Origin: Streptomyces xanthii
GTDB taxonomy: Bacteria > Actinomycetota > Actinomycetes > Streptomycetales > Streptomycetaceae
NCBI RefSeq assembly: GCF_014621695.1
Contig: NZ_CP061281.1
Location: 2,108,001 to 2,172,000, forward strand
Reading direction: 5' to 3'
DNA: 64,000 nt
How positions within the stretch are numbered: the stretch's first letter is position 1; each line of letters opens with the position of its first letter. The notes under the pieces are model-generated. The model did not search any database. It was not told where the DNA came from and saw only the letters and a program-made list of their open reading frames with translations. Positions 1 to 64,000 of the stretch are shown one piece after another. The position numbers and the translations under genes were made by a program.

Positions 1-669
1 GGCGTGCTCGTGGCTCCAGGACAGACCGTCGTCGGCGAGGTCGAGGACCCACTCGGCGGACGGGGCACCTGGCGGGGTGTCGGTGGCGTGCAGGTGCAGT
101 GTGCGGCCGCCGTGGCGCAGCTCGTTGGCGTTGTCCTCCGGGAAGGACTGCGCGAAGCGCACGATCTCCAGCCACTCCTCGATCGTGTCGGCGGCCACCT
201 CCCGCGCCACGTCGTAGTCGGCCTGGGCGGCGATCGCCGCGTCGGCGCGGTGGATCACCGTCTCGTGGGTCATGCGGCGGGCCCAGAACCCGGCGTCCTG
301 CCGCCAGGCCCAGGTCCACACGGGCTGTTCGGGGCCGGCGGCGCGCAGGGTGGCGGCGAGGAGCTCCGCGCCCTCGGCGAGCCAGGCGTCGAGCGCGGCC
401 GGGTCCTCGCTGTCCGGCCCGGCGAAGTGCGGCACCTGCTCCTCGGGGACGTCCTCGCCCGCGCGGGTCCGTACGAGGGTCTCGGCCCAGCGGTGCGCGC
501 CGCCGACGTGCACGGCGAGTTCGCGCAGGCTCCAGTCGGGGCAGGTCGGGACGGTGGTGGTGAGATCGGCGCCGGTCAGGTGCTGTCTCAGCAGTCCGGT
601 CTGGGCCACGATCTCGGAGCAGTAGCGGTCGTGCGTGAGCGGGCTTCGGGGGTCTGTGTGGGTCGCCAT
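1..669 (-). CDS. Maleylpyruvate isomerase / mycothiol-dependent enzyme family protein, 3' end cut by window
   Basis: The frame opens at an ATG (complement of 667-669) and stays open to base 1, so the C-terminal end lies outside the window. The N-terminus has the DinB/MDMPI four-helix pattern: an early TGLLRQHL helix, then TVPTCPDWSLRELAVHVGGAHRW. The family's metal-binding His lies in the motif W-x(3)-E/D-L-x(2)-H, which matches here. Family members use mycothiol, the actinobacterial thiol, in isomerase or transferase reactions, but most Streptomyces paralogues have no assigned substrate. It starts 10 bases after the thiamine ABC ATPase stop on the same strand and may be the last gene of that transcript. 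The family call is firm; the substrate is unknown. Confidence 0.8.
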   Translation of the reverse strand, partial: MATHTDPRSPLTHDRYCSEIVAQTGLLRQHLTGADLTTTVPTCPDWSLRELAVHVGGAHRWAETLVRTRAGEDVPEEQVPHFAGPDSEDPAALDAWLAEGAELLAATLRAAGPEQPVWTWAWRQDAGFWARRMTHETVIHRADAAIAAQADYDVAREVAADTIEEWLEIVRFAQSFPEDNANELRHGGRTLHLHATDTPPGAPSAEWVLDLADDGLSWSHEHA

Positions 670-679
670 GATCCCGACC

Positions 680-1729
680 CTACGGAACGGGCCCCGCGCC
701 CAGCACCACGATTTCCTCGGCGTCGAAGGCGACGCCGACCTCGGCGCCCTGCCCGGGGGCCGAGCGCAGCCCGCAGGCAGCTTCCAGCCGGGGCGCGTCG
801 CCGGGCTGCAACTGGAGCGCGACATGGGTGCCGCGGAAGGTCCGGGCGGCCACGGTGCAGGTCAGCTGGGCGTCGGCGGCGTCGACCAGGCGTACCCCTG
901 TGGGACGTACGAGGATCTTCACCTGCCCCTGGGGGGAGCCGGCGGGCACCGGGACCTTGCCCCACGGGGTGTCGGCGGCGTCGCCGGACACGGAGACGGT
1001 CGCCTCGACGACATTGTCGAAGCCGAGGAAGCGGGCGACGAACTCGTCGGCGGGGCGCTGCCACACCTCCAGCGGGGTGCCGGACTGGGCGATGCGGCCG
1101 TCGCGCATGACGACGACCCGGTCGGCGAGCGCGAAGGCCTCGCCCTGGTCGTGGGTGACGGCGAGAACGGTGGTGCCCAACTCGCCGAACAGTTCGCGCA
1201 GTTCGACGACGAGGCGTTCGCGCAGGGAGCGGTCGAGCTGGCCGAGGGGCTCGTCGAGCATGAGCAGCCGGGGGCGCGGGGCCAGAGCTCGGGCGAGGGC
1301 GACGCGCTGCTGTTCGCCGCCGGAGAGCGCGGAGACGGCACGGCGCGCGGCGCCCGGCAGTCCGACGAGCTCCAGCAACTCCCCCACGCGCGCGGACTGT
1401 TCGGCGCGCGCCGCGCCGTGCATGCGCAGCCCGAACGCGACGTTGGCGCCCACGTCGCGCTGCGGGAACAGCTGGTGGTCCTGGAACATGAGGCCGACGC
1501 CCCGCTTGTGCGCGGGCACCCCCCGCTGGTCGCGCCCGCCGAGGACGATCCGGCCGCCGTCCAGCGGCTGGAGTCCGGCGACGGCGCGCAGCAGCGTCGA
1601 CTTGCCGCTGCCGCTCGGGCCGAGGACGCACACGATCTCGTGCTCGGCGACCTCCAGGTCCACCCGGTCGAGCACGGCGCGCCCGCCGAACCGTACGGTC
1701 GCCTCGTCCAGAGCCAGTAGGGCCGTCAT
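680..1729 (-). CDS. thiQ: Thiamine-type ABC transporter ATP-binding protein
   Basis: This is a 349-residue cytoplasmic ABC ATPase that powers uptake by the adjacent permease. Walker A (GPSGSGKST) is at about residues 37-45, the signature LSGGEQQR starts near 135, Walker B (LLMLDEP) is at about 155-161, and the H-loop (AVTHD) follows. About 100 residues after the nucleotide-binding domain look like a TOBE-type regulatory domain, so it is longer than Escherichia coli ThiQ and closer to iron/polyamine/2-aminoethylphosphonate importers. The start ATG shares one base with the permease stop (TGATG), which implies translational coupling. The thiamine assignment rests on the TPP riboswitch and the binding protein in the same operon. 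Confidence 0.85.
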   Translation of the reverse strand: MTALLALDEATVRFGGRAVLDRVDLEVAEHEIVCVLGPSGSGKSTLLRAVAGLQPLDGGRIVLGGRDQRGVPAHKRGVGLMFQDHQLFPQRDVGANVAFGLRMHGAARAEQSARVGELLELVGLPGAARRAVSALSGGEQQRVALARALAPRPRLLMLDEPLGQLDRSLRERLVVELRELFGELGTTVLAVTHDQGEAFALADRVVVMRDGRIAQSGTPLEVWQRPADEFVARFLGFDNVVEATVSVSGDAADTPWGKVPVPAGSPQGQVKILVRPTGVRLVDAADAQLTCTVAARTFRGTHVALQLQPGDAPRLEAACGLRSAPGQGAEVGVAFDAEEIVVLGAGPVP

Positions 1730-3489
1730 CAGAACTCCCCCGTCTGGGCCCGAGCGGGCCGGATGCGTTCGAGCAGCAGGAGGCAGACGGCGCAGACGAC
1801 CATGAGGACGGTCGACAGGGCCATCGCCTGCCCGTAGTTGAGGTCGCCGGCGCGGCCGAGGAGCCGGGCCACGGCCACCGGCAGCGTCGGGTTGTCGGGC
1901 CGCGCGATGAACACGGTGGCGCCGAACTCGCCCAGCGACACGGCGAAGGCGAATCCGGCGGCGATCAGGAGCGCCCGGCGCACCATCGGCAGGTCGACCT
2001 CGCGCCAGGCCCGCAGCGGCGAGGCCCCGAGCACGGCGGCGGCCTCGCGCAGCCGCCCGTCGACCGCGCGGAGCACCGGCAGCATGGTGCGCACGACGAA
2101 GGGCACGCCGACCAGCGCCTGGGCGAGCGGCACGAGCCACCAGGACTGGCGCAGGTCGAGCGGCGGTTCGTCGAGGGTGATGAGGAAGCCGAAGCCGACG
2201 GTCACGGCGGAGACGCCGAGCGGCAGCATCAGCAGGGCGTCGAACCCGCGGACCAGGCGTCCCGCCCGCCGGGTGAGGGCGGCAGCGGCGAGTCCGCCGA
2301 TCACCAGGGCGACGGCGGTGGCGGCGAGGGCGTAACGCAGCGAGTTCCAGACGGCCTCGATGGGCGGCACGAGGAAGGTGCCGCCGTCGGCGTCGCCGAG
2401 CGCGCGGTAGTACGCGAAGCCGAAGCCGCCGGGGGCCTGCAGGGAGCGCTGGACCAGGACGCCGAGCGGCAGCAGGATCAGCACGGCGACGGTGGCGAGG
2501 ACGAGGGCGAGCAGGGCGCGCTGGCCGGCGCCGCGCGGCGGGCGCGCGGTGTGCGCGGCGTCGACGAGCCGCAGGGCGCTCTCCCGGCGCCGCACGGTCC
2601 AGGCGTGCACGAGCAGGATGAGCCCGACGGCCGCGAACTGCACGATGGTCAGCACGGCGGCGGTCGACAGGTCGAAGATCTGCGCGGTCTGCCGGTAGAT
2701 CTCCACCTCCAGCGTGGAGAATCCCGGGCCGCCGAGGATCTGGACGACACCGAACGACGTGAAGGTGAAGAGGAAGACCATCAGGGCCGCGGCGGCGACG
2801 GCGGGCCCGAGCGCGGGCAGCGTCACCTTGCGCCAGGCGGCGAGGCGGGAGGCGCCGAGCATCCGCGCGGCCTCCTCCTGGCGCGGGTCGAGCTGCGCCC
2901 ACAGGCCGCCGACGGTCCGTACGACGACGGCGTAGTTGAAGAAGACGTGCGCGAGCAGGATGGCCCACACGGTGGTGTCGAGCCGGACGCCCCACAGATC
3001 GTCGAGGAGTCCGCCGCGGCCGACGACCGCGAGGAAGGCGGTGCCGACGACGACGGTGGGCAGCACGAACGGCACGGTGACGGCGGCCCGCAGCACCTGC
3101 TTGCCGGGGAAGTCGAGCCGGGCGAAGACGTAGGCGCCGGGCAGGGCGATCAGCAGGGTCAGCGCGGTGGAGGCGAGCGCCTGCCACACGGTGAACCACA
3201 GGACGTGCCGGACGTCCGCCTCCCCGAGCACGTCGAGGATCCGGCCGAGGCGCCAGACCCCGTCGGCGTGCAGACCGCGCTCGACGATCGCGGCGACGGG
3301 GTAGGCGAAGAAGAGCCCGAAGAACACGGCGGGCACGGCCATGAGACCGAGCCGCGCCGCGCTCCCCGTACGGAGCCGGCGCGGCCGGTTCGCGGCCTCG
3401 GCCTTGTCCGTGACCCCGGTCTTGTCCGTGGCCCCGGTCTTGTCCGTGGCCCCGGTCTTGTCCGTGACCTCGGCCTTGTCCTGGGTCAC
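1729..3489 (-). CDS. thiP: Thiamine ABC transporter permease, fused two-domain
   Basis: This is a 586-residue inner-membrane permease with two tandem binding-protein-dependent transport domains (each with the EAA-type loop, e.g. EEAARMLGASRLAAWRKVTLP and REAAAVLGASPLRAWREVDLP) and about 12 membrane segments. That is the usual ThiP architecture. The GTG start overlaps the binding-protein stop by four bases (GTGA). Before the first membrane segment (starting near MAVPAVFFGLFFAYP) is a hydrophilic cytoplasmic tail made of five hexads of the form TDKTGA, encoded by 18-bp direct repeats at about 3403-3474. That tail is not part of the family fold. A later start would remove it, but no better ribosome site is evident, and the GTGA coupling favours the start given. 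Confidence 0.85.
   Translation of the reverse strand: MTQDKAEVTDKTGATDKTGATDKTGVTDKAEAANRPRRLRTGSAARLGLMAVPAVFFGLFFAYPVAAIVERGLHADGVWRLGRILDVLGEADVRHVLWFTVWQALASTALTLLIALPGAYVFARLDFPGKQVLRAAVTVPFVLPTVVVGTAFLAVVGRGGLLDDLWGVRLDTTVWAILLAHVFFNYAVVVRTVGGLWAQLDPRQEEAARMLGASRLAAWRKVTLPALGPAVAAAALMVFLFTFTSFGVVQILGGPGFSTLEVEIYRQTAQIFDLSTAAVLTIVQFAAVGLILLVHAWTVRRRESALRLVDAAHTARPPRGAGQRALLALVLATVAVLILLPLGVLVQRSLQAPGGFGFAYYRALGDADGGTFLVPPIEAVWNSLRYALAATAVALVIGGLAAAALTRRAGRLVRGFDALLMLPLGVSAVTVGFGFLITLDEPPLDLRQSWWLVPLAQALVGVPFVVRTMLPVLRAVDGRLREAAAVLGASPLRAWREVDLPMVRRALLIAAGFAFAVSLGEFGATVFIARPDNPTLPVAVARLLGRAGDLNYGQAMALSTVLMVVCAVCLLLLERIRPARAQTGEF
3403..3474 (-). repeat. Four 18-bp direct repeats in the thiP 5' coding region
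   Basis: The plus-strand unit cttgtccgtggccccggt occurs at 3421-3438 and 3439-3456, with one- to few-base variants at 3403-3420 and 3457-3474. The unit is a multiple of three, so it encodes an in-frame hexapeptide (TDKTGA or TDKTGV) repeated in the permease N-terminal tail. It is a candidate copy-number-variable coding repeat. Confidence 0.9.
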
Positions 3490-4571
3490 TTCCTGACGAG
3501 CGACGTCCACGTCTTGACCCACTCGTCGCGGTGGTCCGCGATGTTCCGCGGGCTCATGGTGTGCGGCTTGTCGATCTCGACCGCGTACTTGGTGTAGTCG
3601 GCGGGCGCGACGGCGTTCTTCGCCACCGGGTCGACGAACATGTTGAGCGGCATGTCCTCCTGGAACTGCTTGGAGATCAGGAAGTCGAGGAAGGCCTTGC
3701 CGCCCTTCTCGTTCTTCGCCCCGTCGAGCAGGCCGGCGAACTCGATCTGCCGGAAGCAGGTGCCGGTCGCGACGCCGACGGGCGAGGTCTTGGGCTGCGG
3801 GTCGGAGTAGATCGCCTCGGCGGGCGGGGATGACGCGTAGGAGACGACGAGCGGGCGGTCGCCGCCGGCCTTCTTGCCGCCGGCGCTGCCGGAGAACTCC
3901 TCGTTGTACGCCTGGTCCCAGCCGCTGACGACCTTCACGCCGTTGGCGTTCAGCTTCTTCCAGTAGGACTGCCAGCCGTCGTCGCCGTACTGGGCAGCGC
4001 TGCCGAGCAGGAAGCCGAGGCCCGGCGAGGACGTCGCCGCGTCCTCGGTGACCAGCAGGTTCTTGTACGCGGGCTTGGCCAGGTCGGCGAAGGAGGCCGG
4101 CGGCGTCAGCTTGTGGTCGGCGAAGTACTTCTTGTCGTAGTTGACGCAGATGTCGCCGGTGTCGACGGGCGTGACGCGGTTCTTGCCCTTGTCGAGGCGG
4201 TACTGGTCCGGGACCTGGTCGATGCCCTTGGCCTCGTAGGAGGTGAACAGTCCGTTGTCGAGGGCGCGGGACAGCAGGGTGTTGTCGACGCCGAAGAACA
4301 CGTCGCCGACGGGGTTGCCCTTGGACAGGATCGCCTTGTTGACGGCCTGGCCGGCGTCGCCGTCCTCGACGACCTTCACCTTGTAGCCGGACTTCTTCTC
4401 GAAGTCCTTGAGCACGTTCTTGGAGACGGCCCACGAGTCGTGGCTGACCAGGGTGACCGTCTTGGACTCCGCGGCGTCCCCGCCGCCCGAGGACGACGAG
4501 CCGCACGCGGACAGCGTGACGAGCCCGAGGCCCACGGCCGCGGCCAGGTACGCCTTCTTGTTCTTGCTCAC
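3486..4571 (-). CDS. thiB: Thiamine-binding lipoprotein of ABC transporter
   Basis: This is a 361-residue extracellular substrate-binding protein. It starts with a lysine-rich n-region, a hydrophobic stretch and the lipobox LSAC with the acylated Cys at residue 23, followed by a Ser/Gly linker. The mature part follows the TbpA/ThiB family pattern: VTLVSHDSWAVSK, GDVFFGVDNTLLSRAL, VTPVDTGDICVNYD and the late LVVSYASSPPAEA block. It is translated from a GTG with the strong ribosome site AGGAGG upstream. The stop overlaps the thiP start by four bases. Its leader carries a TPP riboswitch, so expression is expected to fall when thiamine pyrophosphate is plentiful. The substrate call combines the protein family with the riboswitch. 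Confidence 0.9.
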   Translation of the reverse strand: MSKNKKAYLAAAVGLGLVTLSACGSSSSGGGDAAESKTVTLVSHDSWAVSKNVLKDFEKKSGYKVKVVEDGDAGQAVNKAILSKGNPVGDVFFGVDNTLLSRALDNGLFTSYEAKGIDQVPDQYRLDKGKNRVTPVDTGDICVNYDKKYFADHKLTPPASFADLAKPAYKNLLVTEDAATSSPGLGFLLGSAAQYGDDGWQSYWKKLNANGVKVVSGWDQAYNEEFSGSAGGKKAGGDRPLVVSYASSPPAEAIYSDPQPKTSPVGVATGTCFRQIEFAGLLDGAKNEKGGKAFLDFLISKQFQEDMPLNMFVDPVAKNAVAPADYTKYAVEIDKPHTMSPRNIADHRDEWVKTWTSLVRK

Positions 4572-4607
4572 TGGTTTTCCTCCTGGGGGTGACCAGGAAG
4601 AGACGCG

Positions 4608-4643
4608 GCCCTGCCCGGGGCCACGCGGGGCTCCGGGCAGGGC
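4608..4643 (-). terminator. GC-rich hairpin between TPP aptamer and thiB start
   Basis: Arms 4608-4618 (gccctgcccgg) and 4633-4643 (ccgggcagggc) form a perfect 11-bp stem with a 14-base loop. It lies between the riboswitch aptamer and the thiB start, so it is a natural candidate for the expression platform (attenuator). There is no T-tract, so a structural role in translation control is also possible. A smaller CCTGG/CCAGG stem directly precedes the ribosome site. Confidence 0.6.
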
Positions 4644-4662
4644 GCAACAGCTTGAGTGGTGA

Positions 4663-4750
4663 CCGAACTTCCTACCCAGAATGACCTGGGCAAGGTTCAG
4701 AGGGTCTGCGGCTCTGCCGCACTCTCAGCGCTGTGGCGCTCCCCTGTCGG
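4663..4750 (-). promoter_or_regulatory. TPP riboswitch (THI box)
   Basis: Read on the minus strand, the leader shows the conserved thiamine-box pieces in order: ACAGGGGAGC, GCTGAGAGTG (CTGAGA core complementary to 4723-4728), then GACCCTCTGAACCT and CAGGTCATTCTGGGTAGGAAG-like 3' arms. These are the P1/P2/P3/P4/P5 landmarks of the TPP aptamer. It lies about 90 bases upstream of thiB and explains regulation of the whole thiBPQ operon. Confidence 0.93.
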
Positions 4751-4779
4751 AATATGAAGATGTGGTACTGGGGGCAAGG

Positions 4780-5886
4780 CTACCGCTCGGTGGCGGCGAG
4801 CTGTCCACACGCCCCGTCGATCTCCTGGCCACGGGTGTCCCGGATGGTGACGGGGACGCCGTGCGCGGCGATGGCCTCGACGAACGCCTTCTCGTCCTCG
4901 GGACGCGACGCGGTCCACTTGGAGCCCGGGGTCGGGTTCAGCGGGATGAGGTTGACGTGCACGGGCTTGCCGCGGAGCAGGCGCCCCAGCCGGTCACCGC
5001 GCCAGGCCTGGTCGTTGATGTCCCGGATGAGCGCGTACTCGATGGACAGCCGGCGCCCGGACTTGGCCGCGTACTCCCACCCGGCGTCGAGGACCTCGCG
5101 CACCTTCCACCGCGTGTTGACGGGCACGAGGGTGTCGCGCAGCTCGTCGTCAGGGGCGTGCAGCGAGATGGCCAGCCGGCACTTGAAGCCTTCATCGGCG
5201 AACCGGTGAATGGCCGGGACCAGGCCGACCGTCGACACGGTGATCCCGCGCTGGCTGAGCCCGAGCCCGTCCGGCTCGGGGTCGGTGAGGGCGCGGATGG
5301 CGCCGACGACCCGCTTGTAGTTGGCGAGCGGCTCGCCCATCCCCATGAACACGATGTTGCTGAGCCGCGCGGGCCCGCCGGGGATCTCCCCGTCCCGCAG
5401 GGCCCGCATCCCGTCGACGATCTGGTGCACGATCTCACCGGTCGACAGGTTCCGGTCCAGCCCGGCCTGCCCGGTCGCGCAGAACGGGCAGTTCATCCCG
5501 CACCCGGCCTGCGACGAGATACACATCGTCACCCGGTCCGGGTACCGCATGAGCACGGACTCGACGAGCGTCCCGTCGAACAGCCGCCACAGGGTCTTGC
5601 GGGTGGTGTCCTGGTCGGTCGACAGATGCCGCACGACGGTCATCAGCTCGGGCAGCAGCGCCTCGCGCAGCTTCTCGCGCGACCCGGCGGGAATGTCGGT
5701 CCACTCCGCGGGGTCGTGCGCGTACCGCGCGAAGTAGTGCGTCGACAGCTGCTTGGCGCGGAACGGCTTCTCACCGATCGCGGCGACGGCTTCCTTCCGC
5801 TCGGCGGGCGAGAGGTCGGCAAGGTGCCGCGGCGGCTTCTTGGCTCCGCGGGGGGCGACGAATGTGAGTTCTCCGGGCTTAGGCAT
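4780..5886 (-). CDS. rlmN: Dual-specificity 23S rRNA/tRNA adenine-C2 methyltransferase RlmN
   Basis: This radical-SAM enzyme of 368 residues methylates C2 of A2503 in 23S rRNA and A37 of some tRNAs. The radical-SAM cluster motif CxxxCxxC is at Cys129/133/136 (CGMNCPFC). The methyl-carrying and resolving cysteines are present at Cys122 and Cys360 (in GACGQLA near the C-terminus), and FMGMGEP is the SAM-binding GGE-like motif. The length is typical. It lies downstream of cdsA on the same strand in the usual Streptomyces order frr-cdsA-rlmN. Confidence 0.97.
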
Positions 5887-5965
5887 GGCTGTACCAGTGT
5901 CGCAGACAAACGAGGACGGGCCCGCCGCCCTGTGGACAACGGACCCGCACCGGGAAAAACGCAGG

Positions 5966-7231
5966 TCAGCCGGACCCGACGAACAGCACCAGCAGCAGCC
6001 ACACCACCGGCGCCGTCGGCAGCAGGGAGTCCAGGCGGTCCATGATGCCCCCGTGCCCGGGGAGCAGGGTGCCCATGTCCTTGATGCCGAGGTCGCGCTT
6101 GATCATGGACTCGCCGAGGTCGCCGAGCGTCGCGGACGCGGCGACGCAGACGCCGAGGACCAGGCCCTGCCACCACGTGCCGTCGTCCACCAGGAACTGC
6201 ATGCACAGCACGCCCGCCACCATCGCGAACAGCACCGCGCCGAACAGGCCCTCGCGGGTCTTGCCGGGGCTGATGCGCGGGGCGAGCTTGTGCTTGCCGA
6301 AGCGCCAGCCGATCGCGTACGCGCCGGTGTCGCTGACGACGGTGAGGATCAGGAACGTGAGGACGCGCCAGGCGCCGTCGTCCGCGGTGAGCATCATCGC
6401 CACGAACGTCGCGAGGAACGGCACGTAGAACGCGGCGAAGACGCCCGCGGTGACGTCCTTGAGGTAGCCCTCGGGCGGCTCGGTCATCCGCCAGACCAGG
6501 ACGGCGAGCGCGGTCAGCGCCATCGCCACCCAGGCGCCCTCGGCCCCGCGCACGTACCCGGCGACGACCATGGCCGCGCCGCCCACGGCGAGCGGCACCA
6601 GCGGCGCCTTGATGCTCTTGCGCTCCTGGAGGCGGGAGGTGAGCTCCCACAGGCCGACGACGACGGCGACCGCTATCACGCCGACGAACACGGCCTTGAC
6701 GACGAACAGCGACGCGATGATCACCGCGCCGAGCCCGACGCCGACCCCTATGGCCGATCCGAGGTCACGGCCCGCGCTCTTCTTCGGCTTCGGGGCCGGC
6801 GAGGGCTCCGGAGCGTCGGGGGCGGGCTGCGGGGTTGCGCCGGTCATGGGCTCCTGCGGCGTCTCGTCGCGGAACAGAGGGCCGCTCGGGCGAGCGGCCC
6901 CCCGGTCGTCCTGGCCACCGCCCTCTGGGAAAGCACCAGAGGGCACGTCAGGCATATCGGGCACGATGGGCATGGGCCGAGTCTCGCCAACCGCGTGCGG
7001 TTCGTACGCGGGACCCGCCGGAGCGTGCCCCGGCTCGTACGAGGGGCCGTACGCGGGGTCGTACGAGGGGACCGCGCCGTACGCGGCCCCCTGGTCGTAC
7101 CCCTGGCCCTGCCCGTGGCCGGGCGCCTGGCCGAAGCCGGGCTCCTGGCCGTACGAGGCGGAGGCACCCTCGCCGTAAGGGGAGCCCCGGTGTACGGGCC
7201 CGGTCGGCGCACCCCAGGAAGAGTCGTTCAC
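5966..7231 (-). CDS. cdsA: Phosphatidate cytidylyltransferase with disordered N-terminal extension
   Basis: This integral membrane enzyme makes CDP-diacylglycerol from phosphatidic acid and CTP, the branch point for phospholipids. The CDS signature is intact near the C-terminus ([20 protein letters not shown], then GIMDRLDS), and about eight membrane segments precede it. The GTG start at 7231 gives 421 residues. The first roughly 145 residues are rich in Gly, Pro, Tyr and Ala (repeated YGxGP, GYDQG and SYEPG motifs) and look cytoplasmic and disordered. Enterobacterial CdsA lacks such a tail. It starts 32 bases after frr, so it is probably co-transcribed with frr and pyrH. Confidence 0.95.
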
Positions 7232-7263
7232 GGATTCCTCGAACCTCGATGTTCCGCGCTCGC

Positions 7264-7821
7264 TCAGACTTCGAGCAGCTCGGCTTCCTTGTGCTTGAGC
7301 AGCTCGTCGACCTGGGCCACGTACTTGGCGGTGGTGTCGTCGAGCTCCTTCTCCGCGCGACGGCCCTCGTCCTCGCCGACCTCGCCGTCCTTGACGGCCT
7401 TGTCGATGGCGTCCTTGGCCTTGCGGCGCACGGAGCGGATGGAGACCTTGCTGTCCTCCGCCTTGGTCTTGGCGACCTTGATGTAGTCGCGGCGGCGCTC
7501 CTCGGTCAGCTCCGGGAACGTCACACGGATGATGCTGCCGTCGTTGCTCGGGTTGACGCCGAGGTCCGAGTCGCGGATCGCCTGCTCGATGTTGCGCAGG
7601 GCGCTCTTGTCGAACGGGGTCACCACGGCCATCCGCGGCTCCGGCACCGAGAACGAGGCCAGCTGGTTGATCGGCGTCAGCGCGCCGTAGTAGTCGGCCA
7701 CGATCTTGTTGAACATCGCCGGGTGCGCACGGCCGGTGCGGATCGCGGCGAAGTCCTCCTTGGCGACCACGACGGCCTTCTCCATCTTCTCCTCGGCCTC
7801 GAGGAGGGTCTCTTCGATCAC
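7264..7821 (-). CDS. frr: Ribosome recycling factor
   Basis: This 185-residue cytoplasmic factor splits the post-termination ribosome together with EF-G. The family pattern runs from [16 protein letters not shown] through [21 protein letters not shown] and the C-terminal [20 protein letters not shown]. The frame is open further upstream to 7950, but homology and a ribosome site (AGGAG six bases before GTG 7821) place the start here; a GTG one codon earlier (7824) is the alternative. It sits between pyrH and cdsA. Confidence 0.96.
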
Positions 7822-7977
7822 CACTTGCTCCTGCGTGTCTTGAGTGAGGCCCGGCGTGCACGAGGGCGGCCGGCTGCGTCGTGTGTCTTCGGTCCTGCGA
7901 TCCTGCGGTCGTCGCACCAGACGGTGTCCGACCGGCAGGCCATTGTCCATCCCTCGCGGGACGCACGGGGGACGGGG

Positions 7978-8745
7978 TCAGGCGCGCGTGCCCTGCTCGC
8001 CCACGAGCGTCCCGATCTTCTCACCCTTGACGGCGCGGGCGATATTGCCCGTGGCGAGGAGCTCGAAGACGAGGATCGGGAGCTTGTTGTCCCGGCACAG
8101 GGTGATCGCGGTCATGTCGGCGACCTTGAGGTCCCGGGTGATGACCTCGCCGTAGCTGAGCGCGTCGAACTTCACGGCCGTGGGGTTGGTCTTCGGGTCG
8201 GAGTCGTAGACCCCGTCCACGCCGTTCTTGCCCATGAGCAGCGCCTCGGCGTCGATCTCCAGGGCGCGCTGCGCGGCGGTGGTGTCGGTGGAGAAGTACG
8301 GCATGCCCATGCCCGCGCCGAAGATGACGACACGGCCCTTCTCCAGGTGGCGCACGGCGCGCAGCGGGATGTACGGCTCGGCGACCTGGCCCATGGTGAT
8401 GGCGGTCTGGACCCGGCTGTCGATGCCTTCCTTCTCCAGGAAGTCCTGGAGGGCGAGGCAGTTCATGACGGTGCCGAGCATGCCCATGTAGTCGGAGCGC
8501 GCCCGGTCCATGCCGCGCTGCTGGAGCTCGGCGCCGCGGAAGAAGTTGCCGCCGCCGATGACGACGGCGATCTGTGCCCCGTCGCGGACGACGGCCGCGA
8601 TCTCACGGGCGATGGCGTGCACCACGTCGGGGTCGACTCCCAGACCCCCGCCCCCGGCGAACGCCTCGCCGGAAAGCTTCAGCAGAAAGCGCCCCGCGCC
8701 TTTGCCGTCGTCGCTGTTGTCCTTGTCGGCCTGGGTGGTGGTCAT
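7978..8745 (-). CDS. pyrH: UMP kinase
   Basis: This 255-residue hexameric cytoplasmic kinase makes UDP from UMP. It has the amino-acid-kinase fold: [10 protein letters not shown] nucleotide motif, [10 protein letters not shown], and the DADALL-like [20 protein letters not shown] chose ATG 8745 over an upstream in-frame start at 8775 because AGAGGCGA sits just before it and the family begins near here. The gene is in the rpsB-tsf-pyrH-frr order found across bacteria. Confidence 0.96.
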
Positions 8746-8780
8746 GGAATCTCGCCTCTTCTGCTTGGCACACATACGAA

Positions 8781-8832
8781 GGAGGCCACTGCCGATGGGG
8801 TGGTTCGCATCCCATGCGCGGCAATGGCCTCC
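8781..8832 (-). terminator. Hairpin between tsf and pyrH
   Basis: Arms 8781-8794 and 8819-8832 pair over 14 bases; the single mismatch on DNA becomes a G-U pair in the minus-strand RNA. The loop is 24 bases. It is likely a terminator or attenuator separating rpsB-tsf from pyrH-frr-cdsA. Confidence 0.7.
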
Positions 8833-8915
8833 TCGTCACATCTGCGGTCGTCCGGCGCGTGCCCGGACGACTGCTGTCGACCCTAGCGGGGTCTCCCGTC
8901 GGGCGGGGTCCGGAC

Positions 8916-9752
8916 TCAGATGCCGACCTTGATGCGCGCGAAGCGCTTCAGGGTGACACCGGCCTCCTGGAGGACCTTCTCGACGGACTTCTTGTTGTCG
9001 AGGGCGTACGGCTGACCGAGCAGCGTGGCGTCCTTGAAGAAGCCGTTGAGGCGACCCTCGACGATCTTCGGCAGGGCGGCCTCGGGCTTGCCCTCGGCGC
9101 GGGTGGTCTCCTCGGCGACGCGACGCTCGGTCTCGACGACCTCGGCCGGGACGTCCTCGCGGGAGAGGTACTTCGGCGCGAAGGCGGCGATGTGCTGGGC
9201 GACGCCCTTGGCGATCTCCGCGTTCTCCTTGTCGAGCTCGACGAGGACACCGATCTGCGGGGGCAGGTCGGGCATCGTGCGGTGCATGTACGCGGAGACG
9301 TAACCGCCGGTGAACTGCGCGAAGCGGTCCAGGACGATCTTCTCGCCGAGGTTGGCGTTCGCCTCGTCGACGAAGGCCTGCACGGTCTTGCCGGGCTCGA
9401 TCTCGGAGGCGAGCAGCGCCTCGATGTCGGCCGGGGAGGTCTTCGCGACGTGCTCGGCGAGCTGGTTGGCGACCGACTGGAACTTCTCGCCCTTGGCGAC
9501 GAAGTCCGTCTCGCACTTCAGCTCGACGATGACACCCGAGGTGTTGTCGTCGGCGATGAGGGAGACCACGGCGCCGTTCTCGGCGGAGCGGCCCTCGCGC
9601 TTGGCGACGCCCTTCTGGCCCTTGATGCGCAGGGCCTCGACGGCCTTGTCGACGTTGCCCTCGGCCTCGTCCAGCGCCTTCTTGCAGTCCATCATGCCGG
9701 CGCCCGTGAGCTCACGGAGCTTCTTGACGTCAGCGGCGGTGTAGTTCGCCAT
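8916..9752 (-). CDS. tsf: Elongation factor Ts
   Basis: This 278-residue guanine nucleotide exchange factor acts on EF-Tu. The N-terminal UBA-like segment contains the signatures LRELTGAGMMDCKKAL and later GVIVELKCETDFVAK. The length is at the actinobacterial norm. It follows rpsB on the same strand with a strong stem-loop between them, a common arrangement in which tsf is transcribed partly by readthrough. Confidence 0.98.
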   Translation of the reverse strand: MANYTAADVKKLRELTGAGMMDCKKALDEAEGNVDKAVEALRIKGQKGVAKREGRSAENGAVVSLIADDNTSGVIVELKCETDFVAKGEKFQSVANQLAEHVAKTSPADIEALLASEIEPGKTVQAFVDEANANLGEKIVLDRFAQFTGGYVSAYMHRTMPDLPPQIGVLVELDKENAEIAKGVAQHIAAFAPKYLSREDVPAEVVETERRVAEETTRAEGKPEAALPKIVEGRLNGFFKDATLLGQPYALDNKKSVEKVLQEAGVTLKRFARIKVGI

Positions 9753-9847
9753 GATCCTGGTTTTCTCTCTACGAAGTCTGAGAAGTGTGCGTCGGAGGTG
9801 CGGGCCGGTGTCGCGCCGGCCAGGTGCGCCTCCAGAGTCACGGGTGA

Positions 9848-9876
9848 ACGGCGGGGGCCGCGCAGGCCCCCGCCGT
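9848..9876 (-). terminator. Attenuator-like hairpin between rpsB and tsf
   Basis: Arms 9848-9859 and 9865-9876 form a perfect 12-bp GC stem with a five-base loop, 28 bases after the rpsB stop. It should reduce readthrough from rpsB into tsf. Confidence 0.75.
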
Positions 9877-9904
9877 CACCTCATGAAACCGGTACCCGTA
9901 CGGG

Positions 9905-10783
9905 TCAGGCCTGCTCGGCGTCCGCGGCCGGAGCCTCGGCGGCGGGGGCCTCGGCGGCAGCAGCCTCGGCGGCCGGGGCCTCCTCAGCCTTCTCGTCGGC
10001 CTTCTTCTCGCCCTCGAGCAGGTCGCGCTCCCACTCGGCCAGCGGCTCGCCCTGGGCCTTCTCGCCCGGCTTCGAGTCACCGGCGGCAACGCCGGAGCGG
10101 GCGATGAGGCCCTCGGCGACGGCGTCGGCGATCACGCGGGTGAGCAGGGTGACGGAGCGGATCGCGTCGTCGTTGCCCGGGATCTTGTAGTCGACCTCGT
10201 CGGGGTCACAGTTCGTGTCGAGGATCGCGACGACCGGGATGTTGAGCTTCCGGGCCTCGCCGACAGCGATGTGCTCCTTCTTGGTGTCCACGATCCAGAC
10301 GGCGCTGGGGACCTTGGACATCTCGCGGATACCGCCGAGGGTCTTCTCCAGCTTGGCCTTCTCGCGCGAGAGCACGAGAAGCTCCTTCTTGGTGAGACCG
10401 GACGCGGCGACGTCCTCGAAGTCGATCTGCTCGAGCTCCTTGAGGCGCTGCAGACGCTTGTAGACGGTCGAGAAGTTGGTGAGCATGCCGCCCAGCCAGC
10501 GCTGGTTCACGTAGGGCATGCCGACGCGGGTCGCCTGCTCGGCGATCGCCTCCTGCGCCTGCTTCTTCGTACCGACGAACATGACCGTGCCACCGTGGGC
10601 GACGGTCTCCTTGACGAACTCGTAGGCGCGGTCGATGTACGACAGCGACTGGAGCAGGTCGATGATGTAGATGCCGTTGCGCTCCGTGAAGATGAAGCGC
10701 TTCATCTTCGGGTTCCAACGACGGGTCTGGTGACCGAAGTGGACGCCGCTCTCCAGCAGCTCCCGCATCGTGACGACGGCCAT
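9905..10783 (-). CDS. rpsB: 30S ribosomal protein S2
   Basis: The protein has 292 residues. The S2 core is clear ([71 protein letters not shown]). The last 60 residues are an acidic, Ala/Glu-rich tail ([19 protein letters not shown]) typical of actinobacterial S2 and absent from E. coli S2. I chose ATG 10783, because the open frame further upstream has no S2 homology. S2 autoregulates in other bacteria, and the 5' leader here contains a small stable hairpin. Confidence 0.97.
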
Positions 10784-10878
10784 GGCCGTACTCCTCTGGT
10801 GTTCTCGGTTGTTTCCTGACGCCCCACCGCATGCCTGCCGCGTACGCTCTGTCGCTCGTACGGGACCGATAGGCCGCT

Positions 10879-10893
10879 GACACCGAAGGTGTC
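10879..10893 (-). other. cUUCGg tetraloop hairpin in the rpsB leader
   Basis: On the minus strand the sequence GACACCUUCGGUGUC folds as a six-base stem closed by the very stable C(UUCG)G loop, about 95 bases upstream of rpsB. It could be a structural element of a ribosomal-protein leader. No function is shown by sequence alone. Confidence 0.5.
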
Positions 10894-11048
10894 GGGGCGT
10901 GCGAAGTCGATCCGGTGGCCCGGATCGCCACAAGAAGTGTACGGGACCCGCGGAGCAGCGGGTGACGCCGCTGTCCACAACCGGCCGGTAGTCCACGATT
11001 CGCCGCCATGATCCGCGCGGATCGGCCCGGAGGCGGATCGTCTGAGCC

Positions 11049-11642
11049 ATGCGAACACTACTCGGCGTGATGATCCTGCCGGTCCTGCTGCTGCTCGTGC
11101 CCGCCTCGGCACGGGCGGACCCGGCCGACCCGACCCCAACCTCGCACATCTGGCCGGTGGGCGAACGTCCGGCGATCGTGCGCGACTGGTCCCCGCCGAC
11201 CTCGCCCTACGGTCCCGGCCACCGCGGCGTCGATCTCGCCGCGCCCATCGGCGCACCGGTCCGCACGGTCGCGGCGGGCCGCGTCTCTTTCGCCGGCCAG
11301 GTGGCGGGGCGCGGCGTCGTCACCGTGGAACTCGACGGCTCCGGCGCCCCGCCGCTGCGCACGTCGTACGAGCCGGTGGCGGCGTCGGTGCGCAAGGGGG
11401 ACCAGGTCGCCGCGGGCGCCGCCCTGGGCACTCTTGAACTCCCGACGGGCCACTGCCCGCCCGCCACCCCGTCCTGCCTGCACTGGGGCCTGCGCCGCGC
11501 CACGGCCTACCTGAACCCGCTGACCCTGCTGACCCCGACGGCCCGCCACCCGGCCCCACCCCGCCTGCTCCCCCTCTGGGGCCCACTCCCCCTCGCCTTC
11601 GGCCAGCGCTTCAGCCCGGGGTACGCCTTCTGGTCTCCGTAG
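11049..11642 (+). CDS. Secreted M23-family metallopeptidase
   Basis: This 197-residue protein starts with a typical Sec signal peptide ([20 protein letters not shown], cleavage likely near ARA). The LytM/M23 peptidase core follows: GHRGVDLAA supplies the His and Asp zinc ligands, and CLHWGLRR supplies the last His. The catalytic HxH is C-x-H here, so the usual first His of the pair is replaced by Cys. The domain is minimal and has no extra cell-wall-binding module. The expected role is cleavage of peptidoglycan cross-bridges outside the membrane, if it is active. It is divergent from rpsB and is the only plus-strand gene in this part of the window. Confidence 0.85.
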
Positions 11643-11655
11643 CCGTGGGCGGTCT

Positions 11656-12138
11656 GGCACCCTGGGCGGCCCAGCAGCATTGGGCGACCTGACGGCGGCC
11701 GGCGGCTGGCGGCTGGCGGCTGGCGGCTGGCGGCTGGCGGCTGGCGGCTGGCGGCTGGCGGCTGGCGGCTGGCCAGCATCGGGCGGTCCGCCACCTCGGC
11801 GGCCCAGCAACGTCGGGCGACCTGCCATCTGAGCGGCTCACCAGCGTCGGGCGACCTGCCACCTATACGACTCGCCAGCGTCAGGCGGCCTGCCGCTCGG
11901 CGGCCCAGCAATGTCGGGCGGCCTGCCTTCCGGGCGGCTCAGCAGCATTGAGCGACCTGCCGCCTAGACCGTCACCAGCCTCGGCGGTCTGCCTTCCCGG
12001 CGGCCCCGCAGCGTCGGGCAGCCTGCCACCTGGGCGGCCCAGCAGCCTCGGGCGGCCTGCCGCCCTGACCGTCACCAGTCTCGGCGGTCTGCCACCTGGG
12101 CGGCTCACCAGCATCGGGCTGTCCGCCGCCTGGGCCTC
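11656..12138. repeat. Degenerate 34-bp tandem repeat array (about 12 units)
   Basis: Between the convergent M23 peptidase and tetR genes lies a run of about 12 diverged copies of a 32-34 bp unit with the pattern CCacCTgggCGGCtCAcCAGC.tCGGGCggCCTG (lower case = variable). Clear unit starts are 11791, 11825, 11859, 11893, 11926, 11960, 11992, 12026, 12060 and 12092. Units at 11960 and 12060 are both 32 bp, nearly identical to each other and different from the rest, which suggests a higher-order duplication of about 100 bp. Unit length is not a multiple of three, and no frame gives a plausible protein. This fills the whole gene-free interval apart from the heptamer block. Confidence 0.85.
11701..11770. 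repeat. Ten perfect heptamer repeats (ggcggct)
   Basis: The 7-base unit ggcggct is repeated ten times without interruption and is flanked by members of the 34-bp array. Such a perfect short array is likely to vary in copy number between strains. Confidence 0.97.
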
Positions 12139-12720
12139 TCAGCCGGAGACGCCCCGGAGCACCATGGCGACCGCCGCGTCGACGATCACCCCGGGCTCCT
12201 CCGCCGCCCCGAGCTCGATCCGCCGCACCGCCGCGTCGACGACCCCCTGTACGAGCATCGCGGCCAGCCGCGGCTCCGCGTGCCCCATCTCCCCGAGCGC
12301 CTCGACGATCATCGCGACGAGCCCGCCGTGCGCGGCCCGGATCTTCTCCCGCGCCCCGGCGTCCAGCTCACTGGCCGAGATCGCGACGACGGCCCGGTGC
12401 CGCCGGTCCCCGACCAGCGCCAGCTGCTCCCGCACATACGCCTCGACCTTGCCCCGAGGCGTCGCGGCCCGCGCCATCCCGGCCTCGACCTCGGCGGCCC
12501 ACACCGGGAAGTCGACCTCGCACAGCTCCTCGACGACGGCCGCCCGGGACTTGAAGTACTCGTACACGGACGAGCGCGCGAGCCCCGTCCGCTCGGCGAG
12601 CGCGGGGAACGTCAGCGCCTCCGTCCCGCCCTCGGACAGCAGGGAACGCGCCGCGTCCAGAAGGGCGCCGCGCTGCATCGACCGGTGCTCGGCCACAGAG
12701 GCCGCTCGAATCCTTGGCAC
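12139..12720 (-). CDS. TetR/AcrR-family transcriptional regulator
   Basis: The 193-residue protein has an N-terminal helix-turn-helix (ALTFPALAERTGLARSSVYEYF, about residues 36-57) followed by an all-helical ligand-binding domain (EEVEAYVREQL-like and VDAAVRRIELG segments). It starts at GTG. The last repeat unit of the neighbouring array runs into its 3' end. The effector and targets are unknown. It lies downstream of whiG on the same strand in the rpsB-whiG interval, where it probably forms a small transcript after the sigma factor. Confidence 0.9.
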   Translation of the reverse strand: MPRIRAASVAEHRSMQRGALLDAARSLLSEGGTEALTFPALAERTGLARSSVYEYFKSRAAVVEELCEVDFPVWAAEVEAGMARAATPRGKVEAYVREQLALVGDRRHRAVVAISASELDAGAREKIRAAHGGLVAMIVEALGEMGHAEPRLAAMLVQGVVDAAVRRIELGAAEEPGVIVDAAVAMVLRGVSG

Positions 12721-12844
12721 GCCTCCACTTTACGAGCGCGGCTCCCGGGACGGGAGTGCCACCGGACACCCCTCGCCACTCCGGACCGGCCGGCGAGGGC
12801 CGCGGGCAGGGACGATTCCGCACGCAGCGGGACCGTCGAGCGGG

Positions 12845-13684
12845 TCAGCGCCCGAACCCGGCCAGCTTCGCCCGCAGCTGCAGCACCGACTTCGTGTGGA
12901 TCTGACTGACCCGGCTCTCGGTCACCCCGAGCACGTTGCCGATCTCCGCGAGGGTCAGGCCCTCGTAGTAGTACAGCGTGACCACGGTCTTCTCCCGCTC
13001 CGGCAGCGTGTTGATCGCCCGCGCGAGGAACCTGCGCAGCTCCCGGTCCTCGGCGACCTCCACCGGATTGTCGGCGGCCTGGTCCTCCAGGGTGTCCATG
13101 AGGCTGAGCCGGTCGCCGCTCTCGCCCCCGACGTGCAGCAGCTCCTCGAGGGCCACCACGTTGGCCAGCGACAACTGGCTGAAAACAGCGTGCAGTTCCT
13201 CGAGCGCGACCCCCATCTCGGCGGCCACCTCGCTCTCCGAGGGCGTGCGGCGCAGCTTGGCCTCCAGCGTGGCGTAGGCACGCTCCACGTTGCGCGCCTT
13301 CTGCCGCACCGACCGGGGGATCCAGTCCAGTGCCCGCAGCTCGTCGATCATCGCGCCGCGGATCCGGGTGATCGCGTACGTCTCGAACTTGATCTCGCGC
13401 TCGATGTCGAACTTCTCGATCGCGTCGATCAGCCCGAAGACCCCGGAGGAGACGAAGTCGGCCTGCTCCACGTTGGGCGGCAGGCCCACACTGACCCGGC
13501 CGGCGACGTACTTCACGAGCGGCGAGTAGTGCAGGATCAGCTGCTCGCGCAGCCGCTCGTCGCCGGTCGACTTGTACGACCTCCACAGCTCCTCCAGGGA
13601 GGTGGGAGCCGGAGGCCGCACGCTGGAGCCGCGGGCGGCGGGGGGTACCGCCGCCCGGTCGGACCCTGAGGTGTGCTGTGGCAT
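12845..13684 (-). CDS. whiG: RNA polymerase sigma factor WhiG
   Basis: This 279-residue FliA-like sigma factor triggers sporulation septation in aerial hyphae of Streptomyces. It has region 2 ([39 protein letters not shown]), region 3 ([19 protein letters not shown]) and region 4 helix-turn-helix ([24 protein letters not shown]). Synteny with rpsB and dprA matches Streptomyces. In S. coelicolor WhiG is held by the anti-sigma factor RsiG with c-di-GMP; that partner is not in this window. The 298 bases upstream (13685-13982) hold no gene I can support, and I saw no clear -10/-35 pair there. Confidence 0.97.
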
Positions 13685-13982
13685 GCGCCGCCTTGTGCCG
13701 TTGATCGTTTCGCTGTGGAGAGGCCTGGGTGCCCGTCTCGTACTGACTGATCACGAGCCGTCCACCTGGTTACAGATTGAGGTGGCGAACCCGAATCCTG
13801 GTGAGCGTAGCGTGACTGGAGCGTCGCAGTGCGCGAGGGCCGGGTGATCACACCCGCGCAGATACGTTCCGTTACCCGGCCCCGGCGACCTCCCGCGTCT
13901 CTCTCCGTAACCGCTCCGAAACACCAACTGCCGGAACTGGCAAGGTCATCGGGGTGTCATCCGGACGGCGCAACACGCAGCG

Positions 13983-15185
13983 TCAGGGAACTCCCCCTTC
14001 CGGAAAGACCGGCTCGACGCTCTGGCGTGTCAACTGCCAGCCGTCGCCGTGTCGTTCGACGAACCCCAACGAGCGCAGTTCGTACAACCTCCCGATCGTG
14101 TCGTCCTCACTCGTCCCCGCGCCCCGGGCGATCTGCGCCACCGTGCCGGCCCCGCGCCCGGGGAGCGCGGCGAGCACCCGGGCCGCGTGCGGTGGCAACA
14201 GATCCCGGGCGAGCACCGGTCCGCGGCGCTCCGGCGCGAGCTCGCCCATCTCCCCCACCAGCTCGACCACTTCGGCGGCATCGGTCACCAGTACGCCTTC
14301 CTTGCGCAGCAGTTCGTGCACGCCCGCCGAGACGGTGCTCGTCGCCGGCCCGGGCACGCCCATCGCGTGCCGCCCGAGCCGCTGCGCCCAGCGGGCCGTG
14401 CCGAGCGCCCCGCTGCGATATGCGGCCTCGACGACGACCGTGCCCCTGGTCAGCGCCGCGATCACCCGGTTGCGCAGGATGAAGCGGCTGGGGGTCGGAT
14501 GCTCCCCGGGCGGCAACTCGGCCACCACCAGTCCCTGTTCCGCGATCCGGTCGATCAACTGGGTGTGGCCGCGCGGATAGATCCGGTCGATCCCGCAGGC
14601 CAGCACGGCGATCGTGGCTCCGGTCGCGCCCAGGGCCCCGCGATGGGCCGCCGCGTCCACCCCGTACGCGCCACCCGACACGACGACCCAGCCGCGCTCG
14701 GCGAGCCCGGCGCCCAGGCTCGCCCCCATGCGGACGCCGTAGTCCGTGCAGGCCCGCGAGCCGACCACCGCCACGGAGCGCAGCGCCCACATCCGCAGGC
14801 TGGGCCCGCCCCGCACCCAGAGCCCCAGGGGCCGCGCGTCCCCCAGGTCGTCGAGCTGCCCGGGCCACTCCACGTCCCCCGGGCACACGAACCGCGCCCC
14901 GCGCTCGGCCGCGCGGGCCAGATCCCGTTCCGGGGGCGGCGCGTCCCGGGCCCGGGCGAGCAGGCCGGCCCAGCGCTCGGCCCGCACCCCGGGCAGCGGC
15001 TCGGCCTCCTCGTCGGCGGCGGCCGCGTCGATCCGCCGCACCGTCTCGACGGCTCCGAACTCGCGCAGCCAGCGGGCGGCGGCCTCCCAGCCCGGTTCGA
15101 CGATCCGGGTCAGCCGGGCCCGGGCGAGCCGCACCGCGTCGGGCGCGCCCGCGCCGGCGGTGCCGGTACCGGTGGCGCCGGTCAC
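13983..15185 (-). CDS. dprA: DNA-processing protein DprA
   Basis: The 400-residue protein loads RecA onto incoming single-stranded DNA during transformation or conjugation. The Rossmann-like DprA/Smf domain is clear (VAVVGSRACTDYGVRMGASLGAGL, VVSGGAYGVDAAAHRGAL, IAVLACGIDRIYPRGH, GEHPTPSRFILRNRVIAALT). A C-terminal winged-helix-like domain follows. The GTG start overlaps the comM stop by four bases (GTGA). With comM and yraN it forms the conserved actinobacterial dprA-comM-yraN block. Confidence 0.95.
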   Translation of the reverse strand: MTGATGTGTAGAGAPDAVRLARARLTRIVEPGWEAAARWLREFGAVETVRRIDAAAADEEAEPLPGVRAERWAGLLARARDAPPPERDLARAAERGARFVCPGDVEWPGQLDDLGDARPLGLWVRGGPSLRMWALRSVAVVGSRACTDYGVRMGASLGAGLAERGWVVVSGGAYGVDAAAHRGALGATGATIAVLACGIDRIYPRGHTQLIDRIAEQGLVVAELPPGEHPTPSRFILRNRVIAALTRGTVVVEAAYRSGALGTARWAQRLGRHAMGVPGPATSTVSAGVHELLRKEGVLVTDAAEVVELVGEMGELAPERRGPVLARDLLPPHAARVLAALPGRGAGTVAQIARGAGTSEDDTIGRLYELRSLGFVERHGDGWQLTRQSVEPVFPEGGVP

Positions 15186-16795
15186 CGCTCGGCCCCGATC
15201 GTCATCGGCACCCCGCGCGAGATCCCGGTCCGCAGTTGGAGCGCGAGCGCCACGTCCTCGGCGAAGGGCCGGTCCCGTCCGGCCAGGTCGGCGACGGTCC
15301 AGGCCACGCGCAGCACCCGGTCGAGGCCGCGCGCGGTGAGGAAGCCGCGCTCCAGGTCCAGCTCGGCCTCGTCCAGGGCTCCGGGTGCGGCGGACCACCG
15401 GGTGCGCAGGGCATGACCGGGCACCTCGCTGTTGGTCCGCCAGGGCGTCTCCGCGAGCCGTGCCGCCGCCCGCTCCCTGGCCTGCCTGACCCGGTCGGCG
15501 ACGGTCCGGGTGCTCTCGCCGCGGGGGCCGTACCCCGCGAGCTCGTTCCGCGTGACGGCGTCCACCTCGACGCGCAGGTCGACGCGGTCGAGCAGGGGGC
15601 CGGAGAGCCGGGCCTGGTAGCGCCGTACGGTCGCCGGCGGGCAGTCGCACTCACCCCCGAGCGCCCGGTACTGCCCGCAGGGGCACGGGTTCGCGGCCAG
15701 TGCCATGAGGAACCGCGCGGGCAGCCGCACCACCCCGGCGCTGCGGGCGATGACCACGTGCCCCGCCTCCAGGGGCTGGCGCAGCGCGTCGAGCGCCTTG
15801 CCACTGAATTCGGGCGCCTCGTCGAGGAAGAGCACGCCCCGGTGCGACAGCGACACCGCTCCGGGCCGTGCGACGCCGGGGCCGCCGCCGACCAGGGACT
15901 GCATGGTCGCGGAGTGGTGGGGCGCGCAGTACGGCGCGGTGTCGATCATGGACTTGCCCGGTGGCAGCATGCCGGCGACCGAGTGGATGGCCGTGACCTC
16001 GAGCGCCTCGCCGCGGGTGAGCGGTGGCAGCAGGGCGGGCAGTCGCTCGGCGAGCATCGTCTTGCCCGCGCCGGGCGGGCCCGACAGCATGACGTGGTGT
16101 CCGCCCGCGGCGGCGACCTCCATGGCGGTGCGCGCCGACAGCTGGCCGACGACGTCCGCGAGGTCGAGCCCGTGCCCGTCGAGCGTCAGGCCGCCGATGT
16201 CGGCGCCGCTGCCGGGCATGCTGAGTCCGGCCAGCATCGGATCCGGGCGGCCGGAGGGCTCCGGCTCCTCCTCCGGGACGGGCTCGTCGGTGAGCACCGC
16301 GATGAGCTGGCGCAGGCTGCGCACCCCGAGGACGGAGATCCCGGGCACCAGGGACGCCTCGCCGGCCGTGCACTCGGGCACGACGACCTGCTCGTACCCG
16401 GCGTCGGCCGCGGCCAGCACGGCGGGAAGCACCCCGCGAACCGGCCGGACCCGCCCGTCGAGCCCCAGCTCCCCGATCATGACGATGTCGGCGAGCACCC
16501 GCGGATCGATGCGCTCGGCGGCGCCGAGCACCGCACAGGCGACAGCGAGATCGAATCCCGACCCGGCCTTGGGCACGGAGGCCGGGCTGAGCCCCACCGT
16601 GAGCTTCTTCTGCGGCCAGTCGGCCCCCGAGTTCACTACAGCCGCCCTGACCCGGTCGCGGCTCTCGACCAGACTCTTGTCCGGCAGGCCGACGAGCGTG
16701 AACGCGGCGACGCCGGGCTCCAGGTCGGCCTGCACCTCGACGACGACGCCCTCGACGCCCACCAGGGCCACGGAGCACGTCCGCGCGAATCCCAT
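15182..16795 (-). CDS. comM: YifB/ComM-family Mg-chelatase-like AAA+ ATPase
   Basis: The 537-residue protein has an N-terminal ChlI-like segment (TVGLSPASVPKAGSGFDLAVA), an AAA+ core with Walker A GPPGAGKT, Walker B LFLDEAPEF, and a C-terminal Mg-chelatase helical domain with the zinc-like NPCPCGQY motif. Members act as hexameric helicases that promote branch migration of transformed DNA. The start shares one base with the yraN stop (TGATG) and the stop overlaps dprA. Confidence 0.93.
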   Translation of the reverse strand: MGFARTCSVALVGVEGVVVEVQADLEPGVAAFTLVGLPDKSLVESRDRVRAAVVNSGADWPQKKLTVGLSPASVPKAGSGFDLAVACAVLGAAERIDPRVLADIVMIGELGLDGRVRPVRGVLPAVLAAADAGYEQVVVPECTAGEASLVPGISVLGVRSLRQLIAVLTDEPVPEEEPEPSGRPDPMLAGLSMPGSGADIGGLTLDGHGLDLADVVGQLSARTAMEVAAAGGHHVMLSGPPGAGKTMLAERLPALLPPLTRGEALEVTAIHSVAGMLPPGKSMIDTAPYCAPHHSATMQSLVGGGPGVARPGAVSLSHRGVLFLDEAPEFSGKALDALRQPLEAGHVVIARSAGVVRLPARFLMALAANPCPCGQYRALGGECDCPPATVRRYQARLSGPLLDRVDLRVEVDAVTRNELAGYGPRGESTRTVADRVRQARERAAARLAETPWRTNSEVPGHALRTRWSAAPGALDEAELDLERGFLTARGLDRVLRVAWTVADLAGRDRPFAEDVALALQLRTGISRGVPMTIGAER

Positions 16796-17166
16796 CAGGA
16801 CACCCCCCGCACGTGCTCGAGGCGGGGTGCGCCGCGCTCGGGCAGCAGGACGCCGATCACGTCGATGCGGACGCCGCCCGATGGCGCTCCCCCGTGCTCG
16901 TGGATCCAGCGCTCGGCCAGGGAGCGCAGTCGTCGCGCTTTGATCTGCGTGATCGCGGCCATCGGATGCTCGAAGGCCGACGCGCCCGCCCCTCTGCGCG
17001 TCTTGACCTCGCAGACGACGATCGCGTCCCCGTCCCGCGCCACGATGTCGATCTCACCGGTGCGGCCCGCGCGCCAGTTCCGCGCGAGCACCGTCATTCC
17101 CGCTTCGGCCAGCCGCCTCGCGGCCAGGTCCTCTCCGTACTTCCCCATCGCGCCCCGTGCGTTCAC
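16795..17166 (-). CDS. yraN: UPF0102 (YraN) endonuclease-like protein
   Basis: The 123-residue protein has a restriction-endonuclease-like fold: [20 protein letters not shown], then [21 protein letters not shown], which contains the D-(E/D)-x-K metal site. The biological role is unresolved; it is usually next to comM/dprA and is suspected to act in DNA processing. I chose GTG 17166, with GGAGGTGG upstream, over an in-frame GTG at 17190. Confidence 0.9.
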
Positions 17167-17304
17167 GTCGACACCACCTCCGACGTCCACGCTGCGGCAC
17201 GGGACGGAAGGAAGTGGATCTTGGTGAACTACCGGCGGGGTGTGGAAAACTCCGTCACCCGCCAGAGGGACGGCCGGGGGAAATCAGTGCGGCAGGGTGC
17301 GGGC

Positions 17305-17613
17305 TCAGCTGCCCGGAAGCTCCAGGTCGCTCTTGTTGAGCTCCTCGATGTTCACGTCCTTGAACGTGAGGACCCGGACCTGCTTCACGAAACGAGCGGG
17401 GCGATACATGTCCCAGACCCAGGCATCCGCCATCGACACCTCGAAGAACACCTCACCCTGGACCGAGTGCACCTGCATCTCGTAGTCGTTGGTGAGGTAG
17501 AAGCGACGCTCGGTCTCGATCACGTATTTGAACAGCCCGACGACGTCGCGGTACTCCCGGTAGAGCTTCAGCTCCATCTCGGTCTCGTACTTCTCGAGGT
17601 CCTCGGCGCTCAT
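17305..17613 (-). CDS. DUF2469 protein, conserved in actinobacteria
   Basis: The 102-residue protein matches a family found almost only in actinobacteria (MSAEDLEKYETEMELKLYRE, ERRFYLTNDYEMQVHS, WDMYRPARFVKQVRVLTFKD). The function is not known. The bases between it and yraN hold no gene. Confidence 0.88.
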   Translation of the reverse strand: MSAEDLEKYETEMELKLYREYRDVVGLFKYVIETERRFYLTNDYEMQVHSVQGEVFFEVSMADAWVWDMYRPARFVKQVRVLTFKDVNIEELNKSDLELPGS

Positions 17614-17668
17614 GGCATGTTCCCCTTCTGCCGTGCGTCCCCCTATTGTGCGTCAGCCACCGGTTCCT

Positions 17669-18178
17669 CTAGACGATTTCCGTGTCGAGAACCAGCGGCC
17701 GGCTCGGGGGACCCTCGACGAGCAGCCGCTTCAGCAGCTCGGCGAGCCTGGTCGGGTACACCGTCTCATGGGCCTCGGCCAGTTCCTCGCACGACCACCA
17801 TCGCGCTCCCGCGACGCTGCGCCGTTCCAGGTCGGTCAGGCCCTCTCCGTTGATCTCGACGGCCCGGGCCGTCGAGGTCGTGCGGGCCAGGAAGTACCAC
17901 TCGTCCTGGTCCCAGCGGCGCCCGTCGAACGGGAAGGAGCAGACCCGCTGCCACAGGACCGGGCCGAGCCGCGCATCCGTGATGCCCGTCTCCTCCGCCA
18001 GTTCCCTCAGGGCGGCCTCCGCACGCGTCTCGTCGCCCTCCAGTCCGCCGCCCGGCGTGAACCACCAGTCGTCCGCCGTGTCCCCGGGCTCGTGCCCGTG
18101 CAGCAGCAGGATGCGGTCGTCCTGGTCGAGCAGGACGACGCGGGCCACCTCGCGCAGCCCGTCGCCGGGCTCAGACAC
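17669..18178 (-). CDS. Nudix hydrolase
   Basis: The 169-residue protein has an intact Nudix box (GGGLEGDETRAEAALRELAE-ETGI, about residues 45-68). Such enzymes hydrolyse nucleoside diphosphate-linked substrates; the exact one cannot be read from sequence. Its GTG start overlaps the last eight bases of sipZ, so the two are translated in tandem. This matches the S. lividans arrangement in which a mutT-like gene follows sipZ. Confidence 0.9.
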   Translation of the reverse strand: MSEPGDGLREVARVVLLDQDDRILLLHGHEPGDTADDWWFTPGGGLEGDETRAEAALRELAEETGITDARLGPVLWQRVCSFPFDGRRWDQDEWYFLARTTSTARAVEINGEGLTDLERRSVAGARWWSCEELAEAHETVYPTRLAELLKRLLVEGPPSRPLVLDTEIV

Positions 18179-18914
18179 GGGCCGGCTCCGGCGCGCGGCG
18201 GGTCCGGGAGCGCCGTGCCCGGTTCGCGATCGGACCGTAGGCCGCGCCCGCGAGCACCAGGACGGCGCCGGCCACGACAGCGCCCACCATGAGGCGGAGC
18301 GGTCCGGGCTGCGAGATGCCGCCGGGCATCGCCTCGAAGCCGGTGGGCTTGGCCAGCATGCCGTTCATGGGCCAGGCCACGGCGTCCACCCGGGCCTCCA
18401 CGGCGCCGCGCTCCACCGAGCCGCCGTTGGCGTCGCCGAGGTGGACGCTGGAGTCCAGGGAGCCGCTGCGCTCGTCGCCGAGGAGGAAGAGCCGGCCTTG
18501 CGGGACCGTGGTCGACTTGATCCCGGCGAGCGAGGCGGACTTACCGGCCGGCAGATACGGTTCTTCGACCTGCTCGCCGTTGACGGTGAGCTTGCCGTCC
18601 GTACAGCAGGCGATCTTGTCGCCGCCGACGCCGACCACGCGCTTGACCATCGGCATGTCGCCCCAGCTGGCCTCACGGAAGACGACGACGTCGCCGCGCT
18701 TGACCTCGCCGCCGTCGATGCGCTGGGCGAGCACCCGGTCGCCCGCGCCGATCGTCGGCGTCATCGAGTCGGTGGGCACCGTGTACGGCTGGTACACCAC
18801 GGCACCCCATACGAACCCGCCGAGGAACAGCACACAGCCGAGGGCCACGGCTATGCCCGACAGCACACTGCCGGCCTTGCCGCGGCCCTCGGCCGTACGA
18901 CCCGTCCTGCTCAT
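18171..18914 (-). CDS. sipZ: Type I signal peptidase, fourth of cluster (SipZ-like)
   Basis: This 247-residue membrane enzyme removes Sec and Tat signal peptides. The catalytic Ser is residue 50 (PTDSMTPT) and the Lys is residue 91 (MVKRVVGVGGD). One membrane segment lies at about residues 16-40 and a second near the C-terminus at about 207-229, as reported for S. lividans SipZ, which differs from its neighbours in having a C-terminal anchor. The GDHR box reads GDERSGSLDS. It is separated from the other three by a 90-base gap. Confidence 0.9.
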   Translation of the reverse strand: MSRTGRTAEGRGKAGSVLSGIAVALGCVLFLGGFVWGAVVYQPYTVPTDSMTPTIGAGDRVLAQRIDGGEVKRGDVVVFREASWGDMPMVKRVVGVGGDKIACCTDGKLTVNGEQVEEPYLPAGKSASLAGIKSTTVPQGRLFLLGDERSGSLDSSVHLGDANGGSVERGAVEARVDAVAWPMNGMLAKPTGFEAMPGGISQPGPLRLMVGAVVAGAVLVLAGAAYGPIANRARRSRTRRAPEPARV

Positions 18915-19004
18915 CCCAGTTGCTCCCCAGCGTCGGAGACATCGACCGCGCGGTCCGGCCCGAGTGGCTCGGACCGCGCAAGATCGGCGATCTGGGACGG
19001 CACC

Positions 19005-19991
19005 CTACCGGGCGCTCGTGACCTCAGAAACCCTGGTGTTCCCCTCAGTAACGCTCCGGTTCGTGCGGCGGCGGCGCCACAGCACGAGCGGCACGGCTCC
19101 GGCGAGGCCCAGGGCGCCCGGGGCGACGTTCGCCGCGGCGTTGATCCCCGACTGGTCGAAGGTGTCCGGGACCGGCAGCGTGGACCAGTGCGTGGGCGGC
19201 CAGGCCACCACGATCGCGCGGCCCACGACGTTGTCCACGGGGACGAAGCCCTGGTTCTTGTCGTTCTGGTGGTAGCGGGAGTCCAGCGAGTCCTGGCGGT
19301 GGTCGCCCATGACCCAGACTTTGCCTTCGGGAACCTTCACCTTGAAGGTGCCGCCGACGCCGTCCGCGCTGCACGGGGTGTTGCCCGGGAAGACGTAAGG
19401 CTCGTTCAGCGCCTTGCCGTTGACCTTCAGCGGGCCGGTGCCCTTGCACTCGACGGTGTCGCCGCTGACGCCGACGACGCGCTTGATGAGGTCCTTCTCG
19501 TCGGCGGAGGGCATCAGGCCGACCCAGCTCAGGACCTTCTGCGCGGCGTTCGGCGGCTTGGTGGGCTCGCCCTCCAGCCACTGGTCCGGGTCGTTGAACA
19601 CGATGACCTCGCCGCGCTCCGGCTTCGAGCCGAACCACGGGGTCAGCTTGTCGACGAGCACGCGGTCGCCGATCTGCAGCGTGTTCTGCATCGATCCCGA
19701 CGGGATCGAGAACGCCTGCACCAGGAAGGTCTTGATCAACAGGGCCAGGACCAGGGCGATCAAGATGAGCAGCGGCAGCTCCTTCCAGAAGGAGCGCGGC
19801 TTCTTGGCCTTCTTCGGCGTCCTCGGCACGTCGCCGGGCCGCTCTCCGGCGGCGCCGGAACCGCCCGCCGCTCCACCGTCATCGCTCCCGGGCGTGTGGT
19901 CAGTCACGCCGGGACCTGTCGCGTCGTCGGATCGCTCGGGCTGTTCCTCGGGCCCATGCCCTGACCGTGCGCCGACCGCCAAGTCCCCCAC
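19005..19991 (-). CDS. sipY: Type I signal peptidase (SipY-like)
   Basis: The 328-residue membrane protease has an acidic, Gly-rich N-terminal tail of about 65 residues, one membrane segment (about 72-92), the catalytic Ser at residue 100 (IPSGSMQ), the general-base Lys in DLIKRVVGVSGD and the GDHR box (MGDHRQDSLDSRYH). A C-terminal hydrophobic stretch precedes a basic tail. GTG 19991 is preferred over GTG 19997 because AGGAG lies five bases upstream. Its first 92 bases overlap the 3' end of sipX in another frame. Confidence 0.9.
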   Translation of the reverse strand: MGDLAVGARSGHGPEEQPERSDDATGPGVTDHTPGSDDGGAAGGSGAAGERPGDVPRTPKKAKKPRSFWKELPLLILIALVLALLIKTFLVQAFSIPSGSMQNTLQIGDRVLVDKLTPWFGSKPERGEVIVFNDPDQWLEGEPTKPPNAAQKVLSWVGLMPSADEKDLIKRVVGVSGDTVECKGTGPLKVNGKALNEPYVFPGNTPCSADGVGGTFKVKVPEGKVWVMGDHRQDSLDSRYHQNDKNQGFVPVDNVVGRAIVVAWPPTHWSTLPVPDTFDQSGINAAANVAPGALGLAGAVPLVLWRRRRTNRSVTEGNTRVSEVTSAR

Positions 19992-20994
19992 ATCCACTCC
20001 TCACTCCGTGCCGCTGCCTGATCCCTACGCGATGCAGGCCCACCACTCCCATAACGAGCGGGAGTTCCGCAGGGGTCGGGAGAGGGATCAATCCGTCCGA
20101 ATCCAATGAGTCGGGTCTCGATTCGGCGCTGTCCGCGGTGGCCACCCTATGCGACGCGCCGGGGGCCGCGGTCGATCCGGTGCCGTGCGCGTCGGCGACC
20201 GCCGCGAAGGTCTCCGGCTCCTCCAGCGTGGCCCAGTTCCCGACCGGCCAGCCGATGAACCGGGCCCGCCCCACTACGGATTCCTCGGACACGGTGCCGT
20301 GGAACGCCTCGGTGAGGTGGTAGCGGGAGTCCGCCGAGTTCGCCCGGTGGTCGCCCATCACGAAGAGCCGGCCCTCGGGAACCTTCACCGAAAAGTCGAA
20401 CTTCGAGGGGGCGTTGCCGGGGTGGATGTACGAACGTTCGTCGAGGGGCGTCCCGTTGACGGTGACGCGGCCCTGGGCGTCGCAGCATTTCACCGTGTCG
20501 CCGCCGACCGCCACGACCCGCTTGATCAGATCCCGCTCGTCGGCGGAGGGCAGCAGTCCGATCCAGGTGAGACCCGTCTTGATCTGCTTGATCCCGACGG
20601 GGTCGTCCTTCTTCTGTCCCGTCTCCTGCTCCAGCCACTTGCCGGGGTCCTTGAAGACGACGACGTCGCCGCGCTGCACCTTCGCGCCGAACCAGGGGGT
20701 CAGTTTGTCGACCAGGACCCGGTCGCCGATCTTGATCGTCTGCTCCATGGAGCCCGACGGGATCACGAAGGCCTGCACCAGGAACGTCTTCAGGACGAGC
20801 GCGATGACCAGCGCCACGCCTATCAGGAGGGGTATCTCCTTGATCGCGGAACGCCGGCGGCGCCGCTTCACCTTGCGGGCCAGTTTGCGGCGCTCGGCCC
20901 GGCCGCGCGGAGGGGCCGCCGCGGTGCGTCTGCTCCCGGTGGGCAGTCGCTCCTCGGTCTCGTCACCGGCGCGCGTCCTGCCCCGCTTACCCAT
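19900..20994 (-). CDS. sipX: Type I signal peptidase (SipX-like)
   Basis: The 364-residue protein has an Arg/Lys-rich cytoplasmic head, a membrane segment at about residues 53-75, the catalytic Ser82 (IPSGSMEQ), the Lys158 base (DLIKRVVAVGGD) and MGDHRANSADSRYH. The C-terminal 90 residues hold LPTPAELPLVMGVVGLHRVG, a likely second membrane segment, and then an Arg/Gly-rich tail encoded over the sipY start. It begins eight bases inside the sipW stop, so the two are translationally coupled. Confidence 0.88.
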   Translation of the reverse strand: MGKRGRTRAGDETEERLPTGSRRTAAAPPRGRAERRKLARKVKRRRRRSAIKEIPLLIGVALVIALVLKTFLVQAFVIPSGSMEQTIKIGDRVLVDKLTPWFGAKVQRGDVVVFKDPGKWLEQETGQKKDDPVGIKQIKTGLTWIGLLPSADERDLIKRVVAVGGDTVKCCDAQGRVTVNGTPLDERSYIHPGNAPSKFDFSVKVPEGRLFVMGDHRANSADSRYHLTEAFHGTVSEESVVGRARFIGWPVGNWATLEEPETFAAVADAHGTGSTAAPGASHRVATADSAESRPDSLDSDGLIPLPTPAELPLVMGVVGLHRVGIRQRHGVRSGCGGLGGRRTVRAWARGTARAIRRRDRSRRD

Positions 20995-21694
20995 GGGCGC
21001 CGCCCGCCGCGGGTACGCGCGCGTAGAGGTCCTCGCGCGACGGGGAGCTCCAGTGGCCCGCGGGCCAGGCGACCCACTGGGCCTTGCCGATCACCTGGTC
21101 GACGGGGACGAAGCCGCCGCCGGGGGCGCCCAGATAGTCGCGGGAGTCACGGGAGTCGGCGCGGTGGTCACCCAGCAGAAAGAGCGTCCCGTCGGGAACC
21201 TCGATGTCGAACGGCACCTCCGAAGGCGTGTCCCCGCGGTACAGCAGGGACCGCTCGTCCACGGCCCGCCCGTTCACGGCGATCCTCCCCTGCCTGTCGC
21301 AGCAGACCACATGGTCTCCCCCCACCCCGACGACGCGCTTGACGTAGTCCGCGTCACCGAAGTACCCGCTGCCGTCGAAGACGACGACGTCCCCGCGCTC
21401 CGGTCGCGCACCGAAACGGTACGCCAACTTGTTCACGAGAACGCGGTACCCGACGTTCAGCGTCGGCCGCATCGAGCTGCTGGGGATCTGGAACGGCTGC
21501 ATCACGAAGACGCCGAAGGCCAGCAGCAGCACCATGCAGAGCAGCGCGCCGAGCGTGATCCGGCCTCCGGGCACCTGCTCCGCGATCCCCCCGAGAGACA
21601 AAGAGGAACGCGACCGTCCCTCCTGACCCTCCGAGGTGCTCTCGTGAGGCCGGGAGGAGCGGTCGCGCTCCTGATGCTGTGCTTCGGTGTCCAT
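20987..21694 (-). CDS. sipW: Type I signal peptidase (SipW-like), first of cluster
   Basis: The 235-residue membrane protease has one membrane segment (about residues 46-66), the catalytic Ser74 (IPSSSMRPT), Lys119 (DYVKRVVGVGGD) and the LGDHRADSRDSRDY box. It is the shortest of the four and lacks a clear C-terminal anchor. It is the first sip gene after rplS on the minus strand, and a hairpin separates it from rplS. Confidence 0.9.
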   Translation of the reverse strand: MDTEAQHQERDRSSRPHESTSEGQEGRSRSSLSLGGIAEQVPGGRITLGALLCMVLLLAFGVFVMQPFQIPSSSMRPTLNVGYRVLVNKLAYRFGARPERGDVVVFDGSGYFGDADYVKRVVGVGGDHVVCCDRQGRIAVNGRAVDERSLLYRGDTPSEVPFDIEVPDGTLFLLGDHRADSRDSRDYLGAPGGGFVPVDQVIGKAQWVAWPAGHWSSPSREDLYARVPAAGGAHG

Positions 21695-21745
21695 CGAGGC
21701 CAGATGCTATCCGGCGCTCCTGTGGACTCCGTACGCGAGATGCGC

Positions 21746-21766
21746 CGGCGCCCGTGTGGGGCGCCG
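21746..21766 (-). terminator. Terminator hairpin after rplS
   Basis: Arms 21746-21753 (cggcgccc) and 21759-21766 (gggcgccg) form a perfect eight-base stem with a five-base loop, seven bases after the rplS stop. Confidence 0.7.
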
Positions 21767-21772
21767 AGCGGC

Positions 21773-22123
21773 TCAGTTCTCGCGCTTCTCCTTGATCTTC
21801 GCAGCCTTGCCGCGCAGCTCGCGCAGGTAGTACAGCTTGGCGCGACGGACGTCACCCTTGGTGACGAGCTCGATCTTCTCGACGATCGGGGTGTGCACCG
21901 GGAAGGTGCGCTCGACGCCGACGGAGAAGGAGACCTTGCGGACCGTGAAGGTCTCGCGGACACCGGCGCCCTGGCGGCGGATGACTACGCCCTTGAACTG
22001 CTGCACACGGGAGCGGTTGCCCTCGATGACGCGGACGTGGACGTTGACGGTGTCACCCGGGCGGAAGGCCGGGATGTCGCTGCGCAGCGACGCGGAGTCG
22101 ACGGAGTCGAGCAGGTGAGACAT
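21773..22123 (-). CDS. rplS: 50S ribosomal protein L19
   Basis: The 116-residue protein matches L19: [40 protein letters not shown], and [20 protein letters not shown]. It contacts the 30S subunit at an inter-subunit bridge. It is the last gene of the rpsP-khpA-rimM-trmD-rplS set. Confidence 0.98.
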
Positions 22124-22254
22124 GATCGTCTGCTTTCTTCACCGATGCCACAGGTCATCGGCGGGAGATATGTGATGAGTTTCGGTAGCTGATCGCGTCG
22201 GGCCGGCGTCGTTCCCCCTGTGGCAGGGGCGCAGGCTGGACGTACAGCAGCGGC

Positions 22255-23076
22255 TTATTCTTCCACGACCCCGGGCGTGGGCCCAAATCGTCCGTCGGGA
22301 CCCGGTCGCCAGCCCAGGATCGAGAGCATCTCCCGGTCCTTCTTGTCGAAGGCCTTCGGGTCGGTGCGCTCGACGAGATCGGGGCGGTTGCGCACCGTGC
22401 GGCGCAGCGCCTCGTCCCGGCGCCAGCGGGCGATCTTCCCGTGGTGGCCGCTGAGCAGCACCTCGGGGATCTCGCGGCCGCGCCAGGCCGGCGGCTTCGT
22501 GTAGACGGGCCCCTCCAGGAGGTTGGCCATGGCGCCGGGCGCGAAGGAGTCGTCCTGGTGGGACGCCGCGTTGCCGAGGACGCCGGGCAGGAGCCGGGCC
22601 ACGGCCTCGGTGACGACGAGGACGGCGGCCTCCCCGCCCGCGAGCACGTAGTCGCCGATGGAGACCTCGTAGACGGGCATCCGGGTCGCGTACTCGTCGA
22701 TGACGCGGCGGTCGATGCCCTCGTAGCGCGCCGGCGTGAAGACCAGCCAGGGGCGCTGCGAGAGCTCGACGGCGAGCTCCTGGGTGAAGGGGCGGCCGCT
22801 GGGCGTGGGGACGACGAGGGCGGGCGCCTGGGCGCCGCCCTCGTACCCGTCGGCGAGCACGTCGTCGAGGCACTCGCCCCAGGGCTCGGTCTTCATGACC
22901 ATGCCGGGGCCGCCGCCGTAGGGGGTGTCGTCGACCGTGTTGTGCCGGTCGTGGGTCCACTCGCGCAGGTCGTGCACGCGGACGTCGAGCTGACCGCGCG
23001 CGCGGGCCTTGCCGACGAGGGAGACGTTCAGCGGTTCGAGGTACTCGGGGAAGATCGTGACGACGTCGAGCCTCAT
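22255..23076 (-). CDS. trmD: tRNA (guanine-37-N1) methyltransferase
   Basis: The 273-residue SPOUT methyltransferase makes m1G37, which prevents +1 frameshifting. The family signature is complete: [54 protein letters not shown] and [16 protein letters not shown]. Its ATG overlaps the rimM stop by four bases (ATGA). Confidence 0.98.
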
Positions 23077-23645
23077 GAGCTCTCTTCCTCCGTGCCCGCT
23101 TCGGCCTCGGCGTCGCGGGCGGAGGCGACCTCGGCCCGGTCGTCGATGAGGCCGGGCGGCGGGTCGATGACCGCCTTCTGCTCCTCGAGGTCGATCTCGG
23201 TGACGATCTCCTCGACGAAGGGGATCATGACCTCGCTGCCGTCGGGGCGCTCCACGATGAAGAGGTCCTGCGAGGGCAGGTGCGAGATCTCGGTGATCCG
23301 GCCGACCTCGGTGCCGTCCAGGGTGACGACGTCGAGGTCCATGAGCTGGTGGTCGTAGAACTCGTCCTCGTCCTCCGGCAGCTCCTCCGGGTCGACCTCC
23401 GCGATCAGGAGCGTGTTGCGCAGGGCCTCCGCGCCGGTGCGGTCGCGGACGCCGGCGAAGCGCAGCAGCAGCCGGCCGCTGTGCACCCGGCCGGACTCGA
23501 TGGTGAGCGGTCCCGTGGAGGCGGGGTCGGTGGCGAGCACCGCACCGGGGCCGAGCCGCAGCTCGGGCTCGTCGGTACGCACCTCGACGGTGACCTCACC
23601 CTTGATGCCGTGGGCGCGCCCGATGCGCCCGACTACCAGCTGCAC
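23073..23645 (-). CDS. rimM: 16S rRNA processing protein RimM
   Basis: The 190-residue chaperone binds S19 and matures the 30S head. It has the N-terminal beta-barrel ([20 protein letters not shown]) and a PRC-barrel C-terminal half ([22 protein letters not shown]). The acidic C-terminal tail is ordinary for actinobacteria. It is translationally coupled to trmD. Confidence 0.96.
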
Positions 23646-23671
23646 GTTGAGCTATCTCCTGTCATACGACT

Positions 23672-23730
23672 AGGGCGTGTATGGGGCCGCCCAGCGCCGC
23701 GACGCCGCGGGGCGGCCCCATACACGCCCT
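23672..23730 (-). terminator. Perfect 21-bp stem hairpin between khpA and rimM
   Basis: Arms 23672-23692 and 23710-23730 are perfect inverted repeats; the loop is 17 bases. Such a long perfect stem is unusual inside a ribosome-maturation operon and probably tunes readthrough into rimM-trmD-rplS. Confidence 0.8.
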
Positions 23731-23767
23731 CGGGCCGGGGACGGCCTGAGGCCCTCCCCGGCCCGAG
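23729..23767 (-). terminator. Second hairpin adjacent to khpA 3' end
   Basis: Arms 23729-23741 (ctcgggccgggga) and 23755-23767 form a perfect 13-bp stem with a 13-base loop. It abuts the longer hairpin and lies 15 bases after the khpA stop, so it is the first structure met by the polymerase. Confidence 0.75.
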
Positions 23768-23782
23768 CCGGTGTTCAACTTG

Positions 23783-24022
23783 TCAGCGAACCTGGTCGAC
23801 GTCGACGAGGTCGACGCGGACTCCGCGGCCGCCGATGGCGCCCACGACGGTCCGCAGAGCACGCGCGGTGCGACCGTTGCGGCCGATCACCTTGCCGAGG
23901 TCGTCGGGGTGGACCCTGACCTCCAGCACGCGCCCACGGCGCAGGTTGCGCGAGGCGACCTGCACGTCGTCGGGGTTGTCGACAATGCCCTTCACGAGGT
24001 GCTCAAGAGCCTCCTCGAGCAT
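23783..24022 (-). CDS. khpA: KH-domain RNA-binding protein KhpA
   Basis: This 79-residue single KH domain has the RNA-binding GxxG loop (IGRNGRTARALRTVV). In other Gram-positive bacteria KhpA pairs with KhpB and binds many RNAs. Here it is three bases after rpsP, the common rpsP-khpA pairing, and is followed by two strong hairpins. Confidence 0.95.
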   Translation of the reverse strand: MLEEALEHLVKGIVDNPDDVQVASRNLRRGRVLEVRVHPDDLGKVIGRNGRTARALRTVVGAIGGRGVRVDLVDVDQVR

Positions 24023-24024
24023 GC

Positions 24025-24447
24025 TCAGGCCTCGGTCGACTCGGACGCAGCCTCAGCGGCCTCGTCCTTCTTCTCAGCCTTCTTCTTCTGGGTGATGGCC
24101 TCACCCTTGGGCTCGTCGGCCGTGGCCAGCGCCTCGAAGGAGGGGCGGGCGGCCTTCGGCTCGGCGACCTTCAGCGGCGCGGGGGCCGGCAGACCCTTGA
24201 ACTTCTGCCAGTCACCGGTGAGCTTCAGGATGGCGAGAACCGGCTCGGTCGGCTGCGCGCCGACACCCAGCCAGTACTGCGCGCGGTCCGAGTCGACCTC
24301 GATGCGCGAGGGGTTCTGCACCGGGTGGTACAGACCGATCTCCTCGATGGCCCGGCCGTCACGGCGGGTACGGGAGTCGGCGACGACGATGCGGTAGTGA
24401 GGCGAACGGATCTTGCCCAGACGCTTCAGCTTGATCTTGACTGCCAC
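24025..24447 (-). CDS. rpsP: 30S ribosomal protein S16
   Basis: The 140-residue protein carries the S16 core ([52 protein letters not shown]) followed by a lysine/alanine/glutamate-rich actinobacterial tail. The GTG start is placed by homology. The 231 bases upstream hold no supported gene; they contain a short hairpin (24642-24660) that may terminate transcription from the SprT-like gene. Confidence 0.97.
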
Positions 24448-24641
24448 TGGAGTGGTGTCTCCTGGTCTTGACGTGGGTGGGCACGGCGAGATGGCCGCGT
24501 GGGGTTGCGGTACCCGAGTGCCCGATGGACGCGTCAGCCGGAGGAGAGAGGGGTCCTGTGCGACTGTCGAGTACAGCTAGCCATTGTGCCATATGCCGCC
24601 GGAGCGGCCGAACGCTCCCCCCGGCCCCGGGCGGGCGGGGA

Positions 24642-24660
24642 GGCGGCCCCGCCGGCCGCC
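24642..24660 (-). terminator. Short hairpin after the SprT-like gene
   Basis: Arms 24642-24648 (ggcggcc) and 24654-24660 (ggccgcc) pair over seven bases with a five-base loop, 18 bases beyond the SprT-like stop. Confidence 0.55.
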
Positions 24661-24678
24661 CCACCAGGAGCGCGGACG

Positions 24679-25281
24679 TCAGCCCACGCCGACGCCGGCG
24701 CCGACGACCTCCGGGATCCGGAACGGCTTCCCGCAGCCACCGCAGACGATCGGCGCCTGCGCGAGCACCGAGGGCACCACGCGCACATTGCGCCCGCAGT
24801 CGCAGACGGCCTTGACGCGGACGCCGCCCCCGGAGGAGCCGTGCCGCGCGGCCGGGCCGCGGAAGCTGCGCTTGGTGTCCGCGGCGGTCGCCACGGTGTG
24901 CGCCTTGAGGGCGCGCTGGAGCCGCTCGATCGTCTGCCGGTAACGCTGCTTCGCCTCCGGGGTGAGCGCGACCAGCGAGAAGCCGCTGCTGGGGTGCGGC
25001 TCCTCGGGGTGGTCGAGGCCCATCTCCTCGGCGATGGCCAGGAATCTGCGGTTGTGGTAGCGGCCGGCGCGGGACGTGTCGCGGATTCCGCGCGCGGCTG
25101 CGATGCCGTGGACTGCCTCGTGGAGGAGTCGCTCGAAGGAGAGCTCGTGTCCGCAGGCGGACGACGACTCCCCGATCAGGGATTCGGGCGCGGCAAGATC
25201 CGGCAGTTCGGGGTGGTGCCGCTGAATGTCGGCCCACGCCCCTGCCAGCTCTGCGGCGAGAACAGGTGGTGTCGTGCTCAC
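24679..25281 (-). CDS. SprT-like zinc metalloprotein with C-terminal zinc ribbon
   Basis: This 200-residue protein contains HEAVHGIAAARGIRDTSRAG at about residues 54-73, an HExxH zinc site. RYHNRRFLAIAEEMGLD follows and supplies a further His, matching SprT/Spartan-type domains. The C-terminus has paired cysteines (VCDCGRNVRV and IVCGGCGKPFRIP), a zinc ribbon of the kind that ends many SprT-family proteins. There is no signal peptide, so it is cytoplasmic. Eukaryotic Spartan cleaves DNA-protein crosslinks; bacterial homologues are uncharacterised. The protease role is inferred from the fold only. It starts at GTG with no clear ribosome site. Confidence 0.75.
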   Translation of the reverse strand: MSTTPPVLAAELAGAWADIQRHHPELPDLAAPESLIGESSSACGHELSFERLLHEAVHGIAAARGIRDTSRAGRYHNRRFLAIAEEMGLDHPEEPHPSSGFSLVALTPEAKQRYRQTIERLQRALKAHTVATAADTKRSFRGPAARHGSSGGGVRVKAVCDCGRNVRVVPSVLAQAPIVCGGCGKPFRIPEVVGAGVGVG

Positions 25282-25449
25282 GTCGTGACAACGAGCCGGG
25301 GTGCCTCTGTGTTCCTATTCCGGGGCATCCCAAATAATTTGCACGTACCCGTCAGTTGCCGCTGATGCGTCCGGACGAGGGCGGGTGCGCTGATCTGCGG
25401 AGGAGTCTCACAGCTCGCACCAAGGTAGTACGTAGTGCCCCGTACGCCG

Positions 25450-25474
25450 GTGCGCGTAGGTGTCCTACGCGCAC
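25450..25474 (-). terminator. Compact 11-bp hairpin after proS
   Basis: Arms 25450-25460 (gtgcgcgtagg) and 25464-25474 (cctacgcgcac) form a perfect 11-bp stem with a three-base loop, about 90 bases past the proS stop. It is probably the proS terminator. The rest of 25282-25564 holds no gene I can support. Confidence 0.7.
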
Positions 25475-25564
25475 TGCGGCATACGACTTCGTGCATGACG
25501 CAAGAGGTGTTTCGGCCTCTTCCGCAACCTCGGCGCCCCGGGAGCCGTCTTCCGGCGAAGGGCG

Positions 25565-26980
25565 TCAGTAGGCGCGCGCGACGACCGCGACGTTACCCGG
25601 TGCGTCGTCGGCGTCCGGCACCGCCCCGTCCTCCGCGAGCAGACAGCGCACCGAGGCGCCGTGCTCGGCGAGCGTCTCCTCCCCCTCCGGGCCGAGCGCG
25701 GCCCACGGGATGCGGGCCCAGCCGCCGGCATCGGTGGCCTCGACGGCCTCCGCCACGGTGGTGACGTCGCTGGTGCGGGACAGGCGGCGCTCGCGCGACT
25801 GGTGCAGGAGCAGCGCCTGGTCCTCCTCCAGGACACCGGGCAGCACCGCGGCGAGCGTGTCGACCGCGACCGGCGTCTTGCCGCCGGGGATGCGCCGGGC
25901 GACCATCGCCGTCCCGGCCTCCAGGTCGCGAGGGCCGACCTCGACACGTACGGGGACGCCCTTGAGCTCCCAGTCGACCGCGCGGCGGCCGAAGGGGGTG
26001 TCGGTGCGGTCGTCGACCTGGACGCGGATCCCGGCGGCCTTCAGGGCGTCGCCGATCTCCCGCACCTTGGCGAGCACCGCCTCGTCGCCCTTGATGGCGA
26101 GCACGACGACCTGGACCTGCGCGAGGCGCGGCGGCACCCGCAGCCCGTCGTCGTCGCCGTGCATCATCACCAGGGCGCCGATCATGCGCGTGGTCGAACC
26201 CCAGGAGGTCTGCCAGACGAGCTCCTGCTTGCCTTCCTTCGACAGGTACTGCGTGTGGAACGCCTTGGCGAAGTTCTGGCCCAGCTCGTGGCTCGTGCCC
26301 ATCTGGAGGGCCTTGCCGTCGCCCATCATCCCTTCGAGGGTGAGCGTGTTGATGGCGCCCGCGAAGCGCTCCTTGGCGGTCTTGCGGCCGAGCACGACGT
26401 CCATGGCGAGGACGTTCTCCATGAAGTCCGCGTACACGTGACGGTGGATGCGGGCCGCGAAGTCGCGCGCCTCCTCATAGGTGGCGTGCGCGGTGTGGCC
26501 TTCCTGCCACAGGAACTCCGTGGTGCGCAGGAAGAGCCGGGGCCGCAGTTCCCAGCGGACCACGTTCGCCCACTGGTTGATGAGCAGCGGCAGGTCGCGG
26601 TAGCTCTGCACCCACTTGGAGAAGTAGTCGTTGACGATCATCTCCGAGGTGGGGCGGACGACGGCCGGCTCCTCCAGCTCCTTGCCGCCGCCGTGCGTGA
26701 CCACGGCCAGTTCGGGCGCGAAGCCCTCGACGTGGTCGGCCTCCTTGGTGAGGTAGGACTGCGGGATCAGGAGGGGGAAGTACGCGTTCTGGGTGCCCGT
26801 CTCCTTGATGCGCGCGTCCATGTCCTGCTGCATCCGCTCCCACAGGCCGTAGCCGTACGGTCGGATGACCATCGTGCCGCGCACCGGTCCGTTGTCGGCC
26901 AGTTCGGCCTTGGTGATCAGGTCCTGGTACCAGCGCGGGAAGTCGTCCGCCCGGGGGGTGAGAACAGGTGCTTTTGCCAT
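25565..26980 (-). CDS. proS: Prolyl-tRNA synthetase, eukaryote/archaeal-type (no editing insert)
   Basis: The 471-residue class II synthetase charges tRNA-Pro. Motif 2 (RWELRPRLFLRTTEFLWQEGH) and motif 3 (GSTTRMIGALVMMHGDDDGLR) are clear. The sequence lacks the roughly 180-residue INS editing insert of typical bacterial ProRS and ends in the conserved C-terminal Tyr (VVARAY) of the eukaryote-like class. The zinc cysteine cluster of that class is not evident. Streptomyces normally has a bacterial-type proS elsewhere, so this may be a second copy. The start at 26980 follows homology; an upstream in-frame ATG at 26989 is possible. Confidence 0.92.
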   Translation of the reverse strand: MAKAPVLTPRADDFPRWYQDLITKAELADNGPVRGTMVIRPYGYGLWERMQQDMDARIKETGTQNAYFPLLIPQSYLTKEADHVEGFAPELAVVTHGGGKELEEPAVVRPTSEMIVNDYFSKWVQSYRDLPLLINQWANVVRWELRPRLFLRTTEFLWQEGHTAHATYEEARDFAARIHRHVYADFMENVLAMDVVLGRKTAKERFAGAINTLTLEGMMGDGKALQMGTSHELGQNFAKAFHTQYLSKEGKQELVWQTSWGSTTRMIGALVMMHGDDDGLRVPPRLAQVQVVVLAIKGDEAVLAKVREIGDALKAAGIRVQVDDRTDTPFGRRAVDWELKGVPVRVEVGPRDLEAGTAMVARRIPGGKTPVAVDTLAAVLPGVLEEDQALLLHQSRERRLSRTSDVTTVAEAVEATDAGGWARIPWAALGPEGEETLAEHGASVRCLLAEDGAVPDADDAPGNVAVVARAY

Positions 26981-27130
26981 GGCGCGCATGCTACGGCCGG
27001 ACCTGGACGCCATGGCACCGGTTTTCGCCCGGATGCCGGAACGCCTCTGGACGGGACGGCCCGCGCGCAGTTCTCTGGCTTACGGGGAACGACAACACAC
27101 CGGTGACTCCCGGCGGATGGGGGCCCTTCC

Positions 27131-27916
27131 ATGACACCTGCGCTCGCGCCCGGCGTGGACCCGCACGCACGCGCGCGTGACTGGGCGGAGATCCAGGAGC
27201 GGATGCTGGTACCGCTCTACGAGGCGGTGTACGCGCGGCTCGGGGTGGGCCGGGGCACGCGGCTGCTGGCGCTGGGCTGCGGTGCCGGGCTCGCGCTCGT
27301 GATGGCAGCCGCGCGGGGCGCCCGCGTGGCCGGGGTGGAGAGCGCGTGCCCGGAGCGGCTGGCTCTGGCCCGGGAGCGGCTGCCGGACGGGGAGACGCGG
27401 CCGCGTCTCACGGAGGGCTGCGCCCCGGTGGCGGAGGACGCGTCCTACGGGCTGATCACGGCGTTCCAGCCGGTCGGCTGCGCGGACGGGGACGCGGAGG
27501 ACCTCACCGCGCTGCTGCGGGAGGCCGTGCCGTCGGCCCGGAAGGGCGCCCTGGTGGTGCTCACCGGATGGGGCCCTCCGGAGTGCTGCACGACGTCGTC
27601 CGTCCTGAAGGTGGCCGGAAAGCTGGCCGATCCCCTGCGCGGGACGCGCGGGCGGCGCGCCGCCCTGGAGGACGTCGCCCGGCGCGCGGGGCTGCGTCCC
27701 GAGGGATCCGGGCGGGTGGCGTGCCCCTTCGGGTACGCGGACGCGGACAGCGCCGTACGGGGCTTGCTGTCGACGGGCCTGTTCGACGCGGCGGCCGCGG
27801 CGACGGACCCGGTGCAGGTCGCCAAGGAGATCACGGAGGCGCTCCAGCCGTACGTCCGCGCGGACGGCACGGTGTGGATGCCCAATGTGTTCCGGTACCT
27901 GATCGCCCGTGTCTGA
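27131..27916 (+). CDS. SAM-dependent methyltransferase
   Basis: This 261-residue class I methyltransferase has motif I (RLLALGCGAGLALVMAA, about residues 44-60) and an acidic residue closing beta-2 (VAGVESACPERLALARERL). The substrate is unknown. It is divergent from proS and convergent with ftsH, with no obvious partner genes. The C-terminal half (VRGLLSTGLFDAAAAATDPVQ, PNVFRYLIARV) resembles ubiE-like small-molecule methyltransferases in actinobacteria. Confidence 0.8.
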   Translation: MTPALAPGVDPHARARDWAEIQERMLVPLYEAVYARLGVGRGTRLLALGCGAGLALVMAAARGARVAGVESACPERLALARERLPDGETRPRLTEGCAPVAEDASYGLITAFQPVGCADGDAEDLTALLREAVPSARKGALVVLTGWGPPECCTTSSVLKVAGKLADPLRGTRGRRAALEDVARRAGLRPEGSGRVACPFGYADADSAVRGLLSTGLFDAAAAATDPVQVAKEITEALQPYVRADGTVWMPNVFRYLIARV

Positions 27917-27945
27917 GCGCCTCCGCCCGAAGGGGCGGCAGGCGG

Positions 27946-29892
<1,947 letters not shown>

Positions 29893-30026
29893 GCCTGCCT
29901 CTCCTCCTGTGCCGCCTGCCGCCGGGGCGCCGCGGAGCGCCGGCCGGGCTGATGGGCCTTGGGCCCATGACCGCACAGTTCCAGGGGGCCCGCCACCCGG
30001 GTGGACCGGTCGCGCCCAGGCACGCG

Positions 30027-30059
30027 AGAGGGGCGCCCGCGTCGCGCGAGCGCCCCTCT
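30027..30059 (-). terminator. Terminator hairpin after ffh
   Basis: Arms 30027-30036 (agaggggcgc) and 30050-30059 (gcgcccctct) form a perfect 10-bp stem with a 13-base loop, 33 bases beyond the ffh stop. Confidence 0.8.
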
Positions 30060-30092
30060 GCCCTGTCGTCTCCGGAAGAACTGGCCGGCAGG

Positions 30093-31652
30093 TCAGCCCA
30101 TGAACTTCTTGAACTCGTCGGGGAGCTCGAAGTCCTTGGCGCCCTGGTCGGCCGCGCCCGGCAGGCCGAGCGCGCCACCGGCCTCGGCGGCGGCCGCGCG
30201 GCGGGCGGCCTCCTCCTGCTCCTGCTGCTTGCGCTTCATCGGGTTGCCGGAACGCTGCTTGCCCTTGGCCTTCTTCGGCTGCTTCTTCTGCCGGCCGGGG
30301 CCGCCGCCCATGCCCGGCATCCCGGGCATCCCGGGCATGCCGCCGCCCTGGGCCATGCGGGACATCATCTTGCGGGCCTCGACGAACCGCTCGATCAGGT
30401 TCTTGACCGCGCTGACCTCGACACCGGCACCCTTGGCGATACGGGCGCGGCGCGAGCCGTTGATGATCGCGGCGTCCGCGCGCTCGGCCGGGGTCATCGA
30501 CTTGATGATCGCGGCGGTGCGGTCGACGTCCCGCTCGTCGAGGTTGTTGATCTGGTCCTTGATCTGGCCCATGCCCGGAAGCATGCCGAGCAGCTTCGAG
30601 ATCGAGCCCATCTTCCTGACCTGCTCCATCTGGGCCAGGAAGTCGTCGAGGGTGAAGTCCTGGCCCTTCTTGGAGGCCAGCTTCGAGGCCATCTTCTCGG
30701 CCTCTTGCTGCGAGAAGGTCTGCTCGGCCTTCTCGATCAGCGTGAGCATGTCGCCCATGCCGAGGATGCGGGACGCCATGCGGTCCGGGTGGAACGCGTC
30801 GAAGTCGTCCAGCTTCTCGCCGTTGGAGGCGAACATGATCTGCTTGCCGGTGACGTGCGCGATGGAGAGCGCGGCACCACCGCGGGCGTCGCCGTCGAGC
30901 TTCGACAGGACCACGCCGTCGAAGCCGACGCCGTCGCGGAAGGCCTCGGCCGTGTTGACCGCGTCCTGACCGATCATGGCGTCGACGACGAAGAGGACCT
31001 CGTCGGGGCTGACGGCGTCGCGGATGTCCGCGGCCTGCTGCATCAGCTCCTGGTCGATGCCGAGGCGGCCGGCGGTGTCGACGATGACGACGTCGTAGAC
31101 CTTGGACTTGGCGTACTCGATGGAGTCCTTGGCGACCTGGACCGGGTCGCCCACCCCGTTGCCCGGCTCGGGGGCGTAGATGCCGACGCCGGCGCGCTCG
31201 GCGACGACGCTCAGCTGGTTCACCGCGTTGGGGCGCTGGAGGTCGCAGGCGACGAGCAGCGGCGAGTGGCCCTGGGACTTGAGCCAGTGGCCCAGCTTGC
31301 CCGCGAGGGTGGTCTTACCGGCACCCTGCAGACCCGCGAGCATGATCACGGTCGGGCCGGTCTTGGCGAACCGCAGCCGGCGGGTCTCGCCGCCGAGGAT
31401 GCCGATGAGCTCCTCGTTGACGATCTTGATGACCTGCTGGGCGGGGTTCAGCGCCTGGGAGACCTCGATGCCGAGGGCGCGCTCCTTGACCTGCTTGATG
31501 AACGCCCGGACGACGGGCAGCGCCACGTCGGCTTCCAGGAGGGCGATCCGGATCTCCCGAGCCGTGGCGTCGATGTCCGCCTCGCTGAGGCGACCCTTGC
31601 CGCGGAGATTCTTGAATGTCGCTGCGAGGCGATCGGAAAGAGTGTCGAACAC
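30093..31652 (-). CDS. ffh: Signal recognition particle protein Ffh
   Basis: The 519-residue SRP GTPase binds signal anchors on the ribosome and delivers them to FtsY. G1 is GLQGAGKTTLAGKLG, followed by DLQRPNAVNQL, VIVDTAGRL and LSKLDGDARGG. The M domain is Met-rich with an RMAQGGGMPGMPGMPG-type tail. The bases between ffh and glnD (31653-31805) are GC-rich with no gene. Confidence 0.97.
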   Translation of the reverse strand: MFDTLSDRLAATFKNLRGKGRLSEADIDATAREIRIALLEADVALPVVRAFIKQVKERALGIEVSQALNPAQQVIKIVNEELIGILGGETRRLRFAKTGPTVIMLAGLQGAGKTTLAGKLGHWLKSQGHSPLLVACDLQRPNAVNQLSVVAERAGVGIYAPEPGNGVGDPVQVAKDSIEYAKSKVYDVVIVDTAGRLGIDQELMQQAADIRDAVSPDEVLFVVDAMIGQDAVNTAEAFRDGVGFDGVVLSKLDGDARGGAALSIAHVTGKQIMFASNGEKLDDFDAFHPDRMASRILGMGDMLTLIEKAEQTFSQQEAEKMASKLASKKGQDFTLDDFLAQMEQVRKMGSISKLLGMLPGMGQIKDQINNLDERDVDRTAAIIKSMTPAERADAAIINGSRRARIAKGAGVEVSAVKNLIERFVEARKMMSRMAQGGGMPGMPGMPGMGGGPGRQKKQPKKAKGKQRSGNPMKRKQQEQEEAARRAAAAEAGGALGLPGAADQGAKDFELPDEFKKFMG

Positions 31653-31805
31653 GGCGGTCGCGAATCCTCGGGTCGGGTGGCTCTACGGACAGGTCGCCCT
31701 CCAGGGTATCGGGCGTCGCGGAGTGGGTCAGCGGCCCGGTCGCGGGGCGTCCCCGATCCCGGGCCCCACCCCGCGTCCCGGGCGTCTCCCGGGCCCCGTC
31801 CGGCG

Positions 31806-34271
31806 TCAGTCGTCACCGGTGCCCGTCGTCAGCGCCGCCTCCAGGGTGCGGGCCAGCTCGGCGGCCTCCCCCGGCGGCAGCGGGGCGCCCTCGGGCCCGG
31901 TGACGTAGAAGGCGTCGACCGCGTTGGCCCCCAGCGTCGAGGCGTGCGCGGACCGCACCCGCACCCCGGCCGCCTCGAACGCCCGCCCGATCCGGTGCAG
32001 CAGCCCGGGCGCGTCCTGGGCCCGCACCTCGATGACCGTGGCGAGCCGGGACGCGGCCGGCGCGACGGTCACCCGGGGCGGCGGCGGGACGACCCCGCGG
32101 CGCCTCGGCTGGGCCGCGTCGCGCTCGGCGAGCCGGGACACGATGTCGAGCGAGCCGTCGAGGGCGCGGACCAGGTCGGCACGGAGCCGGGCCGCCTGGG
32201 GCAGCGAGCCGTACTCGGCGGAGACCCGCCAGTCGAGCAGCAGGACGGTGCCGGGCAGATCGCCGGGCGGGGTGAGGGAGCGCAGCTCCGCCGTGCGCAC
32301 GGTGAGCCGGTGCAGGGCGAGGACTCCGGCGACGGCGGGCAGGACGCCGGGCCGGTCGGGCACGGCGATCAGCAGTTCGACGCCGAGCGGCTCGGGGTCG
32401 GCGGGCTCGGCCGGGGCGGCCTCCATCTGTGTGTGCAGGGCGAGCACGGGCCCGCCCGTGCGGAACGCCTCCACCGCGAGCCGTTCCTGCTGTGCGGTGG
32501 GTTCGGCGGCGTCCGGGTCGACGGGCTCGTCGCCGGTGAGCACGGCGGCGACCCGCCGGACCAGGTCGGCGACGAGCGAGGCCCGCCAGGACGACCAGGC
32601 GGCGGGCCCGGTGGCCAGCGCGTCCGCCTCGGTGAGGGCGTGCAGCAGTTCGAGGGTCCCGACCGAGCCGACGGCTTCGGCGACCGCGCGGACCGTCTCC
32701 GGGTCCTCCAGGTCGCGGCGCGTGGCGGTGTCGATGAGCAGCAGGTGGTGCCGGACGAGGGTGGCGAGAACGGCGGTGTCGGCGCGGTCGAAGCCGATGC
32801 GGGCGGCCACGTCGCGGGCGATGACCTCGCCGGCGAGCGAGTGGTCGCCGGGCCAGCCCTTGCCGATGTCGTGCAGCAGCGCGGCGACGAGCAGCAGGTC
32901 GGGGCGGCCGACGTGCCGGGTGAGGGTGGAGGCGCGGACGGCCGTCTCGACGAGGTGCCGGTCGACGGTCCAGGTGTGCACGGCGTTGCGCTGCGGGCGG
33001 CAGCGGACCCGCTCCCAGTCCGGCAGGAGCCGCGTGATCAGCCCTTCCGCCTCCAGTGCCTCCCACACGTCGACGGTCGGCCGGCCCGCGCCGAGCAGCG
33101 TGACGAGCTGTTCCCTGGCCTCGGCGGGCCAGGGCGTGGGCAGCGGGCGGGCGGCCTGGGCGAGGCGGCGCACGGCGTGCAGGGAGAGCGGGAGTCCGGC
33201 CTGGGCGGCCGCGGCGGCGGCGCGCAGCGGCAGCACCGGGTCGCGTTCGGGCCGGGCGGCGCGGGCGAGCACGGCCTCGCCGTCCATCTCGACGACGCCC
33301 TCGGCGAGCGGCGAGCGCTCGGCCGGTGCCTGGCGGGAGCCGCCCAGCATGGCGCGCAGCCGGGGCCGCACGGAGCGGGATCGCAGGACGCGGCCGACCT
33401 CGCGCCAGGTGACGTCCGTGGCGTAGGCGACGGTGCGGGCGGCCTCGTAGACCTGGCGGAGCAGGGCGTCGGCGTCGAGGAGGTCGAGGTCGCGCGCGAC
33501 CTGGTCCTGTTCCTGGAGGGCGAGGCGGTCGGTGGCGCGGCCGGTGGCGAGGTGCAGGGCGTCGCGGACGTCGAGGAGGCGGCGCCGGGCGTCGGCGAGT
33601 CCTTCGCGGGGCGCGTCGGCGAGCCAGGAGGCGGCGACGGCGCGCAGGGCGGTGGCGTCGCGCAGGCCGCCGCGGGCCTCCTTGAGGTCGGGTTCGAGGA
33701 GGTACTGCAGTTCGCCCTGGCGCTCGGCGCGCTCCTCGCACAGTTCGCGGAGTTCGGGGAGCCGTTTGGGGGCCTGGTTGCGCCAGTCGGCGAGGACGGC
33801 GGTGCGCAGGCCCGCGGTGACGCCGAGGTCGCCCGCGACGTGCCGGGCGTCGAGGAGGCCGAGGTGGACCTTGAGGTCGTCGCCCGCGGTCTTGCGGGCC
33901 TCGGCGGGGGTGCGCACGGAGTGGTCCAGGGCGAGGCCCAGGTCCCAGACCGGGTACCAGAGGCGGTCGGCGAGCGCGGCGATCTCGCCGGGGGCCGCGG
34001 TGCCGTCGTGCAGCAGCAGGAGATCGAGGTCGCTGCGCGGGGAGAGCTCGCCGCGCCCGTATCCGCCGACGGCGACGAGCGCGGTGCCGGGGACTCCGGT
34101 GCCGAACAGTCCGGCGAGCCATTCGTCGGTCAGTGCGGCGAGGGCGGAACGGCGCGGCGGCCCGGACCGCGCGTCCTCTTGGAGGAGGCGCAGCCGGGCC
34201 GCCGCGTAGCCGCTGGGCGCAGCGTTGTCGTCGTCCGCTGCTTCGGTCGGTACGTCGTTCACACTCGTCAC
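31806..34271 (-). CDS. glnD: PII nucleotidyltransferase GlnD
   Basis: The 821-residue sensor has an N-terminal nucleotidyltransferase (VGGYGRGELSPRSDLDLLLL, residues ~68-87), a GlnD-linker, an HD phosphohydrolase domain (ALLHDIGKGWPGDHS) and two C-terminal ACT domains (GVELLIAVPDRPGVLP and TVIEVRAQDAPGLLHRIG). In Streptomyces GlnD adenylylates GlnK rather than uridylylating it. It is downstream of amtB-glnK in the nitrogen operon. GTG 34271 is the chosen start. Confidence 0.97.
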   Translation of the reverse strand: MTSVNDVPTEAADDDNAAPSGYAAARLRLLQEDARSGPPRRSALAALTDEWLAGLFGTGVPGTALVAVGGYGRGELSPRSDLDLLLLHDGTAAPGEIAALADRLWYPVWDLGLALDHSVRTPAEARKTAGDDLKVHLGLLDARHVAGDLGVTAGLRTAVLADWRNQAPKRLPELRELCEERAERQGELQYLLEPDLKEARGGLRDATALRAVAASWLADAPREGLADARRRLLDVRDALHLATGRATDRLALQEQDQVARDLDLLDADALLRQVYEAARTVAYATDVTWREVGRVLRSRSVRPRLRAMLGGSRQAPAERSPLAEGVVEMDGEAVLARAARPERDPVLPLRAAAAAAQAGLPLSLHAVRRLAQAARPLPTPWPAEAREQLVTLLGAGRPTVDVWEALEAEGLITRLLPDWERVRCRPQRNAVHTWTVDRHLVETAVRASTLTRHVGRPDLLLVAALLHDIGKGWPGDHSLAGEVIARDVAARIGFDRADTAVLATLVRHHLLLIDTATRRDLEDPETVRAVAEAVGSVGTLELLHALTEADALATGPAAWSSWRASLVADLVRRVAAVLTGDEPVDPDAAEPTAQQERLAVEAFRTGGPVLALHTQMEAAPAEPADPEPLGVELLIAVPDRPGVLPAVAGVLALHRLTVRTAELRSLTPPGDLPGTVLLLDWRVSAEYGSLPQAARLRADLVRALDGSLDIVSRLAERDAAQPRRRGVVPPPPRVTVAPAASRLATVIEVRAQDAPGLLHRIGRAFEAAGVRVRSAHASTLGANAVDAFYVTGPEGAPLPPGEAAELARTLEAALTTGTGDD

Positions 34272-34298
34272 CCGGCGGCTCCCGTTCGCTTCGTGGTT

Positions 34299-37656
<3,358 letters not shown>

Positions 37657-38116
37657 TGGAACGCCCCCATTCTGAAACCGACTAAGACGCTCGACGTCAA
37701 GCCCTGCCCAGCCGCTCTTGTCCGCAAGCCTTATCAAGGATGCCGTCAAGAACGGCCTCCCGTCCGGCAGTTGTCACTCTCCGGAGAGGAAACCGACTTG
37801 CCTGCGGCATACCCACGAGTGCGTCTACCCCGAACTTCGTGCACTGAAAGTAATCCTACGATCACCCCTCCGGCGAGGCAGAACCCGGAAACGCCACCAT
37901 TCGCCACCCCTTCGAATGAACTGCGCGGCGGCGCCGCACGATTCACTTGACATAGGACAGCCGGAAGTGAGCGGAACGGAGTGCGGCAGGGCGCATTGTG
38001 CCGGGCGCACCACCCCCGATGCGACCGAGCGCCGCCTCGACCGGGCGGCGTGAGCAGCGGGTCACGATCCGATTCCACTACGTAACCACCGGCGCGCGGG
38101 ACCCGTTGGAGGGGGC
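37657..38116. other. Divergent intergenic region nsdA / prim-pol gene
   Basis: I see no gene here. It is more A/T-rich than its surroundings. A Streptomyces-like -10 (TAGGAT, complement of 37855-37860) faces nsdA, giving a leader of about 190 bases if used; no convincing -35 is present. TTGACA at about 37948-37953 on the plus strand has no matching -10 at usual spacing. Confidence 0.4.
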
Positions 38117-38785
38117 ATGGGCTTCACGATCGGCGGCATCCGTGAGTTGCGCACGGGCTCACGTCGCCGCGGCCGCACGTCCGGCCGCACCTCGGACTGC
38201 ACGCACGTCGCCGAGTTCACCGGCCTGTGGGGCTGGGACGTCGTCCCGGGCGCGCGCGCCGCGGGCGGCGCGTGCTCCTGCGGCCGGACCGACTGCCCGG
38301 CGCCCGGGGCTCATCCGCTCGATCCGTCGGTGACGGTGCCGGCGGGCGCCACGCTGGGCGAGGTGACCGAGACGTGGAGCCGCTTCCCGGGGGCCGCGGT
38401 CCTGCTTCCGGTCGGCCGCGCGTTCGACATCATCGACGTGCCGGAGGCGGCGGGGCGGCGGGCGCTGATCCGCCTGGAGCGCATGGGGCTGCCGCTCGGC
38501 CCGGTCGTCGCCACCCCCGAGGGCCGGGTGCACTTCTTCGTGGCGCCCGGCGCCGCCGCCGAGCTGCCCGCGCTCCTGTACCGCATGGGCTGGGACGACG
38601 CCGCGCTGGACCTCCACGCCCTCGGCCCCGGTACGTACATCACGGCGCCGCCCTCGGACCGGGGTGGCCTGGGTCCGACGAGCTGGCTGCGGCCGCCGTC
38701 CCTGGACACGGCCACCCAGCCTCCGCAGGCCCGCCTCCTGCTGGGCACCCTGGCGTACACGGCCCACAGGTCGCCCTGCGCCTGA
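38117..38785 (+). CDS. Bifunctional DNA primase/polymerase (prim-pol) domain protein
   Basis: This 222-residue protein resembles the N-terminal prim-pol domain family found in Streptomyces and in phage and plasmid replication proteins ([15 protein letters not shown] [29 protein letters not shown] with four cysteines, [30 protein letters not shown] and [14 protein letters not shown]). The D-x-D-like catalytic pair may be FDIIDV. There is no helicase domain, so it is an orphan domain. It is divergent from nsdA and convergent with ftsY. Its role in DNA synthesis or repair is inferred only from the family. Confidence 0.75.
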
Positions 38786-38817
38786 CCGGGCGGACAACAG
38801 GAACCCCGGAAAACAGG

Positions 38818-38857
38818 GTGGGGAACCGCCGGCCACGATCGGCCCGCGGTTCCCCAC
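38818..38857. terminator. Bidirectional terminator between prim-pol gene and ftsY
   Basis: Arms 38818-38829 (gtggggaaccgc) and 38846-38857 form a perfect 12-bp stem with a 16-base loop. In the ftsY direction it is followed by a CTGTTTTCC tract. Confidence 0.85.
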
Positions 38858-38902
38858 GACGCTTTCCCCGCCGGTGCGGATCCCCGCACCCGGGCGGAGC
38901 GC

Positions 38903-40120
38903 TTACTCCCCGATGAGGGCGTCCACGAACGCCTCGGGCTCGAACGGCGCCAGGTCGTCCGGCCCCTCTCCCAGCCCGACGAGCTTCACCGGCACGCCCA
39001 GCTCCCGCTGGACCGCGATCACGATGCCGCCCTTGGCCGTGCCGTCCAGCTTGGTCAGCACGATGCCGGTGATGTCCACGACCTCGGCGAAGACGCGGGC
39101 CTGGACCAGACCGTTCTGCCCCGTCGTCGCGTCGAGCACGAGCAGCACCTCGTCCAGCGGGGCGTGCTTCTCCACGACGCGCTTGACCTTGCCGAGCTCG
39201 TCCATCAGGCCGGTCTTGGTGTGCAGCCGGCCCGCGGTGTCGATGAGGACGACGTCGGCGCCCTCCTCGATGCCTTCCTTGACGGCGTCGAAGGCGATCG
39301 ACGCGGGGTCGCCGCCCTCGGGGCCGCGCACGGTGCGGGCGCCGACGCGCTCGCCCCAGGTCTGCAGCTGATCGGCGGCGGCGGCGCGGAAGGTGTCCGC
39401 GGCGCCCAGGACGACGTTCTTGCCGTCGGCGACGAGCACGCGCGCGAGCTTGCCGGTGGTGGTGGTCTTGCCGGTGCCGTTGACGCCGACGACCATCACG
39501 ATGCCCGGGGTGTCCAGGTTCGAGTCCGTGTTCACGGCGCGGTCGAACTCGGGGACGAGCAGCTTCAGGAGCTCCTCGCGCAGCAGGCCGCGCAGCTCCT
39601 CCGGGGTGCGGGTGCCGAGCACCTTGACGCGCTCGCGCAGCCGCTCGACGAGCTCCTGGGTGGGCTGCACGCCGACGTCGGCGGTGAGCAGCGTGTCCTC
39701 GATCTCCTCCCAGGTGTCCTCGTCGAGGTGCTCGCGCGACAGCAGGGTGAGGAGCCCCTTGCCCAGCGCGTTCTGCGAGCGGGAGAGCCGGGCGCGCAGC
39801 CGGACCAGCCGGCCCGCGGTCGGCTCGGGGACCTCGATCTCGGGGGCGGCCGGGGCTTCCTCGACGGGAGCCTCGACGGGGGCTTCGGTGGCCGGTTCGG
39901 CGACCGGGAGGTCGACCTCCTCGATCGTGCGCCGCGCTTCGTCGCGCGGGGTCTCGGCCTCGTCGCCGACGTGCGGCTCGGCCGGCGGGGCGGCGGTGAT
40001 GTCGGGCGCCGAGGGCGGCGGCGGAGGCAGCTGCTTCTTCTTGCGGCTGCCGACCACGAGCCCGCCGAGCGCGCCGATCACGACCACGGCGATGACTACA
40101 GCAAGGATGACGATGTCCAT
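38903..40120 (-). CDS. ftsY: Signal recognition particle receptor FtsY
   Basis: The 405-residue SRP receptor has an N-terminal membrane anchor ([18 protein letters not shown]), an acidic A-domain, and the NG GTPase with [27 protein letters not shown] and [10 protein letters not shown]. The membrane anchor is an actinobacterial trait; E. coli FtsY is only peripherally attached. ATG 40120 begins directly at the anchor. An upstream in-frame start at 40177 is unlikely. Confidence 0.96.
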
Positions 40121-40325
40121 AACCCGTCCAGTATCAGTCATGGGCCTCGTCCGGGCCGCTCTTGTGACTTCCCCCAAGAGACAAACGCCTCTAGAGGGAA
40201 CTACTCGGACTAAAGTACGATGGAAGAGGAAGCGTCAACGCGCGTAGAGTCCAACGCGATCGCCCGCGGCAGACCTCAGGCGATCGCCACCGCCCCACCC
40301 CCACAGAGGCACGGAACCCCACCGC

Positions 40326-41771
40326 ATGAGCAAGACCGCCGAATCCGAAGGCGCCCTCGAGACCCGCGGCATCGAGCCCGTCCCGGACGCCGAGCGCACC
40401 GCCAAGACCCGCGAGCTGTTCCCCACCTGGGTCGCGGCCAACATCAGCGTGCTGTTGCTCACGATGGGCGCGAGCCTGGTCGTGGCGTACAAGCTGAACT
40501 TCTGGCAGGCCGTCGTCGTCGCGATCGCGGCGCCCGTCGTCTCGTACGGGCTCGTCGGGCTGATCGGCATCGCCGGCAAGCGGGGCGGCGCCCCCGGCAT
40601 GGCCCTGTCGCGCGCCGTCTTCGGACAGCGCGGCAATCTGCTGCCCGGCTCGCTGATCTGGGTCGCCCGCTGGGGCTGGGAGACGATCAACGCGGTGACG
40701 GGTGCCTACGCGGTGCTCACCGTTCTGGACATCCTCTTCGGCATCAAGCAGAACAACTTCCTGGTGATCGTCACCCTTCTGCTCTTCGTGGTGGCCACGT
40801 TCGCCATCTCGGGCCTCGGCATCAACGCCGTGCAGAAGTGCAACAAGTACGCGACGTACCTCTTCGGGGTCTTCTCCGTCCTGGTGCTGATCTACCTGAT
40901 CGTCGACACCGACTGGTCGAAGGTCTTCCACCAGCCGGCCGGTTCGACGTCCCTGATGGTGGCGGGCATCGGCATGATCGCCGCCGGTGGCGTCAGCTGG
41001 ATCCCGACCTCCCCGGACTTCACGCGCTACCTGCCGCGCACGGCCTCGGCCGCCGCGATCGTGCGGAACTCGATCGGCGGCGCCGGCATCGTCGTCCTGC
41101 CGATGGTCCTCATGGGTGCCGTGATGGCCGTGTCGACGCCGGATCTGGCCTCGGCCGCCGACCCCGTCTCCTTCCTGGGCGACTTCCTGCCCCTGTGGAT
41201 CGCGGTGCCGTACCTGCTGATCGCCCTGGTCGGCATGCTGCTGATCAACGCGATGTCGATGTACTCGGCGGGCTTCACCGCTCAGACGCTCGGCTTCAAG
41301 GTCCCGCGCCACTGGGCCGTGTCGATCAACGCGCTGATCTCGCTGATCTTCGGCGCGATCCTGATGCTCGTCGCGACCAGCTTCATGGGCTCGTTCATCG
41401 CCTTCCTGTCGCTGCTCGCGGTCGCGTTCTCCGCCTGGGTCGGCGTCTTCGGCGCGGACATGTTCACGCGCAAGCACTACGACGCCGCGGCGCTGATCGA
41501 CACGACGCGCTCCAGCGCCTACTGGTACAAGGGCGGCTTCTCCCCCGCCGCAGTCATCGCCTGGGCGCTCGGCCTGGTCGCGGGCCTGCTGTTCACGTCC
41601 TCGGACTGGTTCTCCGGCCCGCTCGCCTCGAACAACTTCCTGGGCGAGTACGGGCTCGGCTGGGTCGTCACGATCGTCGTCTCGGGCCTGCTGTACCTGG
41701 TGCTGCCCAAGCCGGCCGACACGACCACGGCGCCGGACGAGACCGAGAGCGCCGAGCCCCTGGCCGTCTGA
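40326..41771 (+). CDS. NCS1-family cytosine/purine permease
   Basis: This 481-residue transporter has about twelve membrane segments and NCS1 landmarks (FPTWVAANISVLLLTMGASL, VFGQRGNLLPGSLIWVARWG, GVSWIPTSPDFTRYLP). It should take up a nucleobase or related compound by cation symport; CodB-like cytosine permease is the nearest role. Divergent from ftsY. No metabolic gene for a nucleobase lies alongside, so the substrate is open. A palindrome CCTCTAGAGG at 40188-40197 may be an operator. Confidence 0.85.
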   Translation: MSKTAESEGALETRGIEPVPDAERTAKTRELFPTWVAANISVLLLTMGASLVVAYKLNFWQAVVVAIAAPVVSYGLVGLIGIAGKRGGAPGMALSRAVFGQRGNLLPGSLIWVARWGWETINAVTGAYAVLTVLDILFGIKQNNFLVIVTLLLFVVATFAISGLGINAVQKCNKYATYLFGVFSVLVLIYLIVDTDWSKVFHQPAGSTSLMVAGIGMIAAGGVSWIPTSPDFTRYLPRTASAAAIVRNSIGGAGIVVLPMVLMGAVMAVSTPDLASAADPVSFLGDFLPLWIAVPYLLIALVGMLLINAMSMYSAGFTAQTLGFKVPRHWAVSINALISLIFGAILMLVATSFMGSFIAFLSLLAVAFSAWVGVFGADMFTRKHYDAAALIDTTRSSAYWYKGGFSPAAVIAWALGLVAGLLFTSSDWFSGPLASNNFLGEYGLGWVVTIVVSGLLYLVLPKPADTTTAPDETESAEPLAV

Positions 41772-41787
41772 CGCACCGTCAGCTAAC

Positions 41788-41821
41788 GTCCCCCTTCACA
41801 CGAGCCCGCGTGAAGGGGGAC
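41788..41821 (+). terminator. Terminator hairpin after the NCS1 permease
   Basis: Arms 41788-41799 (gtcccccttcac) and 41810-41821 (gtgaagggggac) pair over 12 bases with a ten-base loop and are followed by TTTT. The 3' arm contains the ribosome-binding site (aaggggga) of the next gene. Confidence 0.88.
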
Positions 41822-41827
41822 TTTTCG

Positions 41828-42799
41828 ATGCCCGTCTCCGTCGTACGGTTCAACCTGGTCGATCCGGCCGGCACACCCGAGTCGCTCAGCGCGCGCTACA
41901 AGGCGGCGGTGGAGATGGCGGCGTACGCCGACGACCGGGGCGTCGACACGGTGCAGACCGAGGAGCACCACGGGGTCGCCAACAACTGGCTGCCCTCCCC
42001 CTTCACCTTCGCGGGGGCGGTGTTCGGCGCCACACGGCGGATCGCGGTCACGGTCTCGGCGATCATCGGCCCGCTGCACGATCCGCTGCGGCTCGCCGAG
42101 GACATCGCCGTGCTTGACCTGGTGAGCGGCGGCCGGCTGGTCACGGTGGCGGGAATCGGGTACCGCCCCGAGGAGTACGCGCAGTTCGACGTGGAGTGGA
42201 AGCGGCGCGGCAGGCTCCAGGACGAACTACTGGAGACGCTGCTCGCCGCGTGGACGGGCGAGGAGTTCACCTTCCGCGGGCGGCGCGTGCGCGTCACCCC
42301 GCGTCCCTTCACACAGCCCCATCCGCTGCTTCTGGTGGGCGGTTCCTCGCAGGCGGCGGCGCGCCGCGCGGCCCGGCTCGGCCTGCCGTTCTTCCCGAGC
42401 GCCCATCTGCCGGAGCTGGAGCTGTACTACAAGGAGCGGCTGGCCGAGTACGGCACCGAGGGCTGGACGATGATGCCCGGTGAGACGACCCCGCTGCTGC
42501 ACCTGTCGGAGGACCCGGACCGCACCTGGGCCGAGCACGGCGAGCACTTCCTGCACGAGGCGCGCACGTACGCGTCCTGGCAGTCTCAGGACATCAAGTC
42601 GGCGGTGCGCTCGGGCGCGACGACGGTCGAGGAGCTGCGTGCCGAGGGCGTCTACCGCATCCTCACGCCGGACGAGTGCGTCGCCCAGGGCCTCGACAAC
42701 TATGTGCTGCACCCGCTGTCGGGCGGCATGCCGATCGACGAGGGATGGCGTTCCCTGCAGCTGTACTGCGAGAGCGTGCTGCCCCGGCTGACGGCCTGA
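41828..42799 (+). CDS. LLM-class flavin-dependent oxidoreductase
   Basis: This 323-residue luciferase-like monooxygenase has the (beta/alpha)8 flavin fold: VDTVQTEEHHGVANNW, DLVSGGRLVTVAGIGYR and PLLLVGGSSQAAARRAARLG. It probably uses FMN or F420. The substrate is unknown. Its ribosome site lies inside the 3' arm of the preceding terminator hairpin, so translation of any readthrough message may be suppressed; no separate promoter was seen. Confidence 0.87.
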   Translation: MPVSVVRFNLVDPAGTPESLSARYKAAVEMAAYADDRGVDTVQTEEHHGVANNWLPSPFTFAGAVFGATRRIAVTVSAIIGPLHDPLRLAEDIAVLDLVSGGRLVTVAGIGYRPEEYAQFDVEWKRRGRLQDELLETLLAAWTGEEFTFRGRRVRVTPRPFTQPHPLLLVGGSSQAAARRAARLGLPFFPSAHLPELELYYKERLAEYGTEGWTMMPGETTPLLHLSEDPDRTWAEHGEHFLHEARTYASWQSQDIKSAVRSGATTVEELRAEGVYRILTPDECVAQGLDNYVLHPLSGGMPIDEGWRSLQLYCESVLPRLTA

Positions 42800-42854
42800 G
42801 CCGCACCGCGTAATTCCCTGGCCGCGACAGCCCTGGTGGTGCTGCACTGCCGCC

Positions 42855-43232
42855 ATGAGTCTTCTGGTGGACGTGTTCGTCCGCGGCCCGGACGGGACCC
42901 TGCACATCCTCGACGTCCCCGACGACGTCTATCAGTCGGGCGGCTTCGAGTCCTGGCGCACGACGGTGTGGGGTTCCGACAAGGTGCGCTCCCTGGGCGC
43001 CCGGCTGCTGCCACTGCTCGCCGAGGACGATCTGTACGCCGAGCCGGACCAGGTGCCGCGGCTGCTGGACGAGGTCGCGCTCGTGCGGGAGCGTCTGGAC
43101 GAGGTGGCGCACGGGACGCGGTATCCGCGCGATGTCGAGGAGCACCGGGAGCAGATCGCGCGCCGGCTGCGCATCATCGAGGCGAGCTGTCACAAGGCGC
43201 TGGAGATCGGGGGCGGCGTCCTCATCTGGTGA
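42855..43232 (+). CDS. Small protein of unknown function
   Basis: The 125-residue protein is soluble, with no signal peptide. It has a beta-rich start (LLVDVFVRGPDGTLHILDVP) and a helical C-terminal half (DEVALVRERLDEVAHGTRYP, EEHREQIARRLRIIEASCHK). I do not recognise a family. It lies 55 bases after the LLM gene on the same strand and may share its transcript. Confidence 0.7.
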   Translation: MSLLVDVFVRGPDGTLHILDVPDDVYQSGGFESWRTTVWGSDKVRSLGARLLPLLAEDDLYAEPDQVPRLLDEVALVRERLDEVAHGTRYPRDVEEHREQIARRLRIIEASCHKALEIGGGVLIW

Positions 43233-43263
43233 CGTCCGGAGCCCGCCGCCGCCCGGACATGAC

Positions 43264-43304
43264 ACCGCCCGCCGCCCGGTTGTGGGGTCCGGGCGGCGGG
43301 CGGT
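43264..43304. terminator. Bidirectional terminator before glcP 3' end
   Basis: Arms 43264-43279 (accgcccgccgcccgg) and 43289-43304 form a perfect 16-bp stem with a nine-base loop between convergent genes. Confidence 0.85.
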
Positions 43305-43369
43305 GACGGCAGCGGGGGGACGGTAGCGGGGACTTGGTCCGTCCCCCCGGGTCGACGGGAGGGCGGGCG

Positions 43370-44785
43370 TCAGCCCATCTCCTCCAGTGCCTTGCCCTTG
43401 GTCTCCTTCACGAACTTGAGCACGAAGGGGATCGAGAGGGCGGCGAAGACCGTGTAGATGACGTAGGTGGCAGAAAGGTTCCAGTCGGCCAGCGACGGGA
43501 AGCTCGCGGTGATCGCCCAGTTGGCGATCCACTGGGCCGAGGCGGCCACGCCGAGGGCCGCCGCGCGGATCTTGTTCGGGAACATCTCGCCGAGGAAGAC
43601 CCAGACCACGACACCCCACGAGAGGGCGAAGAAGAGGACGAACACATGGGCGGCGATCAGCGCGACCCAGCCCTGGGTGCTGGGCAGCTTGCCGTCCACC
43701 AGGTCGAAGGAGAACGCCCAGGCCTCCAGGGCGAGGCCGACGACCATGCCGACCGAGCCGATGAGGGCGAGCGGCTTGCGGCCGATGCGGTCGACGAAGA
43801 TCATCGCGATCACGGTGCCGACGATGTTGATGATCGACGTGGTGAACGAGTAGAAGAACGAGTCGGTCGGGTCGACGCCGACGGACTGCCACAGCGTCGA
43901 GGAGTAGTAGAACGCGACGTTGATGCCGACGAACTGCTGGAAGACCGAGAGGCCGATGCCGACCCAGACGATCGGCTTGAAGAAGAAGCTCCCGCCGAGC
44001 AGGTCCTTGAACGTGGACTTGTGCTCGCTCTTCATGGCGTGCTCGATCTCGGCCACGCGCGCGTCGAGGTCGACCCCCTTGCCCTCGACCTCTTCGAGGA
44101 CCTTGCGGGCCTTCTCGTCCTTGCCGGCGGAGATCAGGTAGCGCGGCGACTCGGGGATGGCGAAGGAGAGCATCCCGTAGAGGATCGCCGGGACGACCAT
44201 GACGCCGAGCATGACCTGCCAGGCCTCCAGGCCCATGAGCTCGCCGCGCTGGTCGCCGCCCGCGGCGTTGAGCAGGCCCCAGTTGACGAGCTGGGAGATG
44301 GCGATGCCGACGACGATGGCCGCCTGCTGGAAGGAGCCGAGCCGGCCGCGGTAGGCGGGCGGGGCGACCTCGGCGATGTAGGCCGGGCCGATGACGGAGG
44401 CCATGCCGATGGCGAAGCCGCCGATGATCCGCCAGAAGGCGAGGTCCCACAGGGCGAACGGCAGGGCGGAGCCGACGGCGCTGATGGTGAACAGCACGGC
44501 GGCGATCTGCATGCAGCGGATGCGGCCGATGCGGTCGGCGATGCGGCCCGCCGTGGCGGCGCCGATGGCACAGCCGATCAGGGCGATGGCGATGACCTGG
44601 GCGAGGGCGGCGGAGCCGATGTCGTACCGGTCGCGGATGGCCTCGACGGCGCCGTTGATCACGGAACTGTCGTAGCCGAAGAGGAAGCCGCCCATCGCGG
44701 CGGCGGCCGCGATGAAGATGACATGGCCCAGATGCTCGGGGTGCGCTTCCCGGGCTCCGGACTTCGGTGGCGCAGTGTCGGTCAC
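43370..44785 (-). CDS. glcP: Glucose permease GlcP (sugar porter MFS)
   Basis: The 471-residue proton-sugar symporter has twelve membrane segments and MFS sugar-porter motifs: GGFLFGYDSSVINGA, RIADRIGRIRC, PESPRYLIS, the QQFVGINVAFYYSS sugar-binding segment and VDRIGRKPLAL. Position next to smc matches GlcP1 of S. coelicolor, the main glucose transporter and an entry to glucose kinase-based repression. GTG 44785 has AGGAG five bases upstream. Control elements are described separately. Confidence 0.9.
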   Translation of the reverse strand: MTDTAPPKSGAREAHPEHLGHVIFIAAAAAMGGFLFGYDSSVINGAVEAIRDRYDIGSAALAQVIAIALIGCAIGAATAGRIADRIGRIRCMQIAAVLFTISAVGSALPFALWDLAFWRIIGGFAIGMASVIGPAYIAEVAPPAYRGRLGSFQQAAIVVGIAISQLVNWGLLNAAGGDQRGELMGLEAWQVMLGVMVVPAILYGMLSFAIPESPRYLISAGKDEKARKVLEEVEGKGVDLDARVAEIEHAMKSEHKSTFKDLLGGSFFFKPIVWVGIGLSVFQQFVGINVAFYYSSTLWQSVGVDPTDSFFYSFTTSIINIVGTVIAMIFVDRIGRKPLALIGSVGMVVGLALEAWAFSFDLVDGKLPSTQGWVALIAAHVFVLFFALSWGVVVWVFLGEMFPNKIRAAALGVAASAQWIANWAITASFPSLADWNLSATYVIYTVFAALSIPFVLKFVKETKGKALEEMG

Positions 44786-44880
44786 GTGTACTCCTCGGGC
44801 CACCGGCTGCACTGCCGGGGGTGGGGGCGAGCCCTTCCAGTGGCGCACAACTTCACGCCGCCCACCACCTGAAGGTAAAA

Positions 44881-44920
44881 GCAACGTTGCAGAGACTATG
44901 CCTTCAAGTTTCGAAGTCAA
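44881..44920 (-). promoter_or_regulatory. glcP promoter with LacI-type palindrome
   Basis: On the minus strand TTGACT (complement of 44915-44920), a 16-base spacer, and TAGTCT (complement of 44893-44898) form a likely promoter. Directly downstream is the perfect palindrome GCAACGTTGC at 44881-44890, with the central CG and GCAA...TTGC arms typical of LacI/GalR-family operators. Confidence 0.65.
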
Positions 44921-45021
44921 TACTTCGAGTGCTGTGAATTTTCAGGCACGCGGAGCCGCATTGAGTTCAAGAGTTGAAGGCGAAGGTGGAGGCGGATGAG
45001 GCCGGTCGTCAGGGCCGGAAC

Positions 45022-48000
45022 TCACCGGAGGCGCTGGCTGATGACCTTCGAGACGCCGTCGCCCTGCATGGAGACGCCGTACAACGCGTCGGCCACCTCC
45101 ATCGTGCGCTTCTGGTGGGTGATGACGATCAGCTGCGAGGCCTCCTGCAGCTCCTGCATGATGCGGATCAGCCGCTGCAGGTTGGTGTCGTCCAGGGCCG
45201 CCTCGACCTCGTCCATCACGTAGAACGGGCTGGGCCGCGCCTTGAAGATGGAGACGAGCAGGGCCACCGCGGTCAGCGAGCGCTCGCCGCCGGAGAGCAG
45301 GCTCAGCCGCTTGACCTTCTTGCCCGGCGGGCGGGCCTCGACGTCCACACCCGTGGTGAGCATGTTGTCGGGATCGGTCAGGATCAGCCGCCCGTCGCCG
45401 CCCGGGAACAGCCGGCTGAAGACACCCTCGAACTCGCGTGCCGTGTCCCGGTACGCCTCGGTGAAGACCTGCTCGACGCGCTCGTCGACCTCCTTCACCA
45501 CCTGAAGCAGGTCGGCCCGTGTCTTCTTCAGGTCCTCCAGCTGCTCGCTGAGGAACTTGTGCCGCTCCTCCAGTGCGGCGAACTCCTCCAGCGCCAGCGG
45601 GTTCACCTTGCCCAGCTGCTGGTAGGCGCGCTCGGCCGCCTTGAGCCGCTTCTCCTGCTCCGAACGGACGAACGGCCGCGGCTGGTTGCGCGGGTGCTCC
45701 GGGTCCTCGGGCCCCGCGGCGGAGCCGCTGATGTCTGCAGCCTCGCCCTCGGCCGGCAGCGAGGGCGGCACGGGCTGGTCCGGCCCGTAGTCCGCGACGA
45801 GCCCGGCCGGTTCGACGCCCAGCTCCTCCAGCGCCTTGGTCTCCAGCTGCTCGATCCGCAGCCGCTTCTCGGCCCCGAGCACCTCGCCGCGGTGCACCGA
45901 ATCCGTCAGCTTGTCCAGCTCCGCCTTGAGGTCACGGCCGCGGGACCGCTCGGCGACGAGGTCCTGCTCCCGGCCGGCCTTGGCCCGCTCGGCGAGCACC
46001 CGCTCCTGGTCCGCCCGCACGATGGACACCTCGACGTGCGCGAGGAGCTGCCGGGCGCCGGACGCGACGGCCGACGCGACGGCGGCCTCGTGCCGGAGCC
46101 GGGCGCGCTGCCGCTCCGCACGCGCGCGTGCCTCGCGCTCGGCGCGGGCGGCCCGGTCGAGCGAGTCGGCCCGCCCCGCGAGCCCCTTCACCCGCTCCTC
46201 GTGGGTACGGGTCTGGAGCCGGGCCTCCATCTCGGTCTGACGCGCGTTGGCCCCGTCGGCCGAGAGCCGGTCGCGCACCGAGGTGTCGGGCTCCTCGTCT
46301 GCGGGCTGCTCCTCGGCGACGGCGAGCCGCTCGGCCAGTTCCTCCGCGTCCAGAACGGCCTGGTCGAGCGCGTCCTGCGCCTTGGCGGCCGCGGCGGCGC
46401 TGCGCTCGGCCTCCCCCGCCGCGCCGCGGGCCTGCCCGGCGAGCCGGCCGAGCTGCTGGGCCCGCCCGGAGCGTTCCCGTTCCACGGCGCGCTGCCGCTG
46501 CCCCAGCTCCTCGACGAGCGCGGCGCATTCCGTACGGCGCTCGGCCGCGGCGCGCTGGGCGGCGGCGAGCTCCTCGCACTCGGCGGTGAGGCGCTCCAGT
46601 TCGGCGGCCGCCTCGTCGACCGACGCCTGCACTTCGAGGAGGCTGGGCGCGCCGGCGGACCCGCCCTGCGCGAAGTGCGCGCCGAGCAGATCGCCTTCGG
46701 CGGTCACGGCGGTCAGTGCGGGCCGCGCGTAGACGAGGTCCTCGGCGTCCTCCAGCGTGCCGACGACCACGATCCCGCGCAGCAGGTGCCGCACGGCGGG
46801 CATCAACTCGGCGGGGCCCCGCACCAGTTCGGCCGCGTACGTCGTGCCGTCGGGCGCCGGGGCGGCGGGCTCCGGACCGGCTTCGGAGGCGAGCAGCAGG
46901 GCCGCGCGTCCCGCGTCCTGCTTGCGCAGCAGCCGCATGGCCTCGGCGGCGGCCGCGGGGGTGGCCACGGCGATCGCGTCGGCGGCGGCGCCGAACGCGG
47001 CGGCGATCGCGACCTCGTGGCCGGGCGTCACGGTGAGCAGTTCGGCGGCGGGCCCGAGCAGTCCGGTGAGCCGGTCGCGGGCGCCGAGCAGGGCTCCGGT
47101 GCCGTCCTTGCGGCGCAGTCCGAGCGCGAGCGCCTCGTGGCGGGCGGCGGTGGCGGCGCGGCCGCGCTCGGCGGCGGTGAGGGCCTCGCGCGCGACGCCG
47201 AACGCGGCCTCGGCCTCGGCGAGCGCGGTCCGGGCCGCCTCGTGCCGGTCGGTGAGCTCCGCGTCGCCGGCGTCGAGCCCGTCGACCTCGGCCTTGAGCT
47301 CCTCGTACTCCTCCTGCGCGGTGACCGCCCGCTGTTCGGCTTCGTCGCGGGCGGACGCCAGCCGGTCGATCTCGGCCTGCGCGGAGGCGGCCCGGCCGCG
47401 GGCGGCGTTGACCTGGCCCTGGAGCCGGGCGAGTCCTTCGCGGCGGTCGGCGATGGCGCGGGCGGCGTCCCTGAGGCGGCGCTCCTCGACGGCCAGTTCG
47501 CGCTCGAGTTCGGCGCGGTGGGCGATCGTCTCGTCGAGCGCGGTCTGCGCGGCTTCGAGGGCGGCCTCCAGCTCGGCCTCCTGCTCGCGCACGCGCGCGG
47601 CCTCGCGTTCGAGGTCCTCGGGGTCGCGGCCGCGCCGCTCCTCGGCCGGGACGGAGGTCGCGCTCTTCACGCGCGCGTCGGCGAGGGAGACGGTGCCGCG
47701 CACCCGCTCGGCCAGCTGCGACAGTTCGTACCAGCTCTGCTGGGCGCGCTGGAGGCGGGGCGTCAGCTGCCGCACCTCGTCCTCCAGATGCCCCTCGCGC
47801 TGGAGGGCCTTCTTCAGCTCCTCCTCGGCCGCGTCCTTGCGCCGCTTCAGCTCGGCCTCGTCGGCGATCTCGGCGCTGAGCGCCTGCCGCATCCGTACGA
47901 GGTCGTCGGCGAGCAGGCGCAGGCGGGCGTCGCGCAGGTCGGCCTGGATGACGGCGGCGCGGCGGGCTACGGCGGCCTGCCGGCCCAGCGGCTTGAGCTG

Positions 48001-48600
48001 GCGGCGCAGTTCGTCGGTGAGGTCCTGCACGCGCGCGAGGTTGGCCTGCATCGCGTCCAGCTTCCGCAGCGCCTTCTCCTTGCGCTTGCGGTGCTTGAGG
48101 ACGCCGGCCGCCTCCTCGATGAAGGCGCGGCGGCCCATGGGGTCGGCGTGCAGGACGGAGTCGAGCTGGCCCTGGCCGACGATGACGTGCATCTCGCGGC
48201 CGATGCCGGAGTCGGAGAGCAGGTCCTGGATGTCGAGGAGCCGGCAGGTGTCCCCGTTGATCTGGTACTCGCTGCCGCCGTTGCGGAACATGATCCGCGT
48301 GATGGTGACCTCGGCGTACTCGATGGGGAGCGCCCCGTCGGAGTTGTCGATGGTCAGCGACACCTCGGCGCGGCCCAGCGGCGGGCGGCCCGTGGTGCCG
48401 GCGAAGATGACGTCCTCCATCTTGCCGCCGCGCAGGGACTTGGCGCCCTGCTCGCCCATGACCCAGCTCAGGGCGTCCACGACATTGGACTTGCCCGAGC
48501 CGTTGGGTCCCACGACGCAGGTGATGCCCGGCTCGAACCGCAGAGTGGTGGCCGAGGCGAACGATTTGAACCCGCGCAGGGTCAAAGCCTTGAGGTGCAC
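45022..48600 (-). CDS. smc: Chromosome segregation protein SMC
   Basis: The 1192-residue condensin ATPase has the N-terminal Walker A (VVGPNGSGKSNVVDALSWVM), two long coiled coils around a central hinge, and the C-terminal LSGGERSLTAVALL signature plus Walker B (FYVMDEVEAALDD). It organises sister chromosomes during sporulation septation in Streptomyces. The GTG start at 48600 is placed at the HLKALTLRGFKSFA homology; the frame is open upstream to 48675. The 229 bases to the next gene hold only promoter/terminator-like sequence and no gene. Confidence 0.97.
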   Translation of the reverse strand: MHLKALTLRGFKSFASATTLRFEPGITCVVGPNGSGKSNVVDALSWVMGEQGAKSLRGGKMEDVIFAGTTGRPPLGRAEVSLTIDNSDGALPIEYAEVTITRIMFRNGGSEYQINGDTCRLLDIQDLLSDSGIGREMHVIVGQGQLDSVLHADPMGRRAFIEEAAGVLKHRKRKEKALRKLDAMQANLARVQDLTDELRRQLKPLGRQAAVARRAAVIQADLRDARLRLLADDLVRMRQALSAEIADEAELKRRKDAAEEELKKALQREGHLEDEVRQLTPRLQRAQQSWYELSQLAERVRGTVSLADARVKSATSVPAEERRGRDPEDLEREAARVREQEAELEAALEAAQTALDETIAHRAELERELAVEERRLRDAARAIADRREGLARLQGQVNAARGRAASAQAEIDRLASARDEAEQRAVTAQEEYEELKAEVDGLDAGDAELTDRHEAARTALAEAEAAFGVAREALTAAERGRAATAARHEALALGLRRKDGTGALLGARDRLTGLLGPAAELLTVTPGHEVAIAAAFGAAADAIAVATPAAAAEAMRLLRKQDAGRAALLLASEAGPEPAAPAPDGTTYAAELVRGPAELMPAVRHLLRGIVVVGTLEDAEDLVYARPALTAVTAEGDLLGAHFAQGGSAGAPSLLEVQASVDEAAAELERLTAECEELAAAQRAAAERRTECAALVEELGQRQRAVERERSGRAQQLGRLAGQARGAAGEAERSAAAAAKAQDALDQAVLDAEELAERLAVAEEQPADEEPDTSVRDRLSADGANARQTEMEARLQTRTHEERVKGLAGRADSLDRAARAEREARARAERQRARLRHEAAVASAVASGARQLLAHVEVSIVRADQERVLAERAKAGREQDLVAERSRGRDLKAELDKLTDSVHRGEVLGAEKRLRIEQLETKALEELGVEPAGLVADYGPDQPVPPSLPAEGEAADISGSAAGPEDPEHPRNQPRPFVRSEQEKRLKAAERAYQQLGKVNPLALEEFAALEERHKFLSEQLEDLKKTRADLLQVVKEVDERVEQVFTEAYRDTAREFEGVFSRLFPGGDGRLILTDPDNMLTTGVDVEARPPGKKVKRLSLLSGGERSLTAVALLVSIFKARPSPFYVMDEVEAALDDTNLQRLIRIMQELQEASQLIVITHQKRTMEVADALYGVSMQGDGVSKVISQRLR

Positions 48601-48808
48601 GCCGTCGGACTCTACCGGGCGCCCCTGTCTCACTCCATGAACCCACGGTTTCACCCGGGAGGGCGCAGGGCACACCAGACGTTAAGAACGTCTCGCGGCC
48701 TCGCGAGAGGGGGACGGGGGAAGAAAGAAGGGACGCCGGGGCGCCCCTTGCGTATCTCTGGTACCTATCTCTGGTGCGTATCTGTCAGCGGCTGATACGA
48801 GCAGCCCG

Positions 48809-48831
48809 ACCACGTACGGCGTGATGTGGTC
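48809..48831 (-). terminator. Hairpin at the 3' end of the small coiled-coil gene
   Basis: GACCAC at 48809-48814 pairs with GTGGTC at 48826-48831 across an 11-base loop; the 3' arm on the plus strand overlaps the stop codon. Confidence 0.45.
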
Positions 48832-49036
48832 AGGTGAGCGCAGGCTCCGCCTGGGGTACGTCGATGCCCTCGATGAGAGAGTCGTGAGAAGCGGTGGCAG
48901 CCGCGAGCGCGTCGTTCTCGGCCTGGATCCGGACAAGCTCGGATTCCAGGTCCTGTACACGCTGCTGGAGCCGTCGCATCTCGGCGAGGAGTCGCGGGTC
49001 GCTGCCGCCGACGTAACCGAGAAGCGCCTTTGCCAT
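48830..49036 (-). CDS. Small coiled-coil protein upstream of smc
   Basis: The 68-residue protein (MAKALLGYVGGSDPRLLAEM then a heptad-pattern helix RRLQQRVQDLESELVRIQAE) is a predicted coiled coil. ATG 49036 has GGAGGACC upstream. I do not know the family name, but the sequence is strongly protein-like and lies just before smc on the same strand. An open frame extends further upstream to 49318 without convincing protein character. Confidence 0.75.
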   Translation of the reverse strand: MAKALLGYVGGSDPRLLAEMRRLQQRVQDLESELVRIQAENDALAAATASHDSLIEGIDVPQAEPALT

Positions 49037-49416
49037 GATGGATGGTCCTCCACACTGAGTGACCGACCGAATCGGTGTGGGTCGTGAGGGAATCGCACCC
49101 GCGGTGCTTGGCACTTCTTGTCGTGCTGCCGTTCTCACATGCCAAACAGCTAAGGTGCGCGGGGCTTCCAGAGTCTCACCAAAAAGTTTGACGGTCAACA
49201 CGATCACGCCCCGTATTCGCGGGCATCCCGGGGGCTTCGCGCCGGATAACGTGCGGCGCGGCCTGACCGTCGGGGCCCTCGGGGCGTGGAGATCATCCGT
49301 ACTCCCGGAGCCTGCCACGAGTCCCTCTTCTTGGCAACCACCAGGGGCTTTTCCCTCGGAGCCGTTGCCCGGAGCATGCGCACGGCGGGTGCGCGGGGCG
49401 CCGCTCGCGGTGACCG
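49037..49416. other. Intergenic region between small coiled-coil gene and acylphosphatase
   Basis: I see no supported gene. TTGACC (complement near 49189-49194) facing the coiled-coil gene is a possible -35, but no good -10 follows at the expected distance. Confidence 0.35.
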
Positions 49417-49698
49417 TCAGCGGATCGCGAACCCCTCGTACCCCCCGCGCGGCGTGTCCCAGATCTCAGTCACACCCTCGACCCGGCCGGGAGTGTCGCC
49501 GTCGTGGAGCCAGTCGAGGAGCTGCTGACAGGCCGCCCGCGGCCCCTCGGCGACCACCTGGACCCGTCCGTCGTCCAAATTGAGAGCAAAACCACTCAGA
49601 CCGCCGATCTCCAGGGCGCGCGCCCTGGTGAACCAGCGAAAACCCACACGTTGGACGCGTCCTCGCACCCACGCGGTGAGTCGTACGTGTTCGTTCAT
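49417..49698 (-). CDS. acyP: Acylphosphatase
   Basis: The 93-residue enzyme hydrolyses acyl phosphates. The catalytic signature is complete: [12 protein letters not shown] (phosphate-binding Arg) and [17 protein letters not shown] (Asn). The length is typical. Confidence 0.96.
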
Positions 49699-49832
49699 GG
49701 CTGCACGCTAACCGGCCAAATGCACTCGGAGCACCTCACCCCCTGGTGTTCTGGGGTACCGTCGCGGACCGATGAGACTCACTCGTACGGGTGAGGAACA
49801 TGGACGACCGCGAGGACGAGGAAGGCCAGCAC

Positions 49833-50876
49833 ATGGGACGCCACCGACGCTCCGCCGCCGGACGCGCCGCCACGGGCCGCGCCGCGGAGACCACCCCCGG
49901 CACGTACGGCACCGACCACCCGGGCTCTCCCGGTGGCGTGCACGGCGCCGAAGGTTCCCCCGCACACCCTCTTTACGCTCCGTTCGACGACCCCGAGGCC
50001 TTCGGCGGCGAGGCTCCGGCCGCCGCGGCGGCCGGAGGTGCCCGCGTGCACCACCGCCGCAAGCGCGCCGTCCCGGTCCGTGCCGGCCTGCTCGGCGTCT
50101 CCGCCGCCGTCGCCCTGGGCGCGGTAGCGGTGGCCTCGGGACTGATACCGGGCACCGACAGCCTCCAGCTCGGCGGCGAGCACGGCGGCAACAAGGTGCG
50201 GGCCGCGGGCTCCTCCCCCAGCGTGGAGGCGCAGGGCGGCACGGACGGCGCGCTCGTGGAGCGCTCGCCGTCCTCCGCGAGCCGGGACACCGAGCGCGCG
50301 ACCCCGTCGAAGGCGGCGCCCTCCACGTCCGCGCCGTCCAAGAGCGCGTCGCCGTCGCCGTCCCGCACTCCGTCGAAGAAGCCGGAGCCGTCGCGGACGC
50401 CGTCCGCCGCGCCCTCGACGAAGAGCGCGAGCCCGTCGACGTCCGCCCCGGAGCGCAGGACCGCGGCGCCCGCCGTCCCGGCTCCCTCGAAGACCGCCGT
50501 GCCCTCGGCCGCGGCGCAGGTCGTGACGCTCGTCAACCAGGAGCGCGCCAAGGTCGGCTGCTCTCCCGTCACGGCGGACAGCGGTCTCGCCGCGCTGGCC
50601 TCGGACTTCAGCGCCGACATGGCCGCGCGGGACTTCTTCGACCACACGGACCCGGACGGCGCGACGCCGTGGGACCGCGCCGAGGAGGCCGGCATCACCG
50701 GCCTCGGCGGCGAGAACATCGCCCGCGGCCAGGCCAACGCGCAGTCCGTGATGGACGCGTGGATGAACAGTGCCGGGCACAAGGCGAACATCCTGAACTG
50801 CGACTTCAAGACCATCGGCGTCGGCGTCCACTTCGGCGCGGGCGGCCCGTGGTGGACGCAGGACTTCGGTTACTGA
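49833..50876 (+). CDS. CAP/SCP-domain protein with Ser/Thr/Pro-rich spacer
   Basis: The 347-residue protein has a basic cytoplasmic head, one membrane segment (VRAGLLGVSAAVALGAVAVA), a Ser/Thr/Pro-rich spacer (APSTSAPSKSASPSPSRTPS) and a C-terminal CAP domain (VVTLVNQERAKVGCSPVTAD, DFFDHTDPDGATPWDRA, ENIARGQANAQSVMDAWMNS, HKANILNCDFKTIGVG). It should display the CAP domain outside the membrane. Bacterial CAP proteins have no settled activity. ATG 49833 is chosen; upstream in-frame starts exist at 49791 and 49800. Confidence 0.85.
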   Translation: MGRHRRSAAGRAATGRAAETTPGTYGTDHPGSPGGVHGAEGSPAHPLYAPFDDPEAFGGEAPAAAAAGGARVHHRRKRAVPVRAGLLGVSAAVALGAVAVASGLIPGTDSLQLGGEHGGNKVRAAGSSPSVEAQGGTDGALVERSPSSASRDTERATPSKAAPSTSAPSKSASPSPSRTPSKKPEPSRTPSAAPSTKSASPSTSAPERRTAAPAVPAPSKTAVPSAAAQVVTLVNQERAKVGCSPVTADSGLAALASDFSADMAARDFFDHTDPDGATPWDRAEEAGITGLGGENIARGQANAQSVMDAWMNSAGHKANILNCDFKTIGVGVHFGAGGPWWTQDFGY

Positions 50877-50895
50877 GCCCCTCGCCGGGTGAGTC

Positions 50896-51756
50896 CTACG
50901 CGGTGACCCGCGGCGGCCGCTGGCAGCGCGGGCAGTAGTAGCTGGACCGGTTCATCCAGGGGCGGCGGCGCATCGGGGTGCCGCACCGCCGGCACGGCAG
51001 GCCCTCGCGTCCGTACGCGTCCAGGGACCGGTCGAAGTAGCCCGACTCCCCGTTGACGTTGACGTAGAGCGCGTCGAAACTCGTGCCGCCGACCGCGAGC
51101 GCCGCGTTCATCACGTCCCGTACGTGACCGAGGAGTTCGGCGGTGCGCGGGCGTGTGAGCGTGGCCGTGGGGCGCTCGTAGTGCAGCTTCGCGCGCCACA
51201 GCGCCTCGTCGGCGTAGATGTTGCCGACGCCGCTGATCAGTGACTGGTCGAGCAGGGCGCGCTTGAGCGTGGTGCGCTTGGCGCGCAGCGCGGTGTGGAA
51301 GGCGGCGTCGTCGAACAGCGGGTCGAGTGGGTCGCGGGCGATGTGCGCGATGACGTCGGGCAGCCCGTCGGGGGCGTTCTCGTGCAACGAGAGGCCGCCG
51401 AAGGTGCGTTGGTCGACGAAGCGCAGCTCCGTGCCGCGGTCGTCGGCGAACCGGATCCGCACCCGCAGGTGCTTCTCGTCCGGGGCGTCGTGCGGCTGCA
51501 CCAGGAGCTGGCCGCTCATCCCGAGGTGGGCGAGGACCGAGGTGTGGGTGGTGTCCAGGGGGAGCCAGAGGTACTTGCCCCGGCGCATCGGCTCACCGAT
51601 CCGCTGCCCCTTGAGGCGGTGCGCGAAGTCCTCGCCGCCGGCGACGTGGCGGCGCACCGCGCGCGGGTGCAGCACCTCGGCGTCCTCGACGGTGCGCTGG
51701 GCCACCCAGCGGGCCAGGCCGCGCCGTACGACCTCGACTTCGGGCAGCTCGGGCAC
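50896..51756 (-). CDS. mutM: Formamidopyrimidine-DNA glycosylase
   Basis: The 286-residue repair enzyme excises 8-oxoguanine. It has the catalytic N-terminus [13 protein letters not shown] (Pro1, Glu2), the helix-two-turn-helix ([20 protein letters not shown]) and a C-terminal CxxC-x16-CxxC zinc finger (CRRC ... CPRC). It follows rnc on the minus strand. Confidence 0.97.
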
Positions 51757-51787
51757 GGGATTCCTCCGGAGGGGTTCACGATCAAAG

Positions 51788-51826
51788 ACGCCTGCCCCAC
51801 CGGCGGTGAGCCGACAGGGCAGGCGT
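51788..51826 (-). terminator. Hairpin between rnc and mutM
   Basis: Arms 51788-51797 (acgcctgccc) and 51817-51826 (gggcaggcgt) form a perfect 10-bp stem with a 19-base loop. Confidence 0.7.
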
Positions 51827-51840
51827 GAGGAAGCGGCGGA

Positions 51841-52620
51841 CTAGGCGCCGGCGGCGGTCTCCGCCTCGGCGGCCTTGGCCCGCTCGTCCGCGGCGGCGCG
51901 AATCGCACGCCACGCGGACTCGGCAGCCTGCTGCTCCGCTTCCTTCTTGCTGCGGCCGGTGCCGGTGCCGTACGAGACGCCTCCGACGCGGGCGGCAGCA
52001 GTGAAGGTCTTCTCGTGGTCCGGGCCGGTCTCGGAGACCAGGTACTCGGGGACACCGAGTCCTTCGGTCGCCGTGAGTTCCTGGAGACTGGTCTTCCAGT
52101 CCAGGCCGGCACCCAGATTCGAGGACTTCTCGATCAACGGGTCGAACAGTCGGTGAACGAGCTCACCGGCCGCGTCCAGACCCTGGTCCAGGTAGACCGC
52201 GCCGATCACCGCTTCAAGGGTGTCGGCGAGGATGGACGCCTTGTCCCGGCCGCCCGTGCCCTCTTCACCCCGGCCGAGCCGGATGAAGGAGCCCAGGTCG
52301 AGCCCGCGGCTGACCTCCGCAAGCGCACGCGAATTGACCACCGCGGCCCGCAGCTTGGCCAGCTGGCCTTCAGGCAGGTCGGGGTGGGTGCGGTAGAGGG
52401 TGTCCGTGACCACGAGACCGAGCACGGAGTCCCCGAGGAACTCCAGCCGCTCGTTCGTGGGCAGGCCACCGTTCTCGTACGCGTACGAGCGATGCGTCAG
52501 CGCACGCACCAGAAGGGCGGACTCGAGCTTGTACCCGAGCCGCCCTTCCAGAAGCGTGTGGGACGAGGCTGTCGTGTCCACCTTTTTCTTGGCGTCATCC
52601 GCCTTCTTGGGGCTCGACAC
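51841..52620 (-). CDS. rnc: Ribonuclease III (AbsB)
   Basis: The 259-residue endonuclease cuts double-stranded RNA, matures rRNA, and in S. coelicolor (AbsB) globally controls antibiotic production. It has the signature [20 protein letters not shown] and a C-terminal double-stranded RNA-binding domain ([20 protein letters not shown]). GTG 52620 with GAGAGG just upstream is chosen; GTG 52632 is an alternative. The rnc-rpmF-DUF177 order is standard. Confidence 0.94.
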
Positions 52621-52639
52621 TGTGCCTCTCACCAGCCGC

Positions 52640-52813
52640 TCAGACCTCGAGGACCTGGCGCTTGTTGTAGGTACCGCAAGCGGGGCACGCGATGTGCTGC
52701 AGCTTGGGCTCCTGGCAACGCTCACACGAAACCAGGGTGGGGACCGCAGCCTTCCACTGCGACCGGCGGTGGCGCGTGTTGCTGCGCGACATCTTCCGCT
52801 TCGGAACAGCCAC
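52640..52813 (-). CDS. rpmF: 50S ribosomal protein L32
   Basis: The 57-residue protein ([20 protein letters not shown]) has an intact zinc site (CERC ... CPACGTY). GTG 52813 has AGGAG upstream. Two bases separate it from the DUF177 stop, so the genes are coupled. Confidence 0.97.
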
Positions 52814-52815
52814 GG

Positions 52816-53460
52816 CTACTTCTCCTGCTTCTCGTCGACGCCCGCTTCCGCTTCGGCGCCGCTCATCTCGTCCTTCTCGCCGTCCTGGATGGTGCCAGCG
52901 AGTCCCTGCAAAGCCGCCCAACGGATGTCGACGGCGTCGTGGTGGTGGTCCGGGTCGTCCGCGAGACGCACTCCGCATTCGGAGCACAGACCCTCACAGT
53001 CTTCCTGGCACACCGGCTGCATCGGCAGTGCGAGCACCACCGCATCACGCAGCACAGGCTCGAGGTCGAACAGACCGTCCTCGAGAAAGAGCCTGTCCTC
53101 GTCGTCCTCGGCGTCGTCGCCGGCGTCGTCCTTGGGACGGCCCCGGTCGTCGGCGTCAGGGTACGAGAACATCTCCTGGAAGTCCGCGTCGACCTCTTGG
53201 TCGAGCGGCTCCAGACACCTTACGCACTCCCCCTTGGCCGATGCACGGGCGGTGCCTGTGACAAGCACCCCTTCCATGACCGACTCGAGGCGGAGGTCGA
53301 GCTCCACCGGGGCGCCTTCCGGCACCTCGATGACTCCCTGGATACCGAGGTCCTTGGGAGCGCCGATCGTGCGGGACAGCCGCTGCATGGCACCAGGACG
53401 CCGACCCAGCTCGTGTGTGTCGAACACGAGAGGATTGCGGTGGTCGAGGCGGGTGTTCAG
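52816..53460 (-). CDS. DUF177 (YceD-like) protein, possible CTG start
   Basis: The protein of about 214 residues belongs to the DUF177 family, which sits before rpmF across bacteria and affects 23S rRNA maturation in plants and E. coli. It has [12 protein letters not shown] and a C-terminal [13 protein letters not shown] cysteine set. Protein homology starts at [20 protein letters not shown], which leaves CTG 53460 as the natural start (AGGA upstream); the nearest standard in-frame start is GTG 53532. The start is therefore uncertain. Confidence 0.8.
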
Positions 53461-53614
53461 GGCTGGTCCTGCTTTCGTTCTTCGAAGCTCGTGAAGCGCC
53501 GCCGAGATCCTTCCGGGCAGCTCAGGACGCACGTGTACGCGCGACCGAACAGCCAGGATACTGGACCATCCGCTCTCGGCCCAATCCGGCCCCGGGGGCC
53601 CCGGTCGCGGCCGG

Positions 53615-54706
53615 TCAGCGGCCCTGTTCGTACTGGCGCTCGTACTCCCGCACCTGATCCATATTGATCATGCTGGTGTCGAAGAGGCTGGTCTCGTCGA
53701 GCACCCCGCCCTGGTCCTGCTGCCCGCCGGCCGCCTGCGGCTGCTCCGGCTGCTGCTGGTACCCGTACTGCTGGTACTGCTCCTGCTGCGCCGCGTACGG
53801 ATCCTGCTGCTGGTACCCGTACGGATCCGGCTGCTGCTGCGGCTGCTGCGGGTACCCGGCGTAGGCGTCCTGCTGCCCGTAGCCCTGCTGCTGGTAGGCG
53901 TAGGGGTCCGGCTGCTGCGCGTACGCGGCGACCGGCTGCTGGGCCGGGATCTGCGGGGTCTCGGGCTGCCGCGGCTCCTGGGCGCCGATCTCGGCGAGGC
54001 CCGCGAGGTAGTCGGCGTCGCTGGTGTGCGCCTGCGCACCGCCCTCGCCGTCGAGCGTCAGCGCGCCGAGGTCGTCGCTGGCGATCCGGCCGTGCAGCTT
54101 CTGGCGGCCCTTGCCGACGGCCTCCAGCGTCTTGGCGAGCACCGCCTCGAAGGCGCCGAGCTTGGCGTCCACGTAGGAGTCGGCGTCGCGGCGCAGGGTC
54201 TCGGGGTCCTGGCTGCGCTCGGGGGCGTCCTCGTCCTCGTAGCCGTGCTCGTCCGTGCCGGGGCCCGTGCCGAGCAGCTTCTCGCGGCCGCGGCCGACCG
54301 AGCCGAGCGTCTTGTTGAGGACGACCTCGAAGTTGGCGAGCTTGGAGTCGACGTAGTCGTCGGCCTCCGCGCGGACCTCCTCCGCCTCCTGGCGGGCCTC
54401 GGCCAGGATGCGGTCGGCCTCGTCCTGGGAGCGGCGGGCGATCTCCGTGTCGGCGATCAGGGTGCCGCGCTCGGCGTGCGCGGTCTCGATGATCCGCTCG
54501 GCCTCGGCGCGGGCCTGCTCGACCATCTGCTCGCGCCCGCCGATCAGCTCCTGGGCCTGGGCGAGGGAGCCGGGCAGCGCCTGGCGCACCTCGTCGAGCA
54601 TCGAGAGCAGGTCGGCGCGGTTGACCACGCACGAGGCCGACATGGGCATGGACCGGGCGCTGCCGACCGCGGCGACGATCTCGTCGAGCTTCTTCTGGAC
54701 GTCCAC
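53615..54706 (-). CDS. Coiled-coil cell-envelope protein with Q/Y/P-rich tail
   Basis: The 363-residue protein starts with VQKKLDEIVAAVGSARSMPM and then a long coiled coil with DivIVA/ATP-synthase-b-like heptads (ERIIETAHAERGTLIADTEI, EEVRAEADDYVDSKLANFEV). The last 110 residues are a low-complexity tail of repeated PDPYxYQQQ and GYGQQ blocks, ending in a short conserved DETSLFDTSMI helix. This kind of tail is typical of phase-separating or scaffold proteins. It is between the DUF177 gene and coaD. The name and function are not established. Confidence 0.75.
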   Translation of the reverse strand: MDVQKKLDEIVAAVGSARSMPMSASCVVNRADLLSMLDEVRQALPGSLAQAQELIGGREQMVEQARAEAERIIETAHAERGTLIADTEIARRSQDEADRILAEARQEAEEVRAEADDYVDSKLANFEVVLNKTLGSVGRGREKLLGTGPGTDEHGYEDEDAPERSQDPETLRRDADSYVDAKLGAFEAVLAKTLEAVGKGRQKLHGRIASDDLGALTLDGEGGAQAHTSDADYLAGLAEIGAQEPRQPETPQIPAQQPVAAYAQQPDPYAYQQQGYGQQDAYAGYPQQPQQQPDPYGYQQQDPYAAQQEQYQQYGYQQQPEQPQAAGGQQDQGGVLDETSLFDTSMINMDQVREYERQYEQGR

Positions 54707-54797
54707 CGTGTGCTCGCCACTCTCTCGTCTGCTCACAGGGATGTGAGGGGTGTTGGAGACGGACGGGACGACTGTATGCCCAACTGGTGCGTGCGTG

Positions 54798-55277
54798 TCA
54801 CTTCTTGGGGAGGCGCTCGGTCAACGCCTCGTGCACGACCGGCGGGACCAGGTGGGACACGTCACCGCCCCAGGCCGCGACCTCCTTGACCAGCGAGGAG
54901 GACAGGAAGCTGTAGGTGGGGTTGGTGGGGACGAACAGGGTCTCGACGCCCGAGAGGCCGTTGTTCATCTGGGCCATCTGCAGCTCGTAGTCGAAGTCGC
55001 TGACGGCGCGCAGGCCCTTCACGATGGCCGGGATGTCGCGCTGCTTGCAGAAGTCGACGAGCAGGCCGTGGAAGGCTTCCACCTCGACGTTGCCGAACTC
55101 CGCGGTGACCTCGCGGATCAGCTCGATCCGCTCCTCGACGGCGAAGAGGCCCTTCTTCGACTGGTTGATCATCACCGCGACGTGCACGACGTCGTACAGC
55201 TTGGAGGCTCGGGCGATGATGTCGAGGTGGCCGTTGGTGATGGGGTCGAACGACCCGGGACAGACTGCGCGGCGCAC
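54798..55277 (-). CDS. coaD: Phosphopantetheine adenylyltransferase
   Basis: The 159-residue enzyme makes dephospho-CoA. It has the nucleotide-binding [28 protein letters not shown] and [16 protein letters not shown] 55277 with GAGGGA upstream is chosen; an in-frame ATG at 55307 would add ten residues. Confidence 0.96.
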
Positions 55278-55303
55278 GGGAAGTCCCTCGCTCTCCGGTC
55301 CGG

Positions 55304-55900
55304 TCATCGTGCGTCGTCGCACGTGAGGGTGGTGGTCAAGGCGGCGCGACCGTACCAAAACGTTCCCTCGCCGTAACGCCGGGACCTCAGTGCCTCGAAG
55401 CCGTCCGGCCAGCGGAAGTCGCCGCCTCTCGTACTGCGTTCAACGGTGACGAGCGCATCGTCCGTGAGCCAGCCCTGAGTGCGGAGTGTGAGCAGGATCT
55501 CGCGAAGATCGTCGTCCGAGACCGCGTACGGCGGGTCGAGAAAGACCAGGTCGTAGGGGGTGGCGGGGGCCGGGCCCGCGACGATCTGCTCCGCCTTGCC
55601 GGTACGCGCTTCCGCGCCGGGCAGACCGAGCGCCTTGATGTTCTCCCGGATCGTGCGGGCCGCGCGGGCGTCGGCCTCCACGAGGAGAGCGTGGGCCGAG
55701 CCCCGGGAGAGCGCCTCCAGGCCGACGGCTCCCGAGCCCGCGTACAGGTCGGCGACCCGTGTGCCGTCGAGGGTGCCGAGCAGGGCCTGCCAGGTGGAGA
55801 AGAGGCCCTCGCGCGCGCGGTCGGAGGTGGGGCGGGTGCCGTTGCCCGGCGGCACGGCCAGGCGGCGTCCGCCGGCGCGTCCGGCGATCACGCGGGTCAT
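55304..55900 (-). CDS. rsmD: 16S rRNA (guanine-966-N2)-methyltransferase
   Basis: The 198-residue class I methyltransferase has motif I ([19 protein letters not shown]) and motif IV (LVFLDPPYA). It begins 26 bases past coaD in the standard rsmD-coaD pair. Confidence 0.95.
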
Positions 55901-55932
55901 CTCGTTCCTCGGCCCTTCGGGATGCGGGGATG

Positions 55933-55962
55933 GGTGGTGTCAGGTGGTGTCAGGTGGTGTCA
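55933..55962. repeat. Three perfect 10-bp repeats (ggtggtgtca)
   Basis: The unit ggtggtgtca is repeated exactly three times immediately before the recG stop (on the plus strand), in the 71-base gap between rsmD and recG. Confidence 0.95.
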
Positions 55963-55971
55963 CCCAGTGTC

Positions 55972-58182
55972 TCAGCCCTTGTCGAGGTACTGCTCCCGCT
56001 CCTCGTCCAGGAGGGCGTCCAGGGCGGTGCGCAGTCCGGGCAGGTGGTCGAGGTCCGGGTCCGCGGTGACCACCTTGGTCGCCTCCTCGCGGGCCTCGGC
56101 GATGATCTCCTCGTCCTCGATGACGGCGAGCATCCGCAGGGACGAGCGGACGCCGGACTGGGCCTGGCCGAGGACGTCACCCTCGCGGCGCTGCTCCAGG
56201 TCGATCCGGGACAGCTCGAAGCCGTCGAGCGTGGCGGCCACCGCGCCGAGGCGGGCGCGCGCGGGGCTGGCCTCGGGCATCTCGGTGACCAGGAGGCACA
56301 GGCCGGCCGCCGAGCCGCGGCCGACGCGGCCGCGCAGCTGGTGGAGCTGGGAGACGCCGAAGCGGTCCGCGTCCATGATCACCATCGCGGTCGCGTTCGG
56401 CACGTTCACCCCCACCTCAATAACGGTCGTCGCGACGAGGACGTCGGTCTCGCCCGCGGCGAAGCGGCGCATCACCGCGTCCTTGTCGTCGGGCTGCATC
56501 CGGCCGTGCAGGACCTCGACCGTGAGCCCCTGGAGCGGCCCGCGCGCGAGCTGCTCGGCCACCTCCAGGACGGCGAGCGGCGGCCGCTTCTCGGCCTCGT
56601 CCTCGGGGGACTTCTTGGCGGCCTTGCCCTTCTTGGGCCTCTCGTCCTCGTCGTCGCCGATGCGGGGGCAGACGACGTAGGCCTGGTGCCCGTTACCCAC
56701 CTCCTCGCGTACGCGCTCCCACGCGCGCGTGAGGAAGTGGGGCTTGTCGGCGGCGGGCACGACGTGGCTGGCGATCGGTGAGCGCCCGGCCGGCAGCTGG
56801 TCGAGGACGGAGGTCTCCAGGTCACCGAAGACGGTCATGGCGACCGTCCGCGGGATCGGTGTGGCCGTCATGACGAGCAGGTGCGGGGGCTGCTTTCCCT
56901 TGGAGCGCAGGGCGTCGCGCTGCTCCACGCCGAAGCGGTGCTGCTCGTCGACGACGACGAGGCCGAGGTCGTGGAACTGGACCTTGTCCTCGATCAGGGC
57001 GTGCGTGCCGATGACGATGCCGGCCTCGCCGGTGGTCAGGTCGAGCAGCGCCGTGCGGCGGGCGGCGGCGCCCATGGAGCCAGTGAGGAGGACGACCTTG
57101 GTGGAGTGCTCGACCCCGCCGAGCATGCCGCCCTCGGCGAGCTCGCCCATCATCTCGGTGATGGACCGATGGTGCTGCTGGGCGAGGACCTCGGTGGGCG
57201 CGAGCATGGCCGCCTGCCCGCCCGCGTCGACGACGGCGAGCATGGCGCGCAGGGCGACCATCGTCTTGCCGGAGCCGACTTCGCCCTGGAGGAGGCGGTG
57301 CATCGGGTGCTCGGTGGCCAGGTCGTCGAAGATCTCGCGCGAGACCTTCTGCTGGCCCTCGGTGAGGGTGAACGGGAGCTTCGCGTCGAACGCGGTGAGC
57401 AGTCCGTCCGGCTTCGGTACGCGCGCGACGGCGCTGAGCTGGGTGTCGGCGAACCGGCGCCGGGCGAGGGCGACTTGGAGGACGAACGCCTCGTCCCACT
57501 TGAGGCGGGCGCGGGCGTCCGCGATGTCGGCCTTGGTGTGCGGCCGGTGGATCTTGAGGAGCGCCTCGGTGAGCGGGACCAGGCCGCGGCCCTCGCGCAG
57601 GGACTCCGGGAGCGGGTCGAGGGCCTCCTGGGCGCTGGGCAGGACGAGGTCGACCGCCTTGGCGATCTTCCAGGACTCCAGCTTTGCGGTGGCCGGGTAG
57701 ATCGGCAGGAGGGCGCCGGCCCAGGAGCCGACGGCCTCGGCCGCCTCCTGCGAGGAGTCGGCCTGCAGCAGCTGGTAGGCCGGGTGGGCCAGCTGCATCT
57801 TGCGGTTGAAGACGCCGACCTTGCCGGCGAACATCGCGCGCGTGCCCGGGAGCAGGTCCTTGTGCGGCTTGTGGATGCCGCGGCCGAAGAAGACGAGCTG
57901 GAGCTGACCGCTGCCGTCGGTGATGGTGACCTCGAGGCGCTGTCCGCTGCCGCCGTTGAACTTCAGGACGCGGGCGGTCGCGACCTGGGCGACGACGGTG
58001 ACGTGCTCGTCGAGCGGCAGGTCGGCGAGGCGGGTGAGCTCGCCGCGCTCGGCGTATCTGCGCGGGTAGTGGTGCAGCAGGTCACCGACGGTGTGCAGGC
58101 CTAGGTGCTCGGCCATCACCTTCGCGGTGGCGGGACCGAGCGCTTTCTTCAGCGGTTCTTCGAGCGCGGGCACGAGATCCAT
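55972..58182 (-). CDS. recG: ATP-dependent DNA helicase RecG
   Basis: The 736-residue helicase remodels stalled forks. It has an N-terminal wedge/OB domain, Walker A (LLQGEVGSGKTMVALRAMLA), the DEQH box (VVVDEQHRFGVEQRDALR) and conserved helicase motifs including GRVGRGSAAGLCLL. ATG 58182 (MDLVPALEEPLKKALG) is chosen over an upstream start at 58203. Confidence 0.96.
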   Translation of the reverse strand: MDLVPALEEPLKKALGPATAKVMAEHLGLHTVGDLLHHYPRRYAERGELTRLADLPLDEHVTVVAQVATARVLKFNGGSGQRLEVTITDGSGQLQLVFFGRGIHKPHKDLLPGTRAMFAGKVGVFNRKMQLAHPAYQLLQADSSQEAAEAVGSWAGALLPIYPATAKLESWKIAKAVDLVLPSAQEALDPLPESLREGRGLVPLTEALLKIHRPHTKADIADARARLKWDEAFVLQVALARRRFADTQLSAVARVPKPDGLLTAFDAKLPFTLTEGQQKVSREIFDDLATEHPMHRLLQGEVGSGKTMVALRAMLAVVDAGGQAAMLAPTEVLAQQHHRSITEMMGELAEGGMLGGVEHSTKVVLLTGSMGAAARRTALLDLTTGEAGIVIGTHALIEDKVQFHDLGLVVVDEQHRFGVEQRDALRSKGKQPPHLLVMTATPIPRTVAMTVFGDLETSVLDQLPAGRSPIASHVVPAADKPHFLTRAWERVREEVGNGHQAYVVCPRIGDDEDERPKKGKAAKKSPEDEAEKRPPLAVLEVAEQLARGPLQGLTVEVLHGRMQPDDKDAVMRRFAAGETDVLVATTVIEVGVNVPNATAMVIMDADRFGVSQLHQLRGRVGRGSAAGLCLLVTEMPEASPARARLGAVAATLDGFELSRIDLEQRREGDVLGQAQSGVRSSLRMLAVIEDEEIIAEAREEATKVVTADPDLDHLPGLRTALDALLDEEREQYLDKG

Positions 58183-58238
58183 TGCACACCACGCCACTGA
58201 CATTCACCGACCACCGCCGGTGCCCGCGAGGAACCCGC

Positions 58239-58268
58239 TGGTCACGAGCGGCTCGCCGGACCTAGGAT
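58239..58268 (+). promoter_or_regulatory. Candidate promoter for the Hsp90-TPR pair
   Basis: TGGTCA at 58239-58244 and TAGGAT at 58263-58268 with an 18-base spacer form a plausible Streptomyces promoter. I saw no CIRCE or HspR-type operator nearby. Confidence 0.45.
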
Positions 58269-58354
58269 GACCGGCTCCGGCCCCTGATCGCGGTCACCTC
58301 CCGTGGTGCCGCCCGACCCGCGCCGTCGCCCGTCCCCCCACCGGCGCAGCGACG

Positions 58355-60199
58355 ATGGATTCCCAGACTTCACAAAGTTCACAGACGTCCCCGGGCGCGC
58401 AGGCGCCGCACACCTTCCAGGTCGACCTGCGTGGTCTCGTCGACCTCCTCTCCCATCACCTGTACTCCAGTCCCAAGGTCTACCTGCGCGAACTGCTGCA
58501 GAACGCGGTGGACGCGATCACCGCCCGCCGCGCCGAGCAGCCCGGCTCCCCCGCCACCGTGCGGCTGTTCGCCGGGTCCGGGGCGCTGCGCGTGGAGGAC
58601 TCCGGCATCGGTCTCTCCGAGGCGGACGTGCACAGTCTGCTGGCGACGATCGGCCGCAGCTCCAAGCGCGACGACGGCCTGGAGTCGGCCCGCGCGGAGT
58701 TCCTGGGGCAGTTCGGCATCGGGCTGCTCGCGTGCTTCGTGGTCGCCGAGCGCATCCGTGTGGTGAGCCGCAGCGCACGCACTCCGGATGCCCCGCCGGT
58801 CGAGTGGACCGCCCGGGACGACGGCTCCTACACGGTGCGCACGCTGCCGGACGAGGCGCGTCCCGAGCCGGGCACGACGGTGCACCTGGAGGCCCGCGCG
58901 GGCGCGGCGGAATGGCTGGACGAGGAGCGGGTGCTGTCCCTGGCCCGGAACTTCGGCTCACTGCTGCCGTACGACGTGCGGGTGGGCGAGACGGCCGTGA
59001 CGGACCTTCCGGCCGTGTGGGACCGCGAGCACGCGAGTCCGGCCGCCCGCCGGGTCGCCCTGGCGGGCCACTGCCGCGACGTGTTCGGCTTCACGCCGCT
59101 GGACTCGATCGACCTGGACGTGCCGCTCGCGGGGGTCCGGGGCGTGGCGCACGTGCTGCCGCAGGCGGTCAGTCCGGCGCAGCGCGCGAGCCACCGGGTG
59201 CACCTGAAGGGCATGCTGCTCACCGAGCGCGCCGATCAGCTGCTGCCCGACTGGGCGTTCTTCGTGCGCTGTGTCATCGACACGGACAGTCTGCGCCCGA
59301 CGGCGTCGCGCGAGTCGCTGTACGACGACGAGACGCTGGCCGCCGTGCGGGAGGCCCTGGGCGAACGCATCCGGGAGTGGCTGACCTCGCTCGCGGCGGG
59401 TTCCCCGGAGCGGCTGTCGGCCTTCCTGTCCGTGCATCACCTGGGGGTCAAGTCCCTGGCGCGGCACGACAAGGAGATGCTGCGGACGATGCTTCCGTGG
59501 CTGCCGTTCGAGACGACGGACGGGCATCTCTCCCTGGAGGAGTTCGCACAGCGCCACCCGGTCGTGCACTTCACGCGCACCGTGGAGGAGTACCGGCAGG
59601 TCGCTCCGATCGCGTCGGCGCAGGGCATCGGGGTGGTCAACGGCGGTTACACGTATGACGCCGATCTGGTGGAGGCGCTGCCGTCCGTGCGTCCCGGCAC
59701 GGCGGTCGCGGAGCTGGACGCGGAGACGGTCACCGCGCATCTCGACGCCGTGGACCCGGCGGAGGAGCTGGCCCTGGCGGGCTTCCTCGCGGCCGCGCGG
59801 GCCAAGCTCGACCCGCTGGGCTGCGACGTGGCCCTGCGGGCCTTCCATCCGCTGACGGTGCCGGCGCTGCACCTGGACGACCGTGCGGCCCGGCACGAGC
59901 AGGCCCGCGCGGAGGCGGAGGCCCAGGCCGACGACCTGTGGGCGGGCATTCTCGGCTCGCTGCGCGGCAGCGCGCCCCGCGCGCGTCTGGTGCTCAATCA
60001 CCTCAACCCGCTGATCCGCAGGGTCAGTTCGCTCGACGACCCGGAGCTGATCGGCACGGCGGCGGAGGCCCTGTACGGGCAGGCGCTGCTGATGGCGCAG
60101 CGCCCGCTGCGCCCCGCCGACTCGGCGCTCCTCAACCGTTCGTTCATCGGCCTCCTCGAGTGGGCCACGCACCCCGGCACCGGAAAGGACCCCCGATGA
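58355..60199 (+). CDS. Hsp90-family (HtpG-like) chaperone
   Basis: The 614-residue protein has the GHKL ATP site of Hsp90: VYLRELLQNAVDAI (about 42-55), VEDSGIGLSEADVHSLLATI (about 80-99) and FLGQFGIGLLACFVVAERI (about 116-134). The middle domain has the catalytic-loop SRESL segment. The C-terminal third is diverged from HtpG. It lacks a signal peptide. The ATG of the TPR gene overlaps its stop by four bases (ATGA), so the two are translated as a pair. Specific clients are unknown. Confidence 0.9.
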   Translation: MDSQTSQSSQTSPGAQAPHTFQVDLRGLVDLLSHHLYSSPKVYLRELLQNAVDAITARRAEQPGSPATVRLFAGSGALRVEDSGIGLSEADVHSLLATIGRSSKRDDGLESARAEFLGQFGIGLLACFVVAERIRVVSRSARTPDAPPVEWTARDDGSYTVRTLPDEARPEPGTTVHLEARAGAAEWLDEERVLSLARNFGSLLPYDVRVGETAVTDLPAVWDREHASPAARRVALAGHCRDVFGFTPLDSIDLDVPLAGVRGVAHVLPQAVSPAQRASHRVHLKGMLLTERADQLLPDWAFFVRCVIDTDSLRPTASRESLYDDETLAAVREALGERIREWLTSLAAGSPERLSAFLSVHHLGVKSLARHDKEMLRTMLPWLPFETTDGHLSLEEFAQRHPVVHFTRTVEEYRQVAPIASAQGIGVVNGGYTYDADLVEALPSVRPGTAVAELDAETVTAHLDAVDPAEELALAGFLAAARAKLDPLGCDVALRAFHPLTVPALHLDDRAARHEQARAEAEAQADDLWAGILGSLRGSAPRARLVLNHLNPLIRRVSSLDDPELIGTAAEALYGQALLMAQRPLRPADSALLNRSFIGLLEWATHPGTGKDPR

Positions 60200-62907
60200 G
60201 CGAGACCATGGATCTGGACGCCCTGCGGCACGCGATGGCGGAGAACGCGGCGCGGCCAGAGGGTCCCGCGCGGGGCGCCCGCGCGGAGGCGCTGCTCGCC
60301 GAGGCGGAGCGGCTCGGTGTCGCGCTCGGGGTGATCGAGGCGCTCAGCCACCAGCTGCAGATGTACAACTACAGCTCCGAGAAGGACAAGATGTTCGTCC
60401 CCTTCGCGCGTCTGCTGCGCATGTGGGACGAGCACCCCGAGGACTTCGACGCCTACGAGACGCACTCGCTGCACTGGGTCTTCAAGTGGATGACGAACGG
60501 GATGCTGAACCAGCCGCACATCCCGCTCGCCTCCATCGAGAAGTGGCTCGGCGAGATGGAGCACCGCTACAAGGTGGCGGGCCATTCCGAACGGGCCGTC
60601 CGTATGAGCGAGTTCTACGTGGCCGACCACCTGGGCGACGAGGAGCGGGCCACGCGCGCGTACGACGCGTGGCTGGCGGCGGACCGTGACGACAAGGCCG
60701 ACTGCCACGCCTGTGAGCTGAACGGCCAGGGAGCCCGTCAGGCGGACCTGCGCCACGACGAACGGGCCCTCGAACTGTGGGGTCCCGTCCTGGCGGGCGA
60801 GCTGACGTGCGCCCATGAGCCGCACGCCGCGCTGGCCTCGTCGCTGCTGCCGCTGCTGCGTCTGGGGCGTCCGGAGGAGGCGCGGGCCAACCACCTGCGG
60901 GGGCTCCGCCTGGTGCGGCAGATGGAGTCGATGCGGGGCGCGTTCGCGTCGCACGTCGAGTTCTGCGCCCTGACGGGCAACGAGGCGCGCGCCCTGGAGC
61001 TGCTCGCGGAGCGGCCCGCGTACTTCACGGACAGCGGCGACCCGCAGGGCCTGAAGAACTTCCTCGCGGTGACGGCGCTGGTCATGGACCGGCTGGTCGG
61101 GCTGGGCCTGGGCGAGCAGCGGGTGCCGGGGCCGGCCGGGCGCGACTGGACCGCGGCCGAACTCGCCGTGCACGCGCGCGGGGAGGCGCTGGCGGTCGCC
61201 GCCCGCTTCGACGCGCGCAACGGCACGGACGTGGTGAGCAGGCGGGTGCGCGAGCGCATGGACCAGCGGCCGCTCGTGGAGCGGCTCCCGCTGGGCGTGC
61301 GCGTCGCCCGCCCGTCGGTCGCCGTGCCGGTGGCGCCGGCCTCTCCGGCGGACGCGGGGCCGCGGGACGCCGCGTCCCTGGTCGCGGAGGCCCGGCGGCT
61401 CTCGGCGGCCACGGGTGGTCCCGTGGCCGCCCGGGCCTGGGCCACGGCCGCGCGTGCGGCGCAGGACGAGGGCCTGGAGCTCACGGTCCGCGACCGGGCG
61501 GAGATCGCCGACTACGCGGCGATCCACTCCGACGACACCGCCGGCGGCTTCGACCGCGCGGCCGCACTGTTCGAGGAGGCGGGCGACCCGGCGGAGGCCC
61601 GCGCGGCACGCGCGCGTGGGGCGTTCGCGCTGGCCCGCGCGGGACGCCTGGACGAGGCGCGCGCGGCGATCCGGGAGCCGTACGAGCAGGTGGTGCTCGA
61701 CGGGTTCGCGGAACTGGACGCGGAGACGGCCAGGCCGGTGACGGCCGTGCTGACGAGCCGGGCGCGCATCCTGCTGATGGGGCACGCCGGGGACGAGGAC
61801 ATCGCGGACGCCGAGGCGTGCGTACGGGAACTGCTGGGCCTCGCCGAGCGGTTCCCCGACGTTCCCCGCCTCGCCTCCCAGGCGGCGGCCGCGCGGGGCA
61901 TGCTCGGTGACATCGCGGTGCACCGTGGTGACGACGAGGGGGCGCGCGCTCTGTTCGAGGGCGCGGTGGAGGCGCATCTGGCGGCGGAGCGGCCGTGGGC
62001 GGCCGTGGACTGCGACATGCGCCTTGTCGGTCTCGCCCGGGAGCGGGGCGACCTCGACGAGGGCGAACGGCGGCTGCGGGCGGCCCTGGAGCACGGCGCG
62101 GGCGTCCTGGAGCCGCACGACGTGGCGCAGCTGCAGCTCCAGCTGGCGGAGCTCCTCGCCGCGGGCGGTGACGCGCGGGGCGCGTCGGACCACGCCCTCG
62201 AGGCGGCGCACTGGGCCGACGAGGCCGGTGACGGCGCCGGGCTCGGCGCCTGGGCCCGCTTCCAGCTGGGCGGCCATCTGCTGGGCCAGGACCGGCACGC
62301 GGAGGCGGCCGAGATTCTGGAGTCGGCGCTGCTCGACCTGACGTCGGACGATCACGGCGACGGCGCGATCGTGCAGGCCCGCTGGTGGCTGGGCGACTGC
62401 GCCCGCGCCCTGGGCGAGCACCTGCAGTCCGCCGAGGCGTGGCTGCAGGCGGCCGAGCTCGCCCAGCACTGGCCGGAGCAGCGGGACCACGCGATGCTCG
62501 CGAACCTGGCCGCCGACGCGCTGGACCGGGCCGGGCGTCCCGAGGACGCCGACCGCGCGTACGTGCGCGCGGGCGAGCTGTGGGCTTCCCTGGGCCGGAC
62601 GGGCGCGGTGGTGCGCTGTCTGCGCGCGCGTGCCTGGCTGGACTCCGCCGACGCGGACGCCGAGCGCGCCTGCATGGAGGCCGCGATCACCGGTTGCGAG
62701 GAGGCTCTGCCCGACGCCGGCGACGACCGTGCCGCCCTGCTGGCCGAACTGGGCCACACGCACCGCCAGTTCGCCCAGCTCCTGGCTCGCCGGGACGCCC
62801 CGGACGCGCAGGAGCACCTGGAGCGGGCGGCCGCGGCCTTCGACGAGGCCGGGGACACGGAGGCCCGCGACGAGGCTCGGGAGGCCCTGGAGGCGCTGCG
62901 GGGCTAG
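60196..62907 (+). CDS. Large TPR protein coupled to the Hsp90 gene
   Basis: The 903-residue protein is all helical and built of tetratricopeptide-like repeats, clearest in the second half (DVAQLQLQLAELLAAGGDAR, AQHWPEQRDHAMLANLAADA, AFDEAGDTEARDEAREALEA). There is no catalytic domain I recognise and no signal peptide. TPR proteins are standard co-chaperones of Hsp90 in eukaryotes, so a partner role with the coupled Hsp90-like gene is the natural inference, although no clear MEEVD-type C-terminal tail was seen on the chaperone. Confidence 0.8.
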   Translation: MSETMDLDALRHAMAENAARPEGPARGARAEALLAEAERLGVALGVIEALSHQLQMYNYSSEKDKMFVPFARLLRMWDEHPEDFDAYETHSLHWVFKWMTNGMLNQPHIPLASIEKWLGEMEHRYKVAGHSERAVRMSEFYVADHLGDEERATRAYDAWLAADRDDKADCHACELNGQGARQADLRHDERALELWGPVLAGELTCAHEPHAALASSLLPLLRLGRPEEARANHLRGLRLVRQMESMRGAFASHVEFCALTGNEARALELLAERPAYFTDSGDPQGLKNFLAVTALVMDRLVGLGLGEQRVPGPAGRDWTAAELAVHARGEALAVAARFDARNGTDVVSRRVRERMDQRPLVERLPLGVRVARPSVAVPVAPASPADAGPRDAASLVAEARRLSAATGGPVAARAWATAARAAQDEGLELTVRDRAEIADYAAIHSDDTAGGFDRAAALFEEAGDPAEARAARARGAFALARAGRLDEARAAIREPYEQVVLDGFAELDAETARPVTAVLTSRARILLMGHAGDEDIADAEACVRELLGLAERFPDVPRLASQAAAARGMLGDIAVHRGDDEGARALFEGAVEAHLAAERPWAAVDCDMRLVGLARERGDLDEGERRLRAALEHGAGVLEPHDVAQLQLQLAELLAAGGDARGASDHALEAAHWADEAGDGAGLGAWARFQLGGHLLGQDRHAEAAEILESALLDLTSDDHGDGAIVQARWWLGDCARALGEHLQSAEAWLQAAELAQHWPEQRDHAMLANLAADALDRAGRPEDADRAYVRAGELWASLGRTGAVVRCLRARAWLDSADADAERACMEAAITGCEEALPDAGDDRAALLAELGHTHRQFAQLLARRDAPDAQEHLERAAAAFDEAGDTEARDEAREALEALRG

Positions 62908-62923
62908 ACCCGCGCGGGTGCGC

Positions 62924-62957
62924 CTCCGGTCCGGTCACCCGAGCGGCCGGACCGGAG
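62924..62957. terminator. Bidirectional terminator after the TPR gene
   Basis: Arms 62924-62934 (ctccggtccgg) and 62947-62957 (ccggaccggag) form a perfect 11-bp stem with a 12-base loop between convergent genes. Confidence 0.85.
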
Positions 62958-62997
62958 ACCGCGCACGACGGGGCCGCCGGCCGACGAGGAGAGGCCG

Positions 62998-64000
62998 CTA
63001 CTCGACGCCGATGAGCAGCAGCGCCGACTGCCGGCCGCCCCGGTAGACGACCGTGTCGACGGCCAGGTAGGACTCACGGACGTGCTGTTCGAGGCTCTGG
63101 GCGACCTCGTCCGGGACCTCGTCGCCGAGCACCAGGGTGACGAGCTCCCCACCGGCCGCGAGCATCCGGTCCAGGACCGTGCGGGCGGTGGCCGGGACCT
63201 CGTGGCCGATGACGGCCACGTCGCCTTCGATGAGGCCCAGGACGTCGCCGGCCTGGCAGATCCCGGCCATGGTCCACGACTGCCGCTCCGCGACGGTCAG
63301 TTCGCCGTAGCGGGTCGCGCCGGCCGCCGAGGTCATCGCGACGACGTCCTCGTCGAAGCGCCGGTCGGGTTCGTGCACGGCGAGCGCGGCGATGCCCTGG
63401 ACCGCGGACCGGGTCGGGATCAGGGCGACCCGTACGCCCTCGGAGCGGGCCTGTTCGGCCGCCGCGGCGGCGGTGTGGCGCAGCTCCGCGTCGTTCGGCA
63501 GCAGCACCACCTCGCGCGCGTGGGCGCGGCGGATCGCGTCGACGAGTTCCCCGCTGGCGGGAGGTTCGCCGGGCCGGTCCGGGACGGTGGTCGCGCCGGC
63601 CTCCGCGTAGAGCCCGGCCAGCCCGTCGCCGGGCACGACGGCCACGACGGCGCGCTGCGCCCGTTCCCTGGGCGGTGTGGCGCCGCCGCCCGTGTGCGCG
63701 TCCCCGAGGCCGAAGTGGGTGATGCGGATGCGGTACGGGCGGCCGGCCTCCACGCCCGCTTCCACGGCGGCGCCCGCGTCGTCGACGTGGACGTGCACGT
63801 TCCACAGGCCGTCTCCGCCGACGACCACCAGGGAGTCGCCGAGGGCGTCGAGCCGGGTGCGCAGTCGCGCGACGGCCCGGTCGTCGGCCTCCAGGAGGTA
63901 GATCACCTCGAAGGCGGGCCCCGCGCCCCCGTGCTCGTCGGGGCACTCGAGGGAGCCGCCCGCTTCTGCGGGGGCCTCGGGCACGGCCCTGGGTGCCTGC
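62998..64000 (-). CDS. DAK/DegV-type (YloV/FakA-like) protein, N-terminal part beyond window
   Basis: The C-terminal part of a DhaL-DegV protein lies here (VIYLLEADDRAVARLRTRLD, LGDSLVVVGGDGLWNVHVHV, VVLLPNDAELRHTAAAAAEQ, VALIPTRSAVQGIAALAVHE, ESYLAVDTVVYRGGRQSALL). The frame stays open to base 64000, so the N-terminal dihydroxyacetone-kinase-like DhaL domain lies outside. The family phosphorylates fatty acids in other Gram-positive bacteria (FakA). A GTG at 63984 is an internal codon, not the start. Confidence 0.85.
   Translation of the reverse strand, partial: QAPRAVPEAPAEAGGSLECPDEHGGAGPAFEVIYLLEADDRAVARLRTRLDALGDSLVVVGGDGLWNVHVHVDDAGAAVEAGVEAGRPYRIRITHFGLGDAHTGGGATPPRERAQRAVVAVVPGDGLAGLYAEAGATTVPDRPGEPPASGELVDAIRRAHAREVVLLPNDAELRHTAAAAAEQARSEGVRVALIPTRSAVQGIAALAVHEPDRRFDEDVVAMTSAAGATRYGELTVAERQSWTMAGICQAGDVLGLIEGDVAVIGHEVPATARTVLDRMLAAGGELVTLVLGDEVPDEVAQSLEQHVRESYLAVDTVVYRGGRQSALLLIGVE

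Follow-up and report, generated by a model that had tools for sequence, protein, structure and literature searches.

An Hsp90-family chaperone gene of Streptomyces xanthii and its conserved three-cysteine partner, a probable co-chaperone or adaptor, paired across bacterial phyla

The TPR co-chaperones of eukaryotic Hsp90 include Hop, CHIP, PP5 and FKBP51/52. For bacterial Hsp90 it has been written that “cochaperones are absent” (mBio 2019, PMC6520445). Bacterial HtpG proteins were split into groups A, B and C by Chen et al. (2006, PMC1525184), who report a second HtpG copy of 615 aa in S. coelicolor and, for Firmicutes, a copy belonging to Group C. Here we report that in S. xanthii, in its genus and class and in bacteria of other phyla, one type of Hsp90 gene is followed almost without exception by a gene for a conserved partner protein. 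A search of titles and abstract openings in the open literature, with preprints and subscription journals outside its scope, gave no published description of the pair among the papers listed, and PRK14083, searched by name in the same literature, turned up for fish genes only.

The pair lies on the plus strand of the 8.35-Mb genome, inside the 64-kb stretch of DNA that we analysed as a whole and call the window. Its features and immediate neighbours are these:

55972..58203, minus strand: recG, divergent neighbour (Pfam RecG domains)
58239..58268, plus strand: promoter-like TGGTCA-N18-TAGGAT (alignment of nine upstream regions of recG-locus relatives)
58355..60199, plus strand: Hsp90-family chaperone of the PRK14083/NF010683 type, 614 aa (NF010683 profile match)
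58409..58999, plus strand: GHKL ATPase N-domain of the chaperone, residues about 19-215 (Pfam, alignments)
60184..60189, plus strand: AAAGGA, Shine-Dalgarno-like site of the partner, within the end of the Hsp90 coding region (sequence)
60196..60199, plus strand: ATGA overlap of Hsp90 stop and partner start (sequence)
60196..62907, plus strand: partner protein, 903 aa, a core module followed by a C-terminal TPR extension (ORF, Pfam, alignment with relatives)
60196..61230, plus strand: partner core module, residues 1-345 (common to all phyla seen)
60703..60714, plus strand: CxxC motif of the core, C170 and C173 (cysteine in 54 of 56 aligned cores at each column)
60808..60810, plus strand: third conserved cysteine of the core, C205 (54 of 56 aligned cores)
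61393..62904, plus strand: C-terminal extension with TPR, about residues 400-903 (TPR_12 E 1.2e-8; long partners among relatives)
from 62998, minus strand: FakA/DAK2-like kinase gene, convergent neighbour

The four-base overlap of the two genes, claimed in an earlier note on this DNA, is present, with AAAGGA just 5' of the second ATG, and the pair does run against its surroundings, recG and the kinase gene both being on the minus strand. The same note gave the pair its own promoter. A consensus promoter scan upstream of the Hsp90 gene found no match, but in an alignment of nine recG-locus copies TGGTCA is kept in eight of the upstream regions and TAGGAT in seven, and because of this conservation we regard the predicted promoter at 58239-58268 as likely. 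Heat-shock operators of the HAIR and CIRCE types, their consensus sequences taken from general knowledge, had no match in the window at up to three mismatches.

The chaperone is a full-length member of NF010683 (PRK14083, “HSP90 family protein”), its residues 16-607 matching profile positions 3-598 of 604 at 860.7 bits (cut-off 455). It is not a canonical HtpG: against NF003555 it scores 173.4 bits, below the cut-off of 371, and the label “HtpG-like” thus holds for the Hsp90 family but not for the type. The family profile aligns over positions 3-581 of 605 with residues 6-612 of 624 of E. coli HtpG, so the N-terminal, middle and C-terminal Hsp90 domains are all represented. Residues E46, N50, D82, G84, G86, G121, G123 and R319 are invariant among 48 aligned sequences, aligned also to TRAP1 and HtpG; we take them to be the GHKL catalytic Glu, the Mg-binding Asn, the Asp and Gly motifs and the middle-domain Arg. 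By sequence the ATPase motifs are intact. The C-terminal tails differ from one another, and in many of them the coding sequence contains the ribosome-binding site for the downstream gene; none of 112 is EEVD-like, and the set has no evident common docking peptide. Among the 120 matches listed of 3246 (canonical HtpG possibly among the 3246), none exceeds 655 aa as a fusion of Hsp90 and partner would.

Family searches of the S. xanthii genome found the Hsp90 of the pair, a 1062-aa GHKL protein matching in its N-domain alone, and no canonical HtpG. Large GHKL-domain proteins of this kind, open frames of about 1000-2500 aa that match the Hsp90-family N-domain only, occur in many actinobacterial genomes (for instance G000:C1:3484886-3485143). 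The idea that the PRK14083 type replaces canonical HtpG is unsupported, as the two are independent across 121 genomes of the genus (p 0.71): 30 carry both, 43 the PRK14083 type only, 22 the canonical type only and 26 neither, with canonical HtpG counted from rows of about 135-196 bits in the family search.

The partner had been described as an all-TPR protein of 903 residues. TPR is indeed found in its C-terminal half, where TPR_12 gives the sole Pfam match over cut-off (three stretches, the best at residues 728-792), but the first 345 or so residues form a separate conserved module. Searches of NCBIfam, PADLOC and PDB sequences gave no match to the window partner, and the core has no Pfam or NCBIfam family; DUF4034, a label that UniRef gives to two of 72 related proteins, has no Pfam match in the partner. 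A PDB profile search with the core returned no more than weak similarity to helical repeats: a designed protein reached E 5.9e-5, and all others 0.024 or worse. Given such matches and the lack of a named family, the core looks to be a family of helical-repeat proteins, as yet unnamed, marked by three conserved cysteines. Among 56 aligned cores, C170, C173, C205 and K97 are each kept in 54, W94 in 53, R341 in 55 and N342 in all.

In most copies outside actinobacteria the core is close to the whole protein. Of the 76 partner ORFs across phyla, 62 have 320-390 aa and so consist of little more than the core. Another 11 exceed this length, ten of them actinobacterial (488-1008 aa) and one from Oscillospiraceae (752 aa), and three are cut at contig ends. 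What follows the core C-terminally is TPR in the window protein, DUF4026 in two Oscillospiraceae, YbjN in two partners without an adjoining Hsp90, or nothing. The DUF4026 cases (L210:8795-11050 and L280:6297-8570) raise a possible chaperone link for that domain.

The cysteines might belong to a redox- or zinc-regulated holdase pair, in which the partner would sense thiol stress and hand unfolded protein to Hsp90. Their conservation at all three columns is consistent with such a role, and in CnoX, a known chaperone, a CxxC domain is likewise joined to TPR (PMC10490939). Two of the 56 aligned cores nevertheless lack at least one of the three, and thiol or zinc control may simply be the mechanism by which a co-chaperone operates; as an explanation in its own right we consider it improbable.

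That the two genes form a matched pair, as the earlier note proposed, is borne out by their co-occurrence; the usual separation that the note named as a refutation is not what the counts show. In the genus sample the partner lies directly downstream and on the same strand at 85 of 85 Hsp90 places, a count that took only places over the family cut-off (leaving out a 230-bit fragment at a contig end in G322); these fall in 73 of 121 genomes, and 12 genomes hold two pairs. Nine partner match pieces of the genus have no adjoining Hsp90: three in G171, one each on other contigs in G308, G326 and G340, one in G372, and, as weak matches to the C-terminal part, one each in G299 and G309. Of 41 Hsp90 places in the class sample (296 genomes), 40 have the partner in the same position, the sole exception (G539) being followed at about 170 bp by a TPR protein of another kind. 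Counted by genome, 36 have the Hsp90, 38 a strong core and 35 both, and the core occurs in three of the 260 genomes without the Hsp90; weak partner matches in G588, G461, G604 and G449 (E 7.8e-7 to 6.4e-4) are left out of these figures, which takes the partner genomes from 42 to 38, and with them included the Hsp90 is present in 35 of 42. Four strong cores of the class lack an adjoining Hsp90 (in G204, G171 and G685, and a second copy in G586), and the genomes G171, G204 and G685 have no PRK14083-type Hsp90 over cut-off.

Several of these solitary cores have surroundings of their own. The G204 core and the second G586 core both follow YbjN and are fused to YbjN. By locus, cores without this Hsp90 stand after YbjN genes at L136:8531-10608, L278:7968-10018 and L137:4133-8883, and the L136 and L278 partners also end in a YbjN domain, which hints at an alternative partner. 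On an Actinomyces oris plasmid the partner follows a YbjN gene and has no Hsp90 beside it. An orphan partner of 1070 aa in G171 (L097:8801-13440) adjoins an IS110 transposase gene where the Hsp90 would be expected, and tblastn found no Hsp90 remnant beside it. At the recG locus of G305 (L128:7713-9559) the Hsp90 frame is broken and the partner match is fragmented, which suggests that the pair is decaying there.

The earlier note would have had the pair sought across actinobacteria, but it is not restricted to them. Our cross-phylum set comprised the best 80 Hsp90 loci among the matches listed, one genome per species from a named collection; it is not an even draw, because the top of the ranking was led by a Paenibacillus query. 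By record title the loci fall into about nine phyla (Bacillota, Planctomycetota, Acidobacteriota, Myxococcota, Bacteroidota, Pseudomonadota, Desulfobacterota, Deinococcota and Actinomycetota), phyla being read from the titles by general knowledge and many records being metagenome assemblies. The core is present at 75 of these 80 loci, on the opposite strand in L184, upstream in L211, and cut by contig ends in L159, L161 and L178. For four of the five loci without it, the genome encodes a core at another place; L181, the fifth, runs into a contig edge, and a search of its genome gave no match. Among 74 loci measured for spacing, 46 overlap (by four bases in 26 cases and by a single base in 14) and 23 are within 0-50 nt; the five exceptions are L212 (88 nt), L192 (121 nt), L154 (772 nt), L211 (core upstream) and L210 (1039 nt, with a nearer second copy). 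Paenibacillus cellulosilyticus has the same ATGA overlap as S. xanthii. In a draw of 247 genomes from the phylum of G409 (Flexithrix), that genome alone has a PRK14083-type Hsp90 over cut-off; the system is therefore widespread but patchy.

In Listeria the Hsp90 gene is followed by two tandem cores, and at L139:4013-8640 the duplicated partner is followed in turn by a SUKH (SMI1/KNR4) gene. Judged by its place next to fri and lmo0942, Listeria lmo0941 is a homologue of the partner; it has been described as a hypothetical protein of unknown function with selection signals (PMC6901971). A 6.6-kb unverified record titled “Bacteriophage sp.” also holds the pair.

At canonical-type Hsp90 loci of the phylum sample, the short flanks contained a core in 0 of 20 cases at E 10 or better, those flanks extending 1.5 kb past a partial-gene match. 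Because this is roughly 0.7 kb past the gene end, a control with 16 kb per locus was added: 20 of the 52 genus genomes with canonical HtpG, chosen for large contigs, had no core at E 10 or better at their HtpG loci, while the same profile found it at 34 of 34 pair loci. The Hsp90 and core trees, built from loci at which both genes had been found, correlate at r 0.948 over 102 pairs, against a maximum of 0.10 in 999 label permutations; for 31 same-genus loci, which include paralogous pairs within a genome, r is 0.963. Since linkage and shared species history inflate r, the trees support cognate pairing and do not prove contact. The pairing itself is far beyond chance.

ATGA overlaps are common in bacteria, and two unrelated stress proteins might be held together by neutral linkage. 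Yet the co-occurrence persists where the genes are apart (in four of the five genomes above), across phyla and in several settings, and we find an accidental association scarcely credible. Among 40 fetched loci the flanking genes differ between the recG, kptA and c2 settings and the pair stays constant, so a common neighbourhood does not explain the pairing. The fixed neighbouring clients that the earlier note would have had scored did not show: across the 80 loci, with a simple gene caller, no third gene recurs beyond common kinase and ABC-transporter families, which reach at most 13 of 80 and stand in scattered places.

Two neighbours are worth recording. A gene for a KptA/Tpt1 RNA 2'-phosphotransferase lies near the pair at L104, L106, L111, L112, L116 and L150 (Pfam-checked for L104 and L150, the rest clustered), directly upstream at the five loci of the same genus and, in Shimazuella, which is of another phylum, 1.2 kb downstream. 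The second, c2, is an uncharacterised ORF of about 328 aa directly before the Hsp90 gene in 14 of the 40 fetched loci (L100-L103, L105, L107-L110, L113-L115, L132 and L133). It has no Pfam family over cut-off, and comparison by hhalign (probability 0.11%) rejected it as a second core, with no homology to the partner core.

A defence function, which the earlier note had also entertained, received little support. PADLOC matched only Hsp90 residues 22-139, the GHKL domain, to TmtA and restriction enzymes, and placed the partner in none of its families. The N-domain does resemble TmtA (31.9 bits), which we take to be a protein of the Tiamat defence system. Further signs that might fit a system based on a GHKL ATPase and serving anti-phage defence or another conflict are the tendency of c2-type copies towards the ends of chromosomes (median distance to the nearer end 0.15 of the length, at 11 loci on large contigs, nine assigned by context and two by score), partner matches on three Streptomyces plasmids, one of them with the pair and a c2-like ORF, and the selection on lmo0941 mentioned above. 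On the other hand, the PADLOC match covers the ATPase domain only, none of 83 pattern matches in viral contigs encodes a relative, the recG-locus copies lie in a syntenic housekeeping region, and no common defence gene is among the recurring neighbours, PADLOC having been run on the two proteins alone. We regard such a function as very unlikely.

The main alternative is that the partner is a dedicated client. The Hsp90 would then serve solely to fold an unstable scaffold of many helices, acting on it as it is made from the gene downstream. This would suit a gene order in which Hsp90 nearly always comes first, often overlapping, a core whose rate of divergence is about 1.4 times that of the Hsp90, and the tandem partners with one Hsp90 in Listeria and in metagenome-assembled genomes of Deinococcales and Oscillospiraceae. 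However, cores exist without the Hsp90 in the G171, G204 and G685 genomes and with none beside them on the A. oris plasmid, so partner folding cannot always need it, and the strict core motif set is not obviously explained by a mere client. Co-chaperone and client would look alike in present sequence data; we hold the client reading to be unlikely, though less so than those already discussed.

On balance, we think it probable that the pair consists of a chaperone and a dedicated, almost obligately co-inherited partner, most likely a co-chaperone or adaptor. With a co-chaperone or adaptor as partner, translational coupling at the observed overlap would yield it from the same message and in matched dosage. 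The three-cysteine core of about 345 residues would be the part that most likely binds Hsp90 and regulates its cycle or delivers a client, its CxxC...C set perhaps holding zinc or acting as a thiol switch. The attachments, TPR in actinobacteria, DUF4026 in some Oscillospiraceae and none in most others, would probably bind clients or other factors.

More tentatively, and with doubt slightly outweighing belief, these observations may be viewed as traces of an ancient Hsp90 system of bacteria that extends across about nine phyla, has an obligate co-chaperone family to itself and originated separately from eukaryotic EEVD-TPR docking. The helical core would be its Hsp90-binding hub, and TPR, DUF4026 and, where Hsp90 is absent, YbjN would be lineage-specific, client-facing modules. 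With a conserved pair of this kind, bacteria would have a dedicated Hsp90 partner open to purification and testing. The pair would also offer an independent comparison for how co-chaperones arise, and would assign a function to the unnamed family to which Listeria lmo0941 belongs.

The closest described systems compare with the pair as follows. Tiamat TmtA shares the GHKL N-domain, but its profiles run to 1302-1655 positions, of which only about 110 match. NF010683/PRK14083 is a clear full-length match whose model name is silent on a partner gene. By length and taxonomic range alone, the Hsp90 of the pair most likely belongs to the basal HTPG Group C, for which the passages on that group in Chen et al. 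(2006, PMC1525184) mention no partner. Canonical HtpG has the same three-domain chain and ATPase residues, but the window Hsp90 scores below the HtpG cut-off and canonical loci lack the core. Eukaryotic Hsp90-TPR pairs are alike in joining an Hsp90 with a TPR-containing protein; they differ in that here the partner is encoded in an operon, its window core has no TPR match over cut-off, and the Hsp90 tails are not EEVD-like, which excludes eukaryotic docking in its usual form and with it the likeness suggested earlier. The S. xanthii proteins would work like an Hsp90-TPR co-chaperone pair, outside the eukaryotic EEVD-docking families.
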